In this document: positions 1 through 46,862 of the stretch, one piece after another
Position numbering within the stretch: position 1 is the first letter of the stretch
Layout: each line of letters opens with the position of its first letter
Assembly: GCA_029210695.1 (NCBI GenBank)
Contig: JARGFH010000005.1
Coordinates: forward strand, 1-46,862
Direction: 5' to 3'
Length of the DNA: 46,862 nt
Source of the DNA: Acidimicrobiia bacterium
GTDB lineage: Bacteria; Actinomycetota; Acidimicrobiia; Spongiisociales; JAHEDJ01
The notes under the pieces: model-generated
What the model was told of the DNA's origin: nothing
Database searches by the model: none
The model's input: only the letters and a program-made list of their open reading frames with translations
Made by a program: the position numbers and the translations under genes

Positions 1-73
1 TCCAGTGTGACCGAAAACGACCTCGAACGCGAGCACCCCCGACCCACAACCACCAACTTTTTCGGCAGCCACC

Positions 74-79
74 TAGAGT
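74..79 (+). promoter_or_regulatory. -10-like hexamer, leaderless start
   Basis: TAGAGT ends 6 nt before the ATG at 86, and no Shine-Dalgarno is visible. This fits a transcript that begins at the start codon. Confidence 0.5.
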
Positions 80-85
80 GAAGCC

Positions 86-568
86 ATGGACTTTGAACCG
101 CTGGAATTCGACTCGACAGCTTTCGACACACCGGCTTTTGAACCGTCCGTCGACTTTGCGATCCTGGCGGACGCCGCCCAGGCGATCGCCGGCAAGCTCT
201 TCTTGCTGGGCGGTGGTTGGGATACCTTGCGTGTGAGCACCTTCCCGGCCAGGCACCACACGATGGCGATCGGCCTTCGTGTCCGCATCCCGTGGACGTG
301 GACAGGACGACCGATGACCCTCTCGATCGACCTCCAGGATGAGGATGGGGGCAGCCTCTTCACGTCCGGTCCGCTTCGTCACGGATTCGAGGTCGGACGA
401 CCGCCCGGTGCTCCCGAAGGCAGCGACATCGGGTTGGTGCGCGCCTTCACGTTCAATCATGTGCCGTTCCCGAGTGCAGGCGGATATGCGTTCGCTATCT
501 CGCTCAACGATGTCGAGGTCGATCGGCTTCGTTTCAACGTGTTCCAGCACACGCGACCGGCCGAGTAG
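86..568 (+). CDS. DUF6941-like protein
   Basis: This 160-residue soluble protein has no signal peptide or membrane segment. After a short variable N-terminus, a stretch around residues 25-45 (FAILADAAQAI...GKLFLLGGG) resembles the opening of the DUF6941 family, whose function is unknown. The rest looks like a beta-rich sandwich domain. The ATG follows a TAGAGT hexamer by 6 nt. The gene is first in a tight run with the LON-domain protein (5-nt gap) and a HAD hydrolase, so the three are probably co-transcribed. Family assignment is from memory of the motif; the function is not known. Confidence 0.7.
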   Translation: MDFEPLEFDSTAFDTPAFEPSVDFAILADAAQAIAGKLFLLGGGWDTLRVSTFPARHHTMAIGLRVRIPWTWTGRPMTLSIDLQDEDGGSLFTSGPLRHGFEVGRPPGAPEGSDIGLVRAFTFNHVPFPSAGGYAFAISLNDVEVDRLRFNVFQHTRPAE

Positions 569-573
569 CCGGC

Positions 574-1191
574 ATGATCCGGCTGCCGATGTTCCCGCTG
601 GGGGGAGTGCATTTCCCGTTCTCCGTCATTCCCCTGCGGGTGTTCGAACCTCGTTATCTCCAACTTCTCGACGATCTGACGACCTCCGACGGTCGATTCG
701 GAGTCGTCCTCATCGAACGGGGCTTCGAAGTCGGTGGTGGGGATGTCCGTTTCAACGTCGGGACCCTCGCAGAGGTCAGGGCCGTCTCGGATCTCGAGGA
801 AGGGCACAAGGCGGTGCTGTCGGCGGGCCTGCAACGGATTCGCATCGATCACTGGTTGCCGGACGATCCGTATCCGGTGGCGGAGGTGGAACTCATCGAG
901 GAACAACCGGCGGGTGAACACGGACTCGATCTCCTCGTGGAGGCGACGCGAGCCATGCACAGGTTGCTGGCGGTTGCGTCCGAACTCGGGGCAGACACGG
1001 GCAACTTCGCTCCCAACATGGGCGATGACCCGGTGGTTGGCAGCTACTACCTGGCGCAGATGATCCCGATCGGGTCGCTCGATGCTCAGCGACTGCTCGA
1101 AGCAGACGTACCCGAGGTCCGTCTGCAGCGGATCATTGAACATCTCGACGATGAGATCGAACTCATCCGACTCCGGCTTGCTGAGGGATGA
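574..1191 (+). CDS. LON peptidase substrate-binding domain protein
   Basis: This 205-residue protein consists of the LON N-terminal (substrate-binding) domain alone. It starts with the typical LPMFPLGGVHFP and VFEPRYLQL motifs at residues 4-30, and later has a GTLAEV-type segment. There is no AAA+ ATPase or Ser-Lys protease domain, so it is not a protease. Stand-alone LON-N proteins are common in actinobacteria and their partner is unknown. The gene starts 5 nt after the DUF6941 stop and overlaps the HAD gene by 4 nt (ATGA), indicating translational coupling. Confidence 0.88.
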   Translation: MIRLPMFPLGGVHFPFSVIPLRVFEPRYLQLLDDLTTSDGRFGVVLIERGFEVGGGDVRFNVGTLAEVRAVSDLEEGHKAVLSAGLQRIRIDHWLPDDPYPVAEVELIEEQPAGEHGLDLLVEATRAMHRLLAVASELGADTGNFAPNMGDDPVVGSYYLAQMIPIGSLDAQRLLEADVPEVRLQRIIEHLDDEIELIRLRLAEG

Positions 1192-1802
1192 TCAGGGCGG
1201 TCGTTTTCGACCTCGGCGGCGTGGTTCTCGACTCTCCATTCGACGTGATCCGCGCCACCGAACGCCGGCACGGACTCGAGTCCGGGTTCTTCAATCGGGT
1301 TGCCTCCCGACCGAACGGAGCCTGGGCACTGCACGAAACGGGAACCCTTGATCGACGTGGGTTCGTTGCCGGGTTCGAGGAGGAATGCCGGTCGGGCGGT
1401 GCCGCCATCGACGCCAACCGCCTTCTCGATGAGATCGAGGCGTACGCCAGACCCCGGCCGCAGATGCTGGCGGCGATGGCCCGACTGAAGGAGGCCGGCT
1501 ATCTGGTGGCAGCCCTGACAAACAACTGGGATTCACCTGCGGCCGGTTGGGAGGGACCGGCTCTGCACGACGCTTTCGACGTCTTCGTGGAGTCCTGGGT
1601 CGAGGGGGTTCGGAAGCCGGACCCGGCCATCTATCTCCGCCTGCTCGAGAGGCTGGCGGTCGAAGCAGGGGAGTGCGTGTTCCTCGACGACATCGGCCAG
1701 AACCTCAAAACGGCCCGCAATCTCGGCCTGGCCACCATCAAAGTGACCGACCCCGACCAGGCCCTATCAGAGTTGGGCGCCATGCTCGGATTTGATTTCT
1801 AG
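1188..1802 (+). CDS. HAD-superfamily hydrolase
   Basis: This 204-residue protein has the full HAD motif set: motif I VFDLGG with nucleophile Asp8, motif II ALTNN near residue 104, motif III Lys in RKPDP, and motif IV VFLDD. The second motif I position is Gly rather than Asp. That is seen in HAD-IA members of the ACAD10/epoxide-hydrolase N-terminal phosphatase type and may weaken general acid catalysis. A helical cap lies between motifs I and II. The start overlaps the preceding stop (ATGA). The substrate cannot be told from sequence. Confidence 0.88.
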   Translation: MIRAVVFDLGGVVLDSPFDVIRATERRHGLESGFFNRVASRPNGAWALHETGTLDRRGFVAGFEEECRSGGAAIDANRLLDEIEAYARPRPQMLAAMARLKEAGYLVAALTNNWDSPAAGWEGPALHDAFDVFVESWVEGVRKPDPAIYLRLLERLAVEAGECVFLDDIGQNLKTARNLGLATIKVTDPDQALSELGAMLGFDF

Positions 1803-1811
1803 CCCTCCCGG

Positions 1812-1918
1812 CGTTTCTCCCCCGCTTCGGCGGCCTATTGCCTATGGCCCTATTGCCTATGGCCTATTGCCATTTGCCTATCGCACTTGGCCAATTGCCA
1901 ATTGCCAATTGCCAATCG
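1812..1918 (+). repeat. Class B fragment plus heptanucleotide tandem repeat
   Basis: Just after the HAD stop there is a class B repeat remnant (GCGTTTCTCCCCCGCTTC). It is followed from 1834 by about twelve 7-nt units of the CCTATTG/CCTATGG/CCAATTG type. The array ends 4 nt before the convergent stop of the next gene. Confidence 0.8.
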
Positions 1919-1922
1919 CTTC

Positions 1923-3464
1923 CTACCGATCCCCGAACGCGTAGAAGAACCCGTCCCGGCTGCCGACGTAGATCCGGCCGTCCCAGACGGTCGGGGTGCT
2001 CTCGATGCAACCACCGCCGTGCGTCATCTCCCACACCTGGAAGGGACTCCGCGGGTCGGCCAACGAGTAGGCCCGCAGCCCTCCGCCCGCATCGCAGTTG
2101 ACGGCGGTCAAAAGGTGGCCGTCCACGACCAGCGGCGAGGACCAGGCGTGGAAGCCGATTTCGTCGCTCCACACGACCTCGCCGGTGTCGGCGTCGATGG
2201 CAAGAAGATCCCCGGGATGCGTGGCGACGTACAAGACTCCGTCACCCAGCGCCGGGGTTGCCCAGGCGCCGCCGTCTGACACCGAGTTGAGCGGGGGCAC
2301 GGCCACACTCCAGACGAGCGGATCGTCCGGGCGTGACGGGTCGAGTTTCATGATCTGACCCACTTCGGTTGCCCGGGGGAGATACCGTTCGAGTTCGGCG
2401 GCGATATAGAGCATCCCGTCTGCGTCGATGACCGGGGAGGCGTCGATGTCGTCGCCCGCCCAGAAGTCGAACACGATGGGCGCTTCACCCGACTCGACGT
2501 TGGTGATATCGAGGCCGACCACCCGACCGCCCGAGTTCGTGAAGTACAGGCGCCCGTCGAGGATCGCCACGGAACTCTCGATCGACGCATTCCGGTCGCC
2601 GGTGGAGCGGATCAAATCACTGTTCCAGCCCTCGACCTTGACGAGGATGTCCGGGGCCACCTGCACCAGACCTTCCGCGTCGTAGGAACGGTTGAGCTTC
2701 GTCGCGAACAGGATGCCGTTTTCCCCGCCCTCGAACATGATGTCCTCGACGATTGATGGGTTGCCGTCCCAGTCGTTGTTCCAGATGCCCGGGTGATCGG
2801 CCGAGTCGATCGCCCACAACTCGACAGGCTGCGGCCGATCGAGCGCCACGGCTCGCAGTTTGTTGTCGCGGGACCCGAAGTAGAGGAGCGGGTAGCCGTC
2901 CGGGTCGATCGTCACGGATCCCTTGATCAGGTCGCCGACGCCGAAGTCCGGCCGGGTGCGCTCTCCGGTGGCGGCGTCCACGAAGTGAACCGCCTTGTCA
3001 TACGCCCCGAAAACGACCTCGGTGACCCCGTCCGGGCGGACCCACACGGCCGGCTGGCCGGTCCACCCGGTGCCACACCATTGCGTGACTTCTCCACCGA
3101 CCGACGACGAACCGCACATCGCCTGGTCCGGGAAGCGCCATATGCGCTCCGGGTCGTCGGGGAGTTCCCCCGGCCCGTACCAGGTCCGGGACGGGTTTCC
3201 CCTGAACTGGAGCACACCAACGGTGGATCCCCACGCCGCTCCCACCGTTCGCCGGTCGACGAAGCGACCAAGCGGCAGCGTTGTGGTGGTAGTCGTGGCG
3301 GGGGGTTGGGTCGTCGTCACGGCAGGAGGCAATGTGGTGGCCGCCGGCGCCAGAGCGGGTTGGGCTGTAACCGGGTCGGCGCCGGAGAAGGCGATCAAAT
3401 AGAGGCCGGTGAGTACCGCACCTCCGGCCAGGGAGAGGAAGAAGACAGCGAGCAGGCGACGCAT
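1923..3464 (-). CDS. Membrane-anchored PQQ-like beta-propeller protein
   Basis: This protein has 513 residues when started at the ATG at 3464. It has an N-terminal signal/anchor (MRRLLAVFFLSLAGG...), then a Thr/Pro-rich linker around residues 45-75. An extracytoplasmic eight-bladed beta-propeller of PQQ/BamB type follows, with repeated blades such as AIDADTGEVVWS and YVGSRDGFFYA. There are no catalytic dehydrogenase residues, so it is probably a binding or scaffold protein rather than an alcohol dehydrogenase. The frame is open to 3653, but that longer start would overlap the divergent BrkB gene. A TAAACT hexamer 7 nt upstream of 3464 supports the shorter start. Confidence 0.85.
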   Translation of the reverse strand: MRRLLAVFFLSLAGGAVLTGLYLIAFSGADPVTAQPALAPAATTLPPAVTTTQPPATTTTTTLPLGRFVDRRTVGAAWGSTVGVLQFRGNPSRTWYGPGELPDDPERIWRFPDQAMCGSSSVGGEVTQWCGTGWTGQPAVWVRPDGVTEVVFGAYDKAVHFVDAATGERTRPDFGVGDLIKGSVTIDPDGYPLLYFGSRDNKLRAVALDRPQPVELWAIDSADHPGIWNNDWDGNPSIVEDIMFEGGENGILFATKLNRSYDAEGLVQVAPDILVKVEGWNSDLIRSTGDRNASIESSVAILDGRLYFTNSGGRVVGLDITNVESGEAPIVFDFWAGDDIDASPVIDADGMLYIAAELERYLPRATEVGQIMKLDPSRPDDPLVWSVAVPPLNSVSDGGAWATPALGDGVLYVATHPGDLLAIDADTGEVVWSDEIGFHAWSSPLVVDGHLLTAVNCDAGGGLRAYSLADPRSPFQVWEMTHGGGCIESTPTVWDGRIYVGSRDGFFYAFGDR

Positions 3465-3471
3465 CCCCGGC

Positions 3472-3477
3472 AGTTTA
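3472..3477 (-). promoter_or_regulatory. -10-like hexamer of the beta-propeller gene
   Basis: On the minus strand TAAACT is followed by 7 nt and then the ATG at 3464. It supports that start over the upstream ATG at 3503. Confidence 0.45.
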
Positions 3478-3535
3478 TGGCGAAAGTCATCCTGTGTGTG
3501 CATGTGGAAGACGGTGCGGGCGGTGGCGGCAGCCC

Positions 3536-3541
3536 TAGCCT
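3536..3541 (+). promoter_or_regulatory. -10-like hexamer of the BrkB gene
   Basis: TAGCCT ends 8 nt before the GTG at 3550. The 85-nt gap to the divergent beta-propeller gene must hold both promoters. Confidence 0.4.
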
Positions 3542-3549
3542 GATGGACC

Positions 3550-4467
3550 GTGGCGGATACGTTTGAACGCTTGACCACTTCGTCGCCGGTTCGCTTCTGG
3601 CGGAGGTTCGCGTCCGCCGGTCCCGGCGTGCTGGCTGCGGCTGTGGCCTTCAACCTCTTCTTCGCGCTGGTTCCGGCAACGATCCCGCTGGTTGTGGCCG
3701 CCTCGTTCTTCGGTCGTAATCAGGAGGCGCAGGCCCAGACGGTCGATTTCCTCGAGCAGGTCCTGCCGTCGAGCAGCGCCGCCTCAATTGCCGATGCCCT
3801 CTCCAAGGCCTGGGATTCGGTCGAAGGCACAAAAGGTCTCGTGGTGGCGATCAGCCTCTTGATCTCGATCTGGGCCGGATCGCGCGGCGTGAACACGATC
3901 ATGCGGGTTTTGACCCGGATCGAAGGCATGGAGGACAGCCGGTCGTGGTTCAAACGTCGTCTGGTTGCGATCGCGCTCACCCTGGGCGCCGGCGGCATGC
4001 TTCTCTTGACCGGTGTGCTCATCGTTGCCGGTGCCGCCATCGCTGAATGGATGGCGCACCTCACCGATCTCGAATGGCCGGTCACGCTCTGGGAACTGCT
4101 GTCGGTGCCGGTCGGCATTCTGGCGCTCTTCTCGTTCCTCACAGCTCTCTATCGGTGGGGACCGCCGCAACGCCTCCCGGGGTTCTGGATTGCGGCACTG
4201 GTGGGCACCCTCAGCACGATCAGCGTGACGCTCGGGTTCCGCTTGTATGTCGAGACCTCGGGAGGGCTCAGCGCCACTTTCATCGCCTTCACCACTGTGG
4301 CCGTGCTCCTCCTCTGGCTGTTCTTGATGGCCTACGTCATCATCCTGTCGGCGGCCATCGGCGCCTCTGCCTCGCGCGGACTCGCCTCCCGGCGCGTCAA
4401 CGGCGCCAACGGTGGCGGGGAAATCTCGCTCGGACTCGAAACGATGGAGCAGGAGATCGCCCGTTAG
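3550..4467 (+). CDS. YihY/BrkB family inner membrane protein
   Basis: This 305-residue integral membrane protein has about six hydrophobic helices. The family hallmark is near residues 25-50 (AAAVAFNLFFALVPATIPL), followed by a helix near 100 (SIWAGSRGVNTIMRVL) and later VLLLWLFLMAYVIILSAAIGA. Members were once called ribonuclease BN or virulence factor BrkB; the present view is a membrane protein of unknown transport or envelope role. The C-terminus is a short charged cytoplasmic tail. The GTG start has no clear Shine-Dalgarno but lies 8 nt after a TAGCCT hexamer. Confidence 0.88.
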   Translation: MADTFERLTTSSPVRFWRRFASAGPGVLAAAVAFNLFFALVPATIPLVVAASFFGRNQEAQAQTVDFLEQVLPSSSAASIADALSKAWDSVEGTKGLVVAISLLISIWAGSRGVNTIMRVLTRIEGMEDSRSWFKRRLVAIALTLGAGGMLLLTGVLIVAGAAIAEWMAHLTDLEWPVTLWELLSVPVGILALFSFLTALYRWGPPQRLPGFWIAALVGTLSTISVTLGFRLYVETSGGLSATFIAFTTVAVLLLWLFLMAYVIILSAAIGASASRGLASRRVNGANGGGEISLGLETMEQEIAR

Positions 4468-4527
4468 CGACGCGGCCGCCGGGGGCTAAAGCTATTGGAC
4501 CCCTCGCCGATACCAGTCACGTTGGGT

Positions 4528-4564
4528 GGCATGTAACACTTTGGGTGGTAGTGCGACCTACCAA
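4528..4564 (+). promoter_or_regulatory. Operator-like repeats upstream of acidic secreted protein
   Basis: Two TTGGGTGG-type direct repeats lie about 18 nt apart. The second belongs to an inverted repeat, TGGTAG-6 nt-CTACCA. The block ends about 25 nt before the start codon at 4589 and could be a promoter with an operator. The regulator is unknown. Confidence 0.35.
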
Positions 4565-4588
4565 GTGAGTGAAATAAGGAGTGGATGG

Positions 4589-5224
4589 ATGCGGCGGAGA
4601 ACGACCACCCTCGTGGTAGTGGGCCTGGTGCTTGCCCTATTTGTGTTGCCGGCGGCGGCACAGGAACTGTTTGTTGAGGCGAGCCCCTCGCTGGAAGATG
4701 CCTCTGATGCGGCAACGTATGAGCTCACCTACAACTATGACCCGGATTCTCACGTGGTGTTCTACGGCATCGGTGAGATTCCCGGCGACGGAGACGAGAC
4801 ACCCCCACTGGACTGCACTCTCCCGGAGGGCGTGACGGTCGAGGTCGACGAAGAGACCGGTGACGTCACCTATGGTGTCGAAGGCGAAGAAGAGCCTTAT
4901 GTGCTTTCGGAAGGCTGTCGCGCCGTTTTGATCGAAGGCCCGAACGGCCAGGTCAATCACGGCCAGTTCGTGTCGAATATGGTGGACGACCTCAAGGCCG
5001 AATACGACAAGGACACCTACGGTCCCTTCGGTCAATGGGTCAGCCAGTTCGCTCACGACAAGGACATCGGCAAGGGTGACTTGAAGGTCTGGGCGAACGA
5101 CGACGATGAACTCGCCGAGTTCGAGGTTGCCGAACTCGGTGACGACGAGTCCGACGGTGTCAAGCCCGTGAAGTCGAACCGGGGTTCTGAGAAGTCGAAC
5201 AACGGCAAAGGCAAGAACAAGTAG
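4589..5224 (+). CDS. Secreted acidic hypothetical protein
   Basis: This 211-residue protein starts at an ATG preceded by AAGGAG with 7-nt spacing; an open frame reaches further upstream, but the signal peptide decides for 4589. Residues 1-25 form a typical signal peptide (MRRRTTTLVVVGLVLALFVLPAAAQ). The mature part is very acidic (Asp/Glu rich, with runs such as EGEEEP and DDDELAEFE). It has two Cys (DCTLP and EGCRAV) that may form a disulfide. The tail is Lys/Asn/Gly rich (KSNNGKGKNK) and could bind wall polymers. I recognise no family. A strong hairpin terminator follows, so it is probably a single-gene transcript. Confidence 0.8.
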   Translation: MRRRTTTLVVVGLVLALFVLPAAAQELFVEASPSLEDASDAATYELTYNYDPDSHVVFYGIGEIPGDGDETPPLDCTLPEGVTVEVDEETGDVTYGVEGEEEPYVLSEGCRAVLIEGPNGQVNHGQFVSNMVDDLKAEYDKDTYGPFGQWVSQFAHDKDIGKGDLKVWANDDDELAEFEVAELGDDESDGVKPVKSNRGSEKSNNGKGKNK

Positions 5225-5234
5225 TCAGGTTCGG

Positions 5235-5266
5235 AACGGGTCGGGTGGTTTTCCACTCGACCCGTT
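5235..5266 (+). terminator. Intrinsic terminator
   Basis: A 14-bp stem with one G-T wobble (AACGGGTCG...CGACCCGTT) closes a TTTT loop 11 nt after the stop at 5224. The T tail is short. Confidence 0.75.
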
Positions 5267-5301
5267 TGCTTAACAATTACCGGCGAGTAGGGTTACGGCT
5301 C

Positions 5302-5324
5302 GCCTCGGCACGCCCGAGGCTTTT
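5302..5324 (+). promoter_or_regulatory. Leader hairpin with TTTT before M23 gene
   Basis: GCCTCGG-CACGC-CCGAGGC followed by TTTT lies just downstream of a TAGGGT hexamer (5288-5293) and 18 nt before the M23 start codon. If transcription begins near 5300, the hairpin would sit at the very 5' end of the mRNA. It could act as an attenuator, a 5' stabiliser, or a second terminator for the upstream gene. Confidence 0.35.
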
Positions 5325-5342
5325 CCTATCCGGGACACCCCA

Positions 5343-5930
5343 ATGAAACCCAACCGTATACACGCGTTCGCACTCATAGTCGGCCTCACGGTCGCCACGT
5401 TCGCTCTGCCCGCTCAGGCGGCCGAGGACGAGTTCACCCTTGTCTTCCCTCAGCCGAGCGAGGCGACCGAGTTCGTCAACAGTTGGGGCAATGCCCGGTC
5501 GGGCGGCCGTCAGCACAAGGGCACAGATCTCCTCGCTCCGCAGATGACTCCGGTGGTGGCCGCTGCCGACGGAATCGTCAAGAAGTTCGGCAACGGTCCC
5601 CGCTCCGGGTACTACATCGTGATCAGCCACCGCGACGGCTATGAGACCTGGTACATGCACATGAACAACGACACTCCCGGCACCGACGACGGTCGGGGCG
5701 CTCCCGAATACACCTACGTTGCCGCCCTCGAAGTTGGCGATTCCGTGGAAGCCGGCCAACTGCTCGGCTTTGTAGGTGATAGCGGGAACGCGGAGGGATC
5801 GACCCACCACACCCACTTCGAACTGCACCTCAACGGGCGGGCGATCAACCCCTTTCCGTTCTTGAAGGCAGCCTGGGAGCGGTGGGAACTCGAACAACTC
5901 ATCGAGCGCGGGGAAGTCCCGTTCAGCTGA
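5343..5930 (+). CDS. M23 (LytM-type) peptidoglycan endopeptidase
   Basis: This 195-residue secreted protein has a signal peptide at residues 1-26 ending AQA. A single M23 domain fills the rest. The zinc ligands are visible as HKGTD (His58, Asp62) and the later HTHFEL. A GDSGNAEG segment and a GQLLGFVG beta strand are typical of the fold. Enzymes of this family cut peptide cross-links in peptidoglycan. No LysM, SH3 or coiled-coil targeting domain is present. The stop abuts the stop of the convergent NmrA-like gene (TGATCA). Confidence 0.9.
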   Translation: MKPNRIHAFALIVGLTVATFALPAQAAEDEFTLVFPQPSEATEFVNSWGNARSGGRQHKGTDLLAPQMTPVVAAADGIVKKFGNGPRSGYYIVISHRDGYETWYMHMNNDTPGTDDGRGAPEYTYVAALEVGDSVEAGQLLGFVGDSGNAEGSTHHTHFELHLNGRAINPFPFLKAAWERWELEQLIERGEVPFS

Positions 5931-6383
5931 TCAGGGGAGTGTTTCGAGTTCGTTGAGGCGGACTACCTCGGCGGCGGTCTCTTTATCCTCAGCGCTCACC
6001 ACGGCCACCTCAGAGATGGTCGCTTCCACCGGTGGTTCCGGCATGGCCGGCGAACCGACCCAGATCAAACGGTGAATCCTCGCCGCCTGCACGGCCTCCA
6101 TCCAGGCCACCGCCACGTCGCCCGGGGTGCCGGCGAATGCTCGTTCCCGATCGTCTCCTGCCGATTCGGCAACGAGCACTGCGGTGAAACACTCGAGCGC
6201 AGCCATCTCGACGTGGGATCCGTCTGACACATCTCCGATCGCCACCTTGCATCCTCTTCTGCGTAGCTCCTCGCCTGCCTGCGGGTCTGTGATGAAGGCG
6301 CGCACTTCTCCACCCGCTCCGGCGAGTCTCCCGACGATCTCGGCCCCAATCGGGGTGTCGGCTCCAACAACAATTACTGGCAC
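5931..6383 (-). CDS. NmrA/SDR-like NAD(P)-binding protein
   Basis: This 150-residue protein has an N-terminal Rossmann motif (VVGADTPIGAEIVGRLAGAGGEVRAF, recalling GxxGxxG with one altered Gly). It then has a conserved GDVSD segment and RIHRLIWVGS near residue 110. It is about half the length of normal NmrA/SDR proteins and lacks a Tyr-x3-Lys pair, so it is probably a binding or sensor protein, or a degenerate enzyme. The GTG start lies 6 nt after a TAGTTT hexamer on the minus strand (6390-6395). Confidence 0.75.
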   Translation of the reverse strand: MPVIVVGADTPIGAEIVGRLAGAGGEVRAFITDPQAGEELRRRGCKVAIGDVSDGSHVEMAALECFTAVLVAESAGDDRERAFAGTPGDVAVAWMEAVQAARIHRLIWVGSPAMPEPPVEATISEVAVVSAEDKETAAEVVRLNELETLP

Positions 6384-6389
6384 GATGCG

Positions 6390-6395
6390 AAACTA
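6390..6395 (-). promoter_or_regulatory. -10-like hexamer of NmrA-like gene
   Basis: TAGTTT, 6 nt before the GTG at 6383, with no Shine-Dalgarno. Confidence 0.4.
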
Positions 6396-6448
6396 TCACG
6401 AATGCGTTTCTGTCGGTGGGGGAGCGCCGTCGCCGGCCCCGGTGGTCG

Positions 6449-6504
6449 ACTATTCCGGAAATCACGATCACTGCTACCATTACACCTATCCGGATAGTGC
6501 TAAT
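6449..6504 (+). promoter_or_regulatory. Putative SUF operator/promoter upstream of sufB
   Basis: The perfect palindrome CTATCCGGATAG (6486-6497) runs into TAGTGCTAAT (6495-6504). A related palindromic core, TTCCGGAA, lies at 6453-6460. The same arrangement, with TAGTGCTAAT identical, sits upstream of sufD at 13791-13810. An Fe-S sensing repressor of the Rrf2/SufR kind is the expected ligand, but this is an inference. Confidence 0.6.
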
Positions 6505-6516
6505 TAGAGGTGACCA

Positions 6517-7929
6517 ATGGCCACTGTCGAACTTGATCTCGGTGCCTACCAGCTTGGATGGCACGACTCTGAAGATGGATACGTCTTCAAGCCTCGCAAG
6601 GGGCTGAACGAAGACATCATCCGTGATATGTCCAAGATGAAGAAGGAACCGGGCTGGATGCTCGATTTCCGCCTCAAGGCGTACAAGCGGTTCCTTAGCC
6701 GCCCGATTCCTACCTGGGGTGGCGGCGGTGCGCTCAACGACATCGACTTCGACGACATCTACTACTACATCAAGCCGACCGAAGGTCAGTCCAAAGACTG
6801 GGACATGGTCCCCGAGGAGATCAAGGCCACCTATGAGAAGCTCGGCATCCCGGAAGCCGAGCGCAAGTACCTGGCCGGTGTGACCGCCCAGTACGAGAGC
6901 GAAGTCGTCTACCACCGCAACCGCGACGACCTCGAGAAGCTCGGCGTGCTGTTCACCGATATGGACACCGCAGTTCGCGAGTACCCGGAGATCGTCAAGG
7001 AGTACTTCGGGACGATCATCCCGCCGAACGACAACAAGTTCGCTGCTCTCAACTCGGCCGTCTGGTCAGGTGGCTCGTTCATCTACGTGCCGCCCGGGGT
7101 GCATCTCGATCAACCGCTCCAGGCGTATTTCCGGATCAACTCCGAGAACATGGGTCAGTTCGAGCGGACGCTGATCATCGTCGATGAAGATGCCTACGTG
7201 CACTACGTCGAGGGATGCTCTGCTCCGATCTGGTCGACCGACTCGCTCCACTCGGCTGTGGTCGAGATCGTGGTCAAGCGGGGCGGCCGGTGCCGTTATT
7301 CGACCATCCAGAACTGGTCGAACAACGTCTACAACCTGGTCACCAAGCGGGCCGCGGCCTATGCCGACGCCACGATGGAGTGGGTCGACGGCAACCTCGG
7401 GTCGAAGCTCACCATGAAGTACCCGGCCGTCTGGCTGATGGAACCGGGCGCCCATGGCGAGGTGCTCTCGATCGCCTTCGCCGGCGAAGGTCAGCACCAG
7501 GATGCCGGCGCCAAGATGGTCCACGCCGCTTCGAACACGACCTCGACGATCATCTCGAAGTCGATCTGCAAGGACGGCGGCCGGGCCGGTTATCGGGGTC
7601 TCGTGCGAGTTGAGCCGGGCGCCAAAGGTGTGAAGTCCTTCGTCCGCTGCGACGCCCTCATCCTCGACGCCGACTCCCGTTCGGATACCTATCCGTATAT
7701 GGAGATCGAGGAATCCGACGCAGAGATCGGCCACGAGGCCACCGTCTCCAAGGTCGGTGAAGAGCAGATGTTCTACCTGATGAGTCGCGGCCTCTCAGAA
7801 GAGGAGGCGACCTCGATGATCGTCGCCGGCTTCATCGAGCCGATCGTCAAGGAACTCCCAATGGAGTACGCGGTCGAGATGAACCGCCTCATCGAACTCA
7901 ACATGATCGAAGCCGGGGCCGTCGGCTAG
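6517..7929 (+). CDS. sufB: Fe-S cluster assembly protein SufB
   Basis: This 470-residue cytosolic scaffold subunit belongs to the SufBC2D complex, which builds Fe-S clusters. The sequence is typical throughout: [10 protein letters not shown] near the N-terminus, [20 protein letters not shown], the beta-helix core with [22 protein letters not shown] containing the conserved Cys, and the C-terminal [31 protein letters not shown] just upstream provides the ribosome site. Unlike the usual arrangement it is not followed by sufD, which lies about 6 kb downstream. It is convergent with AMP nucleosidase. Confidence 0.97.
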
Positions 7930-7945
7930 GCGCTGTTTTCGCGTT

Positions 7946-7969
7946 CTTCCCCCACTGGTGTGGGGGAAG
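7946..7969 (+). terminator. Hairpin after sufB
   Basis: CTTCCCCCAC-TGGT-GTGGGGGAAG, a perfect 10-bp stem with a tetraloop, begins 17 nt after the stop. It has no T tail. It is the first part of a repeat block and may serve as terminator for both convergent genes. Confidence 0.5.
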
Positions 7970-8118
7970 TGCCCCGGAGGGGCGATGGGGGCTTCTTGGG
8001 GTGGCGGGTTGTGCCCCCTCCGTCCTGCGGCATTAGCTGCTGGCGACCTCCCCCGACTTCGTCGGTGGAGGAACGCGATTACGCGATGGGGGCGACTGCG
8101 TCGGTGGAGGGACGCGTT
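7970..8118 (+). repeat. Degenerate class C palindromic repeat
   Basis: The block carries GCCCCCTCCG...GACCTCCCCCGA...TCGGTGGAGGAACGCG, a diverged copy of the class C element best seen at 42530-42590, followed by a second partial copy. It fills the gap between sufB and amn; no gene is seen here. Confidence 0.6.
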
Positions 8119-8124
8119 GGTGGC

Positions 8125-8895
8125 TCAGAAGCGGAAGTGTTTGATTGCTTCGCCTTGTGTGGCGATTTCCGTCATCGCTTCGATGCCTAGGTCGAGATGG
8201 ATGTCCGCCCAGTCGCGAGTGACGGCCGCGTCGCTCTTCTCCGTTTTGACGCCTTCGGGGCTGATCGGCACGTCCGAAACGAGGAGCAAGGCTCCCCGGG
8301 CGATCTCGTTGTGGTGGCCGACGATGAAAATCGTGGCCGTTTCCATATCGATGGCCAGCGCCGTCAAACCCTTCAAACGTTCGACGAAGGCTTCGTCGTG
8401 TTCCCAGACTCGACGATTGGATGTGTATACGACGCCGGTCCGGTAGTCGAGACCGCGGGCGACGATCTTCTCAGACACGAACTTGTGGAGTTTGAACGAC
8501 GGGAGAGCAGGCACCTCGGGAGGGAAGTAGTCGTTGCTCGTGCCCTCACCCCGAATGGCTGCAATCGGCAGAACGAAATGGCCGATCTCGGTTGACGCTT
8601 TGAGGCCACCGCACTTCCCCAGAAACAGGACGCCCTTCGGGTCGACGGCCACCAGGAGATCCATGATCGTCGCCGCGTTGGCGGTGCCGATTCCGAAATT
8701 GATGATCGTCAAGCCCTCGTCGTTGGTAGCAGCCTGCATGTAGTGGCCCTCGCCGCGGATGGGACAGCCGCACCTTTCGGCAAACCGCTCCAGGTAGTCG
8801 CTGAAGTTCGTGAGCAGGATGTAATCACCAAACTCCTCGATCTGCATTCCGGTGTAGCGGGGGAGCCAATTGCGGGTGATGTCGAGTTTGTCCAT
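8125..8895 (-). CDS. amn: AMP nucleosidase, short form
   Basis: This 256-residue enzyme of the PNP/UDP phosphorylase fold hydrolyses AMP to adenine and ribose 5-phosphate. The motifs of the short (about 260-residue) family are clear: NWLPRYTG near residue 10, FGDYILLTNF, INFGIGTANAATIMDLL, LFLGKCGGLK, IAAIRGEGTSNDYFPPEVPALP, SNRRVWEHDE, the catalytic IDMETATIF segment, and LLVSD. The C-terminus ends IKHFRF as in homologues. The ATG is 6 nt after a TAGCCT hexamer on the minus strand, so leaderless translation is likely. It stands alone between sufB and the GlsB-like pair. Confidence 0.93.
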   Translation of the reverse strand: MDKLDITRNWLPRYTGMQIEEFGDYILLTNFSDYLERFAERCGCPIRGEGHYMQAATNDEGLTIINFGIGTANAATIMDLLVAVDPKGVLFLGKCGGLKASTEIGHFVLPIAAIRGEGTSNDYFPPEVPALPSFKLHKFVSEKIVARGLDYRTGVVYTSNRRVWEHDEAFVERLKGLTALAIDMETATIFIVGHHNEIARGALLLVSDVPISPEGVKTEKSDAAVTRDWADIHLDLGIEAMTEIATQGEAIKHFRF

Positions 8896-8901
8896 GAGGC
8901 G

Positions 8902-8907
8902 AGGCTA
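8902..8907 (-). promoter_or_regulatory. -10-like hexamer of amn
   Basis: TAGCCT, 6 nt before the ATG at 8895 on the minus strand. Confidence 0.5.
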
Positions 8908-8947
8908 CCGCCTCACAGTTCAGAGTTCCGCGTTCTGGGCCCGGACG

Positions 8948-9208
8948 TTACGAACGGCCCCGGCCGCTGATCAGACCGAGGACCGCCACGAAGAGGGCGG
9001 CACCGATCACCGACCAGATAACCGGGAAGTCACGGATGGTCCACAACAACGGCAGATCGAGTTGTTGGGCGAGCCATCGACCGAGCAGCGCCCCCACAAA
9101 GCCGAGCGCCAGCGAAGGAAGGCAACCGAGACCTTTGCGTCCGGCCAGCGAGGCACCGACCGATCCGGCCAGCGAGGCGATGATGAGCAGGACAAGGAGT
9201 TCGAACAC
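8948..9208 (-). CDS. GlsB/YeaQ/YmgE-like small membrane protein
   Basis: This 86-residue protein has three hydrophobic segments rich in Gly and Ala, including LGFVGALLGRWLA and VIGAALFVAVLGLI. That is the pattern of the transglycosylase-associated GlsB/YeaQ family. Members are small envelope proteins often induced by stress; their biochemical role is not settled. The GTG start is 6 nt after a TAGCCT hexamer (9215-9220, minus strand). It lies downstream of a paralogue and of a sigma factor gene on the same strand. Confidence 0.8.
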   Translation of the reverse strand: MFELLVLLIIASLAGSVGASLAGRKGLGCLPSLALGFVGALLGRWLAQQLDLPLLWTIRDFPVIWSVIGAALFVAVLGLISGRGRS

Positions 9209-9214
9209 AAGAGG

Positions 9215-9220
9215 AGGCTA
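9215..9220 (-). promoter_or_regulatory. -10-like hexamer of first GlsB-like gene
   Basis: TAGCCT, 6 nt before the GTG at 9208 on the minus strand. Confidence 0.4.
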
Positions 9221-9251
9221 CCCATCTCGCCGCTGCCACGAACCCGTTCTG

Positions 9252-9518
9252 CTACTGGTTGGTGTAGCCGACCAGGAACGAGATGACCGCTCCACCGGCC
9301 AGCGCCCAGATAGCCGAGTAGTCACCGATGGCCAGGTAGCGGGGGACGCCTTCCAAAGCGGAAAGGATCACGGTGGTGACGAGCCCGCCGATGATTCCTA
9401 TCAGAATCGAGCCGGCCACCGTTGCCCGGCGACCGGACAACATGCCGCCGGCCAAACCTCCGAATCCGGCGATGCCGCCGACAATGAGCAGTGCGTTGAT
9501 GGTCGTGGTTTCAATCAC
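9252..9518 (-). CDS. GlsB/YeaQ-like small membrane protein
   Basis: This 88-residue protein has three hydrophobic helices (INALLIVGGIAGFGG, AGSILIGIIGGLVTTVIL, IWALAGGAVISFLVG). It is a paralogue in type of the gene at 8948. It begins 5 nt after the stop of the sigma factor gene on the same strand. It also has its own TACTGT hexamer 7 nt before its GTG, so it could be expressed both by read-through and separately. Confidence 0.75.
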   Translation of the reverse strand: MIETTTINALLIVGGIAGFGGLAGGMLSGRRATVAGSILIGIIGGLVTTVILSALEGVPRYLAIGDYSAIWALAGGAVISFLVGYTNQ

Positions 9519-9523
9519 GGCGC

Positions 9524-10456
<933 letters not shown>

Positions 10457-10566
10457 GTCGCTCAATTCCCCCTGACTCCATAAGAGCCCGCGCTCGCCAA
10501 CGTATCACCGGTGTGCGCCGCGCGCAATGGGGTTTCTTACCATATTCGATGTGACGGTCGACCCAG

Positions 10567-10572
10567 TACGCT
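10567..10572 (+). promoter_or_regulatory. -10-like hexamer of GH-like lipoprotein gene
   Basis: TACGCT, 6 nt before the ATG at 10579; no Shine-Dalgarno. Confidence 0.45.
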
Positions 10573-10578
10573 CCGGCC

Positions 10579-12096
10579 ATGATCAGGACGGTGTCCGCCT
10601 TGCTGCTCGTCGGATCGCTGGTGCTCGGTGGATGTGTCACATTGCAGCCAGAACCAGCCTCCACGACCTCTTCGCCGGCGACAATTACGACCACTACCAC
10701 GCCCCCGACGACGACCTCTGTGGCGGAGCAACCGGTCACCCGGCTCCGCGTCGTCGACCCCGCCGCCCGGCCCATTCCCGGGGCACGGGTTGGCGACCGG
10801 GGAACGACCGGCATCGACGGCTACCTCGAACTCGAGACGCCGGCCGGCGGATTCGCCGTGGCGGCCGACGGCTACCTGGCCCGCCTGGTGCCCGAATGGC
10901 TCCCCGGCGACATGGAGGTAGTGCTCGAACCGATCATCGTGGCTGGGGTGGCCCGCTCACCGGCCGGTGAGACGTTGGGCGGTGTGGCGGTGACCCTGGA
11001 CGATCGGGAGACGATCACCGATGAGTCCGGCCGGTTCGAGTTCATCGCCGCCCCGGCCGGGACGATCCGGCTGTATGCCCCCGGCCTAGCGCGGGCGGAG
11101 ATCGAATGGGCGGGCCACGACACCTGGGTCCCCGTGACCTTGGAGCGCCTCCTCGTCCGGGCGTTGCATGTGAGCGGATGGGCGATGGGCAGCCCCGACC
11201 GCAGGCAGCACCTCCTCGACCTGGCCACGGCAACCGAGATCAACGCGCTGGTGGTGGACCTCAAGGACGAGTCCGGGCGGGTCTTCTATCCGAGCACCGT
11301 TCCTCTGGCCGGGCGCCTGGGTGCAGTTGGAAACGAATACACCCTCGAGGAAGTGGTGAACACGGCGGCTGACCTTCACCTGTATTTGATCGGACGGATC
11401 GTCACGTTCCAGGATCCGATTGCAGGGAGGGCCGTCCCCGAAATGGCCGTGTGGGACACCACAGCCGGGGCACCGTTCGAGAGGAAGGGCCAGTACTTCC
11501 TCGATCCCACCGACCCCGACGCCAGGCAGTATGCCCTCGATCTGGCCGTCGAGGCGTGCGCGGCGGGGTTCGATGAGGTTCAGTTCGACTACGTGCGCTA
11601 TCCGGCCGGGTTTGACAGCTCGGCGGTGTTCGACGGGGGAGCGGACGCCCGGCAACGACCCATCGTCATTCGGGACTTCCTGGCCGAGGCTTCCGCGCTC
11701 CTGCACCCGGCCGGCTGCACGGTCGCCGCCGACATCTTCGGGTTCATCACCTCAACGAAGGGAGACGGCGGGATCGGGCAGCAACTCGAAGAACTCGCCG
11801 GCGTAGTCGATGTGCTGTCGCCGATGCTGTATCCGAGCCACTATTCGGAAGGGTGGTTCGGATTCGACGTTCCGAACGATCATCCCGGTCCGGTGGTGGC
11901 CCGCGGACTGGACGACGGGATCAACCGGCTCGATTCCCCTGTGATTCTGCGCCCGTGGATTCAGGACTTCTCATACGACGCGGAACAGGTGCGCGCCGAG
12001 ATCGAGGCGGCCGAGGAGCGAGGCCTGGGCTGGATGCTGTGGAACGCGGCCAGCCGGTTCACAGAGGATGCCCTCCTCCCGGCGACGGGCGAGTAG
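10579..12096 (+). CDS. Lipoprotein with DUF4015 glycoside-hydrolase-like domain
   Basis: This 505-residue exported protein has a lipobox (LVLGGC, Cys19) and a Thr-rich linker to about residue 55. It then has one or two carboxypeptidase-regulatory-like beta domains (GARVGDRGTTGIDGYLELETPAGG and a second similar repeat). From about residue 195 a TIM-barrel DUF4015 domain begins, with INALVVDLKDESGRVFYPS, LIGRIVTFQDP, DEVQFDYVRYP (probable catalytic or ligand acidic residues), ADIFGF and DVLSPMLYPSHY. DUF4015 is classed as a putative glycoside hydrolase; its substrate is unknown. Cell-surface polysaccharide is a guess from the location. Confidence 0.85.
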   Translation: MIRTVSALLLVGSLVLGGCVTLQPEPASTTSSPATITTTTTPPTTTSVAEQPVTRLRVVDPAARPIPGARVGDRGTTGIDGYLELETPAGGFAVAADGYLARLVPEWLPGDMEVVLEPIIVAGVARSPAGETLGGVAVTLDDRETITDESGRFEFIAAPAGTIRLYAPGLARAEIEWAGHDTWVPVTLERLLVRALHVSGWAMGSPDRRQHLLDLATATEINALVVDLKDESGRVFYPSTVPLAGRLGAVGNEYTLEEVVNTAADLHLYLIGRIVTFQDPIAGRAVPEMAVWDTTAGAPFERKGQYFLDPTDPDARQYALDLAVEACAAGFDEVQFDYVRYPAGFDSSAVFDGGADARQRPIVIRDFLAEASALLHPAGCTVAADIFGFITSTKGDGGIGQQLEELAGVVDVLSPMLYPSHYSEGWFGFDVPNDHPGPVVARGLDDGINRLDSPVILRPWIQDFSYDAEQVRAEIEAAEERGLGWMLWNAASRFTEDALLPATGE

Positions 12097-12149
12097 CGAA
12101 GCGGATTGGGCCGATCGCCGGAGGAGTAGCGCGCTGACGGGCGCCGGCC

Positions 12150-12977
12150 TCAGTACCCCAAACCCCGTGACGGTTTGGCCCGGAATGCGCTTGAAAGCGT
12201 GCCCCGTCCGAACGGACCGAGAGACTGCCCGTTGGCGGCGTAGTGGTAGAGGGCCGTCTGGAAGATGGCGTTGAGGGCGGCGAGCACCACGGACACCGCC
12301 ACCAGCCACAACACCCCGACCAGGATGGCGACGCCGAGGGCGATGCCACTGCCCGTCACCACACCCAGGACGATGAGCAGGATGGCCGGGATCGCCAGCA
12401 GGAAACCGAGAAGCCCGAAGCCGAACTGAGCGGCGACGTTTTCTCCCCAGGTCCGCTTGAACAGTTCGGCGGAACGCTTGACGGCGTCGCCGACGGTCAA
12501 TCCCTCGACAACGAAGATGGGGATCACCAGGAAGGTCACGAGCGTCCAGGCGAGCCCGGCGAGGCCTGCTGCGATCCGGCCCAGAATTCCGCCGCGTTGT
12601 TCGATGGTGCGCAGGATGATCGAGACGGTTGCCGAGATCAGCGCCCAGGGGAGGATCCGCCCGAGCAACCGGTTGGCGCCCGATAGTGCGCTGCCGATGG
12701 TCGGATCTTCACCTCGTAGGCGTTCGTCGGCGGCCGAAACCAGGGCGGTGTTGAAATAGATGGTCACGAAGGCGAGGGCCACATACATGACGAACATGAC
12801 CACGTAGCCGATCGCGCCGGGTTCCTCACCGATGAAGAACATGGGGACCACGAAGGTGGCGGCGACGATGGCGCTGGCGATGAACGACAGAACCGGTAAC
12901 GCCATGAGCTCCTTGTCGGCCTTGAGTACTTCCCAGGATTGCTTGGCAAGGTTGATCGTGCTGCTTATGCGTCCCAT
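12150..12977 (-). CDS. DUF6159-like multi-pass membrane protein
   Basis: This protein has 275 residues from the ATG at 12977. It opens with SSTINLAKQSWEVLKADKELMALPVLS, a cytoplasmic helix typical of DUF6159-type proteins. About six membrane helices follow (for example VATFVVPMFFIGEEPG, MFVMYVALAFVTIYF, ILVGVLWLVAVSVVL) and a short C-terminal tail. The function of the family is unknown. Twelve more in-frame residues are possible (start at 13013), but they would run into the divergent uracil-DNA glycosylase gene. Confidence 0.78.
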   Translation of the reverse strand: MGRISSTINLAKQSWEVLKADKELMALPVLSFIASAIVAATFVVPMFFIGEEPGAIGYVVMFVMYVALAFVTIYFNTALVSAADERLRGEDPTIGSALSGANRLLGRILPWALISATVSIILRTIEQRGGILGRIAAGLAGLAWTLVTFLVIPIFVVEGLTVGDAVKRSAELFKRTWGENVAAQFGFGLLGFLLAIPAILLIVLGVVTGSGIALGVAILVGVLWLVAVSVVLAALNAIFQTALYHYAANGQSLGPFGRGTLSSAFRAKPSRGLGY

Positions 12978-13032
12978 AGCGGTCCAGTATCGGCGCTTTG
13001 GGTCGTCGGTCAAAGCACCGACGCCTGCTGAC

Positions 13033-13038
13033 TACGCT
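13033..13038 (+). promoter_or_regulatory. -10-like hexamer of UDG gene
   Basis: TACGCT, 7 nt before the GTG at 13046. It favours this start over a TTG at 12998. Confidence 0.45.
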
Positions 13039-13045
13039 CGGCGGC

Positions 13046-13729
13046 GTGTCAGGTCTCGATGAGCTCAGTACCGGCGTCGCCGCTTGCCGGAAGTGCGCCC
13101 GGCTCGTCGAGTGGCGTGAGCGGGTCGCAGTCGAGAAACGGGCGGCCTTTCGGGATGAGGACTACTGGGGACGGCCGGTTCCCGGCTTTGGAGATCCGGG
13201 TGCCCGGCTGCTGGTGGTTGGTTTGGCGCCCGCCGCCCACGGGGCGAACCGCACGGGGCGGATGTTTACGGGGGATCGGTCCGGCGATTGGCTCTTCGCC
13301 GCGTTGCACCGGGCCGGGTTCGCCTCACAACCCGAGTCGGTATCGCGAGACGATGGTCTGGTCCTGATGGACGCCTTCGTAACGGCCATCGCCCGCTGCG
13401 CCCCTCCGGCCAACAAACCGACCGGCGAAGAACTGACCCTGTGCCGGCCGTGGCTGGAGGCGGAACTCGACCTCCTGGACCGGGTGCAGGTGGTGGTCCC
13501 GCTGGGCGGACTGGCCTTCAATCAGATGCTGCGGATCTACTCCGACAGGGGAGTGGCGGTGCCGAAACCCCGTCCGAAGTTCGGCCACGGGGTAGCCGTC
13601 GAACTGGGGCCCGGTGGTCCGGTCCTTCTGGCCAGCTATCACCCGAGCCAGCAAAACACTTTCACCGGCCGCCTCACCGAGCAGATGCTCGACGCGGTGT
13701 TCGAACGAGCAAGGAGCCTTCTGCACTAG
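13046..13729 (+). CDS. udgB: Uracil-DNA glycosylase, family 5 (UdgB)
   Basis: This 227-residue DNA repair enzyme removes uracil, and often other deaminated bases, from DNA. The N-terminal CRKC (Cys14, Cys17) and the later single Cys in ARCAPP and LCRPW give the four ligands of the Fe-S cluster. Family motifs are FRDEDYWGRPVPGFGDP, LLVVGLAPAAHGANRTGRMFTGDRSG and the C-terminal SYHPSQQNTFTG. Motif A lacks the usual Asp/Asn after GLAPA, as is normal for family 5. Its Fe-S cluster is a reasonable client of the SUF genes around it. Confidence 0.92.
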   Translation: MSGLDELSTGVAACRKCARLVEWRERVAVEKRAAFRDEDYWGRPVPGFGDPGARLLVVGLAPAAHGANRTGRMFTGDRSGDWLFAALHRAGFASQPESVSRDDGLVLMDAFVTAIARCAPPANKPTGEELTLCRPWLEAELDLLDRVQVVVPLGGLAFNQMLRIYSDRGVAVPKPRPKFGHGVAVELGPGGPVLLASYHPSQQNTFTGRLTEQMLDAVFERARSLLH

Positions 13730-13790
13730 GTCGCAGGGAGGAGGCGCGACCCCTGTCACCCATACCGAGAGCCTCCGGCAGTTAATTCGC

Positions 13791-13810
13791 CCTATCTCCG
13801 TAGTGCTAAT
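13791..13810 (+). promoter_or_regulatory. Putative SUF operator/promoter upstream of sufD
   Basis: CCTATC-TCCG-TAGTGCTAAT matches the motif upstream of sufB at 6485-6504 in 16 of 20 positions. Here it lies 36 nt before the preferred sufD start. The palindrome is less perfect than at sufB. Confidence 0.6.
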
Positions 13811-13846
13811 ACCATGACCTTACCGCGTTTCCAGGAGATCCTCACT

Positions 13847-15130
13847 GTGCGACCCCTCGACCACACAACCGTTGAACGTGCTGCTGAGACGGCGCCTTCG
13901 TGGCTGGCAGACCTCCGTCAGACCGGCTTCGACTACTTCGAGAAGCTCTCGATGCCGACCGGCGCCGAAGAGGAGTGGCGATACGTCGACCTCGATTTCC
14001 AGCTGACGGATTTTGGTCTGCCGGATGTTGCAGGGATGTCCCTCGCAGCCGACTCCGACCTCTCCAGCTTGACCGAATACGCCGGGATAGCCCGGATCGT
14101 CGACGGCTTCGTCGTCGACGCCTACTGCGACACGCCCGGAGTCACCGTCTCCAAACTCGCCGGCCAGATCGACGACGGCGACCCGGTTCTCCGGGATTCT
14201 CTCGGCCGGATGATCCCACCCGACCTCGACATCTTTGCTGCCGCTCACCGGGCCTTCGCCACCGACGGCCTCGTCCTACACGTCGGCCGCGGGGTGGTGG
14301 TCGAACAGCCGATCGTCGTCGACATGCAAGTGACCCAGGCGGAGTCCGTCTCGTTCCCGCATCTAAGCGTCGTGCTCGACACCAACGCCGAAGTCTCGGT
14401 GATCGTCATCATGCGCTCACCCGACGGGCAGCGCTCCGTCGTCGTTCCTCAACTCGAACTGGCGGTAGGTGATGGTGCCCGGCTGAAGCTCGTCACCTCG
14501 CAGCACTGGGGCGACGCCACGACAGCCATCGCCCAACAGCGGATGGTGCTGGGCCGCGACTCGACCGGACGCCTCGGCGAGGTCGGCCTCGGCGGCCAAC
14601 TCGGGCGGCTCGATCTCAATGTAGATCTCGTGGGTGATGGATCGAGTTCGGAACTCGTCGGCCTCTACTTCGGAGACGGCGAGCAAGTATTCGACTACCG
14701 GGTCGTGGTCAACCATCACGGCAAGAACACCCGCTCCGACGTGTTCCTCAAAGGCGCGGTCGAGGACCAGGCCGAGTCGGTGTTCTCGGGTCTGCTGAAG
14801 ATCTGGCCCGACGCCACCCGCACCTCCACGTTCGAGACGAACCGCAACCTGGTGCTCTCCGACGGAGCCAAGGCCCACTCGGTGCCCAACCTCGAAATCC
14901 TTTGTGATGACGTGATCTGTGGTCACGGCTCCTCCGTCGGCCCGCTCGAAGAAGAGCACATGTACTACCTGATGAGCAGGGGGCTGTCGCACGAGCGAGC
15001 CCAGCGCGTGCTGATTCGAGGGTTCTTCGACGAGATGATTCAGCGTCTTCCGGTCTCCGGTCTGGAGGAGCCCGTCCGGGCGGCGGTCACCGCCAAGTTC
15101 ATCACCGCCCAGCTGGAAGGCCGGCTGTGA
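13847..15130 (+). CDS. sufD: Fe-S cluster assembly protein SufD
   Basis: This protein has 427 residues from the GTG at 13847. It is the SufD subunit of SufBC2D. It has an N-terminal helical part with MPTGAEEEWRYVDLDFQL and a beta-helix core. The C-terminal signature follows: HHGKNTRSDVFLKGAVEDQAESVFSGLLKI, THFETNRNLVLSDGAKAHSVPNLEI-like text, [28 protein letters not shown] prefer the GTG because AGGAG precedes it with 9-nt spacing and the operator-like motif then falls in a normal promoter position. An ATG at 13814 adds 11 residues but lies only 3 nt after the motif. The stop overlaps the Rieske gene by 1 nt. Confidence 0.95.
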   Translation: MRPLDHTTVERAAETAPSWLADLRQTGFDYFEKLSMPTGAEEEWRYVDLDFQLTDFGLPDVAGMSLAADSDLSSLTEYAGIARIVDGFVVDAYCDTPGVTVSKLAGQIDDGDPVLRDSLGRMIPPDLDIFAAAHRAFATDGLVLHVGRGVVVEQPIVVDMQVTQAESVSFPHLSVVLDTNAEVSVIVIMRSPDGQRSVVVPQLELAVGDGARLKLVTSQHWGDATTAIAQQRMVLGRDSTGRLGEVGLGGQLGRLDLNVDLVGDGSSSELVGLYFGDGEQVFDYRVVVNHHGKNTRSDVFLKGAVEDQAESVFSGLLKIWPDATRTSTFETNRNLVLSDGAKAHSVPNLEILCDDVICGHGSSVGPLEEEHMYYLMSRGLSHERAQRVLIRGFFDEMIQRLPVSGLEEPVRAAVTAKFITAQLEGRL

Positions 15131-15450
15131 TGGACGAGTGGGTACGGATCGCCCAACTTGACCAACTGCCCGACGGGAGGGGAGTTCGGGTCGACGCCTT
15201 CGGGCACCGCATCGCCCTGTTCCGCCTGGGTGAGGCGGTCTACGCCCTCGCCGACCGGTGCAGCCATGCCGAGGCTTCGCTGTCTGAGGGTGAGGTATTC
15301 GAAGACGAGATCGAATGTCCACGACACGGGGCAACGTTCAACCTCGCCACGGGCGAGGCTCTCACCCTGCCGGCCACCAAACCGCAACAGAAGTACGACG
15401 TGAAGATCGCAGACGGCGACGTCTTTCTCGCCCTCCAGGAGGCATCGTGA
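15130..15450 (+). CDS. Rieske [2Fe-2S] ferredoxin of the SUF operon
   Basis: This 106-residue protein has both Rieske ligand motifs: Cys44-x-His46 in DRCSHAEASL and Cys63-x2-His66 in ECPRHGATF. It resembles the ferredoxin subunit of non-heme iron oxygenases. A gene of this kind between sufD and sufC is characteristic of actinobacterial SUF operons, so an electron-transfer role in cluster assembly is more likely than one in oxygenation. The start overlaps the sufD stop (TGATG) and its own stop overlaps the sufC start (GTGA). Confidence 0.92.
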   Translation: MDEWVRIAQLDQLPDGRGVRVDAFGHRIALFRLGEAVYALADRCSHAEASLSEGEVFEDEIECPRHGATFNLATGEALTLPATKPQQKYDVKIADGDVFLALQEAS

Positions 15451-16250
15451 GCAAGTTGGCCCTCGACATCAACAACCTGGCAGCCTCGGTGGGAGCCATC
15501 GAGATCCTCAAGGGAGTCGACCTGGAAGTCCCGTTCGGCGAGGTCCACGCCATCATGGGACCCAACGGTTCCGGAAAGTCGACCCTCTGCCATGTGCTGA
15601 CGGGTCGGGCGGACTACACCGTGTCCGGTGAGGCATCCATCGACGGCGAGTCGTTGCTCGACAAGTCGATCGAAGAGCGTTCCCGCATGGGACTGATGCA
15701 GGCATTCCAATATCCGATCGAGGTGCCCGGCGTCGGTCTCGCCGAGTTCATGCGAGAGGCCGGCGAGGAACGCGGCTGGTCCGCCGATCAGATCGAGGCG
15801 AAGATCGCAGAAGCCGGCGAACAGTACGACATGGACCGGTTCCTCAACCGTTCCGTCAACAACGACCTGTCCGGTGGCGAGAAGAAGCGGTCCGAGATCT
15901 TCCAGATGGCGGTGCTCGACCCCAAGGTGGCGGTGCTCGACGAGATCGACTCCGGCCTGGATATCGACGCGGTCCGGGAGGTTGCCGAAGGCATCGAACG
16001 GATGCGCGGGCCCGAGGTCGGCGTGCTGATGATCACCCACTACAGCCGGATTCTGCGATACGTGACCCCCGACCGGATTCACGTCATGATGAACGGCCGG
16101 ATCGTCGAGTCCGGTGGACCCGAACTGTCTGCTCGCCTCGAGGACGAAGGGTACGAGGGGATCCGGGATCGCCTGGGGATCGAAGCCCCGGCCGCCGGAG
16201 CGGCTGAGAAGCGCCCGTCCGACTTCTTCACCGACACACCGTTCGATTAG
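15447..16250 (+). CDS. sufC: SUF ATPase SufC
   Basis: This 267-residue ABC-type ATPase energises the SufBC2D scaffold. Motifs in order are Walker A GPNGSGKST (residues 38-46), Q-loop LMQAFQYPIEVPG, signature NNDLSGGEKKRSEI, Walker B VAVLDEIDSGLD, and H-loop MITHYSR. The GTG start is preceded by AGGAGG with 4-nt spacing and overlaps the Rieske stop. The C-terminal extension (after GIEAPAAGAAEKRP) ends SDFFTDTPFD. The frame is open further upstream, but that part has no family similarity. No sufS, sufU or sufT follows in this window. Confidence 0.97.
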   Translation: MSKLALDINNLAASVGAIEILKGVDLEVPFGEVHAIMGPNGSGKSTLCHVLTGRADYTVSGEASIDGESLLDKSIEERSRMGLMQAFQYPIEVPGVGLAEFMREAGEERGWSADQIEAKIAEAGEQYDMDRFLNRSVNNDLSGGEKKRSEIFQMAVLDPKVAVLDEIDSGLDIDAVREVAEGIERMRGPEVGVLMITHYSRILRYVTPDRIHVMMNGRIVESGGPELSARLEDEGYEGIRDRLGIEAPAAGAAEKRPSDFFTDTPFD

Positions 16251-16252
16251 TC

Positions 16253-16384
16253 GCGGGTCGCGGGTCGCGGGTCCTGGGGTTGCGGGTCCTGGGGTTGCGG
16301 GAAACCGGGCGCCCCAATGGCGTCTTCCACCAGCGCAAGCTGGGGGAGGTGGCCTGCCGCGGTTGCGGCAGGGCGGAGGGGGCC
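16253..16384 (+). repeat. Heptanucleotide repeat and inverted class C repeat
   Basis: Directly after the sufC stop come three TCGCGGG units, then a 14-nt period CTGGGGTTGCGGGTC. A class C element in reverse orientation follows (CTTCCACCAGCG...GGCGGAGGGGGCC, about 16330-16384). Confidence 0.7.
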
Positions 16385-16398
16385 GTCCTCGATTTCTC

Positions 16399-16404
16399 TA
16401 GTCT
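16399..16404 (+). promoter_or_regulatory. -10-like hexamer of alpha/beta hydrolase gene
   Basis: TAGTCT, 6 nt before the GTG at 16411. Confidence 0.45.
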
Positions 16405-16410
16405 GCGGTC

Positions 16411-17148
16411 GTGCCTCCGCTGAAACTTTCTTTGCGCACCTGGGGCTCCGGCCCCAAGCAAGCGCTGCTCATTCACGGGATGTCCTCGAACGCGGCCGGG
16501 TGGTGGCGGGTCGGGCCGGCGCTGGCCGAACGGGGCTACACGGTGACAACCCCCGACCTCCGCGGCCATGGGCGCAGTCCCGCCGACGCCGACTATTCGC
16601 TCGCCGCCTATACGGCAGACATCCTGGAACTCGGCGACCGGTGGGATCTCATCCTCGGGCATTCACTCGGTGGCGCGGTTGCCGTGTGTGCACTCATAGC
16701 TCGACCCGACCTGGCGCCGGCCCTGGTCCTGGAAGACCCGGCCGTCGCCATCCCGGATCCCGACCTCGCCATCCGTGACCTGCTCGCTTCGTATGTGCCT
16801 CCGATTTCCCCTGAAGAAGTGGGGAGACGCAATCCGACCTGGCACCAGGAGGACTGCCGGATCAAGGCGGCGGCGGTCATTGAGTCGAGGCCCGTCATGG
16901 TCGAGGAGACGATCCGCCAGAACACCCCCTGGAATCTGGTCGAGCAGGTGGCTGCCCTGCCGGTCCCGACTCTGCTGCTCGGTGCCGACATCGAACCGGT
17001 GGTACCGGCCGGATTCGGCAACGATCTGGCTGCAATGAGTCCCAACCTGCGGTTCGAGCACATCCCGGGCAGCTCGCATTCGATGCACCGTGACGAGTTC
17101 GAGGTGTTTCTCAACCGGGTGGGGGCGTTCCTCGATCAGCAGGCGTAG
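16411..17148 (+). CDS. Alpha/beta hydrolase
   Basis: This 245-residue single-domain alpha/beta hydrolase has the oxyanion-hole segment LLIHGMSSNAAGWW near residue 20, PDLRGHGRS, and the nucleophile elbow GHSLGG. The late acid region is in LLGADIEPVV, and the catalytic His lies in PGSSHSMHRDE. There is no signal peptide. The fold gives an esterase, lipase or epoxide-hydrolase type of chemistry; the substrate is unknown. GTG start, leaderless context. Confidence 0.9.
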   Translation: MPPLKLSLRTWGSGPKQALLIHGMSSNAAGWWRVGPALAERGYTVTTPDLRGHGRSPADADYSLAAYTADILELGDRWDLILGHSLGGAVAVCALIARPDLAPALVLEDPAVAIPDPDLAIRDLLASYVPPISPEEVGRRNPTWHQEDCRIKAAAVIESRPVMVEETIRQNTPWNLVEQVAALPVPTLLLGADIEPVVPAGFGNDLAAMSPNLRFEHIPGSSHSMHRDEFEVFLNRVGAFLDQQA

Positions 17149-17184
17149 CCACCGTCGAGGCGAGGTTCTGGGGGCGATCCGGCC

Positions 17185-17190
17185 TAGCAT
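17185..17190 (+). promoter_or_regulatory. -10-like hexamer of M42 peptidase gene
   Basis: TAGCAT, 6 nt before the ATG at 17197. Confidence 0.45.
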
Positions 17191-17196
17191 CGCCCC

Positions 17197-18312
17197 ATGA
17201 GTGCACGTACCGACCGCCACGAGCAGTGGCTCACAGAACTGACTGCCCTGCCGACGGTTGCCGGCCATGAGGACCGCGTGGTGGAGTGGATCGAGCGCTG
17301 GGCAGGGCGGCGCAATGATGTTCGGATGACGCGAGACGGCGGCGGCAATGTGATCTTGCGGTCCGGTATCCGCACCCGCAAGACGCCGGTCGTGTTGACC
17401 GCCCACATCGACCATCCCGGGTTCGTGGTCACTGCGGTCGACCGATCACGGCGCGTCGGCGTCGAGTTCCGGGGCGGTGTCCACGCCCCCTACTTCGAAG
17501 ATGCACGGGTCGACCTGTTCGACGCGGACGACCGGGTCCATCGCGGAACGGTGACCGGTTTCGATCACAAGACGTCCACCGGGTCCATCCGGCTGGATCG
17601 AAGGTCGGGCAACCTGGCGCCCGGGGACATTGGACGCTGGGCGTTGTCGTCGAGGTCTCTCGGGGTCCGCAAGGAGCGGTTGTATGCGCCTGCTTGCGAC
17701 GACCTGGCAGGCGTGGCCGCGGTCGTTTCCGCATTCGACACCCTGCGCAAGACCGCCCCGCAGGTGCGAGTGCTGCTCACCCGGGCAGAAGAAGTCGGGT
17801 TCATCGGGGCGATCGCGGCGTGCAAAGCGGGCACGATTCCGGAACAGGCCGACGTAATCGTCGTCGAGAACTCGCGGGCGTTCCCCAGATATCCGGTCGG
17901 GAACGGGCCGGTGGTCCGGGTCGGGGACGCCTCCACCGTCTTTGACCGTGAGCTGACGAACCAGCTGACCCGGCTCGTGCGGTCGTACGCGGAGCAGCAT
18001 GAAGGCTTCCGATGGCAGCGGAAGCTGATGGATGGTGGTTCCTGTGAGGCGACCGCCTTCGGCGCCTACGGCTACCAGGCGAGCTCGTTGAGTTTGCCGC
18101 TCGGCAACTATCACAACATGGTTGACATCGACGGCGTGCTCGCCGGCGGCCGGCCGGCCCGAGTCGACGCCGAGTACGTGTCGCTCGACGACTATCACGG
18201 GCTGGTTGATCTGCTGGTCGAAGTTGCCCCCCGCCTCGGAGAGGCCGGGGAGTCTGTGCTTCAAGAGCGCCTCGACGGCCGGTTCGAGGCAGAACGCGCC
18301 GTCCTCGGCTGA
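17197..18312 (+). CDS. M42-family aminopeptidase-like metallohydrolase
   Basis: This 371-residue protein resembles M42/FrvX (glutamyl aminopeptidase, endoglucanase M) enzymes. Metal-binding segments are visible in order: TAHIDHPGFV near residue 70, ACDDLAGVAA near 170, TRAEEVGFIGA near 195, VVENSRAF near 228 and NYHNMVDID near 305. A small beta-domain (residues about 85-165) is inserted in the catalytic domain, as in the family. The DHPG in place of the usual DEIG may shift metal binding or substrate range. The usual activity is trimming of short peptides in the cytosol by large oligomers. Confidence 0.85.
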   Translation: MSARTDRHEQWLTELTALPTVAGHEDRVVEWIERWAGRRNDVRMTRDGGGNVILRSGIRTRKTPVVLTAHIDHPGFVVTAVDRSRRVGVEFRGGVHAPYFEDARVDLFDADDRVHRGTVTGFDHKTSTGSIRLDRRSGNLAPGDIGRWALSSRSLGVRKERLYAPACDDLAGVAAVVSAFDTLRKTAPQVRVLLTRAEEVGFIGAIAACKAGTIPEQADVIVVENSRAFPRYPVGNGPVVRVGDASTVFDRELTNQLTRLVRSYAEQHEGFRWQRKLMDGGSCEATAFGAYGYQASSLSLPLGNYHNMVDIDGVLAGGRPARVDAEYVSLDDYHGLVDLLVEVAPRLGEAGESVLQERLDGRFEAERAVLG

Positions 18313-18316
18313 CAAC

Positions 18317-18433
18317 CTGGTTTCTCCGCAATACTGTGGTCGCTGGTGGTCCACCGCATTGCGCAGAAACCAGAGGGACTTTTCTCCGCAATACTGTGGT
18401 TGCTGGTGGTCCATTGCATTGCGGAGAAACCAG
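18317..18433 (+). repeat. Paired hairpin repeats upstream of ABC ATPase
   Basis: There are two about 55-nt hairpins. Copy 1 (18317-18373) has arms CTGGTTTCTCCGCAAT and ATTGCGCAGAAACCAG, with one mismatch. Copy 2 (18380-18433) has perfect 12-bp arms TTTCTCCGCAAT and ATTGCGGAGAAA. The loops share CTGTGGT(C/T)GCTGGTGGTCCA. The second copy ends about 1 nt before the ABC start codon. Confidence 0.9.
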
Positions 18434-18434
18434 G

Positions 18435-19529
18435 ATGCCTGCGATCGTGTTTGATCGGATCTCGTTGGACCGTGGGGGTGTGTTCGCGCTCAACGGTGTT
18501 TCCCTGGAGATCGAAGACGGTGAGCTGCTCACGGTGGTCGGACCTTCGGGGAGCGGGAAGACCGCCTTGCTCCGTATCATCGCCGGACTGGAGCAGCCCA
18601 CCGGCGGGCGATTGCTGTTCGACGGAACCGACATGATCGGGGTGGAACCTCTCAATCGTGACGTGGCGATGGTCTTCCAGGAGCATGCGCTGTACTCGCA
18701 CAAGACCGCGGAAGCCAACCTTGCCTTCCCCCTCGAGGTCCACCATGTCCACGAACCGGAACGGACGTCGCGGGTAGCGAAGATGGCGACGGCAATGCGC
18801 CTGGCGCGGATCCTCGACCGCCTGCCCAGGACCCTGTCGGTCGGCCAGCGGAACGCGGTGGCGACCGGACGGGCGCTGGTCAGGGACCCGGCCATCCTCT
18901 TGCTCGACGAGCCGCTCTCCAACTTCGACGCCCGGGGCCGTTTGCATGCCCGGGTCGAGATCCGGCAGCGGCACGATCAGTCCGGGGCGACAACGGTCTA
19001 CGCCACCAACGATCAGGCAGAGGCCATGGCCCTCGGCGATCGCGTCGTCGTGTTGAACCGCGGAATGGTGCAGCAGATCGGTCCACCGGAACTCATCTAC
19101 GGGGCGCCGGCCAACCTGTTCGTCGCCCGGTTTGTCGGGACACCACCGATGAACGCGATGACCGGCCTCTTCGAGGCCGCCTACCCCGACTTCCGGTGGA
19201 CTTCCGGCGACGACCGTCTCGTGATCCCCACCCGGTTGGTCGAGTCCCGCCCCCGACTGCGCGAGTTCACGGGACGCCGGGTAGTGATCGGGATACGCTC
19301 ACAGCACCTCCATCCGACGGTCGCCGCGCCTTCCGGCACGTGGCTGCGCGGCACCTGCTTGGGGATCGAGGACCACGGCAGCGACCGGTTCGCCTATATC
19401 GAACTCGGCAGCGGTCAAATGGTTGCGAGAATCGGTGAGCAGGTGCTTGGCATCGGGACCCCAACCGAACTGACGGTCGACTTCGAACACCTCCACTTCT
19501 TCGACCCTGAGACCGGGGCGGCGGTCTAG
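18435..19529 (+). CDS. Orphan sugar-type ABC transporter ATPase with altered H-loop
   Basis: This 364-residue protein resembles MalK/UgpC. The nucleotide-binding domain has Walker A GPSGSGKT (36-43), Q-loop MVFQEHALY, signature LSVGQ (134-138, usually LSGGQ), Walker B ILLLDEP, and SNFDA for the D-loop. The switch His of the usual THDQ is Asn192 (YATNDQ), a change expected to impair ATP hydrolysis. A C-terminal OB-type regulatory domain (residues about 240-364) is present. No permease or binding protein is nearby. Both flanks carry paired hairpin repeats, and the start codon follows one directly with no clear Shine-Dalgarno. It may work as a shared ATPase, a regulator, or be decaying. Confidence 0.88.
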   Translation: MPAIVFDRISLDRGGVFALNGVSLEIEDGELLTVVGPSGSGKTALLRIIAGLEQPTGGRLLFDGTDMIGVEPLNRDVAMVFQEHALYSHKTAEANLAFPLEVHHVHEPERTSRVAKMATAMRLARILDRLPRTLSVGQRNAVATGRALVRDPAILLLDEPLSNFDARGRLHARVEIRQRHDQSGATTVYATNDQAEAMALGDRVVVLNRGMVQQIGPPELIYGAPANLFVARFVGTPPMNAMTGLFEAAYPDFRWTSGDDRLVIPTRLVESRPRLREFTGRRVVIGIRSQHLHPTVAAPSGTWLRGTCLGIEDHGSDRFAYIELGSGQMVARIGEQVLGIGTPTELTVDFEHLHFFDPETGAAV

Positions 19530-19532
19530 ACC

Positions 19533-19650
19533 CAGTTTTCTGCGCAATGCTGTGGTCGCTGGTGGTCCATTGCATTGCGGAGAAACCAGAAGGATTTTTC
19601 TCGGCAATGCTGTGGCGCGTGGCAATACATTGCATTGCCGAGAAAACTGG
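19533..19650 (+). repeat. Paired hairpin repeats downstream of ABC ATPase
   Basis: Copy 3 (19533-19589) has arms CAGTTTTCTGCGCAATGC and GCATTGCGGAGAAACCAG with mismatches. Copy 4 (19596-19646) has a perfect 15-bp stem TTTTCTCGGCAATGC / GCATTGCCGAGAAAA. The pair C-G of copy 2 has become G-C in copy 4, a compensatory change. The pair begins 3 nt after the ABC stop. Confidence 0.9.
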
Positions 19651-19693
19651 GGAGTTGTGACTTTTGGCCCGCACAACTCGGCCGGCGTCGACC

Positions 19694-19723
19694 TACGCTG
19701 GAACGTAACTGTCAACAGGAGGA
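19694..19723 (+). promoter_or_regulatory. fumC promoter element and ribosome binding site
   Basis: A TACGCT hexamer (19694-19699) is followed by AGGAGGA (19717-19723), 6 nt before the GTG at 19730. This gene has a leader and a strong Shine-Dalgarno, unlike the leaderless neighbours. Confidence 0.5.
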
Positions 19724-19729
19724 ACGGGC

Positions 19730-21121
19730 GTGGAATATCGCACCGAACGTGACTCGATGGGCGAGGTCCAGGTACCGATCAACGCCCTCTACGGAGCTTC
19801 GACGCAACGAGCAGTAGACAACTTCCCGATCTCGGGCTTGACCGTTGGGCGGCGCCTGATCTGGGCATTCGGGCTGATGAAAGGGGCCGTTGCGGCCGTC
19901 TCAGGGCCGGACGGGCACGTCGACGTCGCCACCGCCAAGGCGATCGAGGCGGCGGCCGAACAGGTGATGTCGGGCGTGCTCGACGACCAGTTCCCGGTGG
20001 ACGTGTTCCAGACCGGTTCCGGCACCTCGACGAATACGAACGCCAACGAGGTCATCGCCACCAAAGCATCCGAGATCCTGGGCGGCGAGGCCGGATCCAA
20101 ACTGGTCCACCCGAACGACCATGTGAACTTCGGCCAGTCGTCGAACGATACGTTCCCGACGGCGATGCACCTCGCCGCCGTCGAGGCGCTTCGCACGGGT
20201 CTCCTGCCTTCCCTCGATCGGCTGGCCACCTCGCTCGAAGCCAAGGCCGTCGAGTTCGCCGAGGTAGTGAAGTCGGGCCGCACCCACCTGATGGATGCGG
20301 TGCCGGTCACCCTCGGCCAGGAGTTCTCCGGGTGGGCCGCCCAGATGCGCAAGGCGGCCGAGCGGGTCGAAAAGGTGCTGCCGGAACTCGCCGAACTGCC
20401 TCTCGGCGGGACGGCCGTCGGCACCGGCATCAACTGCCCGGAGGGATTCGCCGGCAAAGTGATCGCGGTTATGGCGGAGAAGACGGGTTTTCCGTTCGTC
20501 GAGGCCGCCAACCACTTCGAAGCACAAGCTGCCAAGGATGCCGTGGTCAATACCTCGGGCGTACTCAAGACGATCGCCCAGTCGCTGTTCAAGGTGGTCA
20601 ACGACCTGCGCTGGTTGTCTTCCGGTCCCGTGACCGGCATTGCGGAGATCAAGCTTCCGGCTTTGCAGCCCGGATCGTCGATCATGCCGGCCAAGGTCAA
20701 TCCGGTCATCCCGGAAGCGGCGATGATGGTCGCCGCCCAGGTGATCGGTAACGATGTGGCCATCACGTGGGGCGGCGCCAACGGCAACTTCGAATTGAAC
20801 GTGATGATGCCGGTGATGGCCCGCAACCTGCTCGAGTCGATCGATCTGCTGGCGGCGGTGACGGGTGTGCTGGCGGAGAAGTGCATCGACGGCATCGAAG
20901 CCGACGCAGCCCGCGCCCAGATGCTCCTCGAGAAGAACGTGATCGTGGTCACGGCCCTCAACCCCCATATCGGGTACGACAACGGCTCGGCGGCGGCCAA
21001 GGAAGCCTTCGCCACCGGCCGGACGGTCCGGGAGGTCGTGCTCGAGAAGGGCCTGATGTCTGAGGAGGACCTCGACGCAGCCCTCGATCTCAAGAAGATG
21101 ACGCAGGGCGGCGTCCACTGA
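19730..21121 (+). CDS. fumC: Fumarate hydratase, class II
   Basis: This 463-residue homotetrameric, Fe-S-independent TCA cycle enzyme interconverts fumarate and malate. Visible motifs are MGEVQVP near the N-terminus, FQTGSGTSTNTNANEV, HPNDHVNFGQSSNDTFPTAMH with the active-site His, SGRTHLMDAVP, and the superfamily signature GSSIMPAKVNPV near residue 320. The HIGYDNGSAAAKEA segment distinguishes it from aspartase. The length is normal. GTG start with a strong Shine-Dalgarno; a hairpin terminator follows. Confidence 0.96.
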   Translation: MEYRTERDSMGEVQVPINALYGASTQRAVDNFPISGLTVGRRLIWAFGLMKGAVAAVSGPDGHVDVATAKAIEAAAEQVMSGVLDDQFPVDVFQTGSGTSTNTNANEVIATKASEILGGEAGSKLVHPNDHVNFGQSSNDTFPTAMHLAAVEALRTGLLPSLDRLATSLEAKAVEFAEVVKSGRTHLMDAVPVTLGQEFSGWAAQMRKAAERVEKVLPELAELPLGGTAVGTGINCPEGFAGKVIAVMAEKTGFPFVEAANHFEAQAAKDAVVNTSGVLKTIAQSLFKVVNDLRWLSSGPVTGIAEIKLPALQPGSSIMPAKVNPVIPEAAMMVAAQVIGNDVAITWGGANGNFELNVMMPVMARNLLESIDLLAAVTGVLAEKCIDGIEADAARAQMLLEKNVIVVTALNPHIGYDNGSAAAKEAFATGRTVREVVLEKGLMSEEDLDAALDLKKMTQGGVH

Positions 21122-21146
21122 GCTGAAACCCGGCGGAAGGGGCCCT

Positions 21147-21174
21147 GAGGTCCGGCGTTCCGGCGCCGGACCTC
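21147..21174 (+). terminator. Hairpin terminator after fumC
   Basis: GAGGTCCGGCG-TTCCGG-CGCCGGACCTC, a perfect 11-bp stem with a 6-nt loop, 25 nt after the stop; no long T tract. Confidence 0.65.
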
Positions 21175-21226
21175 TCGTTGTCCGGCCTTGCCAACGCCGA
21201 TGAGCGATTCGCCCCGGTCCGTCGCG

Positions 21227-21232
21227 TAGGCT
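21227..21232 (+). promoter_or_regulatory. -10-like hexamer of SMP-30-like gene
   Basis: TAGGCT, 6 nt before the ATG at 21239. Confidence 0.45.
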
Positions 21233-21238
21233 CATCGC

Positions 21239-22219
21239 ATGCCATCCATCGCACCCGTCAAGTGGAACCCGCCGCCCCGCACGCCGTTCGAGGGGGCTTT
21301 CGCCACCAACGACAAACTGGCCCAAGTCGAGTTGTGGCCGACCCCGGCCGCCGGGCCTGAAGATATCGCCTTCGATTCGGCCGGCAACGTCTACACCGGG
21401 ACCGTCGACGGGTCCGTGCTGCGGTTCGCCTCAGGCGGTGGTGAGCCGCACCTGCTCTTCAACACCGGGGGCCGCCCGCTCGGTCTCGAGATGGATGCCG
21501 ACGACCGGCTGATCGTCTGCGACGCCTACAAAGGACTGCTGCGCTGGTCGGGCGGGGATCCCGAAGTCCTGGTCGATTCGTACGAGGGTGAGCGGTTCCT
21601 CTTCACGAACAACGCCACGATCGGCTCCGACGGGACGATCTACTTCACGGTGACGAGCAGGCGATTTGACCTCGCCAGCTACAAACTCGACCTCATGGAG
21701 CATTCGGGCACCGGCCGTCTCTTCGCCTACCGGCCGGACGGCCACGTCGAACAGCTTCTCGACGGCCTCCAGTTCGCCAACGGTGTGGCCCTCCCCACCG
21801 ACGAGTCGTACCTGGTGTTCGCAGAGACCGGCCTCTACCGGATGAGCAAACTCTGGCTGACCGGCGAGCGGAAGGGCCACACCGAGGTGCTCATCGACAA
21901 CCTGCCGGGGTTTCCCGACAATCTCACCCACCACGACGGTGTGTTCTGGGTGGCCATTGTGAGCCCGCGCGACAAGGTGGTGGACCTGCTGGCTCGCAGT
22001 CCGCTCATGGCGAAGCTGGCCGCCCGGCTGCCCGACTCATTGCAGCCGGCGCCCAGCCGCCATGCAGCCGTGTTCGGCGTCGACGAGGCGGGCCGGGTGG
22101 TTCACAATCTCCAGGACCCGGACGGCCGGTACGCCGTGATCACCACGGCGCGGGTGCACGGTGGCCATCTCTACCTGAGCAGCTTGCACGATTCGGCCAT
22201 CGCCAGGCTCGAACTCTGA
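21239..22219 (+). CDS. SMP-30/strictosidine-synthase-like beta-propeller protein
   Basis: This 326-residue six-bladed propeller resembles the strictosidine synthase branch of SMP-30/gluconolactonase. It has GPEDIAFDSAGNVYTGTVDGSVLRF near residue 40, LGLEMDADDRLIVCDAYKGLL, the FTNNATIGSDGTIYFT segment near 120, FANGVALPTDESYLVFAETG, and PGFPDNLTHHDGVFWVAI. The buried acidic and Asn residues would hold a catalytic Ca2+. It has no signal peptide. Lactonase or related hydrolase activity is the family expectation; the substrate is unknown. Confidence 0.87.
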   Translation: MPSIAPVKWNPPPRTPFEGAFATNDKLAQVELWPTPAAGPEDIAFDSAGNVYTGTVDGSVLRFASGGGEPHLLFNTGGRPLGLEMDADDRLIVCDAYKGLLRWSGGDPEVLVDSYEGERFLFTNNATIGSDGTIYFTVTSRRFDLASYKLDLMEHSGTGRLFAYRPDGHVEQLLDGLQFANGVALPTDESYLVFAETGLYRMSKLWLTGERKGHTEVLIDNLPGFPDNLTHHDGVFWVAIVSPRDKVVDLLARSPLMAKLAARLPDSLQPAPSRHAAVFGVDEAGRVVHNLQDPDGRYAVITTARVHGGHLYLSSLHDSAIARLEL

Positions 22220-22367
22220 CGGCAGACAAAGCCTCGATCTTCCAACGTTTCGCCGCCGGGCTTCATGCAGTACGATCTGCCGTTCCGGGCTCGAAGCACA
22301 ACGCCGGTTCGTGGCGTGGTGTTGAGCGCCGGGTCGCACGCCGGGATTCCGACGGAGTGAGGTTGAC

Positions 22368-25300
22368 ATGCAGACGAGCCAAACGAGACAGGCGGGCCTC
22401 TACGACCCGGCGCTCGACCATGACTCCTGCGGCATCGGCTTCGTGGCCGACATCAAAGGGCGTCCAAGCCATCAGATCGTTCAGCAGGGTCTGACCGTCC
22501 TCACCAACCTGACCCATCGGGGAGCGGTGGGCGCCGATCCGCTGGCCGGTGACGGCGCCGGCATGCTGCTCCAGATCTGCGACCCGTTCTTCAGAGCGGA
22601 AGCCGAAGCCCTCGGCATCGACCTGCCGCCGGCCGGACGGTACGGCGTCGGCATGGTGTTCCTGCCCAGAGACGATGCAGACCGGGTGGTCTGCGAAGGC
22701 GCAATGACAGAAAGCATCGTCAAGGAAGGCCTCACGTTGCTGGGATGGCGCGATGTGCCGGTCGACCCGTCCTGCCTGGGAGACAGCGTCAAACCGATCG
22801 AGCCGGTCATCCGCCAGGTCTTCGTCGGATGGGGAGACCATACCGACGACATCGACGCGTTCGAACGCAAGTTGTTCGTTGTGCGCAAGCAGACCCACCA
22901 CATAGTCAGAAGCCGTGCGCCGCATGCGGTCGAACGTGACGAGTACTACATCCCGTCGTTGTCGGCGCGCACCATCACCTACAAGGGGATGATGCTCGCC
23001 AAGAACCTGTCGGTGTACTACCTGGATCTCGCCGATGAGCGGATGGCGTCGGCGCTCGCCTTGATCCACCAGCGTTTCTCGACGAACACGTTCCCGAGCT
23101 GGAAGCTCGCCCAACCGTTCCGCTACCTGTGCCACAACGGCGAGATCAACACATTGCGCGGGAACGTCAACTGGATGCGGGCCCGCCGGCAAAACATGTC
23201 GTCGGAGCTCCTCGGGGAAGATCTCGACAAGCTGTGGCCCCTGATAGGAGACAACGTTTCAGACTCGGCGACCTTCGACAACGCCCTCGAACTGCTGGTG
23301 GCCGGCGGCTACTCGCTCGCCCACGCGATGATGCTGATGATTCCCGAGGCCTGGGCGGACAACCCCCTGATGGATGCGGAGCGCAAGGCTTTCTATGAGT
23401 ACCACGCCGCCCTGATGGAGCCGTGGGACGGCCCCGCCGCCGTCGCCTTCACCGACGGACGCCAGATCGGCGCAACGCTCGACCGCAACGGATTGCGGCC
23501 GGCCAGGTACTTCATCACCGACGACGACCTGGTGGTGATGGCTTCCGAGATGGGTGTGCTCGACATCCCGGAAGAGAAGATCGTGAAGAAATGGCGCCTC
23601 CAGCCCGGCAAGATGCTGCTGCTCGACCTCGAACAAGGCCGCATCATCGGTGACACTGAATTGAAATCCGGCCTGACCGGAGCGAAGCCCTACCAGCGCT
23701 GGCTCGATGAAACTCAGATTCGGCTCAGCGAGCTTCCCAGTGAAGTGGCCTCGATGAAACCGGACGCCAGGACTCTACGCCAGGCCCACCGAGCCTTCGG
23801 ATACACCAGCGAGGACCTCGAGTTCTTCTTGAAACCGATGGCCGCCTTCGGTCAGGAACCGCTCGGATCGATGGGCCGGGACACCCCTCCGGCGGTGCTC
23901 TCTGATCGCCCGAAGCTGCTCTACGACTACTTCAAGCAGAACTTCGCCCAGGTGACGAACCCGCCGATCGATTCGATCCGGGAGGAGACGGTGATGTCAC
24001 TCGTCTCCCTGATCGGCCCGCGCCCCAACCTGCTCGACCTCAACACAGGTGGCAACCACACCCGGCTCGAAGTTGAGCACCCGATCCTGACCAACGTCGA
24101 CCTCGAGCGGATCCGACGCATCGAGAACCACGTTGACGACGCCTTCAGGACCCAGCGGCTCAGCATCTGCTACTCGGCGGATCTGGGGGCCGGTGGAATG
24201 CAGGCAGCGCTCGACCGTCTCTGCGCCAGAGCCACCGAAGGGGTGCGCGAGGGCTACAACCTGTTGATCCTCTCCGATCGCTGCGTCGATGCGGCCCGGG
24301 TGGGGATCCCGGCATTGCTGGCCACGTCGGCCGTCCACCACCATCTGATCAGGGAAGGGCTGCGCACCGAGGTCGGGATCGTGGTCGAGACGGCCGAGGC
24401 ACGGCGGGTCCACGACTTCTGTCTGCTGGCCGGATACGGCGCCGAGGCGATCAACCCGTACCTGGCATTCGACAGTATCACCGCCATGGTCGACGAACTG
24501 CCGGTCAAGACGACCGTGCGAGAAGCCCACGAGCGTTACATCAAGGCCGTGACCAAGGGCATGCTCAAGGTCATGTCCAAGATGGGCATTTCCACCTTCC
24601 AGTCGTATTGTGGCGCCCAGATCTTCGACGCGGTCGGACTGGAGACAGAGTTCGTCGATTGGTACTTCACCGGCACGCAGTCGGTGATCGAAGGCATCGG
24701 CCTGGCCGAGGTGTCGATCGAGACCGTGCGCAGGCACCTGGCCGCCTTCAGCGACTACAACGGCGCCGAACCGGGCCGCGATGTGGGTGGCGATCTCGCC
24801 TTTCGCATCCGGGGCGAGACGCACATCTGGACGCCGGAGACGATCTCGCTGTTGCAACACGCGGTGCGGCACGGAAGTTACGAGAAGTTCAAGCAGTATT
24901 CGGCTGCCGTCGACGATCAGACCGCCAGCCTGAAGAACCTGCGCGGCCTGTTCGACTTCGACGCCGGTGCCGGCCCCGTGCCGCTCGACGAGGTCGAACC
25001 CGCCTCTGACCTCGTCAAGCGATTCGCCACCGGGGCCATGTCGTTCGGGTCGATCTCCTGGGAGGCCCATACCAATCTGGCCGTCGCCATGAATCGCCTG
25101 GGGGCGAAGTCGAATACGGGTGAGGGCGGCGAAGAAGCCAGCCGCTACATCGTCGACGAGAACGGGGATTCGGCCCGGTCGGCCGTCAAGCAGGTGGCCT
25201 CCGGACGCTTCGGGGTCACCACCGAGTACCTGGTCAACGCAGACGACATCCAGATCAAGATGGCGCAAGGCGCCAAGCCGGGGGAGGGGGGCCAGCTTCC

Positions 25301-26972
25301 CGGGCACAAGGTCAACGACTGGATCGCCCGGGTCCGCTTCTCGACCCCGGGGGTCGGTCTCATCTCACCCCCACCGCACCACGACATCTACTCCATCGAA
25401 GATCTCAAGCAACTCATCTACGACCTGAAGAACGTCAACCCGCAGGCGCGGATCAGCGTGAAGCTCGTTTCCGAGGTAGGGGTGGGCACCATCGCCGCCG
25501 GTGTTGCCAAAGCGCACGCCGATCACGTGCTCATCTCGGGCAACGAAGGAGGAACCGGGGCGAGTCCGCTGACCTCGATCATGGATGCCGGATCGCACTG
25601 GGAGATCGGCCTGGCCGACGCACATCAGACCCTGGTGGCCAACGGTCTGCGGGGCCGGATCGCCGTCCAGGCCGACGGGGGGATGCGGACCGGCCGCGAC
25701 GTGGTGGTGGCGGCACTATTGGGCGCCGACGAGGTCGGCTTCGGCACCGCCGCCCTCATTTCGGAGGGGTGCATCATGATGCGCAAGTGCCACCTGAACA
25801 CCTGTCCGGTCGGCGTCGCCACCCAGGATCCGGAGTTGCGCGCCCTGTTCCCGGGTCAGCCGGAACATGTCGTCAACTTCTTCATGTTCATCGCCGAGGA
25901 GACCAGGGAATTGATGGCCCAACTCGGCTTCCGGACCTTCGGGGAGATGATCGGGCGGAGTGATCGACTCCATATGCGAGCCGCCCTCGATCATTGGAAG
26001 GCACAGGGCCTCGACTTCCGCAGGATTCTCCATCGACCGGCCGCCGGGCCGGGGGTGGCGATCAGCAACACGGAACGCCAGGACCATGGACTCGACGAGG
26101 CACTCGACAACCGGTTGATCGAGGCGGCGCGGGCCGCACTCGAGGATGGAACTCCCGTGGAGATCGACCTGCCGATCTCTAACAAGAACCGGACGGTCGG
26201 CGCCATGCTGTCCGGTGAGGTGGCGAGCCGGTACGGTCACAGCGGCCTGGCCGACAACACCATTCATGTGAACCTGTGCGGCACGGCGGGCCAGAGCTTC
26301 GGGGCCTGGCTCGCCCACGGGGTCACCCTCGAACTCGAGGGCGACGCCAACGATTACGTCGGTAAAGGTCTGTCCGGCGGACGCATCATCATCCAGGCGC
26401 CACCCTACGGGCCGATCATCCCGCGTGAGAACGTGATCATCGGCAACACCGCCCTGTACGGGGCGATCACCGGCGAGGTCTACCTCAACGGAGGAGCGGG
26501 TGAGCGGTTCGCCGTCCGCAACTCCGGGGCCGTGGCGGTGGTCGAGGGTGTCGGTGATCACGGATGCGAGTACATGACCGGGGGATGTGTCGTCGTGCTC
26601 GGCAAGGCCGGGCGCAACTTCGCGGCCGGGATGAGCGGCGGCATCGCCTACGTGATCGACGATATCGGCGACTTCGAGCAACGCTGCAATCCATCGATGG
26701 TGGAACTCGAATCGATCAACGTCGACGAACGGGCACCGGCCGGTGTATCCGATCGGCCGACGGTCGACGAGTTGATGGCCGACCCGACCAGGTTCGACGT
26801 GTGGCGGCTGCGGACACTCCTCGAGCGTCATGCCACCTACGCCGAGAGTTCCCGGGCCAGGGAGATTCTCGACAATTTCAACGATTTCGTGCCCCGTATC
26901 GTGAAGGTGATGCCGACCGAATACCGGCGGGCACTCGAGCAGCGGACCGCCCTTGGGGTGGCGGGTTCCTGA
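22368..26972 (+). CDS. gltB: Glutamate synthase (NADPH) large subunit
   Basis: This 1534-residue enzyme has full length for the family. The N-terminal class II glutamine amidotransferase has the nucleophile Cys21 ([15 protein letters not shown]). A central domain follows, then the FMN-binding synthase barrel ([51 protein letters not shown]). The Cys cluster [11 protein letters not shown], with Cys from IMMRKC, binds the 3Fe-4S centre. A C-terminal beta-helix GXGXG domain closes the protein. It makes glutamate from glutamine and 2-oxoglutarate with GltD. GAGTGAGG precedes the start. The stop overlaps the gltD start (TGATG). Confidence 0.98.
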
Positions 26973-28408
26973 TGGCCTCTCCGAACGCCTTTCGGGAGTT
27001 CGAACGTCGAGACCGGACGTATCTGCCGGTGGTCGAGCGGGTCCAGAACTACAAGGAGTTCACGATCCGGCTCGAAGCAGACGAACTCCGGAACCAGAGT
27101 GCCCGGTGCATGGACTGCGGTGTGCCCTATTGCCACGCAGGATGCCCGATTCACAACATCATCCCCGACTTCAACGAACTCGTCTCAGACGATCAGTGGC
27201 GGCAGGCCCTCGACGTGTTGCACTCCACGAACAACTTCCCCGAATTCACCGGCCGGGTCTGTCCCGCCCCCTGTGAGGAGGCGTGCACTCTCAATCTGCA
27301 CGATGCCCCGGTCACGATCAAGACCATCGAACACGCCATCATCGAACGGGCCTGGGCCAACCGCTGGATCGAGCCGCAAATCCCGCTCCGGCGCACCGGC
27401 AAGCGGGTGGCGGTAGTGGGGTCCGGTCCGGCCGGTCTCGCCTCCGCCCAGCAACTGGCCAGGGCCGGGCACGAGGTCGTCGTCTACGAGAAGAGCCCGA
27501 AGGTGGGCGGCTTGCTGCGGTACGGCATCCCCGATTTCAAACTGGCTAAATCCGTCATAGATCGCCGGATGTCACAGATGCAGACCGAGGGTGTCGAGTT
27601 CCGGGTCAACAGCCACGTCGGGGTGACGGTTCCCATCGAGCGACTGGTCGACCGCTACGACGCGGTGGTGCTGGCCGGCGGGGCCGAACAACCCCGGGAT
27701 CTGGTGGTGCCGGGCCGGGACCTCGACGGCGTTCACTTCGCCATGCCGTACCTCACCCAACAGAACCGCAGGGTCGGCGGCGAATCGGTGCGCAAGGCGC
27801 CCCTCGACGCAGCCGGGAAGCATGTTGTCGTCATCGGTGGTGGTGATACGGGGTCGGATTGTGTGGGAACCGCCAACCGGCAGGGGGCGGCCTCAGTGAC
27901 CCAACTCGAGCTGCTGCCGGAGCCGCCGGAACGCCCCGACAAGCTGTTGACCTGGCCGGACTGGCCCAACCGGCTCCGGACTTCCTCGTCGCACGACGAA
28001 GGCTGCAGGCGCATGTGGTCGGTATCGACGTCGTCGTTCTCAGGTTCGGACGGAAAGGTCGAGGCACTGCATGGCGTTGCCGTGGAATGGCACGAGGAGG
28101 ACGGATTTCGGGACATGCGTGAAGTGGCCGGATCCGAGTTCGAACTACCAGCCGACCTCGTGCTGCTGGCGATGGGGTTCATCAAGCCGGTGCACGAGGG
28201 TTTGCTGAGCCAACTCGGCGTCAACTACGACGGCCGCGGCAATGTGAAGGCCAACACAGACGACTACCAAACCAACATCGACGGCGTGTTCGCGGCAGGC
28301 GATATGCGCCGTGGCCAGTCGCTGGTTGTCTGGGCGATTCGTGAAGGCCGCCACTGTGCTCGGGCCGTCGACGAATACCTGATGGGCAGGTCCGATCTGG
28401 CGCGGTGA
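26972..28408 (+). CDS. gltD: Glutamate synthase (NADPH) small subunit
   Basis: This 478-residue protein starts at the ATG overlapping the gltB stop. The N-terminal Cys-rich domain ([14 protein letters not shown] at Cys46-58 and [10 protein letters not shown]) holds the 4Fe-4S clusters. An FAD-binding motif follows ([26 protein letters not shown], about residue 143) and then an NADPH-binding motif ([22 protein letters not shown]). The C-terminal [18 protein letters not shown] is typical. It passes electrons from NADPH to GltB. The frame is open further upstream within gltB but without family similarity. Confidence 0.97.
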
Positions 28409-28461
28409 CGGGAGACCGGGCCGACGGGCAGGAACACCAGGATCTTCCGACTGTGAAACGG

Positions 28462-28489
28462 CGAGGAGGGGGCCGGAGCCCCCTCCTCG
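28462..28489 (+). terminator. Bidirectional hairpin between gltD and VWA gene
   Basis: CGAGGAGGGGGC-CGGA-GCCCCCTCCTCG is a perfect 12-bp stem with a tetraloop. It lies between two convergent genes and probably stops transcription from both sides. Confidence 0.75.
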
Positions 28490-28511
28490 GGTCGATTGGC
28501 AGTCGGATGGG

Positions 28512-29813
28512 TTATTTGGGTGCCGGTGGCACCAGGCAGGCGGCGAAGGCCTCATTGCCGAATCCGTCGGTGATCCTCACCGTGGCGTCGCCCAGGCCCT
28601 TGATCTTCCAGTCCACCGCGCCCGGGCCTGCTTTGATCGATATGTCGTCGTCGTTCTCGGTGTACTTGATATTCGTGCCACTCGCGAATGGCCCGAATAC
28701 CGTCCCGCTGCCGTCGTCGATCAACTCAACCGTCAGCCCGTCGGCCGAGGCTCCGATCAGGTAGAACCCGTCCTCGTTCTGGCCCGTACCGGGCGCCTTG
28801 GGTGTCTTCCCGGCCGGGTTGACCCCCTCGTCACAGAACGCTGCTCCGACGGTGATCGACTTCTCCTCGAAGATGACTTCACCGTCTGCGTCGGTCATTG
28901 GTTCCCCATCGATGAGGGCCCAGTCCTGGCAGACATAGACCCCGGGCGCCGCGTCGGCAGCGACCGTGATCGTCTCGGTGAAACCGGCGTCATCGCCGCT
29001 GGTCACGGTGAGGCTCGCCGGCGCAAACGTCGTCGAGATTGGGTCCGCACAATTGCTGGCCATGCCGACCTCGGCCGGTAGATTGCTCAAACCGGTGAGA
29101 ATGGCGGCCGCAACGTCATCCGAGCTGGCAGCGGACAGATACACACCACCGGTAGCGTTTGCGATAGCTGTGGCCTGACCGGTGGCGTCGAGGCCGTCGG
29201 CGCCTGGGACATTGATGGCGATCACAGTGATACCTGCTGCCTGGAGAGCAGCAATAGTCGAAGCAAGCGTTGCGGTACCGCTCGGGTCGTGCCCGGAGGC
29301 GTCGCCGAACCAGACGACGATCGGCGTGGATCCGTCCGGAAAGACCAAACCGGCGAGCTGCGTCAGGGCATTGAGTTGCGCCTCGGGAATGTCACCGCCA
29401 CCGCCAGCCGACCAGGCCCCGATGGCCGCCTGGACCGTCGCGATTGTGGGCGTCAGAGCTGCATCCAGGTTGTATACGAAAGCATCCCCGAAGTCCCGGT
29501 ACTGCGCAGCTGCGAACTGGGCAGTGGGCTGGGCGGTCTGGACTGTGGTCATGATGGCCGTGGCGTTGGCTTTGACGTTGGCCAGAGCTCCACTCATGCT
29601 CCCGGTCGTATCCGCCAGGAACACGATGGCGGGATTCGGCGGTATCTCGGGCGTGTGGACCGTCTTGACCACGTCGAAAGAGCCGCCCTGGGCCACGGTG
29701 GCGCTCACTGTTTCCGGCGTCAGAGCGGGATGGTTACCGGTCGCACCGGCGCCCATCATCGGGAAGGCGGTAAGGACCAGCGCCATTACCACCAATAGGG
29801 TCATTCGCTTCAT
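28512..29813 (-). CDS. Secreted VWA-domain protein with CLVPPxPK C-terminal domain
   Basis: This 433-residue protein starts at the ATG at 29813, just before a signal peptide ([18 protein letters not shown]). A von Willebrand A domain covers about residues 55-260, with the metal site DTTGSMS near 68 and WFGDASG. A short beta domain follows. The last 107 residues (327-433) form a compact domain with [23 protein letters not shown] and the terminal CLVPPAPK. The same domain ends the VWA protein at 39799. There is no LPXTG motif or membrane anchor. Adhesion or surface assembly is likely from the VWA fold; the role of the tail is unknown. Confidence 0.87.
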
Positions 29814-30365
29814 TATCTGTGTACCTCGCTTGTCGGGGTGCGTCGCGATTCGGTTGCCCTCTCGAGCCACGCGGAATGCAGCGCGCCGTTTCCCTCCTCA
29901 GAACTGGGTGATGTGTGCGACCCCCTTCCCGCTCGACACGTGATCGAAGCCGGCTCGCCGTGTATGAGTGGACCTACCGCAAGTGGATGTACTGCGCGTC
30001 CAGATCCGGGGTCTGCACAAGGTCGGCACCCATCGGACGGGACTTTGATCTCCCTCGGGGCGGGCAGTTCCCGCCGGGTTGATCGGCAGTGAATCGGCGC
30101 TACGTCCGGCAACTCCGGCACGAATAGCGCAAACGGTTGAACGACGCGTAGGTCCCCCTCATCGCTCTCCCAGCTCGCTCTCCCAGCGTCACTGTATCAC
30201 CACTTTATGCGAGATTGCAACGGCTTTCTGCACCCCGTTGTCTCCGTTGGGTCGACCCCCAGGTTTTGCTCTCTAGCCAAACGATCGGTCCTGTCGTATG
30301 GTCGGAGCAAGGGAAACGGCGGATCGCTCCCGGTCGCCCAATCGCTCCCGGGAAGGGGGTGACAC
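29814..30365. other. Intergenic region without a recognised gene
   Basis: These 552 bases separate two divergent genes. I see no convincing coding frame or known riboswitch. Features are a direct repeat CGCTCTCCCAG at 30163 and 30176 and a perfect palindrome GGGTCGACCC at 30249-30258. Both promoters must lie here. Confidence 0.6.
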
Positions 30366-30830
30366 ATGCGTACTGAGTTGACCAAGACCATGCCGGTGCC
30401 GCTCAAGAAGGGGTTCGACTACCTCAACGACTTCAAGACGTGGCCGGACTGGTACGTCGGGATGACCGAAGTCCTCAACCCGGCGCACGCCCAATGGATC
30501 ATCCCCGGCGATCGCGTCGAGTTCGCCTACCGGCTCGTCGGTCGGCGCGTCGAGGGGGTTTCAACGCTCGACGACAAGATCGACTTCGATTTCGTCCGGT
30601 TCCACAGTGATGTCCCCGGCCTCCCGCGGGTCTACCACGAGTTCCACTACGGTCCTGCCGGCGACGCCGCCTTCATCCTGAAGGTCACGCTGGAGACCAA
30701 GGAAGACGAGCTAACCACCTTCTTTGGGAAGGTCGTCGACAAGATGATGCTGCCCCGGACACTCGAGCGTGATCTGCGGGGAAGCCTCGAAAACCTGGAA
30801 GAAATCTTCGTAGCGGGCCTGTACGAATAG
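30366..30830 (+). CDS. SRPBCC-fold protein
   Basis: This 154-residue soluble protein looks like a START/polyketide-cyclase (SRPBCC) member. The N-terminal strand and helices TKTMPVPLKKGFDYLNDFKTWPDWY are typical, then YRLVGRRVEGV strands and a long C-terminal helix (LERDLRGSLENLEEIF). These proteins bind hydrophobic ligands; ligand and role are unknown. AAGGGGGTGA precedes the ATG, so it has a leader. An A-B-A palindromic repeat block starts 8 nt after the stop. Confidence 0.75.
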   Translation: MRTELTKTMPVPLKKGFDYLNDFKTWPDWYVGMTEVLNPAHAQWIIPGDRVEFAYRLVGRRVEGVSTLDDKIDFDFVRFHSDVPGLPRVYHEFHYGPAGDAAFILKVTLETKEDELTTFFGKVVDKMMLPRTLERDLRGSLENLEEIFVAGLYE

Positions 30831-30838
30831 GGGGTTTT

Positions 30839-31039
30839 TCGGTCCCCCCGGAGGGGGGAAGGTACCGCCGCCGGAGGCGGGGGTAGGGGGGCTCCGGTGG
30901 TGAGTTCCTGTTCGCGCCCCCTCTGCCTCGAAGACTCGGCATCTCCCCCGCTCGAGCGGGGAAGAAACGCGGGTGGGTCGGTCCCCCCGGAGGGGGGAAG
31001 GTACCGCCGCCGGAGGCGGGGGTAGGGGGGCTCCGGTGG
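30839..31039 (+). repeat. A-B-A palindromic repeat block
   Basis: Two identical 62-nt class A copies (30839-30900 and 30978-31039, TCGGTCCCCCCGG...) flank one class B copy (30916-30975) in the opposite sense. Each class A unit has two hairpins, GGTCCCCCCGGAGGGGGG and CCGCCGCCGGAGGCGG. The class B unit has CTCCCCCGCTCGAGCGGGG. Confidence 0.92.
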
Positions 31040-31112
31040 GCCGGGTTCGTGCCGCACCGGTGTAACTCGCCAGGGGGCCCAACTAGCCGGGATCTCCTGC
31101 GAACATGGTGGC

Positions 31113-31940
31113 GTGCAATCGATTGACATGCTCTCGTCCACCGGTCTCCCTCGTCACGAGGCGGAACGGCTGGTCATGGCGGCCACCAAGCGTCCCCGCG
31201 CCGGGATCCTGGACGGCACGCCACTCACCCCCGATGAGACGGCCCGCTTCCGGGAACTCGCGGCGCGCCGCCGGTCCGGCGAACCGCTCCAGTATCTGGA
31301 GGGCACAGTCGAGTTCGGCCCGGTGGAGTTACTCGTCGACGAACGTGCGTTGATCCCGCGCCCCGAGACCGAGGCAGTCTGGGATGAGGCCCGTCGCATG
31401 TTGGGAGAGGCGGGTCGGGGAACGGTCATCGTCGATCTCTGCACCGGCAGCGGGGCGATGGCTCTGGCTATGAAGACGGTGTTCCCTGCCGCCCGGGTGT
31501 TCGCGACCGACCTCAGCGAGGAAGCGTTGTCCCTGGCTGGGGAGAACGCTTCCCGCCTCGGTCTCGACATTCAGTTCTTCCACGGCGACCTGTTCGACGC
31601 GTTGCCGCGCTCGATCTACGGGCGGATCGATCTGCTGTTGACCAATCCCCCTTACATCGAGGAAAGGGAATGGCCGACTCTGCCGGCCGAGGTGCGCGAC
31701 TTTGAGCCCCGGCAGGCGCTGGTGGCCGGACTCGAAGGCACGGAGATTCTGGAGCGGATTGCAGACGACGTCTACTGGTGGCTCGGGGTCGGTGGATGGC
31801 TGGTCACAGAAATCGGCGAGACCCAGGGCCAGCGCGCGGATGAGTTGTTCGGCCAATGGCTCGACACAGAAGTGCGCCCCGATCTCACCGGCCGCGATCG
31901 AATGCTGGTCGGCCGCAAAGGCGCCCGCTGCTGCGTCTAG
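31113..31940 (+). CDS. prmC: Release factor glutamine methyltransferase PrmC
   Basis: This 275-residue SAM-dependent enzyme methylates the Gln of the GGQ motif in class I release factors. It has an N-terminal helical domain with RRRSGEPLQYLEGTVEF, then the SAM-binding VIVDLCTGSGAMALA near residue 105, and the catalytic NPPY (Asn178-Tyr181). The motif ALIPRPETE near 80 is also typical. It is usually next to prfA and tsaC; here prfA is absent and tsaC is 11 kb away, separated by repeat-rich DNA. The GTG start has no Shine-Dalgarno; a weak GAACAT lies 6 nt upstream. Confidence 0.93.
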   Translation: MQSIDMLSSTGLPRHEAERLVMAATKRPRAGILDGTPLTPDETARFRELAARRRSGEPLQYLEGTVEFGPVELLVDERALIPRPETEAVWDEARRMLGEAGRGTVIVDLCTGSGAMALAMKTVFPAARVFATDLSEEALSLAGENASRLGLDIQFFHGDLFDALPRSIYGRIDLLLTNPPYIEEREWPTLPAEVRDFEPRQALVAGLEGTEILERIADDVYWWLGVGGWLVTEIGETQGQRADELFGQWLDTEVRPDLTGRDRMLVGRKGARCCV

Positions 31941-31955
31941 CGACGCTTGGCGGTG

Positions 31956-32466
31956 AGCCCCCCTACCCCCGCCTCCGGCGGCGGTACTTTCCCCCCTGCG
32001 GGGGGACCGATTCACCCGCGTTTCTCCGCTGCGTCAGCAGGGGAGTGACGGGTCTTCGCTCAACCCGCGTGGCAGAGGGGGCATGCACGTGAGCCCCCCT
32101 ACCTCCGCACAATCGCGAACTGCGACACCCTGCGGGGGGACCGACTGACACGCGTTTCTCCGCTGCGTCAGCATGGGAGTGACGGGTCTTCGCTCAACCG
32201 CCGTTTCTCCCCCGCTTGGGCGGGGGAGATGCCGAGTCTTCGAGGCAGAGGGGGCATTGGCGTACGCCTGGGATGCCGAGTCTTCGATCGAATTGGATTG
32301 ACCCGACCACCATCACACTCACGAAATCGACGGGTCAATCCATTTCGACAGGCAGAGGGGGCAGTGGGGTAGGCGGCAGCGCGGCGTGGCCCCCCTACCC
32401 CCGCCTGCCGGCGGCGGTACCTTCCCCCCTCCGGGGGGACCGACTCACCCGCGTTTCTCCCCCGCT
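31956..32466 (+). repeat. Array of alternating class A and class B repeats
   Basis: Copies in order are A 31956-32011, B (reverse, variant) 32017-32084, A 32091-32146, B 32150-32197, B 32203-32256, B with an inserted arm 32272-32366, A 32388-32446, and a truncated B 32447-32466. The last copy is cut off at the join with the DUF11 pseudogene. This region has no gene of its own. Confidence 0.88.
32288..32348 (+). repeat. Extra hairpin arm inside a class B repeat
   Basis: Arms TCGAATTGGATTGACCCG and CGGGTCAATCCATTTCGA (17 of 18 pairs) enclose a 25-nt loop. The insert sits between CTTCGA and CAGGCAGAGGGG of a class B copy. It occupies the same place as the arm at 37545-37598. Confidence 0.85.
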
Positions 32467-34005
32467 GAAGGACTTCGCGCCTGACTCCGTGATCGCAGGC
32501 GGCGCGGGTGGAACGTTCACCCTCGTTGTCACGAACACCGGCAAGTCACGCTCAGCGACGCAGTCGTGACCGACAACGGGATCGATGGCCGCCTCGACAT
32601 GCTGATCGTGTCGGTGACGACAGCATCGGCCGCAGGTGGTGAGGATTGCAGCGCCTCCTCTGGCCAGGACGTCTCGTGCATAATCCCCACGCTTGCGGTG
32701 GACGAGTGGGTGATTATCACCGTGAGATTCGAAGTCGACTCGTCGGTTCCTGAGGCAGACGGTGTCGGCGGGCTCAATGATGGGCCGGTTGTTCCCAACT
32801 CGGCCGACGTGAGGGCTGAGGCGTCTCGGGGCGATTCGGAGGATCCCAGCGACGACGTCACCGCCAGCGGCGGAGACAACCTCGCCATCCTGGTTGACAT
32901 CGACCTGTCGATCGTCAAGACGTTTGATCCAGACTCGGTGCCGCAAGGTACGAACCAGTCGTTCACCATCGTGGTGAGCAACGGCGGACCGTCGGATGCG
33001 CTAATCGCCAACGGCTCGGGAGTGAGCATCTCCGATACAGCGCACGGCTCGCTCGAAGTCAGAGCCGTCACCGTGGCCGGAGACGGCTCGTGTACCTGGA
33101 CGGTCTACTGTCCAGATGTTCCTCAGACAATCGAATGCCTTGTCGACATCCCGGCAGGCGAGTCGGTGACTATCACCGTCGACTACACGGCAGCGCCGTT
33201 CCTGAGCGGCGACCCGTCACCGTACGGAACGACAGCCGGTGACGACTTCCGGTTCGTGTTCGTAAATGGGAGCATCCTCGAAGGGTCGACCCAAGGTGGA
33301 TCGGTCTACCTTGACGGCGTGGACATCACCAGCGAGGTGACGATCCTCAGCAGTCTGATGAGGAACGACCTGATCTTCGATCCGGCGGGTGACGATCCGG
33401 CCTTCGAGATGCACCTGTCCTGCTCCGACCCCTTCACGGGCGGTTGGGGCCAGTCGGCCGGACCGGTCGAGGGCATTGACGTCAACTGGCAGATCGCCTA
33501 CTTCTCGATTGCCCGTTACAACAGCCAGGGGTTCTTCAAGAACTGCGGCAACGTGGTGAATTCGTTCGAAGTGCCGAACACGGCGACGGCAACCGGTACG
33601 GACTCGTTCGGCACCCAAACCGTCTCTGATGACGACATGCTGACGATCGGGCCAGGAATCACCCTCGACACGCTGCAGACCAACGGGAAGCGGCTGACCG
33701 CGCGGTTGACCAACTACACAGGCGACGCCAAGACGATCGATGAGGTATCGATCGAGTGGCCGAATAGCAACGGTGAACTGACCAAGGTGTGGCTGACCTT
33801 TGGCCGGACGAACGACATCGTCTGGGATGGGACAACACCACCTCCTGAGACGTTGCTCCAAGCCGGTGTTGACGGCTGGATTGGCGGAACGCTCCTGACC
33901 GGGGAAGCGATCTTGAGGTTCGACTTCCAAAACAAGGTCGACAACAGTGGATACACCATCCGGGTGAACTTCACGGATGGGACGTTCCTCGACATCAGGC
34001 AATAG
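32464..34005 (+). pseudogene. Truncated, frameshifted DUF11-repeat surface protein
   Basis: The coding text begins inside a class B repeat at about 32464 (LKDFAPDSVIAGGAGGTFTLVVTNTGK). It has no start codon, signal peptide or promoter. Near 32550 one base is missing: the next frame continues TLSDAVVTDNGIDGRL. After that the frame is open to 34005 (479 residues from a nominal GTG at 32566). DUF11 beta-sandwich repeats follow, for example KTFDPDSVPQGTNQSFTIVVSNGG, then an unrecognised C-terminal domain (RLTARLTNYTGDAKTIDEVSIEWP). Intact relatives are large secreted adhesin-like proteins. The repeat array appears to have replaced the 5' end. Confidence 0.8.
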
Positions 34006-34027
34006 GCGCCATCGTCAACGAGAGAAA

Positions 34028-34061
34028 GAGGACCCGGGCTTCGGCCCGGGTCCTTCTTTTT
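34028..34061 (+). terminator. Strong intrinsic terminator
   Basis: GGACCCGGGC-TTCG-GCCCGGGTCC, a perfect 10-bp stem with a UUCG-type loop, followed by TTCTTTTT. It is the best rho-independent terminator in the window, retained behind the DUF11 pseudogene. Confidence 0.92.
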
Positions 34062-34212
34062 GCTTGGAGCTCGGCCGGCGCCCGGCTCGGGCTGCCCGGC
34101 TGCGAGTCCGACCACCAACACAGTGGCCAGGCGCACGTTTAACGACAAGCGACGAATGCTCGATTCACGAATAGCGGGTGGGACAGTGAGGAGAAGCGGG
34201 CGCAACCACCCG

Positions 34213-35319
34213 CTACGGCGGGCCGCGGACTCCGCCCGGGCGGAGGAATCTTCTCCGTTGCGGAGGGCTCTTCGGGTCGATGCGGTAGCCCATCCGGTGG
34301 ATGACGATGTGATGGTGGAACCAGCAGAGGGTGGTCAGATTCTCGGGGTCGTGGGTGCCGCCCCGCGACCGGGGTTGGATGTGGTGCGGCTGCAACCGGT
34401 AGCGGCTCGAGCAGCCGTCGGCGGTGCAGGCGCCGCCGTCACGGTGCAGCACAAACCTTCGGACCGCCGGTGGGATCGCCCGGGTCGCCGGTGACGACCA
34501 GGTGGGTCGTCCGGAGCCCGTGGTGATCACCTCGACCGCCCCACCGCACAGGATCTCTTCGAGGGTCAGCGGCCCCACCCTCGGGCCGGCCGCCACGGTC
34601 GCTCCTGTCTCGCCGAAGGTGGCGGAGGCCAGGTCGGCGTCCACGAATACCGTTGCCAGCAGGGTGGCTCCGGACGTTTCGGTGTCGCCGGTGAGGGAGT
34701 CCTGGCAGACTGCCACGAGGGCGTCGGCCAGGCGCTGGCCGATCGGGCCCTGCGTGCCATCGGGCCGGGCCGGGAACCGGTCGGCCCTTTCGAACAGGGC
34801 CTTTTCGACCATCGAGCCGTCGAGGCCGGGCAGCAAACCCCAGGCGCGGTAGGCGGTGCGGTCGAGGTTGGGCTGCATCACGAAGTGGCGCCCGTCGAAG
34901 ATGTCCCGTTCGTCGCCGGGGGTGATTCGCCGGTGCCGGGCGATGAGCCGGCGCATCCCGGCGATGTCGTGGGTGACCGCCGCCTCGATGGCCCGTTCTT
35001 CGCCCACCAGGGCGGCCAGCCGGTCGGCCTCGACGGCCTGATCGAACGACAGCTCGCCCCGCCCGGCCATCAGCCGCAGGTCGTGGTGTTGCGAGTGAGC
35101 GAGGCGGTTCAGTGAGGCGGCGGTGTCGTTGGCCACCCCCAGGCGTCCGGCCAGCCACTCACGCATCGAACGGCACCCGTCGGCCAGGGGGACCTGGCGG
35201 GTGTCGAGTTCGGCGACGATGCCGGCCTGTTCGGTTCGGGCCGCTGCCATCAAGGATTCGAGACCGAGGAGTCGTTGCTCGAGAGCGTCGGTTGTGGCGG
35301 TGGTCAATGGGTGTTCCAT
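34213..35319 (-). CDS. DUF222/13E12-family HNH endonuclease
   Basis: This 368-residue protein of the family is abundant in actinobacteria (13E12 repeat proteins). The N-terminal DUF222 helical domain (EQRLLGLESLMAAARTEQAGIVAELD...) is followed by a C-terminal HNH nuclease: CTADGCSSRYRLQPHHIQPRSRGG...NLTTLCWFHHHIVIH, with the CxxC-like and HH metal ligands. The biological role is unknown; multiplication as selfish or phase-variable genes has been suggested. The ATG at 35319 follows TATATT by 6 nt; the frame is open to 35496 but without family similarity. Confidence 0.92.
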   Translation of the reverse strand: MEHPLTTATTDALEQRLLGLESLMAAARTEQAGIVAELDTRQVPLADGCRSMREWLAGRLGVANDTAASLNRLAHSQHHDLRLMAGRGELSFDQAVEADRLAALVGEERAIEAAVTHDIAGMRRLIARHRRITPGDERDIFDGRHFVMQPNLDRTAYRAWGLLPGLDGSMVEKALFERADRFPARPDGTQGPIGQRLADALVAVCQDSLTGDTETSGATLLATVFVDADLASATFGETGATVAAGPRVGPLTLEEILCGGAVEVITTGSGRPTWSSPATRAIPPAVRRFVLHRDGGACTADGCSSRYRLQPHHIQPRSRGGTHDPENLTTLCWFHHHIVIHRMGYRIDPKSPPQRRRFLRPGGVRGPP

Positions 35320-35323
35320 ACGA

Positions 35324-35657
35324 TCAATATATCGAGAGACTGTGACAGAAAACGGGCGCTGACAGTCGTTGATGGATGTCGGCGTTGATCGCCGATGGCC
35401 TGCCCGGAGCCGACGAAATGATCGGCCCCACGACGGCCGGGACCACTTCCCCCTGGTTGGGCAGCGGCGGGACCAGGCAGACCGATGGTTCAGCACTCGA
35501 CGAGGTCGTTGGCCACCTGGTCGTCGAAGCCGTATTCGATCGGACGGCCGCTCAGGATCGGAGGGACTTGAAGCGTGTCGATCGGGGCTTTGGTCCCTTC
35601 GATGGGCAGGGCGATCTCACATACGATGGGGTTCGTTGAGAAACGGAGGTTTGGCAT
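35324..35657 (-). pseudogene. Possible decayed coding region with CLVPPLP
   Basis: On the minus strand a frame from 35657 (MPNLRFSTNPIVCEIALP...) uses typical host codons and stops at 35490. The next frame continues with equally typical codons and contains SVCLVPPLP (about 35460-35482) before a stop at 35324. CLVPPLP is the terminal motif of the VWA proteins in this window. One frameshift would join the two parts. The region is short and unrecognised, so a chance origin is possible. Confidence 0.25.
35326..35331 (-). promoter_or_regulatory. -10-like hexamer of DUF222 gene
   Basis: TATATT, 6 nt before the ATG at 35319 on the minus strand; the most AT-rich hexamer of this set. Confidence 0.5.
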
Positions 35658-35835
35658 GGCTGAGGGACGGTCCCGGATTGATCCAACGCTGGTTATGGCG
35701 ATCGGTGGGTTGGGGGGAGGGCTCAGCGGGTTTGTGATCTGGATGGTCACCGAGACGTTCGTGTTTCTCCCCGTCTTCGCCGCCGCCGGGCTGGTGGCGG
35801 GGATTGCGATAGCCGAGTCGCTGCGCCGTCGTTGA
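35656..35835 (+). CDS. Small membrane protein
   Basis: This 59-residue protein is preceded by GGAGGT with 5-nt spacing. It has two hydrophobic segments (VMAIGGLGGGLSGFVIWMV and FLPVFAAAGLVAGIAIA) separated by a short TETFV turn, and a basic C-terminus ESLRRR. It forms a helical hairpin topology with both ends probably cytoplasmic. I do not recognise the family. It lies 110 nt upstream of the DsbA-like lipoprotein gene and could be co-transcribed with it. Confidence 0.6.
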   Translation: MAEGRSRIDPTLVMAIGGLGGGLSGFVIWMVTETFVFLPVFAAAGLVAGIAIAESLRRR

Positions 35836-35946
35836 CGAAAGCCGCCCTTCCCTGCCTGTTGGGTAACCAAATGGGAGCGGGCACTCCACCGGGCCTGTGT
35901 CGGCACCGTCTGTCGTTGCCGGTAGCCTGGGAGCAACGGAGGTGAC

Positions 35947-37401
35947 GTGAGGACATCAAACAGAAGGCGGCCGGTGCCGAATATGCTCGCCGGCCTGCTG
36001 GCGCTGGCGCTGCTGCTCGCAGCCTGCGGCGGTGACACAACCACCGCCACCCTGGATCCGGATGCGCCGGTGGTTGCCTCTCGCGACAATGAGGATCCGG
36101 ATTGCGTCGCGGCCGGTACCTGTACCACAGAAGCCGGCGAAGACCCCAGCGACGGCACCGAACCGATCGCCTCCGAGCCTGCGGACACCTACGACGGGTT
36201 GGCGGTCGGGTTCAACGAAGACGGCTTGCCTTACCTGGGCGATCCCGACGCTCCGGTCACACTGGTGGAGTACTCCGACTATCTGTGCCCGTTCTGCGGT
36301 CGGCACTTCACCCAGACCACGCCGCAACTCATCGACCGGTACGTCCGCACCGGCCAGATCAACCTGGTGTTCCACGACTTCCCGCTGGCCGACCTGCATC
36401 CCACCGCCCCTGCCGGTCATGCTGCGGCTCTATGCGTATCCGAGCAAGGGGCTGCGCTCTTCTGGGCCTATCACGATGAGTTGTTCGCCCGGCAAGGGGA
36501 GTGGTCGTCGGTGCCGGACAACCGCGAGTTCCTCGCTGCCGTCGCCGGTGAAATCGGCGCCGACGTTGAGGCATATCAAGCCTGTGTCGACTCCGGGCGT
36601 ACGGTGCCCGTGGTTGATGAGCGAGTCGCTCAGGGCCGTGCTCTCGGCTTCTCCGGGACGCCCAGCTTCCACATCGTCGACAACCGCACCGATGAGATCT
36701 TCGAAATCGTCGGGGCGCAGTCGGTCGAGACGTTCGCCTCCGCCCTCGATGCCACCATCGCCGGTGAGGCGCCGGTGGTCGCCGATGAACCGCCGCCGGA
36801 GACGCCCAACCTGCCGTTCTGGGCCAATGGGGATGGACTCGTCCCCGATCCGCGTCGATCCGGTTACACACTTGCAGGAGACGCCTTCAAAGGTAATCCC
36901 GACGCCGAAGTCGTCGTGATCGAAATATCCGACTTCCAGTGCCCCTTCTGTGGTCGGCATGCCCTCGAGACACAGCCGGCCCTCGACGAGATGTACGTCG
37001 ACACCGGCCGGGTCATGTGGGTGTTCAAACACTTACCGCTGCAGATCCATCCGCAGGCCCCGGTGGCAGCGGCGGCGGCCGAGTGTGCCGGGGAGCAGGG
37101 GGAGTTCTGGGCGATGCACGACCTGATCTTCGAATCTGTGGAGGAGTGGGCTGTCGACCCGCCCGACCCGGTGCTGGAGTCGCTGGCCGGTGAGCTCGGG
37201 CTGGATGAAGCAGCCTTCTCGGCGTGTTTGGGGAGCCGGGACTCACTCGATCCGGTCCTGGAGGATCTGTACGACCTCACGAGCGTCTTTTCCACCACGC
37301 CCACCTTCGTCGTGCTGTTCGACGGGCAGGCGTCGGTGATCGAAGGCGCGCAGCCACTGGAGCAGTTCGTGTCCGCTCTCGAGGCGTTACTCGGGGAGTG
37401 A
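35947..37401 (+). CDS. Lipoprotein with two DsbA-like thioredoxin domains
   Basis: This 484-residue protein has a lipobox LLLAACGG (Cys27) followed by a low-complexity acidic linker to about 85. Two DsbA-like (thioredoxin_4) domains then occur in tandem. Each has an SDxxCPFCGRH active site: Cys114-Cys117 and Cys332-Cys335. Each also has a cis-Pro loop (GTPSF near Pro239; TTPTF near the end). Both domains keep the redox Cys pair, so both may be active in disulfide formation or reduction outside the membrane. Most relatives have a single domain. GTG start with GGAGG upstream. A heptamer and class B/C repeats follow. Confidence 0.9.
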   Translation: MRTSNRRRPVPNMLAGLLALALLLAACGGDTTTATLDPDAPVVASRDNEDPDCVAAGTCTTEAGEDPSDGTEPIASEPADTYDGLAVGFNEDGLPYLGDPDAPVTLVEYSDYLCPFCGRHFTQTTPQLIDRYVRTGQINLVFHDFPLADLHPTAPAGHAAALCVSEQGAALFWAYHDELFARQGEWSSVPDNREFLAAVAGEIGADVEAYQACVDSGRTVPVVDERVAQGRALGFSGTPSFHIVDNRTDEIFEIVGAQSVETFASALDATIAGEAPVVADEPPPETPNLPFWANGDGLVPDPRRSGYTLAGDAFKGNPDAEVVVIEISDFQCPFCGRHALETQPALDEMYVDTGRVMWVFKHLPLQIHPQAPVAAAAAECAGEQGEFWAMHDLIFESVEEWAVDPPDPVLESLAGELGLDEAAFSACLGSRDSLDPVLEDLYDLTSVFSTTPTFVVLFDGQASVIEGAQPLEQFVSALEALLGE

Positions 37402-37403
37402 CG

Positions 37404-37690
37404 CGCGAGGCGCGGGTTGCTAGTCGCGGGTCGCGGGTCGCGAGTTGCCCCCTCCGCCTCGTGGACTCGGCACCTCCCCCGCTTTCAGCGGGGGAGGAAC
37501 GCGGTGGGGGGAGGAACGCGAGAGGCGCTTGCCCCCTCTGCTGGTCGACATGAATAGACCTGCGTTGGTCCTTCGGTGGTTGGGTCTATTCACGTCGATC
37601 GTGGACTCGGCACCTCCCCCGCGTCGCGGGATGCCCCCTCTGCCTCGCAGACTCGGCATCTCCCCCGTCTTCGCCGGGGGAGAAACGCGA
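37404..37690 (+). repeat. Heptamer tract and class B/C repeats
   Basis: Right after the stop come GCGGGTC units (37421-37445). Then come a C/B hybrid (37447-37507) with stem CCTCCCCCGC-TTTCA-GCGGGGGAGG, a class B copy with an inserted arm (37531-37618), and a class B copy with stem CTCCCCCG...CGGGGGAG (37633-37690). No gene lies in 37402-37725. Confidence 0.85.
37545..37598 (+). repeat. Extra hairpin arm inside a class B repeat
   Basis: Arms TCGACATGAATAGACC and GGTCTATTCACGTCGA (15 of 16 pairs) with a 22-nt loop. Relative to the arm at 32288-32348 several pairs have changed on both sides. Confidence 0.85.
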
Positions 37691-37725
37691 AAGAGGGGGA
37701 GGAACGCGGTGGGTGGTCGTGCCGG

Positions 37726-39657
37726 CTACAGCGCTTCTTCGTGGGCGATTGCGACCGGGGTGAGGGTGTCGGCCGGGTCGAAGTTGAACACCCGTGAGTA
37801 GAAGTAGAACTCGGCTTCGCGGGCGCGTTCGATGTTCTCGGCCTGGCGGAAACCGTGCCCCTCACCCTCGAAGGCTACATAGGCGTGCGGAATGCCTTTG
37901 GCATCGAGCGCCGCAACGATCTCCTCGGCCTGGGCCGGCAGCACCACCCGATCCTCGAGACCCTGGAGCAGGATGACCGGGCACGAGAAGCCGTCGAGGT
38001 TGTGCAGCGGTGACCGCTCGTCGTAGAGGTCGGCGGCTTCGGGATAAGGGCCGATCATGCTGTCGAGATAGCGGGACTCGAACTTATGGGTGTCGGTGGC
38101 CAACGCGGCGAGATCCCCAACTCCGAAATAGGAGGCGCCGGCCGCAAAGGCGTCCGCGAACGCCAGAGCACACAACGTGGTGTAGCCACCGGCGCTACCG
38201 CCGCGAATGGCCATCCGGTCACCGTCGACGAGGCCGCGGTCTGCCAGATAGAGAGCAGAGCTGATGCAGTCGTCGAGGTCGACGACGCCCCACTCTCCCC
38301 GCAAAGCGTTGCGATAGGCGCGCCCGAAGCCACTCGAGCCCCGGTAGTTGACGTCGACGATCGCAAAGCCGCGGGATGTCCAGAACTGATAACTCAGGTC
38401 CAGTTCCGGGCTGGTGGCGCCGGTCGGTCCGCCGTGGCTCATCACCAGCAGCGGCGGCTTCTGACCGGCGGGCGCGATGAATCCGGGGTTGCGGGGCGGG
38501 TAGTAGAAGGCGTGGGTGATCCCATCGTCGGTGGTCGCCAACTCGATCGCCTCCGGCAGGCTGATCAAGGCCGGATCGAGGTCGATCTGCAGGCTCGGCT
38601 TCACAACCTCAACGGCCTGGCGGTTGACGTCGATGGCTACCACCGCCATCGGGGATGACCCGCTTCCGGCCGTCGTGTACAACCGATCACCGGAGGTTGC
38701 GAGCGTGTAGCCGAATACGTCGAACGGCGTATGTACCGCCCGGAGCGTGTCCTTTTCGAATACACCGACCCGGTCGAACCCGCCTTCCGAATAGACGGCG
38801 ACGATCCGGTGCTCGGACAGGAAGCCGTAGCGGCGCATGCCGAACCCCCACTGTGGCTTGCCGAATTCGGCTTCCATGAGGTGCAGGGCTTCGGCATGGC
38901 CGTCAACGTGCCGGAACAGGTTCCACCAGCCGGTGCGGTCCGACACGAAGTGGAGCACCCCGCCGGGCGACCATTCGGGTTGGAAGATCGACTCGTCGTC
39001 GCCACCGGCGACCAGTTCCGGTTCGGACACCGACCCGTCCCCGGCGAGCGCAGCCCACCACAACTCGGTGCCGTCCCAGGGCATCAGGGGGTGGTCCCAG
39101 GACAACCAGGCGAGCCGGGTGCCGTCGGGGCTCACCCGCGGCGACGAGTAGAAATCTTGTCCTTTGGCGATGACTCGTGGCTTGTCGGATCCGTCGAGCG
39201 GGAACGTGACCAGCGTGTTCTTCGGTTCCCGGTCGTTGCGATGGCGTTCCCGCACGCAGATGATCCGGTCGCCGTGGAATACGAAGTCGGCGTAGCGGTC
39301 GCCGGCCGGCGTCTTCGGCTCCGGGGTGATCGCCACCGGCTCACCGCCGTCGAAGCGGTAGACCCGTTGATCGGCGAAGTCGCAGGAGATGAGCACGCCG
39401 TCTCGCACCGCGTAGGATCCGCCACCGTATTCGTGGGCCCGGGACCGGGAGTTGAAACCCTCCGGCACCGCGTCCGCCACCACGCCGCCGGCGTCGCGGC
39501 GGACGATCGCCTGACGGCCGCCTTCCTGCGGGCGGCCTTCGATCCAGTAGAGATCATCACCGTCGGTGCCAACCCCACCGACCGCTACGCCGGCCTCCGT
39601 CAGCATCGAGATCGTTATCGGCGATTCCCAGGACCCGTAGGGAGCCGTGACCGTCAT
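37726..39657 (-). CDS. S9-family serine peptidase (prolyl oligopeptidase type)
   Basis: This 643-residue protein starts at the ATG at 39657, with AAGGTG upstream. The N-terminal beta-propeller (WD/TolB-like blades such as SPRVSPDGTRLAWLSWDHP and QPEWSPGGVLHFVSD) covers about residues 30-380. The C-terminal alpha/beta-hydrolase follows: SHGGPTGA oxyanion region, nucleophile GGSAGGYT, the Asp in LEDRVV, and the catalytic His in GEGHGF. There is no signal peptide, so it is a cytosolic peptidase acting on short peptides (acylaminoacyl peptidase or DPP-like). The frame is open further upstream, but that extension is Arg/Pro-rich and spurious. Confidence 0.93.
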   Translation of the reverse strand: MTVTAPYGSWESPITISMLTEAGVAVGGVGTDGDDLYWIEGRPQEGGRQAIVRRDAGGVVADAVPEGFNSRSRAHEYGGGSYAVRDGVLISCDFADQRVYRFDGGEPVAITPEPKTPAGDRYADFVFHGDRIICVRERHRNDREPKNTLVTFPLDGSDKPRVIAKGQDFYSSPRVSPDGTRLAWLSWDHPLMPWDGTELWWAALAGDGSVSEPELVAGGDDESIFQPEWSPGGVLHFVSDRTGWWNLFRHVDGHAEALHLMEAEFGKPQWGFGMRRYGFLSEHRIVAVYSEGGFDRVGVFEKDTLRAVHTPFDVFGYTLATSGDRLYTTAGSGSSPMAVVAIDVNRQAVEVVKPSLQIDLDPALISLPEAIELATTDDGITHAFYYPPRNPGFIAPAGQKPPLLVMSHGGPTGATSPELDLSYQFWTSRGFAIVDVNYRGSSGFGRAYRNALRGEWGVVDLDDCISSALYLADRGLVDGDRMAIRGGSAGGYTTLCALAFADAFAAGASYFGVGDLAALATDTHKFESRYLDSMIGPYPEAADLYDERSPLHNLDGFSCPVILLQGLEDRVVLPAQAEEIVAALDAKGIPHAYVAFEGEGHGFRQAENIERAREAEFYFYSRVFNFDPADTLTPVAIAHEEAL

Positions 39658-39754
39658 GAACACCTTTCGTGAGCTGCAGCGGAATCTAACCGGCTTGTGA
39701 CCTCGGAGCGTGCGGCGCCAACGGCGCGGGGTGGGCCCCGCCGGAATTCCTCTC

Positions 39755-39792
39755 GGTGCCACCTCCCCCACGATGATTGGGGGAGAGAAACG
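39755..39792 (+). repeat. Class B repeat fragment
   Basis: GGTGCCACCTCCCCCACGATG...TGGGGGAGAGAAACG, with stem CTCCCCCA/TGGGGGAG, sits between the S9 gene start and the end of the next minus-strand gene. Confidence 0.7.
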
Positions 39793-39798
39793 TACGTC

Positions 39799-41625
39799 TT
39801 ACTTGGGGAGGGGAGGGACTAGGCAGACCAGCGGGTCGGAGGCGTTGCCCGAAGCGTCTACGGCATAGATGAGCATGTCTCCCTGGCCGCGGAGGTGCCA
39901 GTCGACGGCTCCGGCCTGGCCCTTGTCGCTGCCCATCTTCTTCTCAGCCGGGGGCGCCCCCGGCGCCTGGGTCCATTTCACGATAGTGCCGGCCGGATAG
40001 GGGCCGAACACGAAGCCGGTGCCCTCGTCGACCGCGTAGACCTGCGGGCTGGGGTCGACAAGATCTTCGGCGGCCAGGTCGTAGAACCCGTCCTCGTTCT
40101 GACCACCCTTCGGGCCGGGCAGACTGCTGCTGCCCGCCGGGGGAATCTTCTGGCCGTGCGGGTTGGGGCCCGGCAGACAAGCCGCCAGCGGGGGAGTGGT
40201 GTCGGCCCACAGCACGGTTGCCCGGGCACACCCGGTTTGACCGGTCGGGTCGGCGACGGTGAAGCAGGCCTGGATCACATCGGTGCCACCTCCGCCGGTG
40301 TTGGTATACGTCCACGACACGTTGCCGGCTGCATCGGCCGTGCAGTCGAGGTTCAACGTGCAGGTTCCCGTCGTACCGGTGTTGGGGCCGTCGACGATCG
40401 TGAACGTGACCAGGCGGCCGCCCACCGTCCCGGCCTCGCCGGCGATGGTCGCCGTCACCGTGTGGGTGGTATCGACCCCCAGTTCCTTCGTGGCATCTGG
40501 CGGTGCGAGATCGATGGCGTACACGCTCACAGTGGTGCAGGCCGGCCCGCTGTCACCGGGGCCGCCGGCATCGGCTCCGAAGGCCGTCACGCACATCGTG
40601 TGGGACCCGACCCCCAGGCCGTTCGCCGGCGTCGAGTAGGTCACCGCGATCGGACCGTCCTGGGGGAGCGGCAGTGAGATATCGCCGTTGGGAATCGTGA
40701 CCGGTGCCCCGCCGTCCACCGACAATTCGAGCGAGTCGAGGGTTGAGGACAAGAGACCGAAAATCACATCCGCCAGATCGGCCGGATTCGACACCTGGGT
40801 GCAGGTTCCGCCCGTGCCGTCGGCGATGGCCTGGAGGGTTCCGTTATTGCCACCCGCACACGAAGCCGCCTGCCCGACCGCGAACGAGTGCGCGACCGCA
40901 CCGGTTGCCCCGAGGGCGGCGACGTTGTCGGAGAACTCCGTGAAGGCGCCGTCGTTGCTGAGCCCATCGGAGAGGAACACAACGATGTTGGTGGTGTTGC
41001 TGCTCGCCCCGACGATGGTGGTGGCGGCGGCCACTCCGGCGGAGAAGTTCGTCCGTCCTCGATCGGCATCCTTCGGGGTGAACTGAGTGGGGCCCGCCTG
41101 TCCGGCCAACGCCACGACGGAGGTGAGGACGGTGCCCACGTCTCCCGGCCCGGCGTCCGGCGTCGTGGTCGGATCGTCGCCTCCGCCCGGCGTCATGTCG
41201 GCCACCTGGGACCGGCGGCCGTAGACGGCCAGGCCCACTTCGTCGACAGAACCCGAATTGATGGCTGCCTGGTTCAGGGCCAGCAATCCGGCGATCTGGC
41301 AGTCCAGGATCGAGTTGAAGATGGCGTCGGCGTTCAGATCGCCCCCGCAATCCCCCAGCGAATCGTTTTCCACGCTGCCGGACACGTCGAGGACGTACAC
41401 GACTGTGGCGTCACCACTCCCGAAACCCACCGAGGCGGTGCCTTCCACGTCGACGTCGACCGTGCCGGAAATCGAGGGAACCACATACTCCGTTCCGTCG
41501 AACGGAGCGTCGAGCGTGACGTCGATGGGTGTGCCGTTGGGGAGCAGCGTTGCCGAGGACGACGCCAGCGCCGGCAGCGAGGCAAACACCAGGACGATGG
41601 CGGTCGGGACGATCAGACGCTTCAC
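39799..41625 (-). CDS. Large secreted VWA-domain protein with CLVPPxPK C-terminal domain
   Basis: This 608-residue protein starts at the GTG at 41625, directly before the signal peptide (MKRLIVPTAIVLVFASLPALA). The VWA domain covers about residues 60-270, with metal-site segments DVSGSVE, GRTNFSAG and FLSDGLSND. It carries inserts with paired Cys. Bacterial Ig-like beta domains follow (about 280-480, for example TVGGRLVTFTIVDGPNTGTTG). The last 126 residues (483-608) repeat the domain of the VWA protein at 28512: [23 protein letters not shown], and terminal CLVPPLPK. No sortase or membrane anchor is present. Confidence 0.87.
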   Translation of the reverse strand: MKRLIVPTAIVLVFASLPALASSSATLLPNGTPIDVTLDAPFDGTEYVVPSISGTVDVDVEGTASVGFGSGDATVVYVLDVSGSVENDSLGDCGGDLNADAIFNSILDCQIAGLLALNQAAINSGSVDEVGLAVYGRRSQVADMTPGGGDDPTTTPDAGPGDVGTVLTSVVALAGQAGPTQFTPKDADRGRTNFSAGVAAATTIVGASSNTTNIVVFLSDGLSNDGAFTEFSDNVAALGATGAVAHSFAVGQAASCAGGNNGTLQAIADGTGGTCTQVSNPADLADVIFGLLSSTLDSLELSVDGGAPVTIPNGDISLPLPQDGPIAVTYSTPANGLGVGSHTMCVTAFGADAGGPGDSGPACTTVSVYAIDLAPPDATKELGVDTTHTVTATIAGEAGTVGGRLVTFTIVDGPNTGTTGTCTLNLDCTADAAGNVSWTYTNTGGGGTDVIQACFTVADPTGQTGCARATVLWADTTPPLAACLPGPNPHGQKIPPAGSSSLPGPKGGQNEDGFYDLAAEDLVDPSPQVYAVDEGTGFVFGPYPAGTIVKWTQAPGAPPAEKKMGSDKGQAGAVDWHLRGQGDMLIYAVDASGNASDPLVCLVPPLPK

Positions 41626-41737
41626 GATGGACCCCGTTCCACTAGGGGCCTTCCATCCCACCACCTGTGAGGTTTATATCACTCAGAGTGGGGTCGGTCA
41701 AGTGACGGCAGGTGCGGCTCTGCTGCGATTGGCCGGG

Positions 41738-42474
41738 TCATGCCCCCCTAGCTCCCGACGTGAGGACGGTCGTGCCCCCTCCGCTTTCGCCTGCGGCGAA
41801 ACCACCTCCCCCGCCTTCAGCGGGGGAGGAGCGCTTTGGCCCTCTCGGCCCCCATGGGGGAGAAAAGCGTTGAGCCTTTCTGCTGGGAGTTCTCGGTCCT
41901 CCCCGGCAGTCGCGCAGTCGCCTTGCGTGTTGTGTTCTCCCCTCGCCGCTGGGCGGGGGTAGTCCCGGAGCGAAGCGGAGGGGAGGGGGGTCGGGTGACC
42001 GGCAGCGGGGAGGAACGCGGTTTGGCCACCTCGGCCTCGTGCCGTGGGGGAGAACCGCGTGGAGCCTGTCCCCTTCGAGGGCTCTCCTGCGCCGCGCTGG
42101 TCGGTCGAGGTAGCAGGAGGCGGCGGCCGGATCGCTGAGTACGTGGTTGATGACGCGCAGTGTTCCCTCGATGTTGTCGAGTACGTACCGTTCGGTGAAA
42201 TGCAGAACCGTCCAGCCTCGCGTCCGGAACCACTCGTCCCGGCGCTCCGCGTAGGCGTGGTCTCTGTACTCGTGGCTGCTGCCGTCCACCTCGATGATCA
42301 GCCTCTTCGAGAGGCAAGCGAAGTCGATGATGTAGGGGCCGGTCGGTTCCTGACGCGAAAGCGCACGGCGAGTTGGCCGCCCCGGACCTGCTGCCACAGG
42401 TATATCTCCGCCCAGGTCGATTCGCGTCGCATGGTGCGGGCGTATGCCTTTTGTCGTTTTGTGCGTCTCGCCAT
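41738..42474 (-). pseudogene. Frameshifted DUF559 (Vsr-like) endonuclease
   Basis: The ATG at 42474 opens MARRTKRQKAYARTMRRESTW..., the N-terminal helix of DUF559. At GQLAVRF-R the frame is lost: one base is missing near 42352-42357. The next frame continues RQEPTGPYIIDFACLSKRLIIEVDGSSHEY...WFRTRGWTVLHFTERYVLDNIEGTL, with the nuclease Asp, EVDG and His all present. The domain ends near 42130. The frame runs on through class C and D repeats to a stop at 41738, giving a Pro/Arg-rich tail. DUF559 proteins belong to the PD-(D/E)XK/Vsr nuclease superfamily and lack a fixed role. Confidence 0.82.
41773..42000 (+). repeat. Class C and class D repeats 3' of DUF559 gene
   Basis: Class C 41773-41832 has hairpins TTTCGCCTGCGGCGAAA and CCTCCCCCGC-CTTCA-GCGGGGGAGG. 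Class D 41932-41990 (TTCTCCCCTCGCCG...GTCCCGGAG) follows. They have the same orientation as the copies at 42530-42681. Confidence 0.85.
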
Positions 42475-42529
42475 GTCGGATTGATATCGCACAGCTGGGA
42501 CGGAAACTCGCGAGCGCGGGTCTGGTTGG

Positions 42530-42800
42530 CCCCCTCCGCCTTCGCCTTCGGCGAAACCACCTCCCCCGCTTTCAGCGGGGGAGGAACGCGTTTGGGCTTG
42601 TTGTCTGGGGTGGAACGGTGTCGCGTTCTCCCCTCGCCGTTGGGCGGGGGGAGTCCCGGAGTGAAGCGGAGGGGTGAGGGGCTGCTGTGTGGGGTTGCTG
42701 CCCCCCTCCGCTTTCGCCTTCGGCGAAACCACCTCCCCCGCTTTCAGCGGTGGAGGAACGACGTGATTTGCAGCGGTGGAGGAACGCGGTGAATGTCGCG
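42530..42800 (+). repeat. Class C-D-C repeat block 5' of DUF559 gene
   Basis: Class C 42530-42590 (TTCGCCTTCGGCGAA and CCTCCCCCGC-TTTCA-GCGGGGGAGG), class D 42624-42681, class C 42701-42760, then fragments of GGAGGAACGCGGT. With the block at 41773-42000 they bracket the nuclease gene. Confidence 0.87.
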
Positions 42801-42903
42801 GGGAGGAACGCGGTCCGTGGTCTTTCTTCGAGCGAGAGCCCCGGTAACTAGTCGATTCGCGCGGGTTGCGACCAGTTATTGGCAGGAAGGAGTGTCGCCG
42901 TTA

Positions 42904-43115
42904 TGGTGGCAATGAAACCACTTGGGGTGGTTTGCGGGCTGGGAGCGATGATCCCTGAACCAATGATCGGTCACTGAGTTCAGGGGGAGCGTGAGGTGAC
43001 CGATCCGACCCGATCGGTGCGGGCGTGCTGCAGATCACGGCACGACGGGAGGGCCGCCCGGGTCGAGACGAAGGCGCTGGCGCTCAGAGATGAGCACAGC
43101 GCCTTCGCGCGTTTT
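42904..43115 (+). ncRNA. Candidate structured RNA with own terminator
   Basis: Four hairpins occur in 200 nt: H0 AAACCAC-TTGGG-GTGGTTT (42915-42933), H1 CCCTGAAC/GTTCAGGG (42953-42985), H2 ACCGATC/GATCGGT (42999-43018), and H3 CGAAGGCGCT/AGCGCCTTCG (43069-43107). H3 is followed by CGCGTTTTCC. The H1 loop GATCGGTCAC (42965-42974) is perfectly complementary to GTGACCGATC (42996-43005), which competes with H2 and would form a pseudoknot with H1. No family is recognised. A short frame from GTG 42996 to 43187 overlaps, with poor codon usage. Confidence 0.4.
43069..43115 (+). terminator. Hairpin with T-rich tail upstream of tsaC
   Basis: The 10-bp perfect outer stem CGAAGGCGCT/AGCGCCTTCG encloses a smaller GCTCA-GAGA-TGAGC stem and is followed by TTTT at 43112. 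It lies upstream of the tsaC promoter, so it ends a separate transcript. Confidence 0.55.
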
Positions 43116-43170
43116 CCGCTGATCCCTTCTATGCCTCGGATGCCAACCCGTTGTCGGCCGGGTGGAGACG

Positions 43171-43176
43171 TAGACT
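43171..43176 (+). promoter_or_regulatory. -10-like hexamer of tsaC
   Basis: TAGACT, 7 nt before the ATG at 43184; no Shine-Dalgarno. Confidence 0.45.
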
Positions 43177-43183
43177 CAACCCC

Positions 43184-43762
43184 ATGACGACGATCGACGC
43201 GGCTGTTGCCGCCATTCACCGTGGGCTCATCGTGGGTGTGCCCACCGACACCGTATACGGCCTGGCGGTTGATCCGCTCAACACGGAGGCCGTGGCGGCG
43301 CTCTACGAGTTGAAGGGCAGACCCGACGAGAAGGCTATTCCCGTTCTGGTGGCGACCGTCGCCCAGGCACTCGAGATCGTCGACATCCCGCCTGAGATCG
43401 AAGATATGGCCTTGCGCCATTGGCCGGGACCGTTGACCTTGGTGCTGCGCCGGCACGTTGAACTGCCGGATTGGGTGGGGGAGCGCGAGCGGGGAACCGT
43501 CGCCGTGCGGATCCCGGATCATCCCGTCGCTCTTGACTTTCTCAGTGCGGCCGGGCCTTTGGCGGTGACATCGGCCAATCGTAGTGGCAACCCTCCAGCT
43601 CAAGATGAGGTTGAGGCTCGGGAGCTGCTGGGCAGTGGTGTGGCGGTCTACCTGGAGGGGAGAAGCCCAGGCGGGGAACCCAGCACCGTTGTGGACATGA
43701 CCACCAATCCGCCCCGACTGGTGCGTGAAGGACCGGTGACGTTCGGGGACTTGCTCGGCTAG
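43184..43762 (+). CDS. tsaC: L-threonylcarbamoyladenylate synthase (Sua5/YrdC/TsaC)
   Basis: This 192-residue protein catalyses the first step of the t6A37 tRNA modification, making threonylcarbamoyl-AMP from Thr, bicarbonate and ATP. The YrdC motifs are clear: GLIVGVPTDTVYGLAVDP near residue 15, ELKGRPDEKAIPVLV, HWPGPLTLVL, VAVRIPDHPVA, and PLAVTSANRSGNPPA. It has only the YrdC domain, not the Sua5 C-terminal domain. The leaderless ATG is preferred over an in-frame GTG at 43151. It is convergent with galE. Confidence 0.94.
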   Translation: MTTIDAAVAAIHRGLIVGVPTDTVYGLAVDPLNTEAVAALYELKGRPDEKAIPVLVATVAQALEIVDIPPEIEDMALRHWPGPLTLVLRRHVELPDWVGERERGTVAVRIPDHPVALDFLSAAGPLAVTSANRSGNPPAQDEVEARELLGSGVAVYLEGRSPGGEPSTVVDMTTNPPRLVREGPVTFGDLLG

Positions 43763-43786
43763 GCCGACTGGAACGAAACCCGAAGG

Positions 43787-44806
43787 TCAATCGGGGTCTG
43801 CGAAGCCGTAGGGGTTCTGGGATTGCCAGCGCCATACGTCCGCGCACATTTCGTCGACACTGCGGTCGGCGGCCCAGCCCAGAACACGTTTGGCCTTTGA
43901 AACGTCGGCCCACACCTCGGGGGCGTCTCCCGGTCGCCGGTCTACGAGGCGGCGGGCTATGCCGGTTCCCGAAGCCCGCTCGAAGGCTTGCACCATCTCG
44001 AGAACCGATTGACCCCGGCCGGTCCCGAGGTTGATCACGTCGAAACCGGGTTCGCTCTCGAGGTAGTCGAGGGCGGCCACATGGCCGGCGGCCAGGTCGG
44101 TGACGTGCAGGTAGTCGCGAATGGCGGTGCCGTCCGGGGTCGGGTAATCGCTCCCGAAGATCTCCAGTTCGTCGCGTCTGCCAACCGCAACTTGCGCGAT
44201 GAAAGGCACCAGGTTGGCCGGTTTGCCCTGCGGGTCCTCCCCGATCAAGCCAGACACGTGGGCGCCGACCGGGTTGAAGTAACGAAGCGAAACGATGTTC
44301 CAGCGAGTGTCGGACGCCTGTAGATCTTCGAGCAAGTACTCACAGATGAGTTTGGTCCGGCCGTAAGGGTTGAGCGCCGACAGCGGGGACTCCTCGGTCA
44401 CCGGGAGTTGTTCCGGCATGCCGTAAACGGTCGCCGAGGAGCTGTAGACCAAGTTCCGCACGTCATGGCGGTCGAGCACCTCGCAGAGAGTGGCCGTTCC
44501 GCCGACGCTGTTCTGGTAGTAGTGCAGCGGCCGCCTGACCGACTCCTCGACCGCCTTGGGAGCGGCGAAGTGAATGACCGCGTCGAACGAGCGCTGGCCC
44601 ATCAGGTCCTCGAGGGCGGAATCGTCGCGGACGTCGATCTCAAAGAAATCGATGTCTGTCCCGGTGATCTCCCGGAGTCGATCGAGCACGGCCGGCCTGC
44701 TGTTGGAGAAGTTGTCGATCAACGTGACCTGGTGGCCCGCTTCGATCAGTTCGACGGCAGTGTGACTACCGATGTAGCCGGTCCCACCGGTCAGCAGGAT
44801 GTTCAT
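43787..44806 (-). CDS. galE: UDP-glucose 4-epimerase
   Basis: This 339-residue extended SDR epimerase interconverts UDP-glucose and UDP-galactose. It has the NAD motif MNILLTGGTGYIGSHTAVELIE at the N-terminus, a VIHFAAPKAVEESV segment, the catalytic SSSATVYG and Tyr-x3-Lys (YGRTKLICE), RYFNPVGAH, and DGTAIRDYLHVTDLA near residue 235. The ATG at 44806 has GAGGAG 5 nt upstream. The frame runs further upstream into a class B repeat, without family similarity. Confidence 0.96.
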   Translation of the reverse strand: MNILLTGGTGYIGSHTAVELIEAGHQVTLIDNFSNSRPAVLDRLREITGTDIDFFEIDVRDDSALEDLMGQRSFDAVIHFAAPKAVEESVRRPLHYYQNSVGGTATLCEVLDRHDVRNLVYSSSATVYGMPEQLPVTEESPLSALNPYGRTKLICEYLLEDLQASDTRWNIVSLRYFNPVGAHVSGLIGEDPQGKPANLVPFIAQVAVGRRDELEIFGSDYPTPDGTAIRDYLHVTDLAAGHVAALDYLESEPGFDVINLGTGRGQSVLEMVQAFERASGTGIARRLVDRRPGDAPEVWADVSKAKRVLGWAADRSVDEMCADVWRWQSQNPYGFADPD

Positions 44807-44851
44807 GCGTACTCCTCTGGGAATCTCGGGCGAAGGGTACCCGGTGTGGCT

Positions 44852-44955
44852 GCCCCCTCTGCCTCGAAGACTCGGCATCTCCCCCGCGGAGCGGGGGAGA
44901 AACGCGGTGGGTCGAGGGCTCGGTGTCTCCGGCGCGGTCGCGGGGGAGAAAACGC
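44852..44955 (+). repeat. Class B palindromic repeats between galE and glyA
   Basis: GCCCCCTCTGCCTCG...GGCATCTCCCCC-GCGGAGC-GGGGGAGAAACGCGGTG (44852-44909), followed by a second partial copy. It lies between two divergent genes and thus in or near their promoters. Confidence 0.82.
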
Positions 44956-45101
44956 CGGTGAGCGCTTTGGGGTGGCGGCTTCTCGCCTCGGTTGTTGGGA
45001 CGAATGCGGTTCTGCTCGGGGGACTCGCGTTCTTCTCCGCCGAATAAGGTGAGTATTTGCCGGGCGACTACCCTCTGGTCGACCCAATTCTGAAGGAAGC
45101 C

Positions 45102-46376
45102 ATGATCGATTCTCGCAACATCGAACACGTCGACCCGGCCATGGCCGATCTCATCCGGCGGGACCTCGACCGGCAGAACACCAGCATTCATCTGATCGCT
45201 TCTGAGAACTTCGCTTCGACTGCAGTGATGCAGGCGACCGGGTCGGTGTTCACCAACAAGTACGCAGAGGGCTATCCCGGACGGCGGTACTACGAGGGTT
45301 GCCAGATCGTCGACGAGATGGAGCGCCTGGCCCAGACGCGGGTGCTCGAACTGCTCGGCGGTGTGCACGCCAACGTCCAGCCTCATTCGGGTGCGCAGGC
45401 CAACATGGCCGTCTACTTCAGCCTGCTCGACCTCGGCGACACCGTGCTGGGAATGCGCCTCGACCAGGGCGGACACCTCACCCACGGCTCGCCCGTCAAC
45501 TTCTCCGGCCGCTACTACAACTTCGTTGCCTACGGAGTCGACCCCGTCACCGAGCGCATCGACATGGACGAGGTCCGCAAACTCGCCCACGAGCACCGGC
45601 CGAAGATCCTGCTGGCCGGATACTCGGCCTATCCCCGCCACCTCGAGTACGAGCGGTTCCGTGAGATCGCCGACGAAATCGGAGCGGTTTTCATGGTCGA
45701 CGCCGCCCACTACATCGGGTTGGTAGCCGGCAAGGCGTTCCCGAATCCGATCGAGCACGCCGACGTCGTCACCTTCACCACCCACAAGGCACTGCGCGGT
45801 GCTCGCGGTGGAGCAATCATCACCAACAACGAGGAGATGGGCCTGGAGATCCAGAAGGGGCTGTTCCCCAACGCCCAGGGGGGATCGCTGTATAACCAGA
45901 TCGCCGGCAAGGCCGTGTGTTTCCACGAAGCCGCCCAGCCGGCGTTCCAGGAGTATGCCCACCAGGTGATAGCCAACGCGGCGGCCCTGGCGGCCCGGTT
46001 CATGGAGAACGGCCTCCGTCTCGTCTCGGACGGCACCGACAACCACATGATGCTGATCGATCTCCGCTCCGTCGACGAGGAACTGACCGGCAAGGACGCC
46101 GCCAAGATGCTCGACCGCATCGGCCTCACCCTCAACTTCAACACGATTCCCTTCGACCCCCGGCCGCCGTTCCGGGCCTCGGGAGTGCGAATCGGAACAC
46201 CGTCGGTGACCACGCAGGGTATGAAGGAAGTCGAGATGGTCCAGGTGGCCGACCTCATCACCGAAGCCTTGCGCAACCACGGAGAAGAGCGGGTTCTGGC
46301 CGCCACCGAGTCGCAAATCCGCCAGTTGGCGAAGCAGTTCCCTCCGTATCCGGAGGGGTTCGTCGGGCATGTGTGA
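45102..46376 (+). CDS. glyA: Serine hydroxymethyltransferase
   Basis: This 424-residue PLP enzyme converts serine and tetrahydrofolate to glycine and methylene-THF. It has LIASENFAS near residue 31, TNKYAEGYPGRRYYEGC, the Gly-rich HSGAQANMAV, DAAHYIGLVAG, and the PLP Lys229 in VTFTTHKALRGARGG. The C-terminal FRASGVRIGTPSVTTQGM is typical. I choose the ATG at 45102, with GAAGGA 4 nt upstream, because family N-termini begin about 20 residues before DRQ; a TTG at 45057 would add 15 residues. Heptamer and class B repeats follow the stop. Confidence 0.96.
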   Translation: MIDSRNIEHVDPAMADLIRRDLDRQNTSIHLIASENFASTAVMQATGSVFTNKYAEGYPGRRYYEGCQIVDEMERLAQTRVLELLGGVHANVQPHSGAQANMAVYFSLLDLGDTVLGMRLDQGGHLTHGSPVNFSGRYYNFVAYGVDPVTERIDMDEVRKLAHEHRPKILLAGYSAYPRHLEYERFREIADEIGAVFMVDAAHYIGLVAGKAFPNPIEHADVVTFTTHKALRGARGGAIITNNEEMGLEIQKGLFPNAQGGSLYNQIAGKAVCFHEAAQPAFQEYAHQVIANAAALAARFMENGLRLVSDGTDNHMMLIDLRSVDEELTGKDAAKMLDRIGLTLNFNTIPFDPRPPFRASGVRIGTPSVTTQGMKEVEMVQVADLITEALRNHGEERVLAATESQIRQLAKQFPPYPEGFVGHV

Positions 46377-46620
46377 GGCGCGAGTCGCGGGTCGCGGGTC
46401 GCGGGTCGCGGGTCGCCCCCTCTGCCTCGCAGACTCGGCATCTCCCCCACGTGCCGTGGGGGAGAAACGCGGTGGGGTGTGCCGGTGGGGGAGAACCCTG
46501 GGTGCGCGGCGGGGAGGAACGCGGTGGTGGGCCGTGGGGGAGGAAGTGTGCGATGCGCGGCGGGGAGCAAACAGATTGCGTTCTCCCCTCGCCGGAGGTG
46601 GGGGAGGGGGGCTTCTGGAC
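46377..46620 (+). repeat. Heptamer tract, class B and class D repeats after glyA
   Basis: The GCGGGTC heptamer is repeated about five times (46384-46415). It is followed by a class B copy (46415-46477, stem CTCCCCCAC-GTGCC-GTGGGGGAG), partial B copies, and a class D fragment (46580-46620). No gene is seen. Confidence 0.85.
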
Positions 46621-46687
46621 CAGCGACTCGCGACCAGCAACTCGCGACCCTCAAGGAATACCTCGCTCATTGCAGGGGTTGGTTCGA

Positions 46688-46705
46688 TTGTGAAGGGATT
46701 CACAA
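46688..46705 (+). promoter_or_regulatory. Perfect inverted repeat, operator-like
   Basis: TTGTGAA-GGGA-TTCACAA, two perfect 7-nt arms with a 4-nt spacer, lies 20 nt before a possible GTG start at 46725. It looks like a dimeric repressor site for a gene continuing beyond the window. Confidence 0.4.
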
Positions 46706-46724
46706 GTTCGTCAAGGGAACGACT

Positions 46725-46862
46725 GTGATAGAGCAGACCGCGGTTGATGCTTCCCATCGTGCGATGTACGAAGGCGGCCCCCCTACCTCCGCCTTTGCTT
46801 TGCTTCGGCGCAGGGACCTTCCCCCCTGCGGGGGGACCGAGGTCCGGGTGGCTCTCTCTCGG
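46725..46862 (+). other. Possible start of a truncated gene entering a class A repeat
   Basis: A frame opens at GTG 46725 (MIEQTAVDASHRAMYEGG) and stays open to the window end. From about 46777 it runs through a class A repeat (GCCCCCCTACC...GGGGGGACCGAG). Only the first 18 residues could be original. There is no recognisable family. Confidence 0.2.

Follow-up and report, generated by a model that had tools for sequence, protein, structure and literature searches.

The two pairs of short palindromes that frame an ABC ATPase gene in the window (the whole 46,862-nt stretch of contig JARGFH010000005.1 that was analysed) are probably REP-like gene-end elements of a genus-specific family, which a putative factor would read sequence-specifically and which would multiply by local copying. 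This reading comes from comparing the source draft genome (G000; 3.9 Mb) with the other four genomes of the genus (G001–G004); the genomes of the genus are draft MAGs, and G004 is 56%-complete. The role of REP-like palindromes for their hosts is an old question, usually confounded by mobility. Here no transposase was detectable, the elements stand at the same gene ends in different species, and their sequence but not their base pairing is constrained, so that function may be separable from mobility. The locus also shows that local copying can make a gene look "framed", and that frames mark segments missing in sister species.

The four palindromes, each 49 bp long and listed without strand, form two head-to-tail twins with 11-nt spacers, one twin on each side of the ABC gene, and are numbered here 1 to 4 from left to right. 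The left twin follows an M42-family peptidase gene (17197..18312, + strand; Pfam PF05343, E 1.7e-20), the 3' end of which carries it. It consists of hairpin 1 (18321..18369), lying 8 nt past the peptidase stop codon and having one stem mismatch, at positions 6–7, of the spacer CCAGAGGGACT (18370..18380), and of hairpin 2 (18381..18429). Then follows the gene of a UgpC/MalK-type ABC ATPase (18435..19529, + strand; PF00005, E 2.1e-30). The right twin is composed of hairpin 3 (19537..19585), the spacer CCAGAAGGATT (19586..19596), identical to the left spacer at 8 of 11 positions, and hairpin 4 (19597..19645). Two hairpins upstream and two downstream of the gene had been described in the original prediction and are present at these coordinates; they are close to the gene, at distances of 5 nt before the start and 7 nt after the stop. 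The perfect arms ascribed to hairpins 2 and 4 were found over the outer 12 bp, and hairpins 1 and 3 are mismatched. The observation was confirmed in part, the exception being the compensatory change discussed below. RNA folding of all four hairpins was far better than that of shuffled sequences (z −4.9 to −7.9). The 3' arm of hairpin 2 contains GGAG at 18423–18426, which may serve as a Shine-Dalgarno sequence of the ABC gene, whose start codon is 8 nt downstream; the corresponding site in G003, a sister species, is occupied by an ordinary AGGAG.

The hairpins were not built as a pair round one gene but are members of a dispersed family. Its unit is a dyad-symmetric, imperfect palindrome of 49/50 bp (range 47–50 bp), TTCTNNGCAAT…ATTGCNNAGAA, with the half-site TTCTNNGCAATRC, present singly or as a head-to-tail twin. 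The genome-wide search that the original prediction had called for was made with the strict pattern TTCTNNGCAAT-N25-28-ATTGCNNAGAA; it returned 87 hairpins in G000, where such structures are therefore not unusual, and 58, 95, 102, and 17 in G001, G002, G003, and G004, respectively. The reversed pattern, used as a control, had no match in the genus genomes. The strict pattern had none in 145 other genomes of the class, among which no other genus of the same family is represented, and on this set the palindrome family appears genus-specific. A literature search for palindromic repeats of Acidimicrobiia found no paper. Fifty G000 elements were read in context and comprised 27 twins and 23 singles. 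The twin spacer was 11 nt long in all 27 G000 twins and, over four genomes, in 55 of 56, the remaining one being 10 nt. The copies within a twin are direct repeats: 17.0 of 20 inner positions were identical when the same arms were compared, vs. 10.3 by either pairing scheme. For this reason, the twin sequences do not support a long-hairpin fold with the spacer as the loop, although it was the MFE structure in 36 of 56 twins. An outer stem formed by the element flanks was strong in L048, L050, and L055 but unconvincing overall (p 0.07; twins 0.03). The Rfam covariance-model search of the hairpins gave no match, even at E 5, which ruled out a known RNA family.

Placement was determined from gene calls made with a simple purpose-made gene finder. 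Of the 50 G000 elements, 29 were located between codirectional, 15 between convergent, and four between divergent genes; over four genomes, the corresponding numbers were 64, 36, and 13. The median distance from an element to the stop codon in G000 was 7 nt (at most 20 nt in 52 of 59 cases, most commonly 2 nt), and that to the next start was 42 nt. The element was closer to the stop than to the next start in 23 of 29 codirectional cases (p 0.002), a proximity that may reflect compact intergenic regions. Stop-codon placement was the same in G001 and G003. Element orientation relative to the gene was unbiased (19 same, 16 opposite). Twenty genes sampled beside elements were functionally unrelated (leucyl-tRNA synthetase and arginine deiminase, for example), and the idea of a regulon was rejected. 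Since the family sits a median of 7 nt past stop codons, the left twin belongs by its position to the end of the M42 peptidase gene and the right one to that of the ABC gene; the left twin is next to the ABC start because the intergenic region is short. The "frame" of the ABC gene is thus two successive gene-end elements and no mobile cassette.

Hairpins 2 and 4 had been thought to keep their pairing through a compensatory change. This is not covariation, as hairpins 1 and 3 are mismatched at those very positions. In pattern-sampled sets, the two arms vary independently at positions 6–7, with 15 matched vs. 17.4 expected in G001, 18 vs. 19.9 in G002 and G003 together, and 7 vs. 7.7 on G000 contigs C1–C5. 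Anti-covariation of the outer arms was also considered and discarded: it was partly a sampling effect, and less biased sets show independence. On the gene-sense strand, 105 G·U and 106 A·C combinations were counted; selection for RNA pairing should favour G·U, and the equality gives no sign of it. Position 15 was mismatched in 37 of 44 codirectional G000 hairpins, and a check of the twins for optimisation of either fold found none. Stem positions of orthologs had undergone three double changes (two of them in outer arms) and about 70 single ones. Among 39 orthologous G000/G001 hairpins, 1.5% of arm positions 2–12 were changed, a value that comes partly from hit selection because the half-site was used in detection. 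The inner, loop, and spacer values are unaffected by this selection: 8.4% of positions 13–19 and 6.2% of the loop were changed, vs. 35.5% in the spacers and 33% in the adjoining 10 nt. The spacer keeps a nearly constant length while its sequence drifts. It is the sequence, not the pairing, that is conserved between sister species.

These data bear most directly on the strongest rival explanation, an RNA-level gene-end element in which hairpin formation itself is selected, i.e., a bidirectional terminator lacking a U-tract, a 3' stabiliser, or a translation brake of the REP type. We consider it a real though tentative possibility. It accords with the location of elements just past stop codons and between convergent genes and with their strong folds; stable RNA hairpins are certainly possible. 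According to work cited in PMC12306157, REPs at most 15 nt from a stop codon stall ribosomes, and clustered hairpins near stop codons terminate transcription without a U-tract (PMC8355165). A search of 18200–19800 for U-tract terminators, however, found 0 sites, and the independence of the arms, the lack of preference for G·U over A·C, and the absence of orientation bias all speak against selected RNA structure. Moreover, a full terminator at the left twin, 5 nt ahead of the ABC start, would shut the gene off if no separate promoter served it. Insulation of the ABC gene by RNA hairpins, the second reading of the original prediction, may hold, but the base pairing bears no sign of selection.

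Many element positions are old. Of 17 elements in G003, at least 10 are at junctions also occupied in G000, as are several of the 11 in G002, although the nucleotide identity of sampled genes between G000 and G002/G003 is only 76% (peptidase) to 82% (fumarase). Of four G001 sites located in G000 through their flanks alone, three had kept the element and one had lost it. Searching G001 for the flanks in the L034/L048 regions gave no match and hence no information. At four of 31 orthologous sites, a twin in one genome corresponds to a single in the other, the difference being one whole unit, and species differed in the presence or absence of elements. Inner-part similarity at orthologous G000/G002–G003 sites was weak (mean rank 0.37). 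Among element neighbours within 4 kb, 18 of 19 pairs were direct, and their similarity exceeded that of other pairs (p<0.001 in G000 and G001); nearby elements are generally local direct copies. The window also contains other G+C-rich intergenic repeat families (30814–32465, 37407–37695, 41772–42760, 44852–44900, and 46375–46862) unrelated to the hairpins. A block resembling them replaces a hairpin element in G000 (L042 3954–4395) as compared to G001 (L103).

Local copying, differences in presence between species, twin–single exchange, and a spacer of fixed length, as in head-to-tail dimers, would also be expected of a selfish REP- or MITE-type element spread by a transposase and having little or no host function. 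We hold this to be unlikely. A profile search for RAYT proteins (Y1_Tnp, PF01797) had no match at E<=1 in the five genus genomes, draft MAGs in which such a protein could be missed, while E. coli and other controls were found; mobilisation by RAYT was accordingly rejected. Unlike decaying insertions, orthologous copies are conserved far above their flanks and spacers, and different genomes of the genus have elements at the same junctions.

The history of the ABC locus was reconstructed from its neighbours. G003 has the peptidase, the ABC gene, a twin, and the fumarase in this order, with no left element. The peptidase and ABC genes are likewise adjacent without a left element in G004, whose contig stops short of the right side. 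G002 has the peptidase, one hairpin, and the fumarase, and the ABC gene is absent. The peptidase orthologs of G002, G003, and G004 have 82% amino acid identity. The right neighbour (19730..21121, + strand), which we take to be a fumarase from sequence inspection, not from a family search, is conserved, with a homolog at the junction in G002 and G003 (82% nucleotide identity to G000); both species also have an element there, with the same right-hand flank as hairpin 4. Peptidase identity is 90.7% between G002 and G003, vs. 84.9% and 86.9% to G004 and 76% to G000. G002 is therefore sister to G003, and it follows that the ABC gene was present before its left hairpins and disappeared from G002. 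The left twin is a gain of the G000 lineage; its two hairpins, like its spacer, are similar to the right twin's first unit, and the inner similarity of hairpin 3 to the left twin is 0.92, within the top 1.3% of pairs; the left twin is likely a local copy of hairpin 3.

A second framed segment was found in G001, where two near-identical elements (L105 8946–10054) enclose 1,009 bp with a putative regulator and a membrane protein. G000 has one element at the corresponding site (L039 4948–4997), lacks the segment, and has the outer flanks joined to the base. A further short segment with twins on both sides is present in G003 (L228 3986–5161) and G001 (L115 6034–7209), and its G000 counterpart (L046/L043) has two twins at contig ends. 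The simplest account of the losses of the ABC gene in G002 and of the L105 segment in G000 is deletion between direct repeats; dedicated recombination may also have produced them. A mobile cassette as the origin of the ABC gene is contradicted by G003, with the same neighbours, and by G004, with the same upstream neighbour, both lacking the left twin. Of the cassette idea, what survives is that nearby elements are direct repeats and that framed segments can be missing with exactly one element left; arrival of the gene by this route does not. The two observations named beforehand as telling against a cassette, ordinary intergenic repeats and synteny of the ABC gene in relatives, were largely made, and the interpretation in the original prediction is partly supported.

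A bolder variant, in which a conserved, genus-specific REP-like site, read by a putative protein, would both serve the gene end and be the basis of an integrase-free, cassette-like plasticity system, with gene-plus-element segments lost and gained by recombination, seems quite improbable to us. Similarly improbable is a true cassette system in which a gene and its 3' element are exchanged by recombination at the elements, as at integron attC: the location after stop codons, the exact absence of the L105 segment, and the single element left in G002 fit it, but no integron integrase (TIGR02249) exceeded the family cut-off in any of the five genomes, which gave weak tyrosine-recombinase similarity only and led us to reject integrase involvement, the attC core GTTRRRY was absent by inspection, elements are also found where housekeeping genes converge, the left element is younger than the ABC gene, and ordinary deletion between 50-bp direct repeats accounts for the losses.

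The explanation that we prefer, REP-like gene-end elements read by a factor, would work as follows. A putative factor would recognise the sequence of the unit, as double strand or as hairpin, and selection would act on this sequence, not on RNA pairing; recognition is suggested by constraint without pairing. A REP-like role at gene ends, in 3'-end formation, termination, or DNA topology, is suggested by element position. A new unit would arise as a copy of a nearby one, placed either alongside it, giving a twin, or beyond the neighbouring gene. Copying past the neighbouring gene would have produced the framed ABC gene, and direct-repeat recombination could then delete such a gene.

The framed gene itself encodes an unusual protein. 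Asn192 in the H-loop, in place of the switch His, and the LSVGQ signature, both reported earlier, were seen in the sequence. The protein resembles UgpC/MalK ABC ATPases (NF008653, NF008233) over its full length, including the ABC and most of the TOBE/OB domains, but differs in the Asn and the altered signature and remains below family cut-offs: its best NCBIfam model, NF008653, scored 319 bits vs. a cut-off of 432, and the general ABC_tran cut-off was passed. Orthologs in G003 and G004 (68–69%) likewise have the Asn and altered signatures, and the nearest named genomes with orthologs are the MAGs JAHEDJ010000004.1 and JAUVQS010000078.1, the latter labelled Acidimicrobiia. Further MalK-like ATPases in which Asn replaces the H-loop His are encoded in L072, L073, L074, L078, L141, and L148; signatures of this type are LSVGQ, LSQGG, LSQGR, and LSAGx. 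The conservation of these proteins extends over the genus and to some distant relatives, and, going by these residues, they are possibly a catalytically altered subfamily. Elsewhere in the window, a c-di-GMP-II-GAG riboswitch was detected at 42933–43014 (41.8 bits, just over the Rfam gathering score), with the downstream gene starting at 43184.

The integron attC site is an imperfect palindrome directly past a stop codon, and the elements share with it this form and place as well as gene-plus-element units wholly missing in sister species; they differ in being dispersed among housekeeping genes in all orientations, without the integrase or the attC core. Tandem hairpin clusters and terminators lacking a U-tract (PMC8355165) are similar in that, in a genome of high GC content, a single hairpin or a pair lies within 20 nt of the stop codon, but those clusters are defined by structure, whereas here the sequence is constrained and the pairing is not. 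The closest likeness in form and position is to REPs of the GTAG and CGTC families, which are usually less than 20 bp from ORF 3' ends and some of which are confined to one genus (PMC3733652). In both cases, the imperfect palindromes are short, number about a hundred, and stand singly or as dimers between genes that are codirectional or convergent, near ORF 3' ends (PMC3733652). The element flanks contained no GTAG or CGTC tag and no conserved tetranucleotide, only weak G and T at −2 and −1. We call the elements REP-like and untagged because position and form fit, while the tag and transposase were sought and not found. They are further distinguished from REPs by a unit of 49/50 bp, vs. 20–40 bp, and by twins that are head-to-tail wherever orientation could be assigned, with an 11-bp spacer of free sequence, vs. 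dimer spacers of mostly 20–100 bp. Finally, they differ from REPs in that both position and sequence constraint are conserved over genus-level divergence.
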